A DNA stretch of 50,118 nucleotides, taken from IMG/VR virus record IMGVR_UViG_3300025584_000301, positions 1 to 50,118 of that record; one strand, 5' to 3'. Numbering within the stretch: position 1 is the first letter of the stretch; each line of letters opens with the position of its first letter. Positions 1 through 50,118 of the stretch are shown piece after piece. The DNA comes from a virus. The translations under genes and the position numbers were made by a program. The notes below the pieces were generated by a model, which saw only the letters and a list, made by a program, of their open reading frames with translations, was not told the DNA's origin and made no database searches.

Positions 1-360
1 TTAGATGATATTGATATTGATGATTCGTTAGTATTGCTTGGTGATGATGAACAGAATATGCAATGTTTACATTGTGGTTTTGCTTCAAATAGAGCAATGA
101 AATCGCATATTGATGATAATCCATTTCCACAAGAGTTTAAAGACGTGTGTAGGAATTTAAGTGATAGGTGGTGGGCACCATCAGTTTTTACTACTGAAAA
201 TTACATGGTAGTTCCGTTGGTGGAAAAGAAAGTATTGAAGTGGAGATTATTTGCTCAAACTGATCCAGAAACCGAAGTCTTAGTTCCGCATTTTAGTGAT
301 GCGTACAAAATGGTAGAAAAATTGGAGAAAACACTTGGCGACCAGATACAACAATCGTAA
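1..360 (+). CDS. Partial hypothetical protein with a CxxC knuckle
   Basis: The reading frame is open from the first base, so the 5' end lies outside the window; a TTG at 34 is unlikely to be the true start. The visible part begins with an acidic Asp/Ile stretch, then CLHCGF, a single CxxC pair that could bind zinc, followed by a Trp-rich middle (RWWAPS) and a charged helical tail. I do not recognise a family. It overlaps the next gene by 26 nt, which suggests translational coupling. Confidence 0.75.
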   Translation, partial: LDDIDIDDSLVLLGDDEQNMQCLHCGFASNRAMKSHIDDNPFPQEFKDVCRNLSDRWWAPSVFTTENYMVVPLVEKKVLKWRLFAQTDPETEVLVPHFSDAYKMVEKLEKTLGDQIQQS

Positions 361-805
361 GATAATTCTATCAGAACAAACATTACCTATTGGTAAGATA
401 TTACCTGGTATGATTGTGACGTTTAATTATTCGGAATCAGGTGTTAAGGATCCAAGACCTGTTTTATTATTCTTACATCGTGATAAAGAAACTAACTTAC
501 TAGAGGGTTTGAATATTAATTATATTAATGCAAGTAAGGTGAAAAAACTATTTAAAGTTATTGATATGAAAAAAACTGAAGTGGATGAAAGGGAAAATCT
601 AATATCATTAAAGGAAGAGTATTTTAGGATACAAATAGCTAACCCAAAGAAACGTTCTGCTATGACTACCAAAAGATTTTATTCAGATATCGTTAGTGCT
701 GATAATGTATTTAAACAAGCATATCGTAGTTACAAAACAACTAAGTTGACAGCACTAAAGGTTACGAATATTAAATTAAACATGGTTGGCATTAGTGAAG
801 ATTAG
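335..805 (+). CDS. Hypothetical protein, beta-rich N-terminus
   Basis: 156 residues from a TTG start. A GGAG motif about 7 nt upstream (324-327) supports this start inside the end of the previous gene. Residues 17-60 read as a small beta barrel (GKILPGMIVTFNY, then RPVLLFLHRD), loosely like the entry strands of PemK-type folds. The rest is basic and helical. No catalytic motif is evident and the function is unknown. It overlaps the following glycosyltransferase by 20 nt. Confidence 0.7.
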   Translation: MATRYNNRKIILSEQTLPIGKILPGMIVTFNYSESGVKDPRPVLLFLHRDKETNLLEGLNINYINASKVKKLFKVIDMKKTEVDERENLISLKEEYFRIQIANPKKRSAMTTKRFYSDIVSADNVFKQAYRSYKTTKLTALKVTNIKLNMVGISED

Positions 806-1418
806 TTATTCCATATTAACTCATAACGAAACGAATTCATTAGAGAAGTTACTAAAGTTCTTAATCAAGTGGAAACAACCTGAAGATGAGATTGTAATAC
901 TTGATGATTATTCTGATGATAAAAAAACAAAACAATTATTAGATTTCTATGTATCTGCACACGATATAGTATTTGAACAACGAAATCTATTGGGTGATTT
1001 TGCTTCACAGAAGAATCATTTAAAAAGTATGTGTAGTGGAGATTATAGTTTTAACCTTGATGCTGATGAGATGATAAGTCTTTGGTTGATAAAAAACATA
1101 CATAGTATTGTTGAAGAGAACGAAATTGATTTAATTTACTTACCAAGAATAAATACAGTAGAGGGTTTAACTGAACAACATGCTAAATATTGGCATTGGA
1201 ATGTTAATGATGATGGTTGGGTTAATTTTCCTGATTGGCAAGGTCGAGTATTTCGCAATAGACCAAATATAAAATGGGAAAAACCAGTTCATGAGATGTT
1301 GATTGGGTTTCAAACATATTCACATTTACCTACGGAAAAACCTTTTTGTATATTACATCATAAGACGATTGAAAAACAAGAACAACAAAATGAAAAATAT
1401 GCTGGGATTATGAGATGA
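786..1418 (+). CDS. Family 2-type glycosyltransferase (GT-A fold)
   Basis: 210 residues. The N-terminus ISYSILTHNETNSLEKLL and VILDDYSDD match the nucleotide-sugar-binding start of family 2 glycosyltransferases. FNLDADEMIS around residues 90-99 supplies the DxD-like metal and sugar-phosphate site. It probably transfers a sugar from a nucleotide donor in the cytoplasm; donor and acceptor cannot be read from sequence. It is shorter than many GT2 enzymes but ends naturally. The start is TTG 786 or GTG 795. It opens the glycan operon. Confidence 0.8.
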   Translation: MALVKISYSILTHNETNSLEKLLKFLIKWKQPEDEIVILDDYSDDKKTKQLLDFYVSAHDIVFEQRNLLGDFASQKNHLKSMCSGDYSFNLDADEMISLWLIKNIHSIVEENEIDLIYLPRINTVEGLTEQHAKYWHWNVNDDGWVNFPDWQGRVFRNRPNIKWEKPVHEMLIGFQTYSHLPTEKPFCILHHKTIEKQEQQNEKYAGIMR

Positions 1419-1609
1419 AATATAAAAATAAAGATGGTATAGAGTTATCGTATGAAGGTCACGAAAATGATTCTAGTGTTCAATTAATAAAAGAAGTATT
1501 GCAAGAAGTTATTGTGTTGGGGGATAAAGAAATTTACACAAAATATCCAAGACAAGGTTGGATTAAGGTAAAAGAATTTATAAATGAGAATTTTTCTTTA
1601 GATGATTAA
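1415..1609 (+). CDS. Small hypothetical protein
   Basis: 64 residues, starting on an ATGA overlap with the upstream glycosyltransferase and overlapping the next gene by 8 nt. It is acidic and probably alpha/beta, with LIKEVLQEVIVLGDKE as a likely helix. No family is recognised. The tight coupling on both sides argues that it is real. Confidence 0.6.
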   Translation: MKYKNKDGIELSYEGHENDSSVQLIKEVLQEVIVLGDKEIYTKYPRQGWIKVKEFINENFSLDD

Positions 1610-2630
1610 AATAAAAATACAAAATCCAACGGTTGGTCGAAATGAACCTACGTTTAGGCCATTTGGTATTATACAAGATATTTTAAGAGATTATAGTATT
1701 GAATTAACGGATTCTGATGATTTTGATTATCTATTTATTGGAATGCATGACTTTATTGATAAGAAAAAATCTCTTCAAGAAAGTATTGATTATGGATTAG
1801 ATAATTTATCTAAAATTACTGGTGATTATTTTCTATTCGAGGGTTCAGATTCGACTTCATTGATGGGGGGGTTTGAAGTATTTGAACAAAGTGATGCTAC
1901 TTATCTATTCAAAAATCAAATGTTACCATCTCAAGATGCTTATAAAGTTCCCTATGCTCATAATAAATGGTTTTGGGGTAGCGGTAGTGATTTAGATTTA
2001 TCATATGATATTTCCGATGATATGTGGAAAAGAATAAAATTTACAGGTTGGAATGTCGGGCAACTTGTTCCAAATTATAGAAATTTTCAACCAATAAAAC
2101 AAGACAAAAGTATTGATGTCTGTGCTATATTCAGAGGTAATCATGATTATAATGAAGATCATAAATCACAGAATAGTCACCTTTATACTGAACATAGAGG
2201 GGGGTTATGGAAAGTTTTAGAACCCTTAAAATCTAAATATAATATGATATATGATAGATTACCATTTGAAGAATATATTAAAAATCTAATGGATTCTAAA
2301 ATATCATTTTCGCCATTTGGTATGGGCGAGATATGTTTCAGAGATTTTGAATGTATGCAGTATGGAACTATAATGATAAAACCTAATCAAGATTTAGTTA
2401 AAACTATACCAGATATATATGAACCAGGTAAAACATATATTGATGTAAAGTATGATTGGTCGGACTTAGAAGAAAAAATTGATTATATATTATCAAATTT
2501 TGATGAATTAAATGTTGAGATAAATGAAAATATTAGAAAAAAGTTTATGGGCGGGTATGATTATCGTAAGCTTTGTTTGTATTGGTATGATATTTTTAAA
2601 AATTTAAGTGGAGTAGAGCAGATATCATGA
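1602..2630 (+). CDS. Glycosyltransferase, exostosin/GT-B-like
   Basis: 342 residues. The C-terminal half carries the signature of GT-B enzymes with exostosin-like or Glyco_trans_1_2-type domains: KISFSPFGMGEICFRDFE, then MQYGTIMIKPNQD, where the conserved Gly/Glu positions contact the nucleotide sugar. The N-terminal half (FDYLFIGMHDF, YFLFEGSD) would be the acceptor Rossmann lobe. Soluble, with no membrane segment. Its stop overlaps the following epimerase start by 4 nt. Donor and acceptor are unknown. Confidence 0.75.
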   Translation: MIKIKIQNPTVGRNEPTFRPFGIIQDILRDYSIELTDSDDFDYLFIGMHDFIDKKKSLQESIDYGLDNLSKITGDYFLFEGSDSTSLMGGFEVFEQSDATYLFKNQMLPSQDAYKVPYAHNKWFWGSGSDLDLSYDISDDMWKRIKFTGWNVGQLVPNYRNFQPIKQDKSIDVCAIFRGNHDYNEDHKSQNSHLYTEHRGGLWKVLEPLKSKYNMIYDRLPFEEYIKNLMDSKISFSPFGMGEICFRDFECMQYGTIMIKPNQDLVKTIPDIYEPGKTYIDVKYDWSDLEEKIDYILSNFDELNVEINENIRKKFMGGYDYRKLCLYWYDIFKNLSGVEQIS

Positions 2631-3550
2631 AAATATTAGTTACAGGCGGAGCGGGTTTTGTTGGTTCACATTTAGTTAATAGATTTTATAATAAAAATTA
2701 CGAAGTAGTAGTATTTGATTCTTTGGGACATACATCTTGTATTGATAGATTGTGTTCTGTAAATATTCCTATAATTATAGAACGCTTACAGACTAAAGAA
2801 GTGTGGGATAAATTAGATACTGATTTTGATTTGATTATAAATTCAGCTGCTGAAACACATGTTGATGAATCATTTGAAAGACCAGTTGATTTTATAGATA
2901 CAAACATATTAGGTTTACATTATCTTAGTAAATACTGCTCTGATACTAATACACCTTTAATACATTTAAGTACAGATGAGGTTATTGGAAATGGAGAGCC
3001 GTTATATGAAGATTCAATGACTTTACCTACTAATCCATACTCTGCAACTAAAGCTGGTGGTGAATCTATTTTACATGCTTATGGTTATTGTTATGGGTTA
3101 GATTGGAAAGTTGTTAGATTAAATAATACATATGGGACAATGCAATTTCCTGATAAATTAATACCTTATTTTATTAGTAAGTTACAAGATAATAAAAAAT
3201 TACCAATACATGGTTCTGGTAAACAAGTTAGATTTTTTTTAAACGTAGATGATTTTGTAGATGCCGTTGAAGTCGTTATGGATAAAGGTGTGAATAAAAA
3301 TATTTACAATGTATCTACGGATGAATCCTATAATGTATTGGAAGTTACAAAAATGATTTGTGATAATATGGGAAAGGATTTTAATGATTGTGTTGAGTAT
3401 GTGGATGATAGGTTATTTCAAGATCCAATTTATCTATCAAATAGTGATAAGTTACGTGATATTGGATGGATGCCAAAACGTTTTCTAAAAGAAACTATGC
3501 CAGAGTTAATAGATTGGTATACGACCAATGGGGATTTTTTTAATAAATGA
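2627..3550 (+). CDS. NAD-dependent sugar 4,6-dehydratase/epimerase (RmlB-like)
   Basis: 307-residue extended SDR. It shows the NAD loop TGGAGFVGSH (6-15), NSAAETHVDESFERP (72-86), the catalytic STDEV (115-119) with the Asp-Glu pair typical of dTDP-glucose 4,6-dehydratases, and Y138xxxK142 (PYSATKAGGE). RmlB enzymes turn a dTDP-hexose into its 4-keto-6-deoxy form. The substrate here is an inference, since other nucleotide-sugar dehydratases share these motifs. At about 300 residues it is slightly shorter than classical RmlB. It overlaps both neighbours by 4 nt. Confidence 0.85.
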   Translation: MKILVTGGAGFVGSHLVNRFYNKNYEVVVFDSLGHTSCIDRLCSVNIPIIIERLQTKEVWDKLDTDFDLIINSAAETHVDESFERPVDFIDTNILGLHYLSKYCSDTNTPLIHLSTDEVIGNGEPLYEDSMTLPTNPYSATKAGGESILHAYGYCYGLDWKVVRLNNTYGTMQFPDKLIPYFISKLQDNKKLPIHGSGKQVRFFLNVDDFVDAVEVVMDKGVNKNIYNVSTDESYNVLEVTKMICDNMGKDFNDCVEYVDDRLFQDPIYLSNSDKLRDIGWMPKRFLKETMPELIDWYTTNGDFFNK

Positions 3551-5403
3551 AAACATATATAATAGCCGAAATAGGAATTAACCATAATGGTAAACTATCA
3601 ACCGCTTTGCAACTAATAGAAAAAGCAAAGGAATGTAAAGTTGATGCGGTAAAGTTTCAGAAGAGGGATTTAAATGAGATTTATTCGGATAAAATATTGA
3701 ATGATCCTAATAGCGCGGAGTGGAACTTTGAATATTTAATACCGCTGTTAAAAGAGATAGAGTTAAATAATGATGACTATTTGGTCATAAAAGATAAGTG
3801 TGATGAGTTATCGTTAGATTTGATTATAACTCCATTTGATAAGATATCAGCTGATTTCGTTGGAAACCTTGGGGTGTCTAAATTTAAGATATCGTCTGCT
3901 GATATGACTAATTTTGAATTGATAGATAAGTGTAATTCGTATGGATTACCATTAATAATTTCTACTGGTATGTGGGAGTATAAGGATATAAAAAAGTGTG
4001 TTTCATATTATAAAAAGAATAATGTAGATTTCTCTTTATTGTTAGCTAACTCTACTTATCCAACACCATATGAAGAAATATCTTTGAAGTTTATTGATAA
4101 GTTAAAGAAGTTAACTAAAAGAGTAGGTTATTCTGGACATGAACGTGGAACTTTTATTCCCATAGCTGCTGTATCTTTAGGTGCGTCAATAATTGAAAAA
4201 CATATTACGTTAGATAGGAATCAAACTGGTCCAGACCATGTAGCATCTTTATTACCATCGGAGTTCAAAACTATGGTTTCTGATATAAGAAATTTGGAAA
4301 ATTCTCTTGGTAGTGAAAAGAGAGTTAACCAAGCAGAAACTTTAAATAAAGAAGTGTTTGCGAAATCAACAGTATCTACTATTGACTTACATATAAATCA
4401 TAAACTATCCAAGAGAGATGTGGAGTTTAAGTCCCCGGGAAAGGGTATTTTTCCACACGAAATAGATAAATTTTATGGTAAGAAATTAAAGAGAGAAGTT
4501 AAGAAAGGTGATTATATTTCTATAACTGATTTCAAAAAATTGTTAGAATTAAAAGATTGGCGTCAATTTAACTTTTCAAAAAGATGGGGAGTCAAGTGTA
4601 GATTTCATGACTATGAAGATTATAAAACTTTAAATGCTCCAGTTATGGAGTTTCATTTATCTGAGTCTGATTTAGACATCGATTTTAGTGAAAGAAATGA
4701 CAACTCTGAATTAATAATACACGCTCCTGAGATAATAGGTAGAAGAATTTTTGATTTATGTTCAATTGACCCTGATATTTTAAATCCAAGTTTTGATATT
4801 TTAAGAAAAACAATCGACAAGACACTTGAAATCTCTAAGAATTGGAAAAAAGCTAAACCAAAATTAGTAGTCCATTTGGGAGGTATGTCTTTATATAAAG
4901 TAGAACCATATCATATGGTTTTGCAAAATAAAATGGAAAGAGTGATAGATAACTTTAAGAAGATAGATTACTCACCAGATGATATAGAAATTATACCTGA
5001 AAACTTACCTTCAAGGCCGTGGTACTTGGGTGGTGAATGGCATCAATATAGTTTTGCTCCAGTAGATGATATGATAACATTTTGTGAATATTTTAATCTT
5101 AAAATGACATATGATATTTGTCATGCTAAATTATATTGTAATGATTATGGTGTTGATTTATTGGATTATACTAAATCTATTAAAAATTATATTTCTCATT
5201 TACATATATCAGATGCACTTGGAGTAAATGCAGAAGGTTTACAAATAGGAACTGGTGAAATAGATTTTAAGTCCGTGTTTAATATTATATCAGATATAGA
5301 TTATTCTTGGGTTACTGAAGTTTGGAGTGGTCATTTACATAATGGTCAAGGTACGTATGATGGTATATGTTGTTTAGAAGATAAGTTTGCAAAGTATCTA
5401 TAG
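3547..5403 (+). CDS. NeuB-type nonulosonic acid synthase fused to a C-terminal TIM barrel
   Basis: 618 residues, much longer than the roughly 340 of usual NeuB/PseI/LegI. Residues 1-250 are the PEP-dependent synthase barrel: AEIGINHNG (7-15), KFQKR (36-40), STGM (139-142), YSGHE (195-199), EKHIT (217-221). Residues 272-330 form the SAF (antifreeze-like) domain. From about 345 a second barrel follows that resembles xylose isomerase-like/AP-endonuclease-2 proteins: VVHLGG (H443), IPENLP (E485), MTYDICHAK (D523, H526), HLHISD (551-556), GTGEIDF and TEVW (E591). The first half would condense PEP with a hexosamine-type sugar to a nine-carbon acid. The second half may isomerise or epimerise a precursor, which is inference. 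It is followed after 11 nt by a methyltransferase. Confidence 0.9.
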   Translation: MKTYIIAEIGINHNGKLSTALQLIEKAKECKVDAVKFQKRDLNEIYSDKILNDPNSAEWNFEYLIPLLKEIELNNDDYLVIKDKCDELSLDLIITPFDKISADFVGNLGVSKFKISSADMTNFELIDKCNSYGLPLIISTGMWEYKDIKKCVSYYKKNNVDFSLLLANSTYPTPYEEISLKFIDKLKKLTKRVGYSGHERGTFIPIAAVSLGASIIEKHITLDRNQTGPDHVASLLPSEFKTMVSDIRNLENSLGSEKRVNQAETLNKEVFAKSTVSTIDLHINHKLSKRDVEFKSPGKGIFPHEIDKFYGKKLKREVKKGDYISITDFKKLLELKDWRQFNFSKRWGVKCRFHDYEDYKTLNAPVMEFHLSESDLDIDFSERNDNSELIIHAPEIIGRRIFDLCSIDPDILNPSFDILRKTIDKTLEISKNWKKAKPKLVVHLGGMSLYKVEPYHMVLQNKMERVIDNFKKIDYSPDDIEIIPENLPSRPWYLGGEWHQYSFAPVDDMITFCEYFNLKMTYDICHAKLYCNDYGVDLLDYTKSIKNYISHLHISDALGVNAEGLQIGTGEIDFKSVFNIISDIDYSWVTEVWSGHLHNGQGTYDGICCLEDKFAKYL

Positions 5404-5414
5404 GAGAATATATT

Positions 5415-6086
5415 ATGGAATCAAATAATTTTTATAAGAAAGTATACAATGACCTTTATGATAGGGGGTATCATAGTAGTGGATTTGCTGGTAATAACTT
5501 ATTAGATTTCCTAGTAGATAACTATACTCTTAATGAAAATAATAGAGTGTTGGATATAGGATGTTCTAATGGAAGTGGTGTTTCAAAAATAAATAGTTTA
5601 GTAAATTCAAATATATGTTATGGTATTGATCCCGCTGATAAAGCAATTCAAATGTGTATTAAAAAAAATCCAAATGATGATGATAGGTTTAAAGTAGGTG
5701 CGTTACCTAACATTCCATTTGATGATGGTTATTTTAATGTTATTTTTAGTTCAGATGTAATAGAACATGTCTTACCAGAAGATATTGAAGAATCATTACA
5801 AGATATATACAGAGTAACTACTAAAGATTGTAATATATTTTTAGATATAGCTCTTGTACCAGAATCACATAGACCTGATAATTGGAAACCAGTTTACGAA
5901 GCTAGTAATTTAGAAAATCTACATACTGGTTTGATTTCTAGTGATGAGTGGTTTATTAAAATTAAAGATAGTAATTTTAAAGTTAAAAATCATGTTATAG
6001 AATATGAGGAAGATGGCCAACAGATAAACGGAAAGGATTATTCTGATCAAGAAGGCTGTTTAACTTTACATTTAACTAAAATATGA
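5415..6086 (+). CDS. Class I SAM-dependent methyltransferase
   Basis: 223 residues with AGGAG 12 nt ahead of the ATG. The SAM site motif I is RVLDIGCSNGSG (44-55). FSSDVIEHV is the motif IV/HxxL-like region of small-molecule methyltransferases, followed by a DIYRVTTKDCNIFLDI strand. Lying between the nonulosonate synthase and the CMP-sugar synthetase, it may methylate the sugar or its precursor; the substrate is inference. It overlaps the next gene by 4 nt. Confidence 0.85.
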   Translation: MESNNFYKKVYNDLYDRGYHSSGFAGNNLLDFLVDNYTLNENNRVLDIGCSNGSGVSKINSLVNSNICYGIDPADKAIQMCIKKNPNDDDRFKVGALPNIPFDDGYFNVIFSSDVIEHVLPEDIEESLQDIYRVTTKDCNIFLDIALVPESHRPDNWKPVYEASNLENLHTGLISSDEWFIKIKDSNFKVKNHVIEYEEDGQQINGKDYSDQEGCLTLHLTKI

Positions 6087-6718
6087 AAATTATATCAGTT
6101 ATACCAGCAAGGGGTGGAAGTAAGGGTATACCTTTAAAAAATTTAGTAGATATTAAGGGTAAACCTTTAATTTATTATTCAATACAATCATCTTTAAAAT
6201 CAAATGTAGATGAGACATGGGTATCTACCGATTCGGTTAGGATATCTAATATAGCAGGTGGTTTGGGTGCAAGAGTTCAAATGAGACCAGATGAGATAGC
6301 AACCGATACGTCACCGAGTGAAGAAACATTATTACATTTTACTGAGAATAATGATTTTGATATAATGGTTTTTATTCAAGCGACATCACCACTAATAAAA
6401 TCTACGGATATAAATAAAGGTTTAGAAATGATGGATGAGTATGATTCGGTTTTTAGTGTATATAGAGAACATTGGATACCGAGATGGTCTTTGAAGGTTG
6501 AATCGGAGTGGGATATCTATAATAGACCAATGAGACAACAAGTTGAAGAACATTATGTTGAAAATGGAGCGTTTTATATTACAACTCGGAAGAGATTATT
6601 AGATTCTAAATTGAGATATAGTGGGAGAATTGGTGCTGTTGAGATGCCACTTGAAAGAAGTTTCCAGGTAGACACTTATGATGATTTGTCATTGATAAAA
6701 AAATTAATTTCGGATTAA
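6083..6718 (+). CDS. CMP-nonulosonate cytidylyltransferase (NeuA/PseF/LegF-like)
   Basis: 211 residues. PARGGSKGIPLKN (8-20) is the CTP-binding loop of acylneuraminate cytidylyltransferases. VSTDS (47-51), QATSPL (99-104) and the C-terminal FQVDTYDDL complete the family pattern. It activates a sialic-type acid with CTP to the CMP-sugar, the donor for sialyltransferases. The length is close to other PseF/LegF enzymes. It sits just before a GT42-like transferase and downstream of the NeuB-type gene, giving a coherent synthesis-activation-transfer order. The exact nonulosonic acid cannot be told from sequence. Confidence 0.92.
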   Translation: MKIISVIPARGGSKGIPLKNLVDIKGKPLIYYSIQSSLKSNVDETWVSTDSVRISNIAGGLGARVQMRPDEIATDTSPSEETLLHFTENNDFDIMVFIQATSPLIKSTDINKGLEMMDEYDSVFSVYREHWIPRWSLKVESEWDIYNRPMRQQVEEHYVENGAFYITTRKRLLDSKLRYSGRIGAVEMPLERSFQVDTYDDLSLIKKLISD

Positions 6719-6721
6719 AAA

Positions 6722-7396
6722 ATGAAAACAGTTTCATTATTATGTCGAGGAACTTCTTTGGGTTATATTAGTAATGTACCCAAAGTAGATCATAGTGTTA
6801 TAGTTAACTCATTTCATTATGAAGTAGAGAATATTCAAGTACATGAATATCTATCTGCATGTTCTACCGTAACTCATGTATTAAGTTTAGCTGCATATTT
6901 TCCAAATGCTGGTGCTAATGATATTTATAAAAAATATAATTTTGACAAAATCGTCTTACCTTATGTGAAAGAAGTATCGCCACCAATTCCAAATCATATT
7001 TTACAAATAGAAGGTCGTGGTGGTATATTACCGGTTAAAAATTTAGATGATATAAATAAAGAAGATATGATATCTCACCCCAGATATGCCTTTACTTCAC
7101 CTACTAGTGGTTTAGATGCGTTGTTGTATATTGTTAATGAACTTGAACCTGATGAGGTTAACATTGTAGGATTAGATTTTTATGATGATACTGGATATTT
7201 GACAAATTCTAATGGAAGAGCAAGAAATGAAGCACCAACAAAAGTAGCAATTCGTAGCGGTGAACCTACTGACAAGATGCAAGAGTTTTTTTTAAATTTT
7301 GTAAAGAAAAAATCAAGTATAAAATTTAATTTATATACAACATCAAAAATTAAGTCTGGTATTGATAATTTGAAAGTCAAAAAGGTAATGCCATGA
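6722..7396 (+). CDS. GT42-like sialyltransferase (putative)
   Basis: 224 residues. The start KTVSLLCRGTSLGYI resembles the nucleotide loop of Cst-type (GT42) sialyltransferases. SPTSGLDALLYIVNEL followed by VNIVGLDFYDD (128-156) matches their TSG...GIDFY pattern, which contacts CMP-sugar. It should move the activated nonulosonic acid onto a glycan in the cytoplasm. It is smaller than typical GT42 proteins (about 260-290), and I cannot place the catalytic His with confidence. The position directly after the CMP-sugar synthetase supports the call. Confidence 0.65.
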   Translation: MKTVSLLCRGTSLGYISNVPKVDHSVIVNSFHYEVENIQVHEYLSACSTVTHVLSLAAYFPNAGANDIYKKYNFDKIVLPYVKEVSPPIPNHILQIEGRGGILPVKNLDDINKEDMISHPRYAFTSPTSGLDALLYIVNELEPDEVNIVGLDFYDDTGYLTNSNGRARNEAPTKVAIRSGEPTDKMQEFFLNFVKKKSSIKFNLYTTSKIKSGIDNLKVKKVMP

Positions 7397-7617
7397 AAAC
7401 ACCAGAGATAAATTTACAATCATCTGTGAATGTTCAAGGTAAATATGTCACTCAGATAATACATTTTGTTGGTGGGGTAAAAAGAACATATCATGGTATT
7501 GATACGGATTCAATTAAACAAGGTCAATTTACAAAAATGAAACTTAAAGATGGATCTATGTTAGTAGTTAATGATGTTAATGTTTTAGTGATAGAGGTAT
7601 TTCCTGAAAATGATTAA
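7393..7617 (+). CDS. Small hypothetical protein
   Basis: 74 residues, ATGA overlap with the transferase before it and an 8-nt overlap with the aminotransferase after it. Predicted all-beta: YVTQIIHFVGGVKRTYHGI and SMLVVNDVNVLVIEVFP alternate like a small barrel. No family recognised. Confidence 0.6.
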   Translation: MKTPEINLQSSVNVQGKYVTQIIHFVGGVKRTYHGIDTDSIKQGQFTKMKLKDGSMLVVNDVNVLVIEVFPEND

Positions 7618-8725
7618 TATTTATCAACCTTCACTTGGTCAAGAAGAACTTGACGCAATACAAAAGGTATTTGAAAGTAATTGGCTGGGAAAGGGAAAAC
7701 TAACAGAAAAATTTGTTGAAAAGTTTTCATTAAAGTTAAAATCACATCCCAATAATTTTAAAACTATCTGTAGTTGTACCGAGGGTTTATTTCAGTCAAT
7801 GAATATTTTAGATATAACTGATGGTGATGAGGTAATTTTACCATCAGTTAGTTTTATAGGTGCTGCAAATGCTATCGTGAATTGTGGTGCAAAACCAGTA
7901 TTCTGTGATGTTGATACTAGAACTTTAAATGTAAGTGCTGATGACATAGAAAAAAATATAACTAAAAAAACAAAAGCGGTAATAATATTACATTATGCTG
8001 GTGTTCCATGTGATATGGATGAAATAGTGGATTTGTGTGATAAACACAATATTAAGTTAATAGAAGATAATGCTAATAGTCCCATATCAAAATACAACAA
8101 TCAGTTTACAGGAACTATCGGTGATATAGGTCTTTGGTCATTTGATGCTATGAAAATACTAGTTATGGGTGATGGTGGTTTAGTTTATTGTAAAGACCTT
8201 GAGTTAGCTAAAAGACTTGATTATGAAGCATACTTGGGTTTAAAAAGTGCTAGTGGATTTTCAAATTCTATAGATACCAAATGGTGGGAATTTGATATAG
8301 AGTTGCCTGGTAGAAGAGTAATAATAAATGATGTTACTGCTGCTATAGGTTTAGAACAACTTAAAAAGTTAGATGGTTTTATATCAAGGCGAAAAGAAAT
8401 ACATACAATGTATAACAATACATTGAAACATGTGGATTGGATTGATGTTCCACGAGAGATACCAATCAATAAAGAAAGTTCATACTATATGTATCATATT
8501 CAAACAGATAAAAGAGATGAGTTGGCTAGACATTTAAAAGACAATGGAGTATATACTTCATTTAGATATTACCCTTTACATAAGGTCAAGTACTATGAAG
8601 ATGGGCTTTCATTAAAAAATACAGAAAAAATAATGGATAGAACATTATGCCTACCTTTACACCAATCTTTAACTGATGATGAAGTTAATCATGTGTGTGA
8701 TGTAATTTATAATTTTAATTTATAG
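7610..8725 (+). CDS. DegT/DnrJ/EryC1/StrS sugar aminotransferase (PLP)
   Basis: 371 residues. Typical DegT-fold layout: NWLGKGKLTEKFVEKF (24-39), ILPSVSFIGAANAIVNCGAKP, LIEDNANSP with the PLP-ring Asp (D153), and WSFDAMKILVMGDGG with the Schiff-base lysine K182. These enzymes aminate 4-keto nucleotide sugars using glutamate. The substrate could come from the RmlB-like or PseB-like dehydratase in this operon. A second, divergent homologue lies at 10268. Confidence 0.92.
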   Translation: MINIYQPSLGQEELDAIQKVFESNWLGKGKLTEKFVEKFSLKLKSHPNNFKTICSCTEGLFQSMNILDITDGDEVILPSVSFIGAANAIVNCGAKPVFCDVDTRTLNVSADDIEKNITKKTKAVIILHYAGVPCDMDEIVDLCDKHNIKLIEDNANSPISKYNNQFTGTIGDIGLWSFDAMKILVMGDGGLVYCKDLELAKRLDYEAYLGLKSASGFSNSIDTKWWEFDIELPGRRVIINDVTAAIGLEQLKKLDGFISRRKEIHTMYNNTLKHVDWIDVPREIPINKESSYYMYHIQTDKRDELARHLKDNGVYTSFRYYPLHKVKYYEDGLSLKNTEKIMDRTLCLPLHQSLTDDEVNHVCDVIYNFNL

Positions 8726-8734
8726 GAGTTTAAT

Positions 8735-8788
8735 ATGAGACATTTACATTTGGAAAAAATAATTATTTTAATAAAGGGGTTTAAATAA
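8735..8788 (+). CDS. Possible 17-residue mini-ORF
   Basis: MRHLHLEKIIILIKGFK is preceded by TAGGAG at 8723-8728 and ends with TAA touching the next ATG at 8789. It fills the only 60-nt gap in this part of the operon. It may be a coupling or leader peptide for the sulfotransferase-like gene, or simply spacer sequence. Confidence 0.35.
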   Translation: MRHLHLEKIIILIKGFK

Positions 8789-9409
8789 ATGAATAATTTA
8801 TATTTAAATGCTTGGGGTGGAGTTGGTTCTAAAACTTTAACAAAAAATTTTGGTACAAGTTATTATGTATGGCATACACATTGGCCAAAATTACCTATTT
8901 TACAGCCTAGCTACAACGGTGAGCAAAATGAATTTGAACCTATAATAAATGAAGATACTAAAGTATTATACATATATGGAAATCCATATAATGCATTACT
9001 ATCTTATTATAGAAGGTCACAAGTTGATAAAACTTGGATTCAGAGACATTGTGAGGATTTGAATGGGAGATATTCTGAAATTAATCCAAATTGGTCTGTT
9101 GAAGATTATTTAAATAATGGTGAAGATTTGTTAGGTTTAGAACCTCATTTAGATACATGGTTGGATGCGAAAGTGAACTATGATATATTATTTGTTGAGT
9201 TTGAAAACATGTGGAATAATCTAGAACTTATATTTAATTATTTGGAAATAGATAAATCATATATAAATACATTTCCACCAATGAAAGTTCGTGCATCAGA
9301 TTGGACAAACCAATCAGAAAATATTCAAAATAAATTACAAACGTTGTATGGTGAATTGTACGATAAAGTTAAACAGAACGGAACTATAGTTAAGGGGGCA
9401 AGTAAATGA
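8789..9409 (+). CDS. Sulfotransferase-like protein
   Basis: 206 residues. NAWGGVGSKTLTKNF (7-21) fits the 5'-phosphosulfate loop of PAPS-dependent sulfotransferases. KVLYIYGNPYNALLSYYRRS fits the 3'-phosphate-binding strand and helix (consensus RNPxDxxxSxYRR), although Arg is replaced by Gly before NP. It could sulfate a sugar of the glycan made by this operon. The fold call rests on two motifs only. It overlaps the next gene by 4 nt. Confidence 0.6.
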   Translation: MNNLYLNAWGGVGSKTLTKNFGTSYYVWHTHWPKLPILQPSYNGEQNEFEPIINEDTKVLYIYGNPYNALLSYYRRSQVDKTWIQRHCEDLNGRYSEINPNWSVEDYLNNGEDLLGLEPHLDTWLDAKVNYDILFVEFENMWNNLELIFNYLEIDKSYINTFPPMKVRASDWTNQSENIQNKLQTLYGELYDKVKQNGTIVKGASK

Positions 9410-10281
9410 AAACATATGAAGATAGTATAGATTTCATAACAGTAGTTTTCAAACGAATAGATTATGTAAAATTAATACATGAAAGTATTAAAAAGTATGT
9501 AGACTATCCATATAAATATTACATAGTTAATAATGGAGACAATTCTGAAAATAGTCTTGAATTAAAAAAACTTAACGAAATGTTTGGAGAAGACGATAAT
9601 GTTGTTATTGTTGAAGGCATACACCAAGTTAACCAAGATGATGGGGTAGTTGTACCCACCAATGCTAATCAAAAATATCCACAAGAATATTTTATTGATA
9701 ATTATGGTTGGGATGGGTATAGTAAATATGATAAAAGACCATTGGGATTTGCTAGTTGGTTACAATCTGAAGCTATGACTATAGGCACTAAAATTGGAAA
9801 TGGAAAATATATTTGTCAAGTGGAACATGATGTTGTTTTTTTAAATAAGTGGGTAGAGCACGTACTACCGATGTTAGAAGAAAATTCTTATGTTTCATAT
9901 GGTTGGAGAAATGACATTGACATTCCATGTATACCACAATGGTCTATTTTAAAACGAGAAACAATAGAAAATAATTTTTATAAAGAACCCGGAGACTTGT
10001 ATCCAAATTGTCATTACAAAGATACATATGGATTGTTATCATTATGGGCGAAAGAGAACAATCAACCATATATTATTCTGAAAAATAGTTGGAATAATAG
10101 AGAATTAAAATCAGAACACTTGTTAAATTTAAGTTTTGGAGAAGAAGCTTGGGTAAATGAAGTTCCATTTCTACATCATGGTGGTAGAGGTGCAACTAGG
10201 TCTATAGATTACTATAATGAATTTAGAGACGAGGTTATTAAATATTTAGAACTAAACGTGAGGAAAGATGATGAAAATTAG
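9406..10281 (+). CDS. GT-A-like glycosyltransferase, paralogue of the gene at 11421
   Basis: 291 residues. IDFITVVFKRIDYVKLI resembles a GT2 N-terminus, ICQVEHDVVFLNKW gives the acidic DxD-like site, and LHHGGRGATRSIDYYNEF is a C-terminal motif. The same order (VDQDAIFL, then FFHHGRGGYRR) appears in the gene at 11421, so the two are paralogues separated by an aminotransferase gene. Donor unknown. Confidence 0.65.
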   Translation: MKTYEDSIDFITVVFKRIDYVKLIHESIKKYVDYPYKYYIVNNGDNSENSLELKKLNEMFGEDDNVVIVEGIHQVNQDDGVVVPTNANQKYPQEYFIDNYGWDGYSKYDKRPLGFASWLQSEAMTIGTKIGNGKYICQVEHDVVFLNKWVEHVLPMLEENSYVSYGWRNDIDIPCIPQWSILKRETIENNFYKEPGDLYPNCHYKDTYGLLSLWAKENNQPYIILKNSWNNRELKSEHLLNLSFGEEAWVNEVPFLHHGGRGATRSIDYYNEFRDEVIKYLELNVRKDDEN

Positions 10282-11413
10282 AGAGAAAATGTTACCAGTT
10301 TTAGGACCTAAAGGCGGCAAGGAAGAAATTCAAGCTCTTCAAGAGGTTATTGAAAGTGGATGGTGGGGTAAAGGTCCTAAAGTTGCTGAATTTGAAGAAA
10401 AATTTGCTAAAATGGTTGGGCATAAATATGCTGTAGCCGTAACTAGTGCTTCACACGGTCAAGATTTGATTATGAAGGCTTTGGGTTTAAAGGGTATAGA
10501 TGTAATTAATCCAACTATATCATTTATAGCAACTGCTATGATTCCACTATGGAATGATTATACTTCAAATATAGTTGATGTATTACCGGATACCATGTGT
10601 ATTGATCCTAAAGATGTAGAACGATATAAGAAATCAAATAGTGAAGTTTTAATTTCTGTTAATCAAGCTGGTGTTCCTGCTGATTACGAAGGTCTACGAA
10701 AAGTATTTGATGGGTTTATACTTGAAGATACTGCTCATAGTTGCTATACACCAGGCGCAGGTTTGGGAGGAGATGCTGCAGTTTGGTCATTTCAGGCAGT
10801 AAAAACTATGCCATGCGGCGATGGTGGGATGATAACAACCAATGATAAACAACTCGCGGATAAATGTAGAGAGATGACTTGGTTTGGCGTATCTTCAACT
10901 TGGAGTAGAGCTAGTGGTGCGACGCCGGGATATGCTTGGGATTATCAAGTGGATTTGATTGGTTATAAATATTATATGATTGATATTATGGCGGCTATTT
11001 GTTTGGAACAGATGAAGAAGTTACCAGCTAATTTAGAATTTCGTAGACATATACAGAAACGATATAATGAGGAATTACATCCAATTATAGAAAGACCATA
11101 TCACACAGAAACCGTTCAGTATTATTGTGCTAAAGTACCACAGAAGATTTGGAATGTGGCTCCTGATGGTAGTGGTCATTCCTTAACAACACGCGATGAT
11201 TTAATAGATTATTTGGCTAGTAAAAAGATACATACATCGGTTCATTTTAAACCACTTCATAAATATGCTCCATTATTACAGGATAGAGATTATCCTGTTG
11301 CTGATGTAGAGTGGTTAAAATTAATATCTTTGCCAGTTCATAGTGGAATGCTTGAAGAGGATATTGACTATGTAATCTATTGGGTTAATAAATACTTTGA
11401 CGAGAGGGTTTAG
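10268..11413 (+). CDS. Second DegT-family sugar aminotransferase
   Basis: 381 residues. SGWWGKGPKVAEFEEKFA (30-47), INPTISFIATAMI, FILEDTAHS with Asp154 and WSFQAVKTMPCGDGG with K179 define a PLP aminotransferase of the DegT/ArnB/PseC group. It differs widely from the enzyme at 7610, so each may serve a different amino sugar. The start is ATG 10268 (or 10271), inside the end of the previous gene and preceded by GAGGAAAG. Confidence 0.92.
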   Translation: MMKIREKMLPVLGPKGGKEEIQALQEVIESGWWGKGPKVAEFEEKFAKMVGHKYAVAVTSASHGQDLIMKALGLKGIDVINPTISFIATAMIPLWNDYTSNIVDVLPDTMCIDPKDVERYKKSNSEVLISVNQAGVPADYEGLRKVFDGFILEDTAHSCYTPGAGLGGDAAVWSFQAVKTMPCGDGGMITTNDKQLADKCREMTWFGVSSTWSRASGATPGYAWDYQVDLIGYKYYMIDIMAAICLEQMKKLPANLEFRRHIQKRYNEELHPIIERPYHTETVQYYCAKVPQKIWNVAPDGSGHSLTTRDDLIDYLASKKIHTSVHFKPLHKYAPLLQDRDYPVADVEWLKLISLPVHSGMLEEDIDYVIYWVNKYFDERV

Positions 11414-11420
11414 TAATATT

Positions 11421-12329
11421 ATGAGTAATTATAAAGATGGTATAGATTTTGTTGTAGTTAGTTATTGTAAACAAGATTATGTTAGGTTAATGGTTCTAAG
11501 TATTATGAAATTTTTTAAAGAAGTTCCATTCACGATTCATGTAGTTGTAAACTATTTGAATGAAAATGAGATAGCTCTTCATAAAGAAATGTTTAAAGAT
11601 AACGATAAAGTAGTTGTCTTGAAAGGTGTTGATCAATCAACCACAACATTACATGGTAGTCAAGGTGAATTTACGCAAAGTGTACCAGATACGATTGGTT
11701 TAATTGATTCATGTAGTGTAGCTGCTGGTAGTCACTATGGTGCTACTGGAAATAACATTGGTATTTTGAGTGGAACTCGTAAATATGTTTGTGTTGTAGA
11801 CCAAGATGCAATCTTTCTAGATAAATGTGCAGATGAATTAATGAAACTAGCAGATAAATATTTTTTTATATCTAATAGATGGGATCCTGGTAATATTTTC
11901 AGAGGTTTGATTGAAAAGGGAACTTGTGATGGTACATGGGAAGATGGTATAGCGAGAGTTATGTTATTCTTTTCAAAGAGAGATATATACGATGAGATAC
12001 AATCAGAGAATTATGTGGAACGTGGTATATGGAGAGATAGTCCTTGGAATTGTGACTATAGGGATAATGCAGGTAATATGACATGGCACGCTAAACAAAA
12101 AGGATACGAATGGTTGATATTAAAAAACTCTTACAGAGATAGTTTCAGAAAAGATAATAATTTATGGAGAGAACATGTTCTTGACATAAAACATCCATAT
12201 TCAGAACAATGTTGGGTAGGCAGTAAACCTATATTTTTTCATCATGGTCGAGGTGGTTATAGAAGGTTGGAAGATTTAAAAAACGAATGGATACTAAAAG
12301 TTGAAGACTATTTTAAAATTAAAAAATAA
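11421..12329 (+). CDS. GT-A-like glycosyltransferase, paralogue of the gene at 9406
   Basis: 302 residues from ATG 11421, chosen over a TTG at 11397 because GAGAGGG lies about 11 nt upstream and the paralogue begins at the equivalent point. IDFVVVSYCKQDYVRLM, CVVDQDAIFLDKC and IFFHHGRGGYRRLED align in order with the gene at 9406. Likely a sugar transferase; no membrane segment. It is followed by a 56-nt AT-rich gap, one of the few breaks in this operon. Confidence 0.65.
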   Translation: MSNYKDGIDFVVVSYCKQDYVRLMVLSIMKFFKEVPFTIHVVVNYLNENEIALHKEMFKDNDKVVVLKGVDQSTTTLHGSQGEFTQSVPDTIGLIDSCSVAAGSHYGATGNNIGILSGTRKYVCVVDQDAIFLDKCADELMKLADKYFFISNRWDPGNIFRGLIEKGTCDGTWEDGIARVMLFFSKRDIYDEIQSENYVERGIWRDSPWNCDYRDNAGNMTWHAKQKGYEWLILKNSYRDSFRKDNNLWREHVLDIKHPYSEQCWVGSKPIFFHHGRGGYRRLEDLKNEWILKVEDYFKIKK

Positions 12330-12385
12330 ATTGTTTTTTGAAAAATTAATATATATTTATGTATATACAAAATAGGTTTTATTAA

Positions 12386-13186
12386 ATGAAAAATGTTTTA
12401 TTTTTAATTGCAGTTCCAAGTCAACACGAGTATTTAAATAAAAAACACGGTGGATTTAAGTATTTTCAGTATTCTATACCATCTTGGAAATATTGGTGTG
12501 AAAAGAATAACGTAGAGCTTTTCATATATGACAAACCATCAGACTCAGAACATATAAAGCATAAACCTACTTGGCAACGATGGTTCGATGTATTCGACCA
12601 ATTGGATAATACTGGTATAGACTACGATAAAGTTGGTGTTATAGACGCCTCTACAATAGTAAGATGGGACACTCCAAACTTTTTTGATTTAGTTGGTGAG
12701 AATGAAGTTAACTGTTTTAGGTCTTTTGAAAATTTGAGATGGTTACATGAAGGAGTAAGTGGGTATAGTAATCTATTTAATAATTATAATTTTGACTTGA
12801 CAAAATATGTTAGTTGTGGGTGGCAGATATTTGATAAGAATCATAGAAAATTTTTAGATACTGTTAAAGAATATTATTATACTAATTATGATAGCATTAT
12901 GGAGTTACAAAACAACAAAGTTTCTCGTGGAACAGACCAACCGGTATATAACTATTTATTACAAATTCATAATATTAATGTGGTTCGTAAATTACCACCA
13001 CCATTTATGTTAAATCATTTAAGTAGATTTGATTGGTTTTCTCATAATTGGCAACTAAATGAAGATAAAACACCATTTTTTATAAAGTATGGATATGTAT
13101 GGTTTTTTAGTGGATTTCCACAACGAGGTGATAGAGAAGATATGATGAAACAAACTTGGGATGCTGTAAAGGGGCAATATAAATGA
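12386..13186 (+). CDS. Glycosyltransferase-like protein, first of a tandem pair
   Basis: 266 residues. SWKYWCEKNNVELFIYD, TWQRWFDVFDQL and YDKVGVIDASTIVRWDTP form a GT-A-like core in which the usual DxD reads DAS. CGWQIFDKNHRKFL and GTDQPVYNYLL follow. All of these blocks recur in the next gene, so the pair arose by tandem duplication. The altered metal motif may mean changed activity. Donor unknown. Confidence 0.65.
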   Translation: MKNVLFLIAVPSQHEYLNKKHGGFKYFQYSIPSWKYWCEKNNVELFIYDKPSDSEHIKHKPTWQRWFDVFDQLDNTGIDYDKVGVIDASTIVRWDTPNFFDLVGENEVNCFRSFENLRWLHEGVSGYSNLFNNYNFDLTKYVSCGWQIFDKNHRKFLDTVKEYYYTNYDSIMELQNNKVSRGTDQPVYNYLLQIHNINVVRKLPPPFMLNHLSRFDWFSHNWQLNEDKTPFFIKYGYVWFFSGFPQRGDREDMMKQTWDAVKGQYK

Positions 13187-13929
13187 AAAATATAGTATTT
13201 ATTCCAAATGTAAAAGGAACAGATGAGAAACGCTTACGCGAAGTTGCATATGATTTATCAGTAAAAAGTTGGAAGTATTGGTGTGAGAAAAATGGTTGTG
13301 AATTAGTTGTTATGAATGAACTTATTCATGACTATGATGAGATGAAAATAACTTGGCAAAGATATTATGTACTTGAAATATTAGAAAATTCTAATATTGA
13401 ATATGACCAAGTGTTGATGGTAGATGCTGATACATTAGTACACCCAAATTGTCCTAATTTTTTTGAGATGACAGAACATAAGTATGTTGGGGTGCATAAC
13501 TATGGTAGTTACGATTGGATACTCAGAAGTATAGAAAATTATAGTCATTACTTTTTTAATGGGAAGATGTTTCCATATTATGAATATATAAATGGTGGAT
13601 TTCAGATTTTTAATAGAAAACATAAAGAGTTTTTAAAATCAGTTGTTCAGTTTTATTGGGATAATAAAGATAATTTACTTGAAGTACAAAACAAATTATT
13701 TAATGGTACTGACCAGACACCAATGAATTTTTTATTAAGAGAACATAATATTGATTTAAAAATATTACCTTATGAATTTAACATGCAAGACATGATGAGA
13801 GTTGAAGTTTTGGGGGCTGATATGTTACATACTAAATATGGATGGATATATCATTTTAACTGTGGCGTAAGACCACATCCTAGAGCTTGGATGGAAGCTA
13901 CATATAAACATTTATTTGAAGGGAAGTGA
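13183..13929 (+). CDS. Glycosyltransferase-like protein, second of a tandem pair
   Basis: 248 residues, ATGA overlap with its paralogue. SWKYWCEKNGCELVV, TWQRYYVLEIL, QVLMVDADTLVHP with an intact DxD, NGGFQIFNRKHKEF and GTDQTPMNFLL match the upstream copy in order. The intact DAD suggests that this copy is the metal-dependent transferase. Acceptor unknown. Confidence 0.7.
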   Translation: MKNIVFIPNVKGTDEKRLREVAYDLSVKSWKYWCEKNGCELVVMNELIHDYDEMKITWQRYYVLEILENSNIEYDQVLMVDADTLVHPNCPNFFEMTEHKYVGVHNYGSYDWILRSIENYSHYFFNGKMFPYYEYINGGFQIFNRKHKEFLKSVVQFYWDNKDNLLEVQNKLFNGTDQTPMNFLLREHNIDLKILPYEFNMQDMMRVEVLGADMLHTKYGWIYHFNCGVRPHPRAWMEATYKHLFEGK

Positions 13930-14546
13930 GAATGGAAAAACAAGAAATATTAAAGGGAGCGATTGGGAAGTTAGATCCTGGTGGTAGATCAACGACTTCA
14001 GTTAAATTTAAATCAGATTTAATTGATTACTTTATGGATAAAAATTTAAATTCAGTACTAGAATTGGGAACATGGGGAGGCCATACTACAAGAATATTAA
14101 GTTATTTATTTAAAAAAGTTATAACAGTAGATATGCCCAATGAATTTGAACGTAGAATATTAGGATCAGGACAGGCAGCTGATATTAATAAGGATAGAGA
14201 TAATATAACGTATACACCATTAGATTTATATAGAGATAATTGGAATTTTGAAGAACAAGATGTAGTATTCATTGATGCAGATCATTGTATGAACTCATGT
14301 ATATCGGATATTGATAATTCATTAAAATTGGTATCTAATGGTGGTTACTTAGTTTTTGATGATTTTAGTAATCCTTCAGACGAATATGGTGTACGAAAAT
14401 CGGTTAATCAATATATTGAAAGTGGAATTTTAGTCGCTGATAAGTTTATCGGAGAGGAAGATACTACAAGTTTTTTTACTCACACCGTGTCAGTTGATAA
14501 ATTGAATGGGACTCCTGAGGGAGTTATTTGTAGGGTAGTTATATGA
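13926..14546 (+). CDS. Class I methyltransferase-like protein
   Basis: 206 residues from GTG 13926, or 204 from ATG 13932. SVLELGTWGGHTTRIL is SAM motif I. DVVFIDADHCMNSCISDI and GGYLVFDDFSNPSDEYGV match the second half of the Rossmann fold of sugar/O-methyltransferases. It may methylate a sugar. It overlaps its neighbour by 4 nt, in step with the rest of the operon. Confidence 0.75.
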   Translation: MRMEKQEILKGAIGKLDPGGRSTTSVKFKSDLIDYFMDKNLNSVLELGTWGGHTTRILSYLFKKVITVDMPNEFERRILGSGQAADINKDRDNITYTPLDLYRDNWNFEEQDVVFIDADHCMNSCISDIDNSLKLVSNGGYLVFDDFSNPSDEYGVRKSVNQYIESGILVADKFIGEEDTTSFFTHTVSVDKLNGTPEGVICRVVI

Positions 14547-15295
14547 AAAAACAGTTTATTATTTGTGGTTGGCATATGAATCAAGATAGTTTAATTGATG
14601 GCCTTAATGATATACAACAAAGAGATGATGTAGATGTATTTTGGTCATGTCACCGAGAACCAACAGATAAAATAAAAGAAAATTTTGAACACAAAGAGTT
14701 TTTTAATGGTGCAGAAGAAATGGGTGCATATCAACAAGCTATATCTTATTTGAATTTAGAAGATGATACCATATTATTTTGTATGCATGATGATATGATA
14801 ATACATGATTGGGAATTTGTTGAAGAGTGTATTAAAAAATTAGATGAAGGATATGTTGTGGTGGGTAATGGATACAATCCAGGTCATTCATCCAATCCAT
14901 CAGAACCTGCATTTCCTGGTTGGGACCCATCACATATTATACCAGTAGGTATTACAGAAGAATTTGATAACAAACGAAGATTGGATTATGTATATCCAAA
15001 AAATCAGCATTATTTTGAAGGGGAATTACCAATGCAACATGTGAGAGTAAGTTTTATGTGTGTTAGATATAGTGATATGTTAACTATAGGTGGATTTGAA
15101 CCTAGAGATGAAGCATATGTGTCACCACTCGATGGTAATTATAGGGATAACGTTGGATTAGGATCTTTTGGTAATCTGTTTCCGATGTTAACTATGTACA
15201 AAATAAATAAGGTGTTTGGTTGGAAATCTATTACCTGGTTATCTAATTCTTTTAAGGGTTCAAAGTATATTACTGAATTGTTTAGAGGGGGTTAA
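14543..15295 (+). CDS. GT-A-like glycosyltransferase (putative)
   Basis: 250 residues. FIICGWHMNQDSLIDGL, then TILFCMHDDMIIHDWEFVEE, where HDD takes the place of DxD, and the FMCVRYSDMLTIGGFEPRD strand are consistent with a GT2-type fold. The family match is weak, and the operon position carries much of the call. Confidence 0.55.
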   Translation: MKKQFIICGWHMNQDSLIDGLNDIQQRDDVDVFWSCHREPTDKIKENFEHKEFFNGAEEMGAYQQAISYLNLEDDTILFCMHDDMIIHDWEFVEECIKKLDEGYVVVGNGYNPGHSSNPSEPAFPGWDPSHIIPVGITEEFDNKRRLDYVYPKNQHYFEGELPMQHVRVSFMCVRYSDMLTIGGFEPRDEAYVSPLDGNYRDNVGLGSFGNLFPMLTMYKINKVFGWKSITWLSNSFKGSKYITELFRGG

Positions 15296-15296
15296 G

Positions 15297-16343
15297 ATGA
15301 AATTAGAAAATAAATATATAATTGGAACACATATAATGTTCTATGAAATTGATATGGTTAAAGAACACGTGCAGAGTATTATTAATGCTATTGAAACGGT
15401 GGATAATAAGAAAAATATTACAGTAGATTTATTCTATAATATTTCAGAATATTTTGAAAAGATAAACACAGAGGAAGTATCTAAAGATAAACTGATAGAT
15501 AAGTTTAAGTCTTTAGTCACATCACTTGAAAATACTGGATGTAATGTTACATATAAAATATATGAAGATAATGATAAACCAATAACAATGGTTGATTATA
15601 GACGAGATTTAAATTACTTTGGTTGTGTCGATAACGATTATGTAATATGGGGAGAGTCAGACGCTTTATTACCTAAAGAGGCTTTTAGTACATTAGAAGT
15701 AGTTAAAGGTTATGGTAATGAGAATAATATACACAGATATGTAGTAACTTTTGCTCTAAGAAAAATGTGGGATGATTCTTGGAAATCATTAGAACATAAT
15801 GATTTTACAGATAAACAATATTATGAAACTGAGTTACCAGACGGTTCAAGAAATGAAAAGGCATTTACAGAACCACATAGTATTAGATATACAATGTCAG
15901 TTGACGAGATGAATGATATAAATAGTAGAGCTGAAGAATTAGATTTAAGAATATTGAGACAACCACAATTTGATGGTTCTATTCTTGTATTAAGTTCAGA
16001 TTTGATAAAGAATGGTGTAAATGTACCTAGATGTATATTAGGGCATGCGGTTGATGATACTAGTGTGATGTGGAGTTGTTCTCAGATAATGGGTGATGCT
16101 TATGTACAGTTTGTAGTGAAGAACATTTTAAAAGTACATAATAGAAATCATCCAATAAAAAGAAAGTATTGTTTACAGATGGAAGGTGATAGGGTTTGTA
16201 CTCAAGAAAAAGGTCCTAATCAGAGGGGTGATTGGTATACCAATTTAAAACAACTTGCTAATCAAAACTTATCTGTATTTGGTAAGTCTCAAAATAGATT
16301 TAATACATATAAAGATTTTACAAAAATAATGGAGAGTGAATAA
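15297..16343 (+). CDS. Glycosyltransferase-like protein
   Basis: 348 residues from ATG 15297, preceded by GAGGGGG. A longer frame upstream lies over the previous gene and is not needed. YIIGTHIMFYEIDMVKEHV begins like a GT-A enzyme, DNDYVIWGESDALLPKEAF is the acidic site region, and FDGSILVLSSDLIKNG follows. I infer a sugar transferase with low family certainty. It ends directly before the GMD-like gene. Confidence 0.55.
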   Translation: MKLENKYIIGTHIMFYEIDMVKEHVQSIINAIETVDNKKNITVDLFYNISEYFEKINTEEVSKDKLIDKFKSLVTSLENTGCNVTYKIYEDNDKPITMVDYRRDLNYFGCVDNDYVIWGESDALLPKEAFSTLEVVKGYGNENNIHRYVVTFALRKMWDDSWKSLEHNDFTDKQYYETELPDGSRNEKAFTEPHSIRYTMSVDEMNDINSRAEELDLRILRQPQFDGSILVLSSDLIKNGVNVPRCILGHAVDDTSVMWSCSQIMGDAYVQFVVKNILKVHNRNHPIKRKYCLQMEGDRVCTQEKGPNQRGDWYTNLKQLANQNLSVFGKSQNRFNTYKDFTKIMESE

Positions 16344-17303
16344 ATGAAAAGAGCATTAATAACAGGTATTAACGGAATGGATGGTAGTCATCTTGCTGAT
16401 TTCTTATTAGAAAAGGGATACGAAGTGTATGGTATGGAAAGAAGAACCTCATATCCAAACAGATTAAATACAAAACATTTAGAGGGTAAAATAACTTTTA
16501 TTAATGGTGATTTATCAGACCAAAATTCAATAAGTAGATGTATAAAAGAATGTGATCCTGATGAAATATATCATTTGGCTGCTCAATCATTTGTTGGAGA
16601 AAGTTGGAATACACCTGAACAAACAGGTGATGTAACAGGTCTTGGTGCCCTAAGAATGTTGGAAGCTATCAGAGAGTATGGTAAAGAGATTAAATTTTAT
16701 CAAGCATCAACATCTGAAATGTTTGGTAGAATGGTAGAGAATCCAGCAAAAGAATCAACACCTTTCTATCCACGCTCACCTTATGGTGTTGCTAAACTTT
16801 ATGGTCATTGGATAACAAAGAACTACAGAGAATCATATGATATGTTTAATGTTAGTGGTATTCTTTTTAATCATGAATCTGAACGTAGAGGTATTGAATT
16901 TGTAACTCGTAAGATTACTGATGGTGTTGCTAAAATAAAACTTGGTTTATCGGATTACATAACACTAGGTAATTTAGATTCAAAAAGAGATTGGGGTTAC
17001 GCTCCTGATTATGTAGAATGTATGTGGTTGATGATGCAACAAGATAGTCCTGATGATTATGTTATTGCTACCGGCAAAGCTTATAGTATAAGGGAATTTT
17101 TAGATGTTGCTTTTAGTTGTATTGACATTCAAGATTGGAGTAAGTATGTTAAACATGATTTGAGATATATGAGACCTGCTGAAGTGGATGTCTTATGTGG
17201 TGATTCTAGTAAAGCAAGAGAAAAATTAGGATGGACACCGAGAACATCATTTGACCAAATGGTTTCAAAAATGGTTGCAAACGATATAAAATTATTATCA
17301 TAA
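16344..17303 (+). CDS. gmd: GDP-mannose 4,6-dehydratase-like enzyme
   Basis: 319 residues. ALITGINGMDGSHLADFL (4-21) is the NADP loop of GMD, HLAAQSFVGESW follows, STSEMFG (122-128) carries the catalytic Thr and Glu, Y147xxxK151 lies in RSPYGVAKLYGHW, and LFNHESERRG plus GNLDSKRDWGYAPDYVE are nearly diagnostic. GMD makes GDP-4-keto-6-deoxy-mannose, precursor of fucose, rhamnose or perosamine. No GDP-fucose synthase is visible, so the product may go to a DegT aminotransferase here or to a host enzyme. Confidence 0.92.
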   Translation: MKRALITGINGMDGSHLADFLLEKGYEVYGMERRTSYPNRLNTKHLEGKITFINGDLSDQNSISRCIKECDPDEIYHLAAQSFVGESWNTPEQTGDVTGLGALRMLEAIREYGKEIKFYQASTSEMFGRMVENPAKESTPFYPRSPYGVAKLYGHWITKNYRESYDMFNVSGILFNHESERRGIEFVTRKITDGVAKIKLGLSDYITLGNLDSKRDWGYAPDYVECMWLMMQQDSPDDYVIATGKAYSIREFLDVAFSCIDIQDWSKYVKHDLRYMRPAEVDVLCGDSSKAREKLGWTPRTSFDQMVSKMVANDIKLLS

Positions 17304-17971
17304 TGGGATATATATTACCAGAAATATACCAATCAATTTGTCAGGAACATGATGTAACTTTACCTAAAGTATTTGTTGAAACGGGTACTTTTATGGGAGG
17401 AGTTCCACATAGAATGTTAGAGACAAATGGTAACTTCAATCCTTTTGATAAGTTATATACAATAGAACTTGGTGAAGAAATATGCAAGGTAGCATCTAAA
17501 AGATATAAGTTGTTTATGGAACACACCGGTGATTTATCAGAGTTTGATTTTCATACGAATAAAAAGGATGAATCCTTTAGTGGTAGTGAATACTACTTTG
17601 ATAATAAGTTAAAGTTAATATGTGGAGACTCCCCAGAGATGTTAAAGAGTCTGTTATCGGAATTAGATGAACCTGTTTGTTTTTGGTTAGATGCGCATGC
17701 TGGGGCATCAAAGTATAGCAGAGGTGATGATGACGTTCCATTGATAAAAGAATTAAGTACAATAGCTAAACATCATGTTAAAAATCATATTATAGGAATA
17801 GATGATGCCCATTTGTTTGGACAAAAACAGTATGATTCTAATGGTAATATGGTATGTGATTATAGTGAAATTACATTAGACAAGGTAAAGAGCTTGCTAT
17901 TAGATATAAATCCAAATTATGACATAGGTATATATAAACCATATAACATGGAAATGGTACTGGCAATATGA
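17303..17971 (+). CDS. Methyltransferase-like Rossmann protein
   Basis: 222 residues. KVFVETGTFMGGVPHRML resembles SAM motif I, YTIELGEEI the acidic strand-2 end, LICGDSPEML motif III, and CFWLDAHAG then IIGIDDAHLFG the later strands. Likely a class I methyltransferase acting on a sugar, though GTFMGG departs from the usual glycine pattern. It overlaps both neighbours. Confidence 0.6.
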   Translation: MGYILPEIYQSICQEHDVTLPKVFVETGTFMGGVPHRMLETNGNFNPFDKLYTIELGEEICKVASKRYKLFMEHTGDLSEFDFHTNKKDESFSGSEYYFDNKLKLICGDSPEMLKSLLSELDEPVCFWLDAHAGASKYSRGDDDVPLIKELSTIAKHHVKNHIIGIDDAHLFGQKQYDSNGNMVCDYSEITLDKVKSLLLDINPNYDIGIYKPYNMEMVLAI

Positions 17972-18897
17972 GAATATTAGTATTTCATCAACCCTGGCCA
18001 ATGGGTAACTATAAACTAAATGTAGCAGTTGCAGATAAACTCCAATCCGAAGGGCATGATGTATATGCATTAGAACAATTAAATGGTAATCTTGCTACAC
18101 GAGAATATGTACAGCAAATTCTTGATATGGATTTTGATTTAGTGTATTATGAGATGTTAGATAAAGAAACATTTAAGATAATAGAACAACTAAAATGTCA
18201 ACGAATACTACTACACGCCTCTGGTGGAGTGTTGATAGATTATGATGCAATTCTTGATTATAAAGGAAAATGGTATGATAAAATATTCACAGGTTCGAAA
18301 ATCATGTTTGAAAAATTTAAAAAAAATGGAATAGTTTCGGAACATTATCAATATTATCATTCTGCTATCAAAGAAGAAGAAAAACAATTTGATGAAAAAT
18401 ATGATCATAACTGTGTATTTTTAGGAATGGGATTTAATCGATTAACAGATTCTCAATATAATTTGGAACGAGAAATATTCTTTAAGGAACAACCATTTGA
18501 ATTTGATGTGTATGGTAATGGGTGGGGGGAATTTACCCATTGGCGAGGATTATTACCACCATTGGATATTGGGAGATTATATTCATCTGCAAAATGTGCT
18601 ATTGGAATTATAGCAAAAGGACAACGAGAACATGGTATGATAAATAATCGATATACGGAAATGTCGGTTTGTGAATGCCCTATCATAACTTATAATTATG
18701 ACACGATTGATTGGTATGGTGCAGAAAAATATTTGAATTTCGTTTCATCAGCTGATGAGTTAAATGATATGGTAATTGCTATAAATAATAACCACGAAGA
18801 ATACAAAGTTAAATCAAAAGAACTAAATAAATTTATGATTCAGAAAGATAAAGAGTTTTTTGGAAAATTAAATATATTGATAAATAAGGAGTATTAA
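17968..18897 (+). CDS. GT-B glycosyltransferase, CgeB-like
   Basis: 309 residues. RILVFHQPWPMGNYKLNVAVADKL is a GT-B N-terminal lobe. The C-terminal block DVYGNGWGEF, LPPLDIGRLYSSAKCAIGI, NNRYTEMSVCECPIITYN is the pattern of CgeB-type (Glyco_trans_1_2) transferases, with the nucleotide-binding Glu in TEMSVCE. Donor unknown. The stop overlaps the next start. Confidence 0.75.
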   Translation: MRILVFHQPWPMGNYKLNVAVADKLQSEGHDVYALEQLNGNLATREYVQQILDMDFDLVYYEMLDKETFKIIEQLKCQRILLHASGGVLIDYDAILDYKGKWYDKIFTGSKIMFEKFKKNGIVSEHYQYYHSAIKEEEKQFDEKYDHNCVFLGMGFNRLTDSQYNLEREIFFKEQPFEFDVYGNGWGEFTHWRGLLPPLDIGRLYSSAKCAIGIIAKGQREHGMINNRYTEMSVCECPIITYNYDTIDWYGAEKYLNFVSSADELNDMVIAINNNHEEYKVKSKELNKFMIQKDKEFFGKLNILINKEY

Positions 18898-19811
18898 TGA
18901 AAATATTAATAACAGGTGGTACAGGAACAGTTGGTAAAGCTCTTATCAAATTAAATGACAATGAGTACATCAATGTCAGTAGAAACGAAGAGAAGATAGC
19001 TGAACTAAAACGAGAACATCCAGAGGTAAAGTCTTATGTGGGTAATATAGAGGACAAAGGACTATTGTTACGAGTATTTAAGGACGTTAAACCCGATGTA
19101 GTAGTTCATGCAGCTGCTATGAAACATATTGATTTGATGGAGACTAATCCTATTGCTGGCTGTAACATAAATGTGATGGGTAGTTTGAATGTGGTTGAGG
19201 CTAGTATAATAAATGACGTTCCAATCACAGTTGGTATCAGTACAGATAAAGCTTGTTTGGCTGAGAGTGTTTATGGGGCTTCAAAGTATCTGATGGAACG
19301 AGTGTTTATGAATAGTAATAATGACAATGCTAATAGATTTGCATTAACTAGATTTGCTAACGTAGCTCACAGTAATGGTTCAGTATTACCATTTTGGTTA
19401 AAGTTAAAATCAGAGGGTAAACCACTAAAGCTTACGGATCCTGATATGAACAGATTGATATTCACACAAGAAGATGCGGCACACTTAATCAACAGAACTA
19501 TCAAATGGACACGGGATCATGGTGGTGGGTTTGTTAACTCATATAAGATGAAATGTATTAATATGTTAGATTTAGCTATGTTTATAGCTAATGAAGAAGT
19601 ACCTATTGATATAGTAGGAAAAAGACCAGGCGAAAAGACTAATGAAGATTTGATTAGTGAAAGGGAAATAAATAGAACCTATATACATGGTGATGATATT
19701 CATATTCGTATGGAAGAGAATGAAGGCGCTGATAGATTAACAGAACCATACAATTCAAAGTCGGCTGAGATGATGACAGAAGAAGAAATAAAGGAATTGG
19801 TGTGGGGTTAA
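18897..19811 (+). CDS. UDP-GlcNAc 4,6-dehydratase-like (PseB/CapD family)
   Basis: 304-residue SDR. TGGTGTVGKAL (6-16), HAAAMKHIDLME (71-82), STDKA (115-119), Y126GASK130 and RFANVAHSNGSVLPFW are the standard PseB/FlaA1/CapD blocks. PseB inverts and dehydrates UDP-GlcNAc to start pseudaminic acid; related LegB-type enzymes start legionaminic acid. The NeuB- and NeuA-type genes upstream make a nonulosonic-acid role likely. The HAAAMKH form favours this family over RmlB. Confidence 0.88.
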   Translation: MKILITGGTGTVGKALIKLNDNEYINVSRNEEKIAELKREHPEVKSYVGNIEDKGLLLRVFKDVKPDVVVHAAAMKHIDLMETNPIAGCNINVMGSLNVVEASIINDVPITVGISTDKACLAESVYGASKYLMERVFMNSNNDNANRFALTRFANVAHSNGSVLPFWLKLKSEGKPLKLTDPDMNRLIFTQEDAAHLINRTIKWTRDHGGGFVNSYKMKCINMLDLAMFIANEEVPIDIVGKRPGEKTNEDLISEREINRTYIHGDDIHIRMEENEGADRLTEPYNSKSAEMMTEEEIKELVWG

Positions 19812-20782
19812 AAGATTATAAGATAGTCTGGTTCACCGAAGGTGGTTGGCAAGGCAAGGTTGGATTAGATAATCCTAATATGAGGAATGATGTATCTACG
19901 ATGTATACAGTAGGAGCTGAACATTACCCTATCTTTCAGATACCACAAGTACTACAGCACTTTGGTGAGAATCACTTTGATTTTGGTATTGTAACTCTAC
20001 CCAAAACAAATACAGAAGAACTAATGAAGTTTGATATGATGGGCGACTTAAAGAAGTTATGTAAGAAAACTATTTCAATGCAAGAAGGACCACATTGGTT
20101 ATTTCAAGACTATACTATGGAACAACAGATTTGGTGGTATAATGCTCTTACAGAGTTTGATATGTTATTTGCTCATAATAATAAGGATGTGAAATACTAT
20201 AAAGGTTTGACGAATAAACCTGTTCATAAGATGCCAACACTAATGTTAGCTGAAAGGTTGGGTATTGAATCGAATAGAGGAAAAAATGACTCAGTTATAA
20301 TCGGTGGTAATATGGTTAGATGGTATGGTGGATTTGATTCTTATATAGTAGCTCAAGAGTTTGGAGTACCAATATCAGCCCCATCAATGGGTAGAAAGAT
20401 TGACAGAGAAGATGAGATGGATATAAATCACTTTCCTTATATGACTTGGGTTGAGTGGATAAATAACTTAGGTAAATTTAAGTATGGGGTTCATCTGATG
20501 CCAACACATGCGGCTGGTACATTTACATTAAATTGTGCTTTTCACGGCATACCTTGTATTGGGTATAAGGGATTGGATACACAAGAAGAGTTACATCCGT
20601 TGTTATCAGTAGATGATGGGGATATGGAAACGGCTATGAAATTGGCTCGTAGGTTAAAGGATGGTCAATTTTATGAAGAGTGTAGTATAATGTGTAGAGA
20701 GAATTATGAGAGTTCATTATATATAGAAGAAAGGTGTACTGAATATTTAAGTTTAATATTTGAGGATTTAATAAATGAGTAA
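19802..20782 (+). CDS. GT-B-like glycosyltransferase (putative)
   Basis: 326 residues from a GTG inside the previous gene. IVWFTEGGWQGKVGLDN starts an N-terminal lobe. HLMPTHAAGTFTLNCAFHGIPCIGYKG is a GT-B donor-site-like helix-strand, with a small-residue turn and a Pro-Cys-Ile strand. The fold is inferred, with no close family recognised. It overlaps the UGD-like gene by 8 nt. Confidence 0.55.
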   Translation: MGLKDYKIVWFTEGGWQGKVGLDNPNMRNDVSTMYTVGAEHYPIFQIPQVLQHFGENHFDFGIVTLPKTNTEELMKFDMMGDLKKLCKKTISMQEGPHWLFQDYTMEQQIWWYNALTEFDMLFAHNNKDVKYYKGLTNKPVHKMPTLMLAERLGIESNRGKNDSVIIGGNMVRWYGGFDSYIVAQEFGVPISAPSMGRKIDREDEMDINHFPYMTWVEWINNLGKFKYGVHLMPTHAAGTFTLNCAFHGIPCIGYKGLDTQEELHPLLSVDDGDMETAMKLARRLKDGQFYEECSIMCRENYESSLYIEERCTEYLSLIFEDLINE

Positions 20783-21566
20783 AATTGCAATAATAGGTTA
20801 TGGTTATGTTGGAAAGGCTATGAAAAAGTTCTTTGAAAACCATTACGAATTAGTTATCTACGATCCACCAGCAGGATATAAAACAACTAAAGCTGAAGTT
20901 AATGAATGCGATGTTACATTTGTTTGTGTACCAACACCGAAAAGTGAAGATGGTAGTTGTGATATTTCTATAGTAGAAGAATCTGTTAGATGGGTTGATA
21001 CAGAATTGATTATTATAAAATCTACGGTTGAGGTTGGAACTACTAAAAGATTAAGCAAAAAGTTTAATAAAGATTTAGTTTTTTCACCGGAGTATATAGG
21101 TGAATCTACATATTGGACTCCATATAAATTTCATCAAAATATGAAAGAAACACCGTTTTATACTTTTGGCGGTAATAAAGAAACTTGTAGTAAAGTTATT
21201 GATTTATTTTTACCAGTTACAGGACCCTGTAAAAGATATATTACAACAGATAGTACGTCTGCGGAAATGGCAAAATATATGGAGAACGCTTTTTATGCTA
21301 CAAAAATAGCTTTTTGTAATGAGTTATATGATATATGTAAAGCGTCTGGTGTTGATTGGAATGAAGTTAGAGAACTGTGGCTGGCCGACCCAAGAATACA
21401 TCCAATGCATACAGCTGTATTTAAAGAGAAAAGGGGATTTGGTGGTAAGTGTTTACCTAAAGATACGTTAGCGTTAAGTAAGATAGCAGAAAAGGGAGGG
21501 ACACAATCAGATTTACTGAAAGGTGTTCTGAGTTCTAATAATAAAGTTAGGGAAGATAATGGATAA
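20775..21566 (+). CDS. Short UDP-glucose/GDP-mannose dehydrogenase family protein
   Basis: 263 residues, against about 400-450 for usual nucleotide-sugar dehydrogenases. NAD loop IIGYGYVGKAM (6-16), FSPEYIGE (103-110), MENAFYATKIAFCNE with the substrate-binding Asn, and GGKCLPKD with catalytic Cys226 are all present. The C-terminal UDP-binding third domain is missing, so it either acts as a compact two-domain form or uses another donor. It would oxidise a sugar C6 to a uronic acid. Similar short forms are plausible in phages. Confidence 0.85.
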   Translation: MSKIAIIGYGYVGKAMKKFFENHYELVIYDPPAGYKTTKAEVNECDVTFVCVPTPKSEDGSCDISIVEESVRWVDTELIIIKSTVEVGTTKRLSKKFNKDLVFSPEYIGESTYWTPYKFHQNMKETPFYTFGGNKETCSKVIDLFLPVTGPCKRYITTDSTSAEMAKYMENAFYATKIAFCNELYDICKASGVDWNEVRELWLADPRIHPMHTAVFKEKRGFGGKCLPKDTLALSKIAEKGGTQSDLLKGVLSSNNKVREDNG

Positions 21567-22782
21567 AGTTATAAGTTTCATCCAACCCAGTAGGAACAAC
21601 CTACGTTATTTAAAGTGGTCTTACAATAGCATCAGAAAGAACTTAGGTTACAGGCACGAGATATGTTGGGCTGACGATTTCTCTGATGACGGAACTTGGG
21701 AATGGATGCAAGAGATTGCTGAAAAAGATAAAAATGTACGGATAATAAGAAATAGTGGACCAGATAGGTTAGGGCACACTATACTGTATGATAGGTTAGT
21801 GGAGTTAGCTACAAGTGATATCATAATGATTTATCACGCTGATATGTACGCCTGCCCTAATTTAGATACAGAGATACTTAAACATTTAGAACGAGGTAAA
21901 GTAGTTAGTGCAACCCGCATTGAACCACCACTACATCCGGATGGACCTGAGAAGATATTAAAAGATTTTGGGATTGAACCAGAAGAGTTTGATGAACACG
22001 GATTATTGAATTTTATATCAGACTTCGTTGGAACAAGAGAAGATGAAACAACTGAGGGTATATTTGCTCCGTGGGCTATGTATAAGGATGACTTCTTAGC
22101 CATCGGTGGACATGATCCTTTATATGCTCCACAATCAAAGGAAGATTCGGATATATTCAACAGGTTTGTATTGGCTGGATATGATTTGATTCAGACTTGG
22201 AAAGGATTAGTCTATCATATGACTTGTAGAGGCAGTAGATTTAAGGATGGTGCTCTTCGAAATCCAGCGGGACAAGTCTTTATGAAAGGTAGGGAGAGTA
22301 GTGAGTGGTTAGCACAAAACCTCCGTAGCACCCGTAATTTCATCCGTAAATGGGGACATATGGTTAAACATGATGAACTGATGCATCCTATCATACCACC
22401 CAAATTCAATATAGGATTCGTAGTAGAGAATTGCAGTACTGATATGTTAAAAGAGTTAGAGCCGTGGTGTAGTGATATTTATGGTGATTGGTTAGGTCAT
22501 AAGGGATATGGAGTGAACAAGTATATTAAAGAAGAGCAAAAAGATACCCAGTTTGATTTGAGTAAGAAAATACATTCTGACCGCATAAAAACAAAGAACG
22601 ATGTAATAGTGAAATTTGATTGCAACGAGCTCAATCAAGATAATTTTCAAATCATTGCAAACCTATCTGAGATACTTCAAGAAAGTGGGGATGTGGGGGA
22701 AATGGAATTAGGTATTTTTAAATTAAATATCAAATCATTACAAACATACGAAAAAGATTTGATTGTTTGTAAGACTAATTGA
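21559..22782 (+). CDS. Family 2 glycosyltransferase with C-terminal extension
   Basis: 407 residues. SFIQPSRNNLRYLKWSYNSI, WADDFSDDGTWEWM and IIMIYHADMYACPNLD are the GT2 donor and metal motifs, followed by IGGHDPLYAPQSKEDSDIFNRF, the acceptor-site loop with the general-base EDSD. Beyond residue 280 a separate alpha/beta extension (IIPPKFNIGFVVENCS onward) has no recognised function. It closes the glycan operon. A 25-nt gap and a clear new ribosome site follow. Confidence 0.85.
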   Translation: MDKVISFIQPSRNNLRYLKWSYNSIRKNLGYRHEICWADDFSDDGTWEWMQEIAEKDKNVRIIRNSGPDRLGHTILYDRLVELATSDIIMIYHADMYACPNLDTEILKHLERGKVVSATRIEPPLHPDGPEKILKDFGIEPEEFDEHGLLNFISDFVGTREDETTEGIFAPWAMYKDDFLAIGGHDPLYAPQSKEDSDIFNRFVLAGYDLIQTWKGLVYHMTCRGSRFKDGALRNPAGQVFMKGRESSEWLAQNLRSTRNFIRKWGHMVKHDELMHPIIPPKFNIGFVVENCSTDMLKELEPWCSDIYGDWLGHKGYGVNKYIKEEQKDTQFDLSKKIHSDRIKTKNDVIVKFDCNELNQDNFQIIANLSEILQESGDVGEMELGIFKLNIKSLQTYEKDLIVCKTN

Positions 22783-22807
22783 TATTTATAAGTGTAATAG
22801 GAGTTAT

Positions 22808-23044
22808 ATGATGGACAAACTAGGTTTATATATTAATAATTTAATGACAACAGTTGTGGACAAAGAAGACAAGTTTTTTTTAAGAAAACTTGCATTTGAC
22901 GAATTGTTGAAATTAAAATCGGATATTTCAGATTTTTTAGCAAGATATGTTGATGAGTTTGATGGCATACCCGATGAATTGAAAGAAAAGGATACTAAAC
23001 AACTAATACTAGAGTTCGGAGAACAAAATGAAAATAACAAGTGA
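22808..23044 (+). CDS. Small helical hypothetical protein
   Basis: 78 residues from ATG 22808 (TAGGAG at 22798-22803). The frame continues upstream, but the ribosome site decides this start. Highly charged and helical (DKFFLRKLAFDELLKLKSD), acidic tail. It overlaps the next gene by 17 nt. Unknown function. Confidence 0.65.
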   Translation: MMDKLGLYINNLMTTVVDKEDKFFLRKLAFDELLKLKSDISDFLARYVDEFDGIPDELKEKDTKQLILEFGEQNENNK

Positions 23045-23249
23045 TGTACTGGCTGAATTACGAAAAATTCGTTCAGCAATCGATGATGCTTATAATAAAC
23101 TTGACGTGGTAATGTATGATAGAGTTACGGCAGCTAAGACTACTTATAAACCATCAAATCCATCTGAAAAGATAACTGAAAATTTTAGTTATATTTCAGA
23201 AAAATTAAAATTCATCCAAGATGAATCAGAATTGGTAGGTGAAGAATAA
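23028..23249 (+). CDS. Small hypothetical protein
   Basis: 73 residues, preceded by GGAG. Begins with a helix (SDVLAELRKIRSAIDDAYNKL) and ends acidic. Part of a run of four overlapping small genes leading to the HNH-like gene. No family recognised. Confidence 0.65.
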   Translation: MKITSDVLAELRKIRSAIDDAYNKLDVVMYDRVTAAKTTYKPSNPSEKITENFSYISEKLKFIQDESELVGEE

Positions 23250-23470
23250 TGGCAAATGACCACGCACAAGATAGATATGCCCCACCTGGCGTTGGTAGTG
23301 ATTTTGAAGAACAAATATATGGTGACATCGTTAGGGGTGAAGTCTTTAGATTGAAACCAATCAATTCAGAAAAGTCCTATCGAAAAGTAGATGAGCTCAA
23401 ATGTCACGACATACTTGAAAATCAAACCAAGCAGTTTGATTTGAAGTTAAAGGTATATGTCAAGTCGTAA
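23249..23470 (+). CDS. Small hypothetical protein
   Basis: 73 residues; the start shares a base with the previous stop. APPGVGSDFEEQIYGDIV precedes a basic, probably beta, C-terminal half (EVFRLKPI, FDLKLKVYVKS). Unknown function. It overlaps the HNH-like gene by 14 nt. Confidence 0.65.
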   Translation: MANDHAQDRYAPPGVGSDFEEQIYGDIVRGEVFRLKPINSEKSYRKVDELKCHDILENQTKQFDLKLKVYVKS

Positions 23471-23963
23471 CTTCGAAAAACCCATAAAAATACGGGGCCG
23501 TAGAAAGGTCATCACTAAAAAGATGATTGAAGATTCTCAGGCAGTTACTAAATCCAATGCCGAGGCATCTCGTTGGTTGAGTATTAATTACTTAACATAT
23601 CGAAAGTATGCTAAGATATATGGGTTATTTGAAGGTCATATGAATCAAAGGGGTGTGGGTATTAAGAAGGGTTATGGTAAATATCGACAGCCTTTAGATG
23701 AACTTTTAGCCAAAGATAGAAAGAATAAATTAACAAGAAAGTATTTAAAGAAACGACTTATAAATGACGGTTGGGTAGAAGAAGCCTGTAGTTCTTGTGG
23801 GTATAACGAGATAGTCATAAATAGGGATAGTGTAGCACTTCTGCTTGATTTTATAGATGGCGAAAGTGAAAATACTAAATTAGATAACATACGGTTATTA
23901 TGTCCAAATTGTTACTTATCGTACAATGGATTAATGCCTTCAGCGGGGTTCTTTTACAAATGA
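23457..23963 (+). CDS. HNH-type zinc protein with degenerate catalytic motif and HTH-like N-terminus
   Basis: 168 residues. C111SSC114 and C149PNC152 form the two zinc knuckles of an HNH module, and DNIRLLCPNC is the usual second-half block. The catalytic HHIDG is replaced by DFIDG (131-135), so the metal-binding and general-base histidines are missing. Residues 24-58 (SNAEASRWLSINYLTYRKYAKIYG) resemble a DNA-binding helix-turn-helix. It may be a site-specific DNA-binding protein derived from a homing endonuclease rather than a nuclease. Confidence 0.7.
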   Translation: MSSRNFEKPIKIRGRRKVITKKMIEDSQAVTKSNAEASRWLSINYLTYRKYAKIYGLFEGHMNQRGVGIKKGYGKYRQPLDELLAKDRKNKLTRKYLKKRLINDGWVEEACSSCGYNEIVINRDSVALLLDFIDGESENTKLDNIRLLCPNCYLSYNGLMPSAGFFYK

Positions 23964-24130
23964 AAAAACAAAAAGTAATATTAATCAAAGATTTTCACAA
24001 TGAAAATGGCACACTACACGCTGGTGAAAAGGTCACAATAGAGGAGCGACTTGATGGTTATGTCCGTGTTCAAAATAACATGGGACAACTATTTGTTGTT
24101 CCACCCCATATTTTAAAAGAAATTGCTTGA
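23960..24130 (+). CDS. Small SH3-like hypothetical protein
   Basis: 56 residues from ATG 23960, on an ATGA overlap with the HNH-like gene; a longer frame starting at 23900 is not needed. VILIKDFHNENGTLHAGEKVTIEERLDGYVRVQNNMGQLFVVP looks like a five-strand SH3-like barrel. Its last codons overlap the -35 box of the next promoter. Confidence 0.65.
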   Translation: MKKQKVILIKDFHNENGTLHAGEKVTIEERLDGYVRVQNNMGQLFVVPPHILKEIA

Positions 24131-24155
24131 CTCTTAACCTTTTTCTTCGTATATT
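24127..24155 (+). promoter_or_regulatory. Sigma70-type promoter of the deformylase gene
   Basis: TTGACT at 24127-24132, 17-nt spacer, TATATT at 24150-24155. First of fourteen near-identical promoters in the window. The gene's ATG lies 7 nt from the end of the -10 box, which predicts a leaderless mRNA. Confidence 0.85.
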
Positions 24156-24161
24156 AATCGT

Positions 24162-24806
24162 ATGAAAAAGGTTATAAATTGTAAGAAAGAAAACAATCCA
24201 GTAATTAATAAATGGCTCAGAGAGGTATCGATTGAAGAAGGACTTGAGATTGCGACAGAATTATTTCAGATACTTAACGAAAGAAAAGACGGCATTGGGT
24301 TGGCAGCTAATCAAGTGGGAATTGATGCACAAGTGGCCGTTCTCAATGTTCGTGAACCGATTATCTTAATCAATCCTGTTATTGTAGATCAATGGGATGA
24401 GATAGATTATTATGAAGGATGTTTAAGTTATCCCGAAAAGGGAATCCACACTAAACGTTATAAAAATATCATTGTTAAATCAGAGCATTTAGAAAGTGGT
24501 ATGTATTTTAGTGGAGTGGAATCATCTAAAGATATGAAAGGTACTTGGGAAACTGCTGCAAAACACGACCAAACTGATAGGCTACTTGAAGCAGTTTGTG
24601 TTCAACATGAGATTGACCATTTAAAGGGAATGACTATTCATGATAGAGAGAATAAACCAAAACCGATAGTAAGTAAAAAATCATATAGTAGAAATGAAAT
24701 CGTTGGTATCACAGATGGTGATACCTACAAAGAAATTAAATATAAAAAAGCTAAACCATTTATAGATAGTGGTGAATGGGTAGTATATGATGGAGAAGTA
24801 AAATAA
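24162..24806 (+). CDS. def: Peptide deformylase
   Basis: 214 residues. All three family motifs are present: GIGLAANQVG (44-53), EGCLSYP (85-91) with the metal-binding Cys, and HEIDH (149-153). It removes the formyl group from N-terminal methionine of new proteins, a known auxiliary function in marine T4-type phages. It is longer than the usual 150-180 residues because of an insert between motifs II and III (about 112-140) and a tail of about 50 residues after motif III. No better start exists in frame, so translation probably begins at or next to the 5' end of the transcript. Confidence 0.95.
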   Translation: MKKVINCKKENNPVINKWLREVSIEEGLEIATELFQILNERKDGIGLAANQVGIDAQVAVLNVREPIILINPVIVDQWDEIDYYEGCLSYPEKGIHTKRYKNIIVKSEHLESGMYFSGVESSKDMKGTWETAAKHDQTDRLLEAVCVQHEIDHLKGMTIHDRENKPKPIVSKKSYSRNEIVGITDGDTYKEIKYKKAKPFIDSGEWVVYDGEVK

Positions 24807-24922
24807 TGAAAACAAAAATTGATTGGTTTAATGTATTTGTGTTGTTAGTGGGTATACCACTAATTACTTTTTTTAGTTGGTATGGGATTTATAAATTAGT
24901 AATGTGGATGATGTATGGCTAG
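24806..24922 (+). CDS. Small single-span membrane protein
   Basis: 38 residues starting on the deformylase stop (TAATG). VFVLLVGIPLITFFSWYGIY is a clear membrane segment. It overlaps the next small membrane gene by 8 nt. Unknown function. Confidence 0.6.
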   Translation: MKTKIDWFNVFVLLVGIPLITFFSWYGIYKLVMWMMYG

Positions 24923-25079
24923 GAATTGGTACGGCAATCAAAGAGTAACTAAAGAAGATTTGTATACGAAAAAAAGAGTAACTGACTCTGATGTGAGAAG
25001 TGAATATTGGAAAATGGTTTTATTGATTACGGTTGGGTATTTGTTTTTTCACTTTATAATAATGGGATGGGCATGGTAA
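24915..25079 (+). CDS. Small C-terminally anchored membrane protein
   Basis: 54 residues: a charged cytoplasmic part (RVTKEDLYTKKRVTDSD) followed by MVLLITVGYLFFHFIIMGWAW at the end, so tail-anchored. It overlaps the preceding membrane gene and the IMPDH-like gene. Pairing of two tiny membrane proteins suggests a joint role, possibly at the host envelope, which is inference. Confidence 0.6.
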   Translation: MARNWYGNQRVTKEDLYTKKRVTDSDVRSEYWKMVLLITVGYLFFHFIIMGWAW

Positions 25080-26284
25080 TAAAAACTCACTTGACATACG
25101 ATGATGTAAATATCATTCCGAAATATTCAGAATTAAATTCCCGTGAAGATGTCAAACTCAATACGCGATTTACACGGAATACAGAATTGACTATACCAAT
25201 AGTTGCTTCTCCAATGGATACGGTAACTGAATTAGATATGGCAATGGAAATGATGGATTGGGGTGGTGTTGGAGTTATACATAGATTTATGAGTATTGAA
25301 AAACAATCTAAAATGATGAACAAATTATTCATAGAATGGAAATCATTTTTTAGAAATTTAGATGGTAAAAGTGATTATGAAAGAACTCATGAAAAAGAAT
25401 ATGATGAATGGCTGGGTATGGTTAGTGGATGGAATAGTGCACCGACTAAATCAGATTGGGAAGATTTACATGAAAGATTTTGGTTTATAGACCAAAGTAA
25501 AGAACTGGACGATGAGTGGGTAAAAAGACCATTATGTGCAGCAGTTGGTGTTACGGGTGATTACAAAGAACGAGCACAAGAATTAGTAAAAAACGGATGT
25601 AATGTATTACTTATAGATATAGCACACGGTCATCATGTATTGATGAAGAACGCAATAGAGGAGTTAAAAAATGAATTTGGACGAAATGTTGAAATCATCG
25701 GGGGTTCAATTGCCACCAAAGAAGCAACAAAAGACCTATGTGACTGGGGAGTCGATGGTCTCCGAGTGGGAATCGGAAATGGTTCATTATGTGAAACAAG
25801 AATCAGGACTGGTGTCGGGCTACCTCAAGTTAGTACTTTGCTTGATGTGTGTTCCGTTGCTGACACTTTTGGTGTTCCTTGCATCGCTGATGGCGGTATT
25901 CGGAATGTGGGTGATGTGGCTAAAGGACTTGGGGCAGGAGCTGACTCAGTTATGCTCGGCTCTCTTCTCGCTGGGACGAAGGAAACACCAGGAAATACCC
26001 ACAAAGTAGGAGAATGGCCGAATGAAAAGCTATACAAGAAATATAGAGGAAGTGCTTCCCTTGATAGTAAGTCTGACAGAGGAGAATCTAACAACGTGGA
26101 AGGAAACTCTAAAATCATTCCATACAAGGGTAAGGTTAAGCGGATTATATCTGATATTCGTGATGGTATTAAGTCATCTTGCTCATATGTTGGCGCGAAT
26201 GATATATTGGATTTTCAATCAAAATGCGAATTCGTCAGAGTCACCCAAGCCGGAACAATCGAAGCAAAACCACACTTATTATGA
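25073..26284 (+). CDS. guaB: IMP dehydrogenase/GMP reductase family enzyme
   Basis: 403 residues from ATG 25073; frames further upstream cross the small membrane gene. YDDVNIIP (9-16), IVASPMDTV (43-51), the catalytic loop VGIGNGSLCETRIRTGVGLPQ with Cys240, the ADGG phosphate site (272-275), the LGSLLAGTKETPG loop and the YRGSASLDS flap all fit. The flap and VEG...IPYKG favour IMP dehydrogenase over GMP reductase. The CBS pair is replaced by a roughly 60-residue insert (85-145), so allosteric control by CBS is absent. It would push host purines toward GTP during infection. Confidence 0.88.
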   Translation: MVIKTHLTYDDVNIIPKYSELNSREDVKLNTRFTRNTELTIPIVASPMDTVTELDMAMEMMDWGGVGVIHRFMSIEKQSKMMNKLFIEWKSFFRNLDGKSDYERTHEKEYDEWLGMVSGWNSAPTKSDWEDLHERFWFIDQSKELDDEWVKRPLCAAVGVTGDYKERAQELVKNGCNVLLIDIAHGHHVLMKNAIEELKNEFGRNVEIIGGSIATKEATKDLCDWGVDGLRVGIGNGSLCETRIRTGVGLPQVSTLLDVCSVADTFGVPCIADGGIRNVGDVAKGLGAGADSVMLGSLLAGTKETPGNTHKVGEWPNEKLYKKYRGSASLDSKSDRGESNNVEGNSKIIPYKGKVKRIISDIRDGIKSSCSYVGANDILDFQSKCEFVRVTQAGTIEAKPHLL

Positions 26285-26309
26285 ATCACCAATTAAATGG
26301 TGATTAGAA

Positions 26310-26465
26310 ATGAAGAAAGAAAAACCAAAACATTCAGATGCCGGAAAGGGTGATAAGTCAAGACAAGCAATATCACCTATCGAATGGGCAAAAAGGTGGG
26401 AAAAAATATTTAAGCCACAAGTTAGTGGCAGTAAAACAAGCAACAACACGAGGAAAGTAAAATGA
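26310..26465 (+). CDS. Small phage protein, AGKGDKSR type
   Basis: 51 residues. KHSDAGKGDKSRQAISP followed by EWAKRWEKIF resembles short conserved phage proteins that share an AGKGDxxR block and a C-terminal W..IF; this is recalled, not searched. Very basic. It lies behind an AATCACC/GGTGATT hairpin after the IMPDH-like gene. Function unknown. Confidence 0.65.
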   Translation: MKKEKPKHSDAGKGDKSRQAISPIEWAKRWEKIFKPQVSGSKTSNNTRKVK

Positions 26466-26593
26466 GTAACTTCACGAAAGCAATCAAGACTCTTATGGGT
26501 TGGATAGGTCATGACAATCGTTCTGGAGATGAGCGTAGAATATCAAAAGTTAAACGTAAAACAACAAAAAGAAAAAACGCTAGGAGAAAATAA
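26462..26593 (+). CDS. Small basic protein
   Basis: 43 residues, ATGA overlap with the previous gene and its stop touching the next ATG. The C-terminus is strongly basic (KVKRKTTKRKNARRK), suggesting nucleic-acid binding. Unknown function. Confidence 0.55.
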   Translation: MSNFTKAIKTLMGWIGHDNRSGDERRISKVKRKTTKRKNARRK

Positions 26594-27187
26594 ATGATAT
26601 TGGATAGTTTATTAGCAGGAGTTATGTTATTCAGTTCATATGCTATAAGAACGCCAAATGTTCAACCTAATCCAGATGACTATGAAATTAGTATTGGATT
26701 AACTCACAAGAATTTTCATATCAATCGACAATGGGAAAGAGAACTTGGTGAGTTCTACATAGATGATTTGTTTTGGGCCAAGTTAGAAGGTGGTAAAATC
26801 TATTTTAAACCAGAGTATATGAATAAAGAAAGTCACGATGTGCGATACTTTAAAATGGACTGGAGAAATACGTGGAAAGATTTTTCGTATGGATTCACAA
26901 GCCGTAACGATGATGAAGATGTATTTAGTCAGAACTTTGAAACATTCTTTAGTTTTGGTATGAGTAAAAAGAAAACCTATTGGAAAAAGGTAGATGTGGA
27001 AGTTTCGTTTGATGGATATATGCCACCAGACGATACTGGAGAGAATACCACATTTGAATATGAAGATAAATTTAAAATATCTTGGAAACTCACAGATAAG
27101 GTTAGGTTATATAATTTAGGTGAGGTATCCAAATTACAAGGTAAAGCGTTTTATAAAGGTAAAATTGGCATAGAAGTGTCTTTATAA
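26594..27187 (+). CDS. Hypothetical beta-rich, possibly exported protein
   Basis: 197 residues. ILDSLLAGVMLFSSYAI is hydrophobic and may be a signal or anchor. The rest alternates aromatic and charged residues in strands (YEISIGLTHKNFHI, VDVEVSFDGYMP), as in beta-sandwich or barrel proteins. No family recognised. Confidence 0.6.
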   Translation: MILDSLLAGVMLFSSYAIRTPNVQPNPDDYEISIGLTHKNFHINRQWERELGEFYIDDLFWAKLEGGKIYFKPEYMNKESHDVRYFKMDWRNTWKDFSYGFTSRNDDEDVFSQNFETFFSFGMSKKKTYWKKVDVEVSFDGYMPPDDTGENTTFEYEDKFKISWKLTDKVRLYNLGEVSKLQGKAFYKGKIGIEVSL

Positions 27188-27231
27188 CTTTTGGTTATTA
27201 GTTAAATATTTATTATAACAAGGAATATTTT

Positions 27232-27342
27232 ATGGATTATATCATCACAAATTCAGAGTCACAGACTCACACACCAATCACAACCGATTGGAATAGTTCC
27301 ACATCCTACCAGTTAGAGTTTATTTTTATTTACAAAAAATAA
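27232..27342 (+). CDS. Possible 36-residue ORF
   Basis: Starts MDYIITNSESQTH after AAGGAA with a 6-nt gap, and ends just before the next promoter. Thr/Ser-rich with a hydrophobic end (LEFIFIYKK). Its ribosome site supports it, but no homologue is known to me. Confidence 0.4.
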   Translation: MDYIITNSESQTHTPITTDWNSSTSYQLEFIFIYKK

Positions 27343-27352
27343 AATATTTTAC

Positions 27353-27381
27353 TTGACTTTAAGTAAATTTATTCGTATTAT
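27353..27381 (+). promoter_or_regulatory. Sigma70-type promoter
   Basis: TTGACT 27353-27358, 17 nt, TATTAT 27376-27381. The downstream AAGAGAGAAAAC leader leads to the ATG at 27397. The -10 box is the only TATTAT variant of the set. Confidence 0.8.
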
Positions 27382-27396
27382 TAAGAGAGAAAACAA

Positions 27397-27633
27397 ATGA
27401 GCAGAAATTCAATATGGTCAAATGAAAGAACAGAGATAGCAACTTGGCTATCTGGTTATCTAAATATGATAAAGACATGGGTAGATAAAATCTTAGACAA
27501 TGAACATCATGACGTAGATAAAATGAAAATCATTGGTTTATTAAATGAATGGATTGGGTGGTTGGAAGAAACCAAAACCAAAATCATGATGATGAAAGAC
27601 GTTGACCCTGGTGAAATAAAAGAAAAGGAATAG
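27397..27633 (+). CDS. Small helical hypothetical protein
   Basis: 78 residues, first gene of the unit driven by the promoter at 27353. Helical and Trp-rich: EIATWLSGYLNMIKTWVDKIL, LLNEWIGWLEETKTK. Unknown function. Confidence 0.65.
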   Translation: MSRNSIWSNERTEIATWLSGYLNMIKTWVDKILDNEHHDVDKMKIIGLLNEWIGWLEETKTKIMMMKDVDPGEIKEKE

Positions 27634-27635
27634 TA

Positions 27636-28067
27636 ATGAATAGGTTATTGATAATAGTTGGTTTATTGACCATAGGGTGTTCAGATTTCAACCCAATAAT
27701 GTCAGAATCGGAAGATTGTGATTGTGGGTTAGAAATAACATCTACATTACCTGAAAATAATGGAATTTATGAATTAGAATATAATGCTGATTTAGCTCAA
27801 ACATATTCAATTTTAGATGCAAGTACGGAGTGCGGTTGGTCACAACATATTCAATGGGATTCCGACTATCAATATCAAATTCAAGGGGAATGGATTAGTT
27901 TAGTCAATCCAGCAAGTATGAGTGATGAAGATGGTAATGCTAAGATAGTATTTGCCGTTTGGGAAGATTTTATCGGTGACACGATAACTATTTATGGTGG
28001 ATATACAGATGAACACGGCCACCATTTTATTAATTCAGTAAGGATAAAAATAGTTAATGAGGAATAA
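27636..28067 (+). CDS. Probable lipoprotein
   Basis: 143 residues. NRLLIIVGLLTIGCSD is a short lipoprotein signal peptide, with Cys15 as the likely lipidated residue; Thr at -3 is not ideal. The mature part is acidic with CDCG and beta strands typical of an immunoglobulin-like domain (GDTITIYGGYTDEHGHHF). It would sit in the host envelope after infection. Superinfection exclusion is possible but only inferred. Confidence 0.65.
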   Translation: MNRLLIIVGLLTIGCSDFNPIMSESEDCDCGLEITSTLPENNGIYELEYNADLAQTYSILDASTECGWSQHIQWDSDYQYQIQGEWISLVNPASMSDEDGNAKIVFAVWEDFIGDTITIYGGYTDEHGHHFINSVRIKIVNEE

Positions 28068-28069
28068 TA

Positions 28070-28309
28070 ATGAAATATATGTTAGTGGATAATAATGATA
28101 ATATTGTTCATGCCGTTGATTTAAATAACAGATATACTCAAGAAGAAGCACACGGATATTTTGTGAATTTAAAACAAATAGGTGAAAAAGAATTTAATAC
28201 ATTATGGAGAGTAATGACCGAACAAGAACATAAACGGCGTAAATTTAATAGTGAAACCATTAAAGAATACGAAGAGTTCGGTGATTGGATGGACTTGGAA
28301 AAATCATGA
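28070..28309 (+). CDS. Small hypothetical protein
   Basis: 79 residues. Beta strand start (MLVDNNDNIVHAVDL) and charged helical end. ATGA overlap with the next gene. Unknown function. Confidence 0.6.
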   Translation: MKYMLVDNNDNIVHAVDLNNRYTQEEAHGYFVNLKQIGEKEFNTLWRVMTEQEHKRRKFNSETIKEYEEFGDWMDLEKS

Positions 28310-28506
28310 CAGAAGTTGACACTAGAGGATGGTATCAAATCAAAGCCACACATCCAAAGTATCCTGAAGTAGGTGAACTTACGTTTTGGTTATACAGAGA
28401 AAATAAAAAAGAAGTGCATAAAATAGTAATAGAAAGGGGTTATCAAAATATCAAATGGATTCGAAATGATTTTCCGCCACTTTTAAAAGAAAACGATAAG
28501 ACATAA
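28306..28506 (+). CDS. Small hypothetical protein
   Basis: 66 residues from ATG 28306 on the ATGA overlap, preferred over the upstream in-frame start at 28285. TRGWYQIKATHPKYPEVGELTFW looks beta-rich. After it, 109 nt without a gene hold the Hsp20 leader. Confidence 0.6.
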   Translation: MTEVDTRGWYQIKATHPKYPEVGELTFWLYRENKKEVHKIVIERGYQNIKWIRNDFPPLLKENDKT

Positions 28507-28615
28507 TGACATACTTTAAATCGTGGTATGGTAATTGTATCTATATAGTGAATACCATCACCAAATAAATGGGATGGTAAATCGTGTTAGACGAAAGTTA
28601 ACATAGGAGAATACA

Positions 28616-29077
28616 ATGAATAGATTAATAGTAAACCCACAGCATTTCAATCGAGATGAATTTTTAACACCTTTTGATAAAATATTTGACCAAATGATGA
28701 GTAAGCAGTTTCCTGCTTTTCAAGAAGAAGTTGGTGTGTCTTTCAACAAAGGTTCTTATCCCAAAGTAAATGTTTATGAGTACGATGATAGAATAGGTAT
28801 CATAGCAGAGATTCCAGGATTGGATAAGAAGAACGTTTCAGTAGAAGTTGAAGAAGATGTACTAACTATCTCAGGTGATAAACACGGAGTTGAAGATGAA
28901 GGTGCTAAATGTATAACCAGAGAGTTAAAACATTCATCATTTAAAAGGTCTTTTAACTTAGGTGATCATTTAGATGGAGATAATGTTAGTGCTACATTTA
29001 AAGATGGTATGTTATCAATATCAATTCCTAAAAAAGAACCTGAATTACCAAAAGTTACAAAAGTAAATATCGGATAA
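28616..29077 (+). CDS. Small heat shock protein (Hsp20/alpha-crystallin)
   Basis: 153 residues. The alpha-crystallin domain spans about 48-145: PKVNVYEYDDRIGIIAEIPGLDKKNVSVEVE, LTISGDKHG, FKRSFNLGDHLDGDNVSATFKDGMLSISIPK, the last holding the family GxLxIxxP signature. A holdase that keeps unfolded proteins soluble; Hsp20 is a hallmark of marine T4-type cyanophages. TAGGAG lies 8 nt before the ATG. The 109-nt leader shows a TGGTAT/ATACCA pairing but no clear thermosensor. Confidence 0.93.
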   Translation: MNRLIVNPQHFNRDEFLTPFDKIFDQMMSKQFPAFQEEVGVSFNKGSYPKVNVYEYDDRIGIIAEIPGLDKKNVSVEVEEDVLTISGDKHGVEDEGAKCITRELKHSSFKRSFNLGDHLDGDNVSATFKDGMLSISIPKKEPELPKVTKVNIG

Positions 29078-29083
29078 TAATTC

Positions 29084-29269
29084 ATGAATAATAAAATCAT
29101 CAATGTAAATGATGAGAGTTATATAGTTCTTGGAAAAGTGTCGGCTGATTCCCAATATTCAACTGAAGAGTTGAAATCACATTGGAGATTGGCTGACACA
29201 ATTCTGAAAAATCAAAATGAATTCTTTATCTGTATGAAAATAATAGACGTAAAATTTAATGACATTTAG
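29084..29269 (+). CDS. Small hypothetical protein
   Basis: 61 residues, 6 nt after the Hsp20 stop. Mixed alpha/beta (IINVNDESYIVLGKV, STEELKSHWRLADTIL). Ends 3 nt before the next -35 box. Unknown function. Confidence 0.6.
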   Translation: MNNKIINVNDESYIVLGKVSADSQYSTEELKSHWRLADTILKNQNEFFICMKIIDVKFNDI

Positions 29270-29272
29270 TGC

Positions 29273-29302
29273 TTGACTTGTATAGTTATTATTAACTATA
29301 TT
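29273..29302 (+). promoter_or_regulatory. Sigma70-type promoter
   Basis: TTGACT 29273-29278, 18 nt, TATATT 29297-29302. An ATG follows after six nucleotides (29309), as at other members of the set. Confidence 0.85.
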
Positions 29303-29308
29303 ACAGTC

Positions 29309-29734
29309 ATGAATAAGAAACAAATACAACCAACATACAAAGAAAAGGGAGTCCGGTATATGATGTGCCAATGTGGAAAATATATTTCAGTCGGAGATGA
29401 AGCGATTGAGGTAAAATGCTCAAATGAAGTCAATAGGAACATAATGTCAATGTTTCCTGAATTACACGAAGAAAAAACCAAAAATAAACCAACGGGTCGG
29501 CCAGCTGGATGGCACTTTATGAAAGAGTTCGTAGATAAAGATGGTAATGTGTTTCATAAAGGTAAGGAACAACCAAAGTTATTTGGTACTCTTAAATCCA
29601 CTAAGGTTAAACCTAAGAAGAAAACCAAACGGAGAACATCAGACCAGATACTTATAGATATACATAAGAAGAAAAAAGCAGCATTAAAGAAAGCTAACAA
29701 ATTAAAGGAAAGGGCTACGAATGACAAAATCTAA
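29309..29734 (+). CDS. Basic protein with a Cys pair
   Basis: 141 residues if started at ATG 29309, or 124 from ATG 29360 (MMCQCGKYISVGDE), which has AAGGGA 9 nt upstream. The first start would be leaderless, so the choice is open. MCQCGKY looks like half a zinc knuckle. The C-terminal 60 residues are Lys/Arg-rich (KPKKKTKRRTSDQI) with a coiled tail, suggesting nucleic-acid binding. Confidence 0.65.
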   Translation: MNKKQIQPTYKEKGVRYMMCQCGKYISVGDEAIEVKCSNEVNRNIMSMFPELHEEKTKNKPTGRPAGWHFMKEFVDKDGNVFHKGKEQPKLFGTLKSTKVKPKKKTKRRTSDQILIDIHKKKKAALKKANKLKERATNDKI

Positions 29735-30017
29735 ATCTGTCTTCAACACGCCATTAGATAGGGATTACTTTAAGTACAAAGACAGACCTAAAAAGAAAAA
29801 TGAAGCAGAATTAACACCTTGTTGTAATCAATCTGTTGATCATAAGGTTTTAAATGTCAATAGAAAAGAAGATTGGGAATCAATTCAAGATTACATTGAA
29901 AGAAATTTGAGAGATTATTCCAATACGGAATCGATAACTCCAGTTTCTTGTAAAACGTGTGGTCGTTTATTGAAATATATAAGTAAATTAAAGGACGATA
30001 AAAGTCTTTGGAGATAA
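29721..30017 (+). CDS. Small putative zinc-binding protein
   Basis: 98 residues. PCCNQSVDHK and CKTCGRLLKY give two cysteine pairs that could bind one zinc. Overlaps the previous gene by 14 nt. Unknown function. Confidence 0.65.
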   Translation: MTKSKSVFNTPLDRDYFKYKDRPKKKNEAELTPCCNQSVDHKVLNVNRKEDWESIQDYIERNLRDYSNTESITPVSCKTCGRLLKYISKLKDDKSLWR

Positions 30018-30020
30018 CTA

Positions 30021-30521
30021 ATGGCTAAAAAACCAGCGTCATTTGAATATAATGGCACACTCGTAAAAGTTTTAGATGGAGATACAATAGATTGTTATAT
30101 CGATTTGGGTTTCGATTTGAAAATCAAAAAAAGAATTAGATACATGGGTATCGATACTTGGGAAAGTAGAACAAGAGATTTAGATGAAAAGGCAAAAGGT
30201 CTATTGGCTAAAGCTCGGAACAAAGAATTATTAGAGGCTGGTGTATTTAAGATTGTATCTCACGGTACAGGTAAATTCGGTAGAGTATTAGGAGAAATCT
30301 TTGTATCTGCAGATGTAGTAGGTCATGAAATATCAGAAGCTATAGATAGAAGTTCAGATGGATTAGTTAGTATTAACGACATCTTAATTGAAGAAGGTCA
30401 TGCTTACGAATATACAGGTGGTAAGAAGAAAGACTTTAAAGCTGAGATAGCAAAAGAGAAAGCTGCTAAGAAAGAAGATTTAGTTGATAAACCCGCAGAA
30501 GAAGAAGCAAATGGAAAGTAA
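30021..30521 (+). CDS. SNase-like (thermonuclease family) nuclease
   Basis: 166 residues. VKVLDGDTIDCYID (15-28), RIRYMGIDTWESR (38-50) with catalytic Arg and Glu48, and GKFGRVLGEIF with Arg88 match the Ca-dependent active site of staphylococcal-type nucleases. Domain about 8-135, followed by a Lys/Glu-rich tail. It has no signal peptide, so it acts in the host cytoplasm, perhaps on host nucleic acids. The next gene begins inside its end. Confidence 0.88.
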   Translation: MAKKPASFEYNGTLVKVLDGDTIDCYIDLGFDLKIKKRIRYMGIDTWESRTRDLDEKAKGLLAKARNKELLEAGVFKIVSHGTGKFGRVLGEIFVSADVVGHEISEAIDRSSDGLVSINDILIEEGHAYEYTGGKKKDFKAEIAKEKAAKKEDLVDKPAEEEANGK

Positions 30522-31620
30522 ATTCAAAAACATAGCAGATATCGAAGAAGGTTGGAGTGATTTCAAAGATGCCACTCGTGGTGGAAGTACTAAAGCCCAT
30601 TGGGTAAATCCAAGTGGTAAAGTCTATGATGTTAAAGATACTCATATTATTTTTGTGAGTGAGAAACCAAGTCTATTCAAAACTTCAGTAGATAAGATGA
30701 AGAAACTTTATGACAAGTATGATGAGAAGTTTCCAAATCAAGAAGGTAAAGCTCGTATAGAGATTATGACCGACATTGTAAAGAGGGGTTGGATACGAAC
30801 AAGGTTCAGACCACGAGAAGGTGCTTGGGTTGCCGAAACTTGGAAGTGGGGAACACGAGAAAAGAAGGCTCTTATTAATTGGGTAAAGTATGAAACCAAC
30901 GGAAAGAAAGTTCAATTCAGAATAAACTTTATCTCTACTTCTAAAAATAAAATAATTGGACATAGTTATAGTCTTGATATGCTGGGAGAACAAGTAGTGG
31001 AAAATGTAATAAATGAATCAAGTTTATCCAGAATATGGTCACATAACGAGAAGCATGATTGTGGAGCCATGACGGCTTTTAGAAATGCCGCAGATTGTGG
31101 TGAAGGTGAAAAATATACAAACAAGATTAATAAGGCTCGCAATCAGAAATTACTTGGTAACTTATTAAGTATGGGGTATGGTGTAACTAAACTTATTGGT
31201 AAGTATCCAGAAGGCGGTAAGTCTTCAAAGGAACTTTCATTCTTCATTGTGGATAAAGATGATAACGGTAATTTATTAAATGATTTAAAGAAACTCGGAA
31301 AGATATTCGAACAAGATTCAGTATTAATAGTGCCTAAAGGTTCAGTTAATAAAGAGGCTAAAGCATATTTACTTGGAACTAATAGTTGTAAAAATAATTG
31401 GTTAGGTATGAATGGTAAAGAATATTTTGCCGGTGGTCACCCAGGTAAATCAAGTAAAATTTATACTTCATTTGTAAATGGTAGACCATTTATGTTTGAA
31501 GAAGTTGGTGAAGAAGTACATCCACCCGGCAATGGAATGGGTTGGTGGGCTATGGATTTAAAATCCAAGACACAAGATGGTTGGATGAATGAAATAATGA
31601 AGTTGTTGGAAAACGAATAA
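30511..31620 (+). CDS. Hypothetical protein, DUF3293-like C-terminal part
   Basis: 369 residues from ATG 30511. The N-terminal half is basic (YDVKDTHIIFVSEKPS, IVKRGWIRTRFRP). From about 185, MTAFRNAADC, NQKLLGNLLSMGYGVTKLIG, KELSFFIVDKD and GKIFEQDSVLIVPKG resemble the order of blocks in DUF3293-type proteins; this is a weak recall-based match. Well conserved reading frame, no membrane segment. Function unknown. Confidence 0.7.
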   Translation: MESKFKNIADIEEGWSDFKDATRGGSTKAHWVNPSGKVYDVKDTHIIFVSEKPSLFKTSVDKMKKLYDKYDEKFPNQEGKARIEIMTDIVKRGWIRTRFRPREGAWVAETWKWGTREKKALINWVKYETNGKKVQFRINFISTSKNKIIGHSYSLDMLGEQVVENVINESSLSRIWSHNEKHDCGAMTAFRNAADCGEGEKYTNKINKARNQKLLGNLLSMGYGVTKLIGKYPEGGKSSKELSFFIVDKDDNGNLLNDLKKLGKIFEQDSVLIVPKGSVNKEAKAYLLGTNSCKNNWLGMNGKEYFAGGHPGKSSKIYTSFVNGRPFMFEEVGEEVHPPGNGMGWWAMDLKSKTQDGWMNEIMKLLENE

Positions 31621-31650
31621 TTAATAATAAGAGGATGTGGAGAAAGAAGA

Positions 31651-32352
31651 TTGAAAAAACAAGTTTTAGATAAAGGTTTTATAGAAGTCGTAGATTCATT
31701 AGGAAATGATTTAACGGTTGTTAATGCCGCAAGAGTATCATTCGGTAAACGAAAAGAAGTATATGATAAGTCGGATGAAAGGTTAGTTCGTTATTTGGCT
31801 AAACATAAACACTTTAGTCCATTCAGACATCTACAGGTTCAGTTCCATATAAAGGCACCAGAGTTTGTAATGCGTCAAATGTATAAACACGTAGTTGGGA
31901 TTGAAACGACATCCAATAGTTCAACTAAAGACCACGCTTGGAATGAAATATCAGGTAGGTATGTGCCAGTAGAAGATTATTACTATCCTGAAATATGGAG
32001 AAAACAATCAGAAGATAATAAACAGGCAAGTGAAGGTGCACTAAATCCATTACAACAGAAAAGAATGGATTTGTGTTATAGTGATTATATGAAAAGTGTA
32101 GAACATACTTATGATAAGATGATTGATGCTGGAGTGGCTAAGGAACAGGCAAGAATAGTTTTACCATTAAGTCAATACACAGAAGTATATTGGACAGCAT
32201 CATTTCAAGCAATTGTAAATTTCATAGAGTTACGAGATGAAACAACATCACAATGGGAAATACAGCAATACGCTAAAGTGATGAAGCGGTTAATGATTAA
32301 TATTTATCCAAAGACAACTGAAATTTGGAGTAAACTACATTGGGAGAAGTAA
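31651..32352 (+). CDS. thyX: Flavin-dependent thymidylate synthase
   Basis: 233 residues from a TTG start with GGAGAAAGAAG upstream. FSPFRH (55-60), FVMRQMYKH (72-80), WNEISGRYVPVEDYYYPE (97-114) and ARIVLPLSQYTEVYWTASFQ match ThyX. The family motif RHRx7S is altered: RHR reads YKH, and about ten residues separate it from the NEISGRY block. It methylates dUMP to dTMP with FAD and methylene-tetrahydrofolate, supplying thymidine for phage DNA. Confidence 0.93.
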   Translation: MKKQVLDKGFIEVVDSLGNDLTVVNAARVSFGKRKEVYDKSDERLVRYLAKHKHFSPFRHLQVQFHIKAPEFVMRQMYKHVVGIETTSNSSTKDHAWNEISGRYVPVEDYYYPEIWRKQSEDNKQASEGALNPLQQKRMDLCYSDYMKSVEHTYDKMIDAGVAKEQARIVLPLSQYTEVYWTASFQAIVNFIELRDETTSQWEIQQYAKVMKRLMINIYPKTTEIWSKLHWEK

Positions 32353-32353
32353 A

Positions 32354-33112
32354 ATGAATAAAGAATCTTTTGGGTGGATGATGGCAAAGTGTTCAGAGAC
32401 GGCCTATTTAAACGGTAAGGAAGCTAAACCTTTGTTTAAGGGGTTAGGGTTTAATGGACATAAGTACTTTGATAAGAATGGGGCACAAGCTCATGCTGCA
32501 TATAATAAAGAATGGCTCGTATTAGCATTCAGGGGTACGGAAGTTAAGTCGTGGTCTGATATTAAGGCTGATTTAAATGTTGATTCTGTTAATGCGAAGT
32601 ATTTTTATGGTAAAGTACATAAGGGGTTTGAGAAAGAAGTTGATAAGCTTTGGGTACATATACGAGACTATGTTATAAAACAACTTAAAGGTAGGAAGTT
32701 AGTTATTACTGGCCATTCACTTGGAGCATCTATGGCTACTATAGTTGCCGCTAGATTTTATAATTCAAGTTTTAAAATTGATGGACTATACACGTATGGT
32801 TCACCAAGAGTAGGTAATGATAAATTTAGAGATAGTTTAGATATACCACACTATCGGTTTGTTAATAATTCTGATGACGTAACTAAGATGCCTTTCTACC
32901 ATTGGGGATATAGACACCACGGGGAATTAAGATATATCAATTCCGATGGTGTAGTTGAACTAGGTACGAATGTATGGAAACGGACTTTGGATAGATTGAA
33001 AGGTAGATTAGATAGTTTCAAGAGTAAGGATTATTTTGATGGTCTATCAGATCACAGTATTACAGGATACGCAGACAACTTGCTTGAATATGTTGAAGAG
33101 GCGGGTTTATAA
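32354..33112 (+). CDS. Class 3 lipase (alpha/beta hydrolase)
   Basis: 252 residues. VLAFRGTEVKSWSDIKADL (56-74) is the oxyanion region, VITGHSLGASMATIVAARF (117-135) holds the nucleophile Ser122, and YGSPRVGNDKF, FVNNSDDVTKMPF (Asp174/175) and a His near 185-189 complete the class 3 lipase pattern. No signal peptide, so it would act inside the host, possibly on membrane lipids late in infection. Two nucleotides separate it from ThyX. Confidence 0.9.
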   Translation: MNKESFGWMMAKCSETAYLNGKEAKPLFKGLGFNGHKYFDKNGAQAHAAYNKEWLVLAFRGTEVKSWSDIKADLNVDSVNAKYFYGKVHKGFEKEVDKLWVHIRDYVIKQLKGRKLVITGHSLGASMATIVAARFYNSSFKIDGLYTYGSPRVGNDKFRDSLDIPHYRFVNNSDDVTKMPFYHWGYRHHGELRYINSDGVVELGTNVWKRTLDRLKGRLDSFKSKDYFDGLSDHSITGYADNLLEYVEEAGL

Positions 33113-33113
33113 C

Positions 33114-33266
33114 ATGAAACAGTACTTACCAAAATGGTGGTCTGTTGTGGTTTGGATAATAATCGCAGTAGCATTATGTGGTACTCAACTGAACGGCCAA
33201 ACTTATACTGAGGGAGATTATGTACTTGGGATACTAGCGGATTGTCAAGTGGTGTTTACACGGTAG
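33114..33266 (+). CDS. Short secreted or anchored protein, possibly frameshifted
   Basis: 50 residues from ATG 33114. WWSVVVWIIIAVALCGTQLNGQ is a signal peptide with a plausible cut after NGQ. The frame then ends quickly. In the -1 frame, 33227-33307 reads WDTSGLSSGVYTVV followed by TTTITLLK and a stop, which looks like a natural C-terminus. The two parts may be one gene split by an indel. Confidence 0.5.
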   Translation: MKQYLPKWWSVVVWIIIAVALCGTQLNGQTYTEGDYVLGILADCQVVFTR

Positions 33267-33325
33267 TGAATAATAGAAGAACCACGACAATAACATTGTT
33301 AAAGTAAAATACTTTCAAAAATAAC

Positions 33326-33354
33326 TTGACTTTATCAAAAAGTATTCGTATATT
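33326..33354 (+). promoter_or_regulatory. Sigma70-type promoter
   Basis: TTGACT 33326-33331, 17 nt, TATATT 33349-33354. A 25-nt leader with AGAGG precedes the ATG at 33380. Confidence 0.85.
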
Positions 33355-33379
33355 ATATCAATCATAAAATAGAGGTTAT

Positions 33380-33535
33380 ATGAGTAAAACAAAAGTTGGT
33401 CAATTCGACCACTACAAGAAATGGACAACCGATGAAGGTTACTCGTTTCTTGCTAAGAATTTAGCAGATGCTGAACTATATGTACAGTATGTTGGTGGTC
33501 ATCTTGGTAAAATAAAAGAGGTTGTGGGTGAGTAA
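33380..33535 (+). CDS. Small hypothetical protein
   Basis: 51 residues, MSKTKVGQFDHYKKWTT to the end KIKEVVGE. First gene of the methyltransferase transcript, overlapping it by 8 nt. AGAGG lies 4 nt before the ATG. Unknown function. Confidence 0.6.
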   Translation: MSKTKVGQFDHYKKWTTDEGYSFLAKNLADAELYVQYVGGHLGKIKEVVGE

Positions 33536-35135
33536 ATATTACTACGAGAGAAGTAGTATTCTTGAATCCAAAATTAATATAACTTACCATGAGTTATTCT
33601 GTAAATCCGATAAAGAGCTAGACGATTGGATTGAAGAAGTAAGGCAATATATAATTGAAGAGTGGGATGAACGTGGTATCCCACCTATGGTTGGGCAATC
33701 TATTGCTGATATAACGAATGGTTTCAGAAAACTACGTGAGTATGACATTCATGGTTTCATTGAAAAAGACGATGATGGCAATGCTAATGTGATTAAGAAC
33801 TTTAACAAGTTTGCTAATGGCGTCAATCAATTCTTCCCAACTATGTTGAAAACTCGCATTGGTGATGTTGGGGATGTTGGTCTTAATTCAATCTATGATA
33901 GAATCAAAGAGGATGTCAATAAGGATTTATTCTATAAAGCTATGCGAAGAGGTGTTCGTAGAGATTCAATGTATAGCTTCAGTAAATCTCTTTCGTTGGA
34001 TAGGAAAGAAAACGAACAAGGGAAAAAGATATATTGGGACGGGGAGAGTGCAACAGATTGGTTAAAATATTATAACGACAATAAGTTAAAGTTCAGTAAG
34101 TTTAGAATCTGGATATCAAAATCACATCAAGAGAAATACCTTAAACAATATGTAACTATTAAAGCTGAAGATATTAGATTGGCTCATAAAAATGGTTTGA
34201 TTAGTGATGAGATGCTAACTAATATATGGTGTCCAACGCTGAAGAAGAAAATAAGTCTTGATGATTTAACTGATACTGTTATGACTAAAGGTGGTAATGT
34301 CAAAACAAATGTATTCATGATTAGATATTATCATATTGAAAAGAAATTATACCCATCGGCTTTTCAGATATTCAGATTGAGTTTGAACTCACAACCAGCA
34401 GTTAATTTCCCACCACTTACGGCTAGGTTATTGTATGAGAAATATACAGACCATATTAAACAAGACACTCCATTAAACATTTACGATCCATCTTCCGGTT
34501 GGGGTGGTAGAATATTAGGTGCTATGTCATCCAAGAAGGACATTCATTACATCGGCACGGACCCGAATACAGATAACTACATAGATGAGTTAGGTAAGTC
34601 AAGATACGAGTATGTGGCTGACTTCTTTAACAATGAAGCCTTAGAGACTAATCCATTTTGGGAAGAAAAGAGAAATACTTATCATGTTTTCCAAGAAGGT
34701 TCAGAACATATTGGTGAACATCCAGACTTTCAACAATATAAAGGTAAGTTAGATATGGTATTTACTTCACCACCTTATTTTGATAGGGAACAATATAGTG
34801 AAGATGAAGAACAATCATTTAAGGCTTATCCGATGTATCATGATTGGAGAGATAACTTCTTAAAACCAACATTAACAAATGCTTACGAGAGTCTAAAATC
34901 AGATAGGTATTTACTATGGAATATAGCTTCAATAAAGATAGGAAAAGATAGATACCACCCGTTAGAAGAAGATAGTATTGAGATAGTAAAATCACTTGGT
35001 GGTGAATATAAAGGTAAGTTAAAGATGTTGATGTCATCAATGATAGGAGTTGATCAATCTAACGTGAAGAATTCAGTAAAAGTTGATGGTAGCGTATCAA
35101 AGTATGAACCAATATTTATTTTTTATAAGGGTTAA
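33528..35135 (+). CDS. Solo DNA methyltransferase, TSPPYF type
   Basis: 535 residues from GTG 33528, chosen over TTG 33522 because GAGG at 33518-33521 leaves a normal spacing. NIYDPSSGWGGRILGA (317-332) is SAM motif I, IGTDPN motif II and DMVFTSPPYFDREQYS (409-424) motif IV of amino-methylating enzymes (N6-adenine or N4-cytosine). About 300 N-terminal residues of unknown fold would carry target recognition. A distant paralogue lies at 38607. No endonuclease is adjacent, so it probably protects phage DNA. Confidence 0.85.
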   Translation: MSKYYYERSSILESKINITYHELFCKSDKELDDWIEEVRQYIIEEWDERGIPPMVGQSIADITNGFRKLREYDIHGFIEKDDDGNANVIKNFNKFANGVNQFFPTMLKTRIGDVGDVGLNSIYDRIKEDVNKDLFYKAMRRGVRRDSMYSFSKSLSLDRKENEQGKKIYWDGESATDWLKYYNDNKLKFSKFRIWISKSHQEKYLKQYVTIKAEDIRLAHKNGLISDEMLTNIWCPTLKKKISLDDLTDTVMTKGGNVKTNVFMIRYYHIEKKLYPSAFQIFRLSLNSQPAVNFPPLTARLLYEKYTDHIKQDTPLNIYDPSSGWGGRILGAMSSKKDIHYIGTDPNTDNYIDELGKSRYEYVADFFNNEALETNPFWEEKRNTYHVFQEGSEHIGEHPDFQQYKGKLDMVFTSPPYFDREQYSEDEEQSFKAYPMYHDWRDNFLKPTLTNAYESLKSDRYLLWNIASIKIGKDRYHPLEEDSIEIVKSLGGEYKGKLKMLMSSMIGVDQSNVKNSVKVDGSVSKYEPIFIFYKG

Positions 35136-35137
35136 TA

Positions 35138-35341
35138 ATGAGTGAAGAACAAAAGTGGCTTGAAAGCCGAGAATCAGAGAAAAAAGCAAAAGTCGGAGAT
35201 TGGGTTACTGTCAAAACAGTAGGTCTTACTGAGCGATATATGGTAGAAAGTATAGATGGTGATTTCTACACGGTCATTCAGAAAGAAGGTACGTATACAC
35301 ATAGGTTAAAGTTAGATAAGAACAAAGTGAGAAAGCTTTGA
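35138..35341 (+). CDS. Small SH3-like hypothetical protein
   Basis: 67 residues, 2 nt after the methyltransferase. VGDWVTVKTVGLTERYMVESIDGDFYTVI suggests a KOW/SH3-type barrel, with basic ends. Its stop overlaps the TTG start of the next gene. Confidence 0.6.
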   Translation: MSEEQKWLESRESEKKAKVGDWVTVKTVGLTERYMVESIDGDFYTVIQKEGTYTHRLKLDKNKVRKL

Positions 35342-35679
35342 ATGAAATATTCCACGAGGATTGTTTAGATACTTTAACGAAACGTGATATAAAATATGAT
35401 TACACTTGTTTTTCACCACCTGATTATGATGAGTTAAATCTAACGCCAATAAAAGACGACAACGAATACTTAGATTGGCAAAAGAAAGTATATAGTAAAC
35501 TTAATCCTACCAATAATGTAGTTACGATAGTTACAAGCCTTAGAAGATTTAAAGCCCGAACTATTATAGCTAGTTATAATATAGGTAGAAATTACTATGG
35601 TTCAGAGAAGGATGAAGAGATTTTCAATATAGCACATAAAAGAACAGAAAATTTAAAGAATATTGCAAATAATGCTTGA
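35338..35679 (+). CDS. Short, probably truncated DNA methyltransferase-like protein
   Basis: 113 residues from TTG 35338. EIFHEDCLDTL, then YDYTCFSPPDYDEL, resemble the start and the DPPY-type catalytic motif (here SPPDY) of N4/N6 methyltransferases of the beta class. The SAM-binding half expected after it is missing and the protein ends at the next promoter. It may be a decayed methyltransferase cut when the downstream cassette was acquired. Confidence 0.6.
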   Translation: MNEIFHEDCLDTLTKRDIKYDYTCFSPPDYDELNLTPIKDDNEYLDWQKKVYSKLNPTNNVVTIVTSLRRFKARTIIASYNIGRNYYGSEKDEEIFNIAHKRTENLKNIANNA

Positions 35680-35705
35680 CTTATATAGGCTTTTAGTGTT
35701 ATATT
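35676..35705 (+). promoter_or_regulatory. Sigma70-type promoter of the restriction-modification pair
   Basis: TTGACT 35676-35681, 18 nt, TATATT 35700-35705. Almost identical over 36 nt to the promoter at 40447, so one is a copy of the other. The 62-nt leader ends with AAAGGAAATAAT before ATG 35768. Confidence 0.85.
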
Positions 35706-35767
35706 TAGGTATAAGAGATGGGGAAAAAAATTAGTTTTGTTAAATAAAGAAAACAAAAGGAAATAAT

Positions 35768-36343
35768 ATGAATATTAATGATAAGATTTTAAATGAATCG
35801 CGCAAAGTATCACTCTTAAACAGAAAAAATATCTGGAAAGGTTCTGAATTTGAATTTCTTCTTCCTTTATCAAGTGATGAAAGAGGTCGCTGGGGAGAAT
35901 ATCATTTTCACAGGATATTACAAGAATATACTGACTATTCAGTAGTATGGGATGGTGATAAGAATATTAAACCAGAAGATGGTACTTATGATATGAAAGC
36001 AAATTCATTGCGAACAGAAATGAAAACCGCAATGAAGGGAACTAAAACCAATTCTTGGCAACATGATGTTATTAAAGAAGTTGAAGTTTATGATAAATTA
36101 GTTTTATTTGATCTTGTATATTCTGGATTTTATATTACTATAATTAAAAATACTGAAATGGTATATGGAACGAGACATTCTATTTTTGAAAAGAAATCTA
36201 CTCCATGTAAAGGGGGTTGGAAATTCGATATGTCAAATACTACTTTGAGAAAAGGAATTGCAGCAGGATTGACATATTTCCATGATTCTGAAAATCCTAA
36301 AGATATTGAATTTTCAAAATTTTTGGTTAGACATTTTTCATGA
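35768..36343 (+). CDS. Probable restriction endonuclease, PD-(D/E)xK type
   Basis: 191 residues. GRWGEYHFHRIL places a conserved Glu44; EDGTYDMKA gives D75 and LRTEMKTAMK gives E84-x-K86, the usual spacing of the metal site. DKLVLFDLVYSGFYITIIK is the following core strand pair. Its end overlaps the methyltransferase start by 4 nt (ATGA), as in many type II systems. The recognition site is unknown. Confidence 0.7.
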   Translation: MNINDKILNESRKVSLLNRKNIWKGSEFEFLLPLSSDERGRWGEYHFHRILQEYTDYSVVWDGDKNIKPEDGTYDMKANSLRTEMKTAMKGTKTNSWQHDVIKEVEVYDKLVLFDLVYSGFYITIIKNTEMVYGTRHSIFEKKSTPCKGGWKFDMSNTTLRKGIAAGLTYFHDSENPKDIEFSKFLVRHFS

Positions 36344-37416
36344 AAAATAATATATTTAAATTTTTTCAATCTTTAAATGAAAAATATACGATAGATGAAC
36401 TTTCATCCCATTTGGCTGTAAATAGAGGTACAATAAAAAGATGGATTGAACTTAAATCTGTTCCTTCATATTATTATTTTGATCTATGTAGAATGGATGG
36501 TATTGAAATAGATTATACAGAACATTCTGAAAAAGAAAAAGATCAATTTTTTACTTCAAAAGAATCATCTCAATATTGTATTGACAAAACATATGAAATT
36601 TTGAAAAAATGGAATGTTGATATTTCAAATTATCATTTTATTGAACCCTCTGCTGGTGATGGTAGTTTTTATAATTTACTTCCATCAAATAAAAGAACTG
36701 GTATTGATATAGAACCGAAATCTGATGGAATAGAAAAATCCAATTTTTTGTCATGGAAGCCTAAAACTTCTGATAATATATGTATTGGAAATCCCCCATT
36801 TGGATTGAGAGGTCATTTAGCACTCAAGTTTATTAACCATGCTGCTAAATTTTCAGACTTTGTGTGTTTTATATTACCACAATTATTTGATAGCGATGGT
36901 AAAGGTAGTTGTAAGAATAGAGTCGAAGGATTGAATTTGATTCATAGTGAAATTGTGAGTTCTGATTTTTATTATCCAGATGGTAAGCAAGTTAAAGTTA
37001 ATGTAATATTTCAAATATGGTCTAAACTACATAAAATACAAGAATCAAAACCAGTTTTAAATGGAGTTATTAAAATATATTCATTATCTGATGGGGGAAC
37101 TCCAGGCAGTACAAGAAATAAAAAACATTTAAATACTTGTGATTATTATTTGCCTTCAACTTGTTTTGGAAAAGATAAGATGAAAATATATTATGATTTT
37201 GAAAAATTACCACAAAGAAGAGGATATGGCATTGTTGTTTTGTCTAATAAAAATCATATAAATTCCATTATAAAAAAAACCAATTGGTCTGATGTTTCTT
37301 TTGTATCTACCAATGGTGCTTATAACTTGAGATTTGACATAATAGAAAAAGCAATAATTGAAAATGGAATTAGCAACAATATTGGAATAGAACAATTTAA
37401 AGAGGTTACTACATGA
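36340..37416 (+). CDS. DNA adenine methyltransferase with N-terminal HTH
   Basis: 358 residues. TIDELSSHLAVNRGTIKRWIEL (17-38) is a helix-turn-helix that may bind its own control region. HFIEPSAGDGSFYNLL (99-114) is SAM motif I, GIDIEPK motif II and CIGNPPFGLRGH (148-159) the NPPF catalytic motif of N6-adenine enzymes. Paired with the upstream endonuclease it forms a complete restriction-modification unit. The start and stop both use ATGA overlaps. Confidence 0.88.
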   Translation: MKNNIFKFFQSLNEKYTIDELSSHLAVNRGTIKRWIELKSVPSYYYFDLCRMDGIEIDYTEHSEKEKDQFFTSKESSQYCIDKTYEILKKWNVDISNYHFIEPSAGDGSFYNLLPSNKRTGIDIEPKSDGIEKSNFLSWKPKTSDNICIGNPPFGLRGHLALKFINHAAKFSDFVCFILPQLFDSDGKGSCKNRVEGLNLIHSEIVSSDFYYPDGKQVKVNVIFQIWSKLHKIQESKPVLNGVIKIYSLSDGGTPGSTRNKKHLNTCDYYLPSTCFGKDKMKIYYDFEKLPQRRGYGIVVLSNKNHINSIIKKTNWSDVSFVSTNGAYNLRFDIIEKAIIENGISNNIGIEQFKEVTT

Positions 37417-38162
37417 AAGAACTAACACCAGAACAAATACAAGAGAATTGGGAAAAATTAATTCAAATTGTAAAAGATACATTTGAAGAAGGAAGTGAGC
37501 GGAGAGAAAAACTTCTCAATATGTATCATTACTTTGACGAAAGAATGTGTATGGCACCAGCTAGTGGTAAGGAACACTTCCATAATGCTCATGCCGGTGG
37601 TTACGTGGAACACGTTTTACATATCACCGATTTAGCACAGCAGATATATGAACTTTGGGATAGAAATGGAGCTATAGTTGATAACTTTACCAAAGAGGAA
37701 TTGATATTCTCTGCTCTACATCATGACTTGGGTAAGGTTGGTGATTTAGCCGAGGATTACTATACACCAAATGATTCGGATTGGCATAGAAAGAATCAAG
37801 GTCTGATATACAAACATAATGGTAATCTACAATTCATGACGGTTACGGATAGAGCTTGTTGGATACTACAACACTTTGGAGTCGTCATGACAGAAAATGA
37901 ATATCTTGGTTTAAGATTGACAGATGGTATGTACGAAGAAGCTAATAAAAGTTATTATGTTGCTTATCAAAAAGAAAGACAACTTAAATCTAATATTGCC
38001 TACATATTACATCAGGCTGATATGATGGCCAGTAAGATAGAAAATGACTTTTGGAAACGTGGTGATTATGCTATCAAAGAAGTAACGAAAGAAGAAGTCA
38101 AAGTCAAGACTAAACAATCAAATGCTGCCAACCAGGCATTCAAGGAGTTATTTGGGGAGTAA
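37413..38162 (+). CDS. HD-domain phosphohydrolase
   Basis: 249 residues. HNAHAGGYVEHVLHITDLAQQIYE (57-80) and FSALHHDLGKVGDLAEDY hold the H...HD...D metal motif. The GGxxEH form is like the HD domain of YhaM-type exonucleases. Possible substrates are nucleotides or RNA ends; not decidable here. No OB domain is fused. ATGA overlap with the methyltransferase. Confidence 0.8.
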   Translation: MKELTPEQIQENWEKLIQIVKDTFEEGSERREKLLNMYHYFDERMCMAPASGKEHFHNAHAGGYVEHVLHITDLAQQIYELWDRNGAIVDNFTKEELIFSALHHDLGKVGDLAEDYYTPNDSDWHRKNQGLIYKHNGNLQFMTVTDRACWILQHFGVVMTENEYLGLRLTDGMYEEANKSYYVAYQKERQLKSNIAYILHQADMMASKIENDFWKRGDYAIKEVTKEEVKVKTKQSNAANQAFKELFGE

Positions 38163-38163
38163 A

Positions 38164-38607
38164 ATGAGTACCGATTATCAAGCAAAATATAATGCTAAAA
38201 ACACACAATACAAAAATGCTTTAAAACAAATAGATAAGTTAAAAGAGGAGATTCAAATTTTAAAATCTCCACTCCCACCTCGTTTAGTGGAAGTTCAAAA
38301 AGAAATTGTTCAAACGCCAGTTGATAAAATATTAGATTCAAAAGAAATTGATGATGAGATAGAACAAACAAAACTAGAACTTGATGAGAAAGATAAAGTT
38401 GAAAAAGACCACAATTATTATCGTCAGATATCTTCTATGATGTATAATGAAGTGAAGTTGAAAGCTCAAAGAGATCCGAAAGTCTATAGACAAGGTTGGT
38501 TTAACCTAAGTAAGAACTTTTGGAAATGGCATGCTAATACAGAGTATTCAGAAAAACAAAAAGATACTATGGACGGTTGGATAGAAAGAAATGGCATAAC
38601 TATATAA
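38164..38607 (+). CDS. Coiled-coil hypothetical protein
   Basis: 147 residues from ATG 38164. Long heptad-like helices (YKNALKQIDKLKEEIQILK, DDEIEQTKLELDEKDKVEK) followed by a Trp-rich end (GWFNLSKNFWKWHANTE). Its TAA overlaps the next ATG. Unknown function. Confidence 0.65.
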   Translation: MSTDYQAKYNAKNTQYKNALKQIDKLKEEIQILKSPLPPRLVEVQKEIVQTPVDKILDSKEIDDEIEQTKLELDEKDKVEKDHNYYRQISSMMYNEVKLKAQRDPKVYRQGWFNLSKNFWKWHANTEYSEKQKDTMDGWIERNGITI

Positions 38608-39827
38608 TGTACCTACCTTACTTTAATAAGTTTCTATATCAAGTTCCATATCTTCACATCAACGAAAAAGAATGGTCATACATCAAAGATACATTCGAGA
38701 AAGATGATGTAAAAGAATCTCTGGCAACAGTTGCCATGACTTATCCACCACCATACCAAGAGATAAGTCAAAATGAATGTAGAAAGGACTTTAATAAGCT
38801 AAAAGGCACTTGGGTTCATGATTTACTACAAGAAGGTGAATGGTTTGCTAGAGCTGAAAATGGATATGAGTGGCCATTAACTTACAAAGGTTCACAGAAA
38901 TATATTAAGAGAAACAATACAGGTAATAAATCATCTAATTTCTTTCAACAAGAAAACAGATGGTCAGTAGATGGTACTATTTCGCCAGGTCCTTTACGGA
39001 CTTGGGGTGAGTTGAAGTTTATGACTTCATTGATGGGAGCGGCCTATACATTGAAGATGGAGAAGATTGATAAATCTATATTGAGAACCATGTTAGGGTT
39101 GAGAAAATACATTTGTAGTCAATTCAAACCCAATGCGGCTAAGGCTCTGTATGATTATTTCGATGTAAAGAATGTATTGGATTTCTCTGCGGGTTGGGGT
39201 GATAGGTTGGCTGGATTTTATGCCAGTATGAATACCGAACTATATGTTGGAATTGATCCTCGTAAGGAGAATCATCCAATATATGAAGAACAATCAAAAT
39301 ATTATGCTAATCAGTTAGGTTTCTTTGAAACGGAGAAGAAAGCAGAGTTTCATTGCTCACCAGCAGAAGAGTTTGATTTTGACCAATATAAAGATACGTT
39401 TGATATTATCTTTACATCACCACCATATTTCAATGTAGAGCGATATAGTTATGATGATACACAAAGTTGGGTAAGGTATAAGAACATCGACCAATGGAAT
39501 CAGAACTTCCTACAGAGGTCAATAGAAAATATGTGGGGCTCTTTACGTAGTGGTGGAAAGTTATGTGTGAATATTTCTGATGTGAATGCTAGTAGTCAAG
39601 GTAAGAAGAAAGGTTGGTTATCAATATGTGATCCAATGAATGAGTTTATAGATACATTTAAAGATTCTGATTATCTTGGGTGTATAGGAATGGAGATGGC
39701 CACACGACCAAATTGTATTGGTGTTGGAAATGCCGTAGAGTCGGGTGAGAGTAATAGAGAGCCGGAAATGATAAAAAGGTTCGATGGTAAATTCTGTGAG
39801 CCTGTGTGGGTGTGGGAAAAGAAATAA
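38607..39827 (+). CDS. Solo DNA methyltransferase, TSPPYF type (second copy)
   Basis: 406 residues from ATG 38607 on a TAATG overlap. NVLDFSAGWGDRLAGFYA (189-206) is motif I, GIDPRKEN motif II and DIIFTSPPYFNVERYS (266-281) motif IV. The SPPYF plus RYS/QYS block and GWG motif I are shared with the enzyme at 33528, so they are distant paralogues on each side of the restriction-modification pair. Likely N6-adenine or N4-cytosine methylation. Confidence 0.85.
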   Translation: MYLPYFNKFLYQVPYLHINEKEWSYIKDTFEKDDVKESLATVAMTYPPPYQEISQNECRKDFNKLKGTWVHDLLQEGEWFARAENGYEWPLTYKGSQKYIKRNNTGNKSSNFFQQENRWSVDGTISPGPLRTWGELKFMTSLMGAAYTLKMEKIDKSILRTMLGLRKYICSQFKPNAAKALYDYFDVKNVLDFSAGWGDRLAGFYASMNTELYVGIDPRKENHPIYEEQSKYYANQLGFFETEKKAEFHCSPAEEFDFDQYKDTFDIIFTSPPYFNVERYSYDDTQSWVRYKNIDQWNQNFLQRSIENMWGSLRSGGKLCVNISDVNASSQGKKKGWLSICDPMNEFIDTFKDSDYLGCIGMEMATRPNCIGVGNAVESGESNREPEMIKRFDGKFCEPVWVWEKK

Positions 39828-39829
39828 TT

Positions 39830-39856
39830 TTGTATTTCCCACGAGAAGAAATACAA
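39830..39856 (+). promoter_or_regulatory. Perfect 9-bp intergenic hairpin
   Basis: TTGTATTTC (39830-39838) pairs with GAAATACAA (39848-39856) around a 9-nt loop, directly after the methyltransferase stop. No T-run follows, so it is more likely an mRNA-stability or protein-binding element than a terminator. Confidence 0.5.
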
Positions 39857-39886
39857 TGTTAAATTTATAGATTTATATTTATAGAC

Positions 39887-40168
39887 ATGAACAAGGCTGA
39901 TAAATCAGAATTTGACCTAATACATAACAAGATAGATGTTATTAAATCAGATATAGACGATTTAAAAAATTCAATGGTCATAGCTCACAATAAAACAGAT
40001 GATAATCTACGGTTTATCAAAGAGAATATGTTCAATCCACACGAAGGACTATGGGCCGAAACAAAACTCAATAGTCAATTCAGAGAAAATACAACTAAAT
40101 GGCGTGGTGTCATTGGTGTTGGTTTCATCGGTCTAATCATAGACAAATTCTGGTCAGTATTTAATTAA
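39887..40168 (+). CDS. Small tail-anchored membrane protein
   Basis: 93 residues: helical charged part (IHNKIDVIKSDIDDLKNSM) and a C-terminal membrane segment (GVIGVGFIGLIIDKFWSVF). It could be holin- or inhibitor-like, but nothing in sequence proves it. Confidence 0.6.
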   Translation: MNKADKSEFDLIHNKIDVIKSDIDDLKNSMVIAHNKTDDNLRFIKENMFNPHEGLWAETKLNSQFRENTTKWRGVIGVGFIGLIIDKFWSVFN

Positions 40169-40177
40169 AGAAAACGC

Positions 40178-40206
40178 TTGACTTTATCATTTTTTCTTCG
40201 TATATT
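40178..40206 (+). promoter_or_regulatory. Sigma70-type promoter with leader cassette
   Basis: TTGACT 40178-40183, 17 nt, TATATT 40201-40206. Six nucleotides later, ATG at 40212 opens MRKREKT, in frame with the ribosome-site-supported ATG at 40233 (AGGGAAAAAACG). Confidence 0.88.
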
Positions 40207-40232
40207 CATATATGAGAAAAAGGGAAAAAACG

Positions 40233-40433
40233 ATGATTTGTCAAAAATGTAAAAAAGTAAAAGCTTGCATTGAATATAAAGGTGGAAATTACTGTACTTG
40301 GTACTGTATAAAGAAAAAGAAGGTAGAGTTACCTGAAGAGTTCTTTCACGAGTTAAATGGTATGTTAAAAGAACAACATGATTTTGACGAAGCTATGAAT
40401 GGTATGGGTATATACGCAGAAACTTACAAATAA
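40233..40433 (+). CDS. Small zinc-finger-like protein
   Basis: 66 residues from ATG 40233, preceded by AAAAAGGGAAAAAACG; an in-frame ATG at 40212 would add seven residues. MICQKCKKVKACIEYKGGNYCTWYCIKKKK resembles an MYND/DksA-like knuckle with CxxC and CxxxC pairs, followed by an acidic helix. Unknown function. Confidence 0.65.
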   Translation: MICQKCKKVKACIEYKGGNYCTWYCIKKKKVELPEEFFHELNGMLKEQHDFDEAMNGMGIYAETYK

Positions 40434-40446
40434 ATGAAAATAATGC

Positions 40447-40476
40447 TTGACTTATATAGGGTTTTAGTGTTATATT
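40447..40476 (+). promoter_or_regulatory. Sigma70-type promoter with leader mini-ORF
   Basis: TTGACT 40447-40452, 18 nt, TATATT 40471-40476. ATG 40482 opens a nine-codon ORF (MTKREKTNK) whose TGA (40509-40511) overlaps the ATG of the VWA gene at 40508. Near copy of the promoter at 35676. Confidence 0.88.
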
Positions 40477-40507
40477 CATATATGACAAAAAGGGAAAAAA
40501 CAAACAA

Positions 40508-42460
40508 ATGAGTAAATATTCAGATTTTTGGTTTGATAGACAAACCGAAGTAAATGACTTTCTTGCCACCATTGGTACGAAAGAAGATGATATTGTTATT
40601 AACAAACCTAAAAAAGACCACATGGGTTTGGCTGGTCATAAAAGAGCAATCGGTAATTTTGTCCGTATTGTAAGTGGGGAAAATATCCCTGTTAAATTCA
40701 TGACTCGTGGAGATTCATTCACAGATGGTAAATCAGTTACCATCAGTTCTAACATTAATGAGAAAAACTTTGACCACGTTGTTGGTCTGGCTCTTCATGA
40801 AGGTTCTCATATTGCTTATAGTGATTTTGAAGTATTCAAAGAAGTGAGAAATCTAACCAAGATACGTAATTGGGATTTGACTCCAGCGAGAATGGAATTT
40901 CTCCGTGGGATGATTAATTACATTGAAGATAGACGAATTGATTCGATTGTGTTCAAATCTTCACCTGGTTATAAAGGTTATTATCACACTTTGTACTCCA
41001 AGTACTTTAACAACAAAAAAATTGGTAAAGGATTGAAATCCACGATGTATCGTGATGTTGATTTTGAATCTTATATGTTTAGAATTGTTAACTTCACTAA
41101 TGAAGGTACTGATTTAAATGCTCTTCCAAGACTATTGGACATCTATCGTTTGGTGGATATGAAAAACATCTCAAGACTAAAATCTACTGATGATGTCATT
41201 GAAGTGGCAAAGTCTATTTGTGATGTTGTTTTCAAACTCGTGGGTGAAAATAAAGGTGATGGAAAACCTGAAAATGGTGAAGGTGAAGAAGATTCTGAAG
41301 GTGAAGAAGAAAATGGTAGTTCATCTAATAATAAAGGTGGTGGAACTGAAGTAGATAGTGGTGATAAAGAAATGACTCCTGAAGATGGAGAACCTACTGA
41401 AGGTGAAGAAATATCAGATTCCATGAAGAAATCTATTGAGAACATTTACAAAAAAACCAAAGAATTACTTGAAGGTAAGACACCAAAAAGTAAGATGACT
41501 AAAAATGACAAGAAGATTGTTGATGCTCTTGGTAATAGTAATTCCGAGTTAGTTGAAGTCGGTGGTACTGAAGGTCTTAGTAAAACTAAAGTAGTGGTTG
41601 TTCCTGACTTAACTCAGGCTTTGATTGATTCAAAAGCTTTTCACTTTCTTCATCATTATTCTTATAGTTATCGTTCAAGTGGTAAAGAAGAAGCAATTGC
41701 TGATGGACTTCGTTTGGGTGCCATCTTGGGTAAAAAACTCAAAGTTCGTGGTGAAGAGAAAGATTTGATTTACACCCGTCAAACAAGTGGTAAAATCAAT
41801 AAGAGATTGATTGCCGAGTTGGGGTTTGATAATGGTAATGTCTTTAGTCAAGTCTTTACTGAAAGATATAACAAAGCTAACCTACATATTTCGATTGACG
41901 CGAGTGGTAGTATGAGTGGTAATAAATTATCTAAATCAATCACTTCAGCCGTTGCGATGGTCAAGGCTGCTGAGATGGCTGGAAACATTCACGTGGTGGT
42001 TAGTTTCCGTTGGACTCAAGATGACAAACCAGTAGTTATCATTTGTTATGATTCTCGGAAAGATAAGATAACCAAGATAAAGAAATTATGGAAATACATA
42101 AATGCCGGTGGAACGACACCAGAGTCACTATGTTATGAGGCTTTGATGAAAAAATGGTTAGGTGGTGTAAATGGAGATGATAACTATTTCATCAACTATT
42201 CAGATGGTGCTCCTTGGTTTTCTAATAATGAGATTTATTATCATGGAGCTTGTGCTGAGAAACATACTAAAAAGATGGTCAAGATGATGAAGAACAATGG
42301 AATTAAGATTTCAAGTTATTTCATTAAAGAAGGTGACTATAGTTATGGAGATGATAAAAATGTTTTCTCCCGTATGTATGGTAGGGATGCCAGTTTTATC
42401 AACCCGACAAACATGATGGAAGTGGCAAAGTCAATGAACTCAAAGTTCTTGGAGAAGTAA
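40508..42460 (+). CDS. CobT-like VWA protein with HExxH motif
   Basis: 650 residues. VVGLALHEGSHIAYSDF (91-107) contains HExxH, and NYIEDRRID (137-145) matches the ED-R-I block of CobT/VWA-metallopeptidase families. Residues 250-305 are very acidic and low in complexity. LHISIDASGSMSGNKLSKS (459-477) is a perfect MIDAS (DxSxS) of a VWA domain, continuing to the C-terminus. CobT-like proteins work with MoxR/CobS AAA+ ATPases as metal-insertion or remodelling machines, and such an ATPase lies at 48624. Target unknown. Confidence 0.85.
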   Translation: MSKYSDFWFDRQTEVNDFLATIGTKEDDIVINKPKKDHMGLAGHKRAIGNFVRIVSGENIPVKFMTRGDSFTDGKSVTISSNINEKNFDHVVGLALHEGSHIAYSDFEVFKEVRNLTKIRNWDLTPARMEFLRGMINYIEDRRIDSIVFKSSPGYKGYYHTLYSKYFNNKKIGKGLKSTMYRDVDFESYMFRIVNFTNEGTDLNALPRLLDIYRLVDMKNISRLKSTDDVIEVAKSICDVVFKLVGENKGDGKPENGEGEEDSEGEEENGSSSNNKGGGTEVDSGDKEMTPEDGEPTEGEEISDSMKKSIENIYKKTKELLEGKTPKSKMTKNDKKIVDALGNSNSELVEVGGTEGLSKTKVVVVPDLTQALIDSKAFHFLHHYSYSYRSSGKEEAIADGLRLGAILGKKLKVRGEEKDLIYTRQTSGKINKRLIAELGFDNGNVFSQVFTERYNKANLHISIDASGSMSGNKLSKSITSAVAMVKAAEMAGNIHVVVSFRWTQDDKPVVIICYDSRKDKITKIKKLWKYINAGGTTPESLCYEALMKKWLGGVNGDDNYFINYSDGAPWFSNNEIYYHGACAEKHTKKMVKMMKNNGIKISSYFIKEGDYSYGDDKNVFSRMYGRDASFINPTNMMEVAKSMNSKFLEK

Positions 42461-42461
42461 A

Positions 42462-42572
42462 ATGAACATACTAGAAAAAACAAAAAATGTCTTAATGGGA
42501 TTGGTCTTTATAACCATCATGTATTTCTGTACGATTATGATGTTTATTCTTGATGGAGCACCATTTCATTAA
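42462..42572 (+). CDS. Small single-span membrane protein
   Basis: 36 residues. VLMGLVFITIMYFCTIMMFIL is a clear membrane helix. Two nucleotides after the VWA gene with GGAG upstream. Unknown function. Confidence 0.55.
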   Translation: MNILEKTKNVLMGLVFITIMYFCTIMMFILDGAPFH

Positions 42573-42574
42573 AA

Positions 42575-42814
42575 ATGATAAATAACATAAAATACCAGAA
42601 GAAAATAAAGAACATACAACGAATGATGATTGTTTGGGCTGAACATCAGGTAGATGGTAAGAAGAGAGATTTACCTGATGATTGGAAACCTAATCTCAAG
42701 TGGTTACTGAAATTGGAAAATGCCGATTCAATAACTAAAAGAGATATGGAATGTTGTAATGAATATCATAAACACTATGGTGACCCGAAGGGTATAATGA
42801 GGAACTTGAAATGA
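42575..42814 (+). CDS. Small hypothetical protein
   Basis: 79 residues, basic and helical at the start (KYQKKIKNIQRMMIVWAEHQ), with CCNEYHKHYGD near the end. Coupled by ATGA to the next gene. No family recognised. Confidence 0.6.
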   Translation: MINNIKYQKKIKNIQRMMIVWAEHQVDGKKRDLPDDWKPNLKWLLKLENADSITKRDMECCNEYHKHYGDPKGIMRNLK

Positions 42815-43185
42815 TGCCAGAAAATAAACCCTTTGAAGTATTTCTGAACAAAGATAGTTCGCTACACTACAGCGTTGGACAAGTGGATGTGGAAGTGAAT
42901 CAATCTCATATGAATAGATTGAGAGTACTCCATATGACTATGCATGATTGGAAAAAGAATAATGGTAATGTACCAGATGATTTTGTAATGATGTCTCGGA
43001 GTGGGATGGGAAGAAGATATGAAGCTGATTTACACAAGGTTGAAGAATTAGTAGAACGGGGAACAAAAACAATGTTAGAAGATGATAAAGAATTTCTCGG
43101 TACTGATAAATTTCTTACCAAGGGTGAGATGTTAGAGATGAATGATTTATTTAAAACCTACGGTGGAAAGAGAGTAACAAAATGA
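42811..43185 (+). CDS. Hypothetical protein
   Basis: 124 residues, start ATG 42811 or 42814. Alpha/beta with many Met and His residues (MNRLRVLHMTMHDWKKNNGN). Followed by a 69-nt gap containing a T-run (43206-43213) and TATATATA (43220-43227), a possible weak promoter or terminator. Confidence 0.6.
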   Translation: MMPENKPFEVFLNKDSSLHYSVGQVDVEVNQSHMNRLRVLHMTMHDWKKNNGNVPDDFVMMSRSGMGRRYEADLHKVEELVERGTKTMLEDDKEFLGTDKFLTKGEMLEMNDLFKTYGGKRVTK

Positions 43186-43254
43186 TTAATGAGTGGGTAG
43201 GGAATTTTTTTTGGTTATGATATATATACCTCTATTTATTAATAAGGAATCATT

Positions 43255-43500
43255 ATGAATAAGATAAACGAACTCATAGATACATTAATAGAAATCAGTT
43301 GTGAAGAGTCAATCACACCCGAGTCTAGAATTAAATTAGATGACGTGATTGATGAATTATTGAATTTCCAACTTGATACTCATGGCATGGATAAAATTGT
43401 ACCTAATTTAAATGAATTAAGCCCCGATGAATTAGAAGAACTCAAATTATTTGAATTACTTGTTCATGCCACTATGAATAATACTTTAGCAATGGCGTGA
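43255..43500 (+). CDS. Small acidic hypothetical protein
   Basis: 81 residues after AAGGAATC. Acidic and helical throughout (IDELLNFQL, SPDELEELKLFELLVHA). First gene of the palindrome-rich region, with a 7-3-7 palindrome starting on its last base. Confidence 0.6.
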   Translation: MNKINELIDTLIEISCEESITPESRIKLDDVIDELLNFQLDTHGMDKIVPNLNELSPDELEELKLFELLVHATMNNTLAMA

Positions 43501-43545
43501 TTTTCCTTTGGAAAATGATGATTGAAATTAAATGATTGAAATTAA
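43500..43545 (+). repeat. Mini-palindrome plus 14-nt tandem duplication
   Basis: ATTTTCC-TTT-GGAAAAT (43500-43516) is a 7-3-7 palindrome on the preceding stop. Next, ATGATTGAAATTAA occurs twice in tandem (43518-43531 and 43532-43545). The second copy is the start of the next gene. The first reads MIEIK and a TGA that overlaps that start. Confidence 0.85.
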
Positions 43546-43798
43546 AAATAAAGACTTGGATAAAATCCTACTTTTGATTAAATACATGATGGACGAGAGG
43601 CCGGACTTGAATGAAAAATTGATGGATTTTTATTGTTATTTATTAGATATGAAATCGATTCACAAGGTGAATCCAAATGAATCGCAAGTAAAAAGAACCA
43701 CCGTGGATGAAAGTGATAGCGAATCCATGAATCTAGATGAGATGATATGGAATTTAGGTATGAGTCTGCCGAGTTGGGATGATTTACAAAGTAAATGA
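43532..43798 (+). CDS. Small acidic hypothetical protein
   Basis: 88 residues. Start MIEIKNKDLDKILLLIKYMM, then a hydrophilic Ser/Glu part, ending DDLQSK. A 7-3-7 palindrome (GATTCAC-AAG-GTGAATC, 43657-43673) lies inside the coding region. The last four codons are encoded by the mini-palindrome that follows. The same ending occurs in the next gene. Confidence 0.6.
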   Translation: MIEIKNKDLDKILLLIKYMMDERPDLNEKLMDFYCYLLDMKSIHKVNPNESQVKRTTVDESDSESMNLDEMIWNLGMSLPSWDDLQSK

Positions 43799-43812
43799 TT
43801 TACAAAGTAAAT
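43782..43812 (+). repeat. Tandem mini-palindromes over a stop codon
   Basis: Two copies of ATTTAC-AAA-GTAAAT (43782-43796 and 43798-43812), separated by one G. The first contains the start of the gene's TGA. As RNA each copy would be a 6-bp triloop hairpin; as DNA, a dimer-type operator. Confidence 0.85.
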
Positions 43813-43842
43813 GAATAATTAAATCGAAGGAAATAAAATAAA

Positions 43843-44037
43843 ATGAAACATAAACTAGAATTAAATGACAAACAAATAGAGTTTTTAACCAAGTGTATTG
43901 ATATAAGTACTTCAGTGCAAAGGATTAAACCCGATATGAGTGAAGTGGAGATAATTCGTACATTAACTTTATTAAACGAAGAAATCCAAGAACTCAAATT
44001 GGGTGATAGGATTTATAATGATTTACAAAGTAAATGA
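43843..44037 (+). CDS. Small hypothetical protein
   Basis: 64 residues, helical (NDKQIEFLTKCIDI, ILNEEIQEL-like end TLLNEEIQELKLGD), ending DLQSK like the previous gene because both stops lie in the same palindrome. Preceded by GAAGGAAATAAAATAAA. Unknown function. Confidence 0.6.
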   Translation: MKHKLELNDKQIEFLTKCIDISTSVQRIKPDMSEVEIIRTLTLLNEEIQELKLGDRIYNDLQSK

Positions 44038-44086
44038 TTTACAATTCCTATGGAATTCAATTCCTATGGAATTAAACAACGTAAAT
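44021..44086 (+). repeat. Nested palindrome array
   Basis: ATTTAC-AAA-GTAAAT (44021-44035), then an ATTTAC arm (44037-44042) whose partner GTAAAT lies at 44081-44086. Between these arms sit two copies of AATTCC-TAT-GGAATT (44043-44057, 44059-44073). It looks as if a hairpin doublet entered the loop of an older palindrome. Confidence 0.85.
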
Positions 44087-44100
44087 AAAAGAGGGATGAA

Positions 44101-44367
44101 ATGGCAATACCAAGTATGACAAAAAGAAATCCATGTACTTATTTGAAAGAATATATGAATCAAGACGGTATGATTATAAAAGAATGGCAACGTGGTTATG
44201 TACAGGATAGGAGTGTAAAGAATCAAGTCTATTTAATCAGTCCTGGCGTGGGTGGTGAAATGGACGAGAGATGGTATGATTATATTGATGTAAAATTAAC
44301 GAAAGGTCATTGGACTAATAAACGACCACCCGTTAGTAAGAAGAGTTTTTGGACACGAGCCAAGTAA
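44101..44367 (+). CDS. Small basic hypothetical protein
   Basis: 88 residues after GAGGGATGAA. Basic and Trp-rich, probably beta (IIKEWQRGYVQDRSVKNQVY, YIDVKLTKGHWTNKR). Its stop lies at the edge of the next palindrome array. No family recognised. Confidence 0.6.
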   Translation: MAIPSMTKRNPCTYLKEYMNQDGMIIKEWQRGYVQDRSVKNQVYLISPGVGGEMDERWYDYIDVKLTKGHWTNKRPPVSKKSFWTRAK

Positions 44368-44424
44368 ATGATTTCAATTCCTATGGAATTCAATTCCTAT
44401 GGAATTATACAAAGTAAATGATTG
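44362..44424 (+). repeat. Hairpin doublet flanked by direct repeats
   Basis: Two AATTCC-TAT-GGAATT copies (44376-44390, 44392-44406) are bracketed by AAGTAAATGATT on the left (44362-44373) and on the right (44412-44423). The left copy includes the stop of the preceding gene. This duplication layout resembles a short insertion. Confidence 0.82.
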
Positions 44425-44455
44425 AATCGCGATTAATGAATGGAGTCATGGAGTT

Positions 44456-44983
44456 TTGTCAAATTTCGATAAGTTAAATAAACTAAAACCAAAGCTTAAT
44501 CTTGAAAGGAGTATAAAACAAATCCTAATGATTATCAAAGAACCTCATAAGGTTTATGGTCATGGAGTGGGTTCAAGAATTGATATAGAAAAAATAAACG
44601 CTCGTTTAGAATTGATTGAGTCAACTTTATTGGATATAAAAGACCATCTTGGTTTACTAACTAGTATGGATAAATTAAGTATGTTGGGTAAAGAGCCATT
44701 AAAGAAAGATAACTTCACACATAAGATACAAGAAGCTAATTGGTATGTTTATATCTTAAAGTGTGGTGATAAAAGTATTTATACAGGAATGGGTAAGGGA
44801 GAGATTGAAGAGAAAATGCAAGAACATCTGGATAGTAAGGGAAGTAAGTATGTGAGTAGTAGAGGAATGTTTAAACTCGTATGGAGTAAGGATGGATTTA
44901 CGGCAAGTGAAGCATTAACGGAAGTACATAGGATTAAATCATTAGGAATGGAGCAATTGTCCTTGATGATTAAAGGTAATTGA
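44456..44983 (+). CDS. GIY-YIG nuclease domain protein
   Basis: 175 residues from TTG 44456 (GGAG about 10 nt upstream). Residues 1-88 are helical with no known domain. Residues 96-172 are a GIY-YIG fold of the UvrC/YhbQ type: WYVYILKCGDKSIYTGMGKG, EHLDSKGSKYVSSRG, then SEALTEVHRIKSLG with the metal Glu156. The usual catalytic Arg (TxxxxRxxxH) reads Lys120, so activity may be reduced. The gene has hairpin repeats on both sides, as expected of a mobile or homing nuclease. Confidence 0.8.
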   Translation: MSNFDKLNKLKPKLNLERSIKQILMIIKEPHKVYGHGVGSRIDIEKINARLELIESTLLDIKDHLGLLTSMDKLSMLGKEPLKKDNFTHKIQEANWYVYILKCGDKSIYTGMGKGEIEEKMQEHLDSKGSKYVSSRGMFKLVWSKDGFTASEALTEVHRIKSLGMEQLSLMIKGN

Positions 44984-45036
44984 ATTACATGGTAATTGAA
45001 TTCAATTCCTATGGAATTAAACAAGGTAATTGAATG
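44975..45036 (+). repeat. Hairpin flanked by three copies of a gene-end repeat
   Basis: GGTAATTGAAT occurs at 44975-44985 (with the GIY-YIG stop), 44991-45001 and 45025-45035 (running into the next ATG). Between the last two lies AATTCC-TAT-GGAATT (45004-45018). GTAATT-G-AATTAC (44976-44988) is a further palindrome. Same plan as the array at 44362, but with different flanks. Confidence 0.82.
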
Positions 45037-45279
45037 ACTTACTATATAGTGATGCCTGAAGATAATGAAAATAATCTATGGGACGAAAATGAATTAGGGG
45101 AGAGTTCATTTGGAATGTTTTATCCAGGCAGAGGAATGGAAGCCCTGAGGGAAATAATTGAAAAACATCCAATCCACTTGAAAAATGTGGAGATTATAAA
45201 TGAACGGAATGATAAATTCACCGTATTGGAATTCTTAGATTTAATAAAAGATATGAAGATTTACGAAGTAAATGATTAA
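45034..45279 (+). CDS. Small acidic hypothetical protein
   Basis: 81 residues; the ATG lies in the third repeat copy. TYYIVMPEDNENNLW, GMFYPGRGMEALREII and a LEFLDLIKDM tail. Ends IYEVND, encoded by an ATTTAC-GAA-GTAAAT palindrome. Unknown function. Confidence 0.6.
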   Translation: MTYYIVMPEDNENNLWDENELGESSFGMFYPGRGMEALREIIEKHPIHLKNVEIINERNDKFTVLEFLDLIKDMKIYEVND

Positions 45280-45298
45280 GGATTCACTAGGGTGAATC
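45259..45298 (+). repeat. Two mini-palindromes at a gene end
   Basis: ATTTAC-GAA-GTAAAT (45259-45273) just before the TAA, then GATTCAC-TAGG-GTGAATC (45281-45298). The second matches the arms of the palindrome inside the gene at 43532. Confidence 0.82.
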
Positions 45299-45339
45299 GA
45301 AATCAACAACAACATGCTAGCTCAGAGACTATAGGTTAA

Positions 45340-45420
45340 ATGGATTGTATTGTGATGGATTTGATTTTATTCTTCCTTATTGTGTGGTTTATAGAGAGCA
45401 TTACAGAAGAGTATTTGTAA
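45340..45420 (+). CDS. Possible 26-residue membrane peptide
   Basis: MDCIVMDLILFFLIVWFIES then a short acidic end, a classic one-helix membrane peptide. AGG lies 6 nt before the ATG. It is the only plausible gene in the 481 nt between 45279 and 45761. The rest of that stretch holds a terminator (45467), a variant promoter (45608), an AAGTAG/CTACTT hairpin near 45660 and AT-rich sequence. Confidence 0.4.
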   Translation: MDCIVMDLILFFLIVWFIESITEEYL

Positions 45421-45466
45421 TATACAAGTAGTATAGTTTATAAAACACAACAAGTGGAGTCATGTG

Positions 45467-45494
45467 GGGAATAATGGGTAATTATTCCTTTTTT
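45467..45494 (+). terminator. Rho-independent terminator
   Basis: GGAATAAT (45468-45475) pairs with ATTATTCC (45481-45488) around a short loop, followed at once by six T (45489-45494). It closes the palindrome-rich gene group. Confidence 0.8.
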
Positions 45495-45607
45495 ATTATT
45501 ATGATAAAATAAGCACTTAGATTTATGGAATCATATATATAGTCTGAAACATACTACGCACACACCTCCCGATTATATTTTTTTATGGGGTAATTGGTCT
45601 TTTTTGC

Positions 45608-45636
45608 TTGTTTTTCTCGTTATTTTGTAGTATATT
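45608..45636 (+). promoter_or_regulatory. Variant promoter, TTGTTT -35
   Basis: TTGTTT 45608-45613, 17 nt, TATATT 45631-45636. Same spacing and -10 as the main set with a changed -35. It would produce a transcript reading into the next promoter region; probably weak or decayed. Confidence 0.45.
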
Positions 45637-45706
45637 CACCTATACACCACAAGTTAGCAAGTAGGATTCACTACTTAAATTAATTCAATTTAATTCAATT
45701 TAATGC

Positions 45707-45735
45707 TTGACTTTGTGGTAAAAATGTTGTATATT
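45707..45735 (+). promoter_or_regulatory. Sigma70-type promoter with leader cassette
   Basis: TTGACT 45707-45712, 17 nt, TATATT 45730-45735, then TTG 45742 and AAAAAAGGGAAAAAAC before ATG 45761. The TTG mini-frame ends at 45771, inside the gene. Confidence 0.88.
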
Positions 45736-45760
45736 AAGGGGTTGAAAAAAGGGAAAAAAC

Positions 45761-45889
45761 ATGAAAGATAAAAGAACAAATAAGAATTACAATCCAACTG
45801 TTGAGTTTAACAAAGCAATTAACTCTGACTGGTTTAAGAAATTAGTAACCAGAATGGGTAAAGAGGAAAATATTAAAAAAGCTCTTTAG
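45761..45889 (+). CDS. 42-residue hypothetical protein
   Basis: MKDKRTNKNYNPTVEFNKAI then SDWFKKLVTRMGKEEN to the end KKAL. Basic and helical. A strong promoter and ribosome site directly upstream make it very likely real despite its size. Its transcript may continue through the structured segment and the tRNA. Confidence 0.65.
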   Translation: MKDKRTNKNYNPTVEFNKAINSDWFKKLVTRMGKEENIKKAL

Positions 45890-46080
45890 ATGAAAGACTT
45901 CTTAAACAGATTATGTGTTCCGACGGGAATAATTATAGGCTGAGTTAAGATATAGAGGGGCTTCTGACGGGAGGCTCCTCTGAAATTTAAGTGGGTTAGC
46001 CTTTTCTACTTATTTGAAAAGGTGGTGGGTTCAAGAGTGACTACCTATTTGGAACTCTTAAAGATATTAGCTGATAGGCC
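45890..46080 (+). ncRNA. Structured non-coding segment ahead of tRNA-Cys
   Basis: No ORF. Hairpins: GTTCC-GACG-GGAAT (45917-45930); an 11-bp stem with loop TGACGG (45954-45981); and CCTTTTC/GAAAAGG (46000-46022). The first two present the same 11-nt motif TTCYGACGGGA (45918-45928 and 45962-45972). It may be a processed small RNA or a structured leader of the tRNA. The resemblance to known RNAs is too weak to name it. Confidence 0.4.
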
Positions 46081-46154
46081 GAGCTGGTGTCCGAGTGGTC
46101 TAAGGAGATGGATTGCAAACCCATTATTCGTGAGTTCGAATCTCACCCAGCTCT
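46081..46154 (+). tRNA. tRNA-Cys (GCA)
   Basis: Acceptor GAGCTGG pairs with CCAGCTC (46147-46153). The anticodon loop TTGCAAA holds GCA, and the T arm GTGAG/CTCAC has loop TTCGAAT. The discriminator base is U (46154), a cysteine identity element. The 31-39 pair is A-C, a mismatch at the bottom of the anticodon stem. CCA is not encoded. It would raise tRNA-Cys supply in the infected cell. Confidence 0.9.
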
Positions 46155-46193
46155 CAAAATTTAATTAAAGATAAAAATAAATGAAAATAACAC

Positions 46194-46222
46194 TTGACTT
46201 TCTCAGATATTATGTGTATATT
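46194..46222 (+). promoter_or_regulatory. Sigma70-type promoter with leader mini-ORF
   Basis: TTGACT 46194-46199, 17 nt, TATATT 46217-46222. GTG 46228 opens VNKRKKQ whose TGA overlaps the ATG at 46248. The upstream AT-rich stretch ATAAATGAAAATAA is shared with the promoters at 40447 and 46842. Confidence 0.88.
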
Positions 46223-46247
46223 TAGGTGTGAATAAAAGGAAAAAACA

Positions 46248-46529
46248 ATGAACTTGAAACAGATAACAAAGGAAGCTATAGAGAACCCAGGAAACTGGTT
46301 TCATGAGGGCCCGTTTAAGGGTGGTGTTAATTGGAATGCGGTAGACTCTGATATATGGTGTCATCCAGATAGTGTGAACTATACTCAACAAGAGAAGTAT
46401 GATGCTCTTGAGAGCATGTATGACCCGAGACCAGACATCACGGACAGGTGGAGAGATCACGTTAATATGTCCTATCCTATATCCGAGGTAGAGGATGGGC
46501 TTAAACCCGTGACACATAATTTAAAATAG
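46248..46529 (+). CDS. Small hypothetical protein
   Basis: 93 residues after AAAAGGAAAAAACA. Trp- and Asp-rich (NPGNWFHEGPFKGGVNW, DITDRWRDHVNMSYP). Single-gene unit with its own promoter. Unknown function. Confidence 0.65.
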   Translation: MNLKQITKEAIENPGNWFHEGPFKGGVNWNAVDSDIWCHPDSVNYTQQEKYDALESMYDPRPDITDRWRDHVNMSYPISEVEDGLKPVTHNLK

Positions 46530-46542
46530 TTGCCGATTTTAC

Positions 46543-46571
46543 TTGACTTTCTCATTTATTTAATGTATATT
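46543..46571 (+). promoter_or_regulatory. Sigma70-type promoter with leader cassette
   Basis: TTGACT 46543-46548, 17 nt, TATATT 46566-46571. ATG 46578 opens MNKGKKR, in frame with the ATG at 46599. Confidence 0.88.
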
Positions 46572-46577
46572 CAAGTA

Positions 46578-46760
46578 ATGAATAAAGGAAAAAAACGAAT
46601 GATTAAGATACATAAATTTCAAAACAACATTGCTCCAACCTTTGTGGAGAAGCAAGGTATAGTATATAAAGTAGTTGATATGGGTGGATACAAGGTAGAG
46701 ATACGAGTTAAGCCTGAGGCTGAGGTTAAGAGAGATAACTTATTATTCCACTCCAAGTAA
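46578..46760 (+). CDS. Small beta-rich hypothetical protein
   Basis: 60 residues from ATG 46578, or 53 from ATG 46599, which has AAAGGAAAAAAACGA upstream and is the likelier main start. KIHKFQNNIAPTFVEKQGIV, YKVVDMGGYKVEIRVKPEAE: small barrel-like. Unknown function. Confidence 0.6.
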   Translation: MNKGKKRMIKIHKFQNNIAPTFVEKQGIVYKVVDMGGYKVEIRVKPEAEVKRDNLLFHSK

Positions 46761-46766
46761 ATCAAA

Positions 46767-46815
46767 CACCACTACAGTGGTGCTGAGTTATGATTGACGG
46801 CCATTGGAACAGAAT
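46767..46815 (+). repeat. Hairpin and intergenic motif copy A
   Basis: CACCACT-AC-AGTGGTG (46767-46782) is a perfect 7-2-7 palindrome. It is followed by GTTATGATTGACGGCCATTG (46787-46806), which recurs almost exactly at 47161. Both copies lie upstream of a promoter cassette. Confidence 0.75.
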
Positions 46816-46841
46816 TAATTAAAAATAAATGAAAATAAACC

Positions 46842-46871
46842 TTGACTTGTATAGCATTTATGTTGTATATT
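46842..46871 (+). promoter_or_regulatory. Sigma70-type promoter
   Basis: TTGACT 46842-46847, 18 nt, TATATT 46866-46871. The leader lacks the usual early start codon and has AATAATAATAATAAAAC, with AAAGGAAC before ATG 46917. Confidence 0.86.
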
Positions 46872-46916
46872 CAAGGGGGAATAATAATAATAAAACAATC
46901 AACTTAAAGGAACTAC

Positions 46917-47138
46917 ATGAAGAAAAAAATAAGCCCTAAACTACAAGCCATATTAGATATGAATGCTGAGTTAAACTCAGAATCGAAGTCAAATGAATCA
47001 TTCACTAAACAACTGAAGAACGATGAGTTTATTGATGACTATACTGGTTATTTACTACAAGACAGTACTGTACTGGATAACTCACAAGATGACATCAACT
47101 ACGATGATATGGAAATGAATGATTATTATTTAGATTAA
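46917..47138 (+). CDS. Small acidic hypothetical protein
   Basis: 73 residues. Basic start (KKKISPKLQAILDMN), strongly acidic end (DDINYDDMEMNDYYLD). Charge layout suggests a protein-binding inhibitor or mimic, which is inference. Own promoter. Confidence 0.6.
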   Translation: MKKKISPKLQAILDMNAELNSESKSNESFTKQLKNDEFIDDYTGYLLQDSTVLDNSQDDINYDDMEMNDYYLD

Positions 47139-47156
47139 ATCGTTAAATAAAGGGTA

Positions 47157-47190
47157 CTGGGTTATGATTCACGGCCATTGAGATAGAATT
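47157..47190 (+). repeat. Intergenic motif copy B
   Basis: GTTATGATTCACGGCCATTG (47161-47180) followed by an AGAATTAA block, matching copy A at 46787 with a single change in the 20-nt core. Lies 26 nt before a promoter. Confidence 0.75.
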
Positions 47191-47205
47191 AAATTAAAAT
47201 AACGC

Positions 47206-47234
47206 TTGACTTTACCGATTATTATCAGTATATT
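47206..47234 (+). promoter_or_regulatory. Sigma70-type promoter with leader mini-ORF
   Basis: TTGACT 47206-47211, 17 nt, TATATT 47229-47234. ATG 47241 opens MNKGKKQ whose TGA (47262-47264) overlaps the ATG at 47261. Confidence 0.88.
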
Positions 47235-47260
47235 CAAGTAATGAATAAAGGAAAAAAACA

Positions 47261-47485
47261 ATGAAATTTTATAAATCAGATGTAATCGAAATACCAAACA
47301 TTGATACGTTTAAAGGATATATACCACCTGGTTATGATTTAGTCGAATACGAAAAAGGTACGAATCCTGAAATGGATGGTATGGTACTACATGGTTTTGA
47401 TGAAATTAATATGGACGAATTTGGTTTTAAAAATCCAGAATATTGTTTTATAAAATACATAATTAATAAAGGAAAAAAACAATGA
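47261..47485 (+). CDS. Small hypothetical protein ending in the leader peptide
   Basis: 74 residues (KFYKSDVIEIPNIDTFKGYI to the end). The C-terminal NKGKKQ is encoded by AATAAAGGAAAAAAACAA, the same cassette that precedes this gene, and its TGA overlaps the next ATG (47482). So the ribosome-site cassette is used as coding sequence. Unknown function. Confidence 0.62.
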   Translation: MKFYKSDVIEIPNIDTFKGYIPPGYDLVEYEKGTNPEMDGMVLHGFDEINMDEFGFKNPEYCFIKYIINKGKKQ

Positions 47486-47727
47486 ACTTAAAAAATGAAA
47501 TTAGAAAACTAAATAGTCTTTCAGAACTGAATGACTTGTCAGCTTTCATTAATGATTGTAAAACCATGTTAGGTAGAGCATCACTATGTGTTGGGGCTAA
47601 AGTATATGTGGTTCAAAAGACAAAGAAAACTCCTGGTGTCATCACGAAGATGAATATCAAGAAGGCTATTGTTGATATGAGAGGTTCGAGTTACAACGTT
47701 CCTTTTAGTATGTTGGAATTAGTCTAA
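47482..47727 (+). CDS. Small SH3/KOW-like hypothetical protein
   Basis: 81 residues. N-terminal helices (LNDLSAFINDCKTML) then a barrel-like part: CVGAKVYVVQKTKKTPGVIT, AIVDMRGSSYNVPFSMLE. Such domains often bind nucleic acid. Coupled by ATGA to the gene before. Confidence 0.62.
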   Translation: MNLKNEIRKLNSLSELNDLSAFINDCKTMLGRASLCVGAKVYVVQKTKKTPGVITKMNIKKAIVDMRGSSYNVPFSMLELV

Positions 47728-47748
47728 AACAAAAAAAGGAAAAAAACG

Positions 47749-48030
47749 ATGAAGTATAAACACGGACAAGTAATTAAAGTAAATGGTGAAGTGCCACTCA
47801 TGAATCCAGAAGATTGGTTCAATGATATGATTGGAGATGGGATACCATTAGAACAGGCTTTAGATCATATCATAACTGATTGTATTGTGATGTCAAAGGT
47901 AAATGATATGTTATCTGATACTGAACAAGATGAATTGTTTGGGAATAATCAAGGTTTAATTGGAGATTCAACCACATGGAAACAGGGTGGTGGAATGTTT
48001 GAAGTCTTAATAGAAGATGAAAACGTTTAA
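47749..48030 (+). CDS. Small acidic hypothetical protein
   Basis: 93 residues after AAAAAAAGGAAAAAAACG. Has the cassette ribosome site but no promoter of its own, so it is transcribed from 47206. NPEDWFNDMIGDGIPLEQAL looks helical. Unknown function. Confidence 0.62.
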   Translation: MKYKHGQVIKVNGEVPLMNPEDWFNDMIGDGIPLEQALDHIITDCIVMSKVNDMLSDTEQDELFGNNQGLIGDSTTWKQGGGMFEVLIEDENV

Positions 48031-48049
48031 AAATAAATCAAAATAATGC

Positions 48050-48078
48050 TTGACTTTGTCAAGTATTTGTTGTATATT
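48050..48078 (+). promoter_or_regulatory. Sigma70-type promoter with leader cassette
   Basis: TTGACT 48050-48055, 17 nt, TATATT 48073-48078. At the position of the early start codon the leader has ACG (48085); the frame still ends on a TGA overlapping ATG 48105. Near copy of the promoter at 48569. Confidence 0.88.
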
Positions 48079-48104
48079 TAAGTAACGAAAAAAGGGATAA
48101 AACG

Positions 48105-48368
48105 ATGAAGATAAATATGTTGAACATGGATACCGATGAAGTTGAAGTAAGAGAAGTGGATATTAATAATCCAGAATCTATTATGGATTTTATCATGGAG
48201 ACTAGAGAATCATATAACTTATCAGATGATGATACTGAAAAATTATTTGATGATATATTCAGAACTGATGATAATTTTGATCCATACGAAGGTATTTCAA
48301 AAGAAGAATTAGAATTATATAATTCAGTTTCCCCGGGGTTATCAATGACACCAGTAGGAGAGGCATAA
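48105..48368 (+). CDS. Small acidic hypothetical protein
   Basis: 87 residues, very acidic (DTDEVEVREVDINNPES, LSDDDTEKLFDDIF). After AAGGGATAAAACG. Possibly a DNA-mimic or antihost factor, which is inference from charge only. Confidence 0.62.
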   Translation: MKINMLNMDTDEVEVREVDINNPESIMDFIMETRESYNLSDDDTEKLFDDIFRTDDNFDPYEGISKEELELYNSVSPGLSMTPVGEA

Positions 48369-48370
48369 CC

Positions 48371-48547
48371 TTGAATGACATAACACAATATGGTGAAAAC
48401 GAATTAAGTCTTCACGTTTTCAATGATGAGTATTTGTATAACGCAAGATTAAACAAATCGTATTTAATGGCTTTAATTTCTGAAGAATTCATATATACGG
48501 ATGAACAGATGGATGTATTAATCCAAGACTTAGATGACGAAGAGTAG
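48371..48547 (+). CDS. Small acidic hypothetical protein
   Basis: 58 residues from TTG 48371 with AGGAGAGG about 10 nt upstream. LSLHVFNDEYLYNARLNKSY then DEQMDVLIQDLDDEE. Coupled to the gene before it with a 2-nt gap. No family recognised. Confidence 0.6.
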   Translation: MNDITQYGENELSLHVFNDEYLYNARLNKSYLMALISEEFIYTDEQMDVLIQDLDDEE

Positions 48548-48568
48548 GAAAATAATTCAATATAATGC

Positions 48569-48597
48569 TTGACTTTATCAAGTATTTGTCGTATATT
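48569..48597 (+). promoter_or_regulatory. Sigma70-type promoter of the MoxR-type ATPase
   Basis: TTGACT 48569-48574, 17 nt, TATATT 48592-48597. Leader with ACG at 48604 and AAAAGGAAAAAAACA before ATG 48624. Confidence 0.88.
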
Positions 48598-48623
48598 CAA
48601 GTAACGAAAAAAGGAAAAAAACA

Positions 48624-49799
48624 ATGAAGTTAAAAACTAAACCCCCCGTAGGAACGATTGTCAAGATAGTAATGTCTGGTAATCGATACAATGCCTTCGA
48701 CAAGGATGGTACTAAATGGACTCACGCCATTATAACCAGTACTCGTAAGTCAACGTATAAAGCCAATAAAGCTTTGGAAATGCGTGAGAAGAACGGTAGA
48801 ACATATTGGTGGAAAGTACCATTATCCGCAATGGGTAATGACAAGGCTAACCCAATACCCACTCCAACAGAGATAGAGGTTCCTGAAGGTCATCATGAGG
48901 TTATAGAGTTCATCCGTGATTCATATAAATTAAAGCCAGATGGTTTGATTATGAACGAATTAAAATGGAAATACTTAATTCGTTCAGCCGTAAGGGGTAA
49001 GAATATAATGATGACTGGTCAAGCCGGTTGTGGTAAAACTATGGCGGCTAAGGCATTGGTTAAATCATTAGATAGACCAGAGTATTACTTTAATTTAGGT
49101 GCGACACAAGATCCTCGCTCGACCTTAATTGGTAATGTCCATTATAATAAAGTGGATGGAACTTACTTTAGTGAATCACTATTCGTTAAAGCGATTCAAA
49201 CACCTAACGCTGTTATCTTGTTAGACGAACTGACACGGGCTCATCCAGATGCGTGGAACATCTTAATGCCTGTACTGGATCAAGGACAGCGTTATCTTCG
49301 GTTAGATGAGGCAGATGGACAAAAGACCATCATGGTGGCTAATGGAGTAACATTCATAGCTACGGCTAACATCGGTAATGAGTATACTGCGACTCGTCAA
49401 TTAGATAAAGCCTTGATGGATAGATTCACGGTTATCGAAATGGACTTGTTGAATCAAAAAGAAGAACTTGGATTACTGAAGTATATGTTCCCAACGGTTG
49501 ATGAAACAGAATTGAGTAATGTAAGTAATATAACTAACTTAACTCGTGTTGAAGCCGTGGCTGAGAATGCTCGGATAACCTCGGGAGTAAGTACAAGAAC
49601 ATCAGTAGAGATTGCTGGATTAATGTTTGATGGGTTCTCATTACTTGAAGCTGCTGATATCACCATTTACCCTCAGTATGACAATACTGGTGGAGTAGAT
49701 AGTGAACGTACCTTTGTTAAACAAATCGTACAGAAGTTCATTACAGATGATTCCGGTGAAGAACTGTTTACAGAACACGATATGGAGTCTGAAAGCTAA
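48624..49799 (+). CDS. MoxR/CobS-like AAA+ ATPase
   Basis: 391 residues. Residues 1-70 are a basic beta-rich region (VGTIVKIVMSGNRYNAFD). The AAA+ core has Walker A GQAGCGKT (132-139), Walker B VILLDEL (197-203), sensor 1 ATANIG (246-251) and DRF (266-268). LGATQDPRSTLIGNVHY is the MoxR/CobS pore-side insert. MoxR-type ATPases remodel VWA partners, and the CobT-like protein at 40508 is the obvious candidate although six kilobases away. CobS-like genes are common in marine T4-type phages. Confidence 0.9.
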   Translation: MKLKTKPPVGTIVKIVMSGNRYNAFDKDGTKWTHAIITSTRKSTYKANKALEMREKNGRTYWWKVPLSAMGNDKANPIPTPTEIEVPEGHHEVIEFIRDSYKLKPDGLIMNELKWKYLIRSAVRGKNIMMTGQAGCGKTMAAKALVKSLDRPEYYFNLGATQDPRSTLIGNVHYNKVDGTYFSESLFVKAIQTPNAVILLDELTRAHPDAWNILMPVLDQGQRYLRLDEADGQKTIMVANGVTFIATANIGNEYTATRQLDKALMDRFTVIEMDLLNQKEELGLLKYMFPTVDETELSNVSNITNLTRVEAVAENARITSGVSTRTSVEIAGLMFDGFSLLEAADITIYPQYDNTGGVDSERTFVKQIVQKFITDDSGEELFTEHDMESES

Positions 49800-49805
49800 A
49801 AACAT

Positions 49806-49869
49806 CGCCCCATCTCCGTGGTCATGAACTCAAGGTATGATATGTTGAGCTACACCACCGAGATGGGCG
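49806..49869. other. Long imperfect stem-loop, tRNA-like on the minus strand
   Basis: CGCCCCATCTC (49806-49816) pairs with GAGATGGGCG (49860-49869) with one bulge. GTGGT/ACCAC extends it after one mismatch, and CTCAA/TTGAG forms the tip. On the minus strand it reads with a CCATCTC/GAGATGG acceptor-like stem and GGTGTAGCTCAA, a D-arm-like block, but no T arm fits in 64 nt. Either a decayed tRNA or a structured 3' element of the ATPase transcript. Confidence 0.4.
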
Positions 49870-49878
49870 ACTCACCTG

Positions 49879-49931
49879 ATTTAACTTAGTTAAATGAATG
49901 ATTTACGAAGTAAATGATTTACGAAGTAAAT
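49879..49931 (+). repeat. Three mini-palindromes
   Basis: ATTTAAC-TTA-GTTAAAT (49879-49895), then ATTTAC-GAA-GTAAAT twice (49901-49915, 49917-49931). Same family as at 43.5-45.3 kb, here without a nearby stop codon. Confidence 0.85.
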
Positions 49932-49937
49932 GATTTA

Positions 49938-50000
49938 AGGGGATTGAAAAATATCCTCTATCAAATGGGGGCTGGTTTAATTCCTTTTTCCGGCTCCTAT
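49938..50000 (+). other. Two adjacent hairpins
   Basis: AGGGGAT/ATCCTCT (49938-49959, 8-nt loop) and ATGGGGGCTGG/CCGGCTCCTAT (49965-50000, 11 pairs with three G-U and a 14-nt loop). The stretch from 49800 to the window end has no gene I can support and is dominated by structure. Confidence 0.5.
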
Positions 50001-50067
50001 TTGTGTATATGGAAATCTTCATTCGGTAACCCAAAGACTTAAAGTGATACTTGAAGGTCGCTAGGGT

Positions 50068-50111
50068 GGTGAAAATTTCGTGGTCAATTTTTCACCTATG
50101 TCTTTTTTTTT
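50068..50111 (+). terminator. Probable rho-independent terminator
   Basis: GGTGAAAATT (50068-50077) pairs with AATTTTTCACC (50086-50096), with one bulged T. A run of T follows at 50103-50111 after a 6-nt gap. It would end the ATPase or structured-RNA transcript. Confidence 0.65.
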
Positions 50112-50118
50112 ATACTAT

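Follow-up and report, generated by a model that had tools for sequence, protein, structure and literature searches.

Predicted leaderless genes, and near-5' AUGs whose frame is kept open to an SD-led start, in a group of uncultured marine viruses

The window, by which we mean the whole 50,118-base virus record that was analysed, carries a gene for a CobS-like AAA+ protein and one for a CobT-like VWA protein. It has 13 exact matches to the promoter TTGACT-N17/18-TATATT, every one of them on the plus strand; the reversed pattern occurred nowhere in the window. A nucleotide search of the window against phage records returned no match, distant relatives only were found at the protein level, and tRNA was the sole match in an Rfam search. 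A T4-type DNA polymerase (phrog_262) and a DnaB-like helicase are encoded on one related contig, and the group is therefore regarded as T4-like. CobS relatives in genome bins were found on short contigs, in bins of SAR86, Alphaproteobacteria and Pelagibacter. The features that concern us here are the following:

24127..24161, + strand: promoter of the peptide deformylase gene, TTGACT-N17-TATATT plus a 6-nt gap (exact pattern match)
24162..24806, + strand: peptide deformylase, predicted leaderless; start codon 6 nt after the -10 box and no other usable start
29273..29308, + strand: promoter (N18) plus a 6-nt gap, before gene 29309 (exact pattern match)
29309..29734, + strand: gene MNKKQIQPTYKEKGVRYMM..., predicted leaderless; start 6 nt after the -10 box, conserved N-terminus
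40178..40206, + strand: promoter, -35 to -10 (exact pattern match)
40212..40232, + strand: leader AUG whose frame (MRKREKT) continues into gene 40233-40433, with the SD AAGGG inside
40447..40476, + strand: promoter of the CobT-like VWA gene (exact pattern match)
40482..40511, + strand: mini-ORF MTKREKTNK and stop, its TGA overlapping the ATG at 40508 (CobT-like)
40508..42460, + strand: CobT-like VWA gene (weak PHROG cobalamin-biosynthesis match)
45742..45771, + strand: TTG frame that passes the main start out of frame; considered chance
46228..46251, + strand: GTG frame, its TGA overlapping the ATG at 46248; GTG not enriched in relatives
46543..46571, + strand: promoter (exact pattern match)
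46578..46598, + strand: leader AUG whose frame (MNKGKKR) continues into gene 46599-46760
47206..47234, + strand: promoter (exact pattern match)
47241..47264, + strand: mini-ORF MNKGKKQ and stop, its TGA overlapping the ATG at 47261
48085..48108, + strand: ACG frame ahead of gene 48105, unlikely to be a start
48604..48627, + strand: ACG frame before the CobS-like gene at 48624; GTC or GTT, and no AUG, in orthologs
48624..49799, + strand: CobS-like AAA+ gene, the query used for fetching relatives

Relatives were collected as 80 viral loci by the CobS query, 11 by the CobT query and 60 further stretches from the same contigs, giving about 150 stretches (2.6 Mb) of related uncultured marine viruses; all loci thus derive from two queries and represent one virus group. 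Within these 2.6 Mb the box TATATT follows TTGAC[AT]-N17/18 on 375 occasions, against 4-5 at control spacings, and TATAAT does so on only 9. From this spacing signal, the promoters of these viruses are identified as sigma70-type, with the grammar TTGAC-N17/18-TATATT. The Pelagibacter phage HTVC008M, also marine and T4-like, likewise has CobS and TTGAC promoters. However, most of the promoters recognised in it read TTGAC-N17-TATAAT, in many cases with a TG ahead of the -10 box, and, unlike those of the window group, they have no AUG at gap 5-8. Inside the window the promoters resemble duplicated copies of one another, their leaders being near copies, and for this reason they are not independent observations.

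Downstream of four of the window promoters, at 40212, 40482, 46578 and 47241, an AUG stands no more than 3 nt from the 5' end as predicted, and an SD and the main start follow, which would be the layout known from E. coli ptrB. The first-pass annotation had recorded these ATGs, as well as a GTG at 46228, a TTG at 45742 and ACG codons at 48085 and 48604, as codons that open short leader frames, and all eight codons were recovered at those positions. It had given the gap after the -10 box as six nucleotides with 46228 the sole case of five. Six was found at 45742, 46578, 47241, 48085 and 48604 and five at 46228, but 40212 and 40482 also have five. The frames from 40212 to 40233 and from 46578 to 46599 are indeed in phase with the gene (21 nt each), those from 40482, 46228 and 47241 do stop at a TGA that overlaps with the main ATG, and so do both ACG frames. 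The TTG frame, in contrast, neither joins its gene nor stops on its start and runs out of frame to 45771. The likeness among the leader peptides, to which attention had also been drawn, is present but arises because the SD (AAAGGGAAAA) itself encodes K/R/G-rich residues; the string INKGKKQ also ends gene 47261-47485, just before another start. RNA folding of the window leaders was no better than that of shuffled sequences, so that they appear unstructured, a state compatible with direct entry of ribosomes at the AUG or with loading for a later start. Coupling of translation by way of a fold in the leader RNA is rejected on this result. That all four ATGs of the window have a frame that joins or abuts the gene is by itself weak evidence, and the significance comes from the relatives.

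An ATG lies at gap 5 or 6 in 6 of the 13 window promoters; for TATATT sites that lack this -35 the figure is 4 of 116 (Fisher P = 5e-5). Among the relatives, the first set collected comprised 201 distinct TATATT promoters, and 97 of these carry an ATG at gap 5-8, compared with 12% of 2,781 TATATT sites lacking the -35, and observed counts over column expectation at gaps 5, 6, 7 and 8 were 62/26.9, 23/3.6, 13/3.2 and 19/6.1. GTG, TTG and ACG showed no enrichment at the predicted 5' end in relatives. A role of these three as variant start codons is accordingly not supported, and the window cases are read as chance or decayed sites. The AUG share was 34% for SD-led promoters and 24% for promoters without evident gene, the latter a suggestive negative control that is contaminated by short coding genes. 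Because the first value is not clearly above the second, the enrichment may in part be a preference of the promoter, and an AUG that is only somewhat commoner before SD-led genes gives no support to positive selection of it as a ribosome loader. The AUG is also labile and often lost across orthologs. The one at 40212 is kept in four relatives (L011, L144, L145 and L150). In the CobS subclade of the window, ACG, GTC or GTT stands where the AUG would be. The near-identical pair L006 and L008 has GTG in one and ATG in the other at the same place.

Two genes behind the six ATG-bearing window promoters were absent from the first-pass list; these two, at 24162 and 29309, have a predicted 5' AUG that is the gene start itself, with no usable SD-led start. 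In the peptide deformylase the PF01327 match runs from residue 11 at profile position 8, and its relatives in L107, L137 and L117 start 5-6 nt after a -10-like box. The N-terminus PxYxEKGVRYMM of gene 29309 is kept in L107 and L117 (MKQTRPDYIEKGVRYMM, ATG 6 nt after TATATT). Both genes are leaderless if their transcripts start at the usual distance from a sigma70 promoter. In the relatives 55 promoters were classed as leaderless, and in these, as at 24162 and 29309, the -10 box is directly 5' of the start codon and leaves no room for a leader. Protein families point the same way: UvdE homologs (profile position 1 of PF03851 aligned with residue 3) and PNKP-type HAD phosphatases (DxDGT motif at residues 9-13) begin, like the peptide deformylase, at the AUG without another start downstream. 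Three architectures are thus found in the relatives: a 5' AUG that is the gene start, an AUG followed by an SD-led ATG 18-60 nt downstream, and an SD alone. All three occur within a single family in the HAD family 233 and likewise in the CobT-like family 30.

The relatives provided 68 leaders with both AUG and SD, of which 46 fuse in frame with the gene, 7 end on ATGA, 2 end on TAATG, 5 read past the start in another frame and 8 terminate early. With weighting by family, openness as far as the main start was 0.90, 0.63 and 0.42 for frames 0, 1 and 2 in these leaders and 0.41, 0.61 and 0.46 in SD leaders without AUG (permutation P = 0.0004 with one leader per family). This general test is biased by those AUG+SD leaders that may in fact belong to leaderless genes in which an SD-like match lies internally, of which 29309 is an example. 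Only the AUG frame is different, since the leaders without AUG match in the other two. Two narrower tests are less exposed to this misclassification. Among short non-redundant leaders (15-31 nt) the frame was open in 23 of 25 with AUG and in 25 of 54 without (P = 7e-5), with no difference in the other two frames. In 26 non-redundant CobS leaders, where the main start is fixed by homology and the first AUG may follow the -10 box by as much as some 15 nt, 19, 9 and 4 were open in frames 0, 1 and 2 (P = 5e-5). The pseudo-starts ATA, ATT and ATC opened no frame (0.37, 0.55 and 0.57 for frames 0, 1 and 2). On a CobS tree of 60 loci, a few of whose leader states were assigned by eye, an AUG with an open or start-adjacent frame was found at 37, no AUG at 13, a closed frame at 7 and a leaderless start at 3; the first state is spread over deep branches and absent from the window's own subclade. 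Strict conservation of phase was also considered and is rejected, as length differences were a multiple of three in 200 of 563 related leader pairs, which is no enrichment. The conserved feature is therefore an open frame and not a rigid phase. Comparison with relatives, which the first-pass annotation had proposed as a check, thus found the frame of the near-5' AUG kept open to the main start, and it found orthologous or similar promoters driving genes predicted to be leaderless. These comparisons suggest that the leader AUGs are probably read by ribosomes, and make it plausible that ribosomes do enter at 5'-terminal AUGs.

The explanation that we favour, and hold to be fairly probable, is that the 5' AUG is either a leaderless start or a second entry point whose frame is kept clear of stop codons as far as the main start. 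The sigma70-type promoters would often place an AUG at, or a few nucleotides from, the start of transcription. For some genes this AUG would be the only start and the gene leaderless, whereas in others an SD-led start lies some 18-60 nt further on and the AUG would be a second entry of the leaderless type. Ribosomes are expected to start at such AUGs as they do on leaderless mRNA, and selection would then remove leaders whose AUG frame strands them before the gene. A ribosome entering at the tip would mostly read into the gene and make a slightly longer protein; less often it would end on the start codon (ATGA or TAATG) and could re-initiate there. The sequences themselves show the promoter grammar, the excess of AUG at the predicted 5' end, the genes of leaderless type and the constraint on the frame; the precise 5' ends, the binding of ribosomes and any influence on expression are inferred.

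The first-pass annotation had suggested that ribosomes are loaded for re-initiation at the main start. In a fuller form of that account the 5' AUG would capture 70S ribosomes, the mini-ORF would be translated, and re-initiation at, or a shift to, the SD-led start would raise expression of the main gene as in ptrB. The leaders of 20-26 nt are near the 26-nt ptrB leader, in which the uAUG does raise expression (PMC4965119), and ATGA or TAATG overlaps occur in 9 of the 68 leaders and in several different CobT leaders. The stop-start overlap before CobT is kept in L146, L149, L145, L136 and L106 despite differing leader sequence, L144 being the sole exception. A loading model can accommodate the ATGA cases, and its analogue in ptrB is proven. 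However, in-frame fusion is far commoner than the mini-ORF (46 against 9), any +2 frame before a gene whose second codon starts with A gives an ATGA overlap automatically, many orthologs lack the AUG, and leaders that are unstructured need no unfolding by an upstream ribosome. We regard loading as possible but doubtful.

Alternatively, TATG might simply be favoured around the transcription start of duplicated promoters, so that the AUG is unread and its frames are coincidental. The near-identity of the window leaders is in keeping with this, as are the AUG in about a quarter of promoters without evident gene and the common 'TAT' at gaps 4-6 with A or G next. Such a preference would not, on the other hand, restrict the stop-free frame to that of the AUG, when ATA, ATT and ATC and the other two frames show nothing similar, and the same promoters drive genes whose only start is the 5' AUG; we consider this account unlikely. 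That the fused leaders are an effect of annotation, being ordinary leaderless genes with the 5' AUG as sole start and a chance SD-like stretch before an internal ATG, is suggested by leaderless homologs of gene 40233 in L048 and L140, whose first codon is the 5' AUG, and by 29309 as such a case in the window itself, but is quite improbable given that leaders with an AUG and those lacking one share a peak of the SD-ATG distance at 18-21 nt, that the fused segments are low-complexity K/N/G peptides and that the internal ATG is also the start used in SD-only orthologs.

The reading of the 5' AUG as a leaderless start or second entry may be taken one step further, and here we are tentative: the transcripts of promoter-proximal genes might be dual-entry mRNAs, with a 5' AUG for the intact 70S ribosome and an SD for the 30S subunit, and with frames tuned so that both serve the same gene and translation persists when host initiation is altered.

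Leaderless genes are familiar from phages and transposons, where lambda cI and tetR start at a 5' AUG without SD; here, in contrast, there are many such genes per virus group, and they interchange with SD-led forms within a family. In E. coli, mRNAs with a 5'-uAUG ahead of an SD-led gene include ptrB, rcnR, iscR and rhaB, and an AUG is at the very 5' end in 115 of 3,456 transcripts and within 3 nt of it in 287 (PMC4965119). Loss of the uAUG from the 26-nt ptrB leader cuts expression to under 8%, and the tested cases range from strong to no effect (PMC4965119). The E. coli leaders are likewise short, with the same AUG near the 5' end and the SD and main start downstream, and the rhaB uORF has an ATGA overlap like some leaders described here. 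The viral leaders differ in that about half of the recognised promoters are involved, mostly in frame and with a constraint on the frame across genomes, all of this known from sequence alone. In Actinobacteria and Deinococcus-Thermus, TA-led or leaderless genes are common, and the -10 box precedes the start codon by about 10 bp (PMC3160421; PMC12340547). Those are host genomes in which the -10 region adjoins the gene, whereas the window group has viral promoters with full -35 and -10 boxes and many AUG+SD hybrids. We found no report in the open-licence literature of a virus group that mixes leaderless, AUG+SD and SD-only genes.

In E. coli, 5'-terminal AUGs before SD-led genes are known as scattered cases. 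A frame constraint across divergent genomes, in a virus group with an AUG at the predicted 5' end behind roughly half of its recognised promoters, would be evolutionary evidence that these AUGs are read. The series of leaderless, hybrid and SD-only forms of one gene offers natural material for testing how bacteria shift between modes of initiation. For gene calling in such viruses, many N-termini may be off by 6-18 residues, and leaderless starts may have been missed.

In this virus group the −10 box reads TATATT, not TATAAT, both in the window and in the stretches from related marine viruses, L001–L151 (375 versus 9 occurrences after TTGAC[AT]-N17/18), and the variants TAGCTT, TAAGAT and TAAGTT are also found across this set. 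The gene at 47261–47485 ends in the residues INKGKKQ, an echo of the leader peptide MNKGKKQ; the reason is that the same Shine-Dalgarno leader recurs at the 3′ end of the gene, there serving the next gene (47482). At 43778–45037 and 49892–49939 of the window, small ORFs are separated by repeated intercistronic cassettes, tandem copies of ATGATTTACAAAGTAAATGA and the near-palindrome AATTCCTATGGAATT, which are sited at stop/start junctions.

In four of the related stretches (L005, L009, L010 and L012) promoters are followed by a common non-coding-like stretch, CGACTATAGGCGTCAAGCTAGCTTTGGATT..., that contains no ORF. One promoter in L017 is followed by GGGGCTGAAAGGTTTCGACA, which resembles the 5′ end of a tmRNA. 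Ahead of the CobS orthologs, ATGAGAGA...AACTAAC recurs in the leaders of L015, L023, L025, L029, L036, L038, L054 and L057, at varying spacing from the −10 box, and possibly represents a conserved 5′ RNA element.
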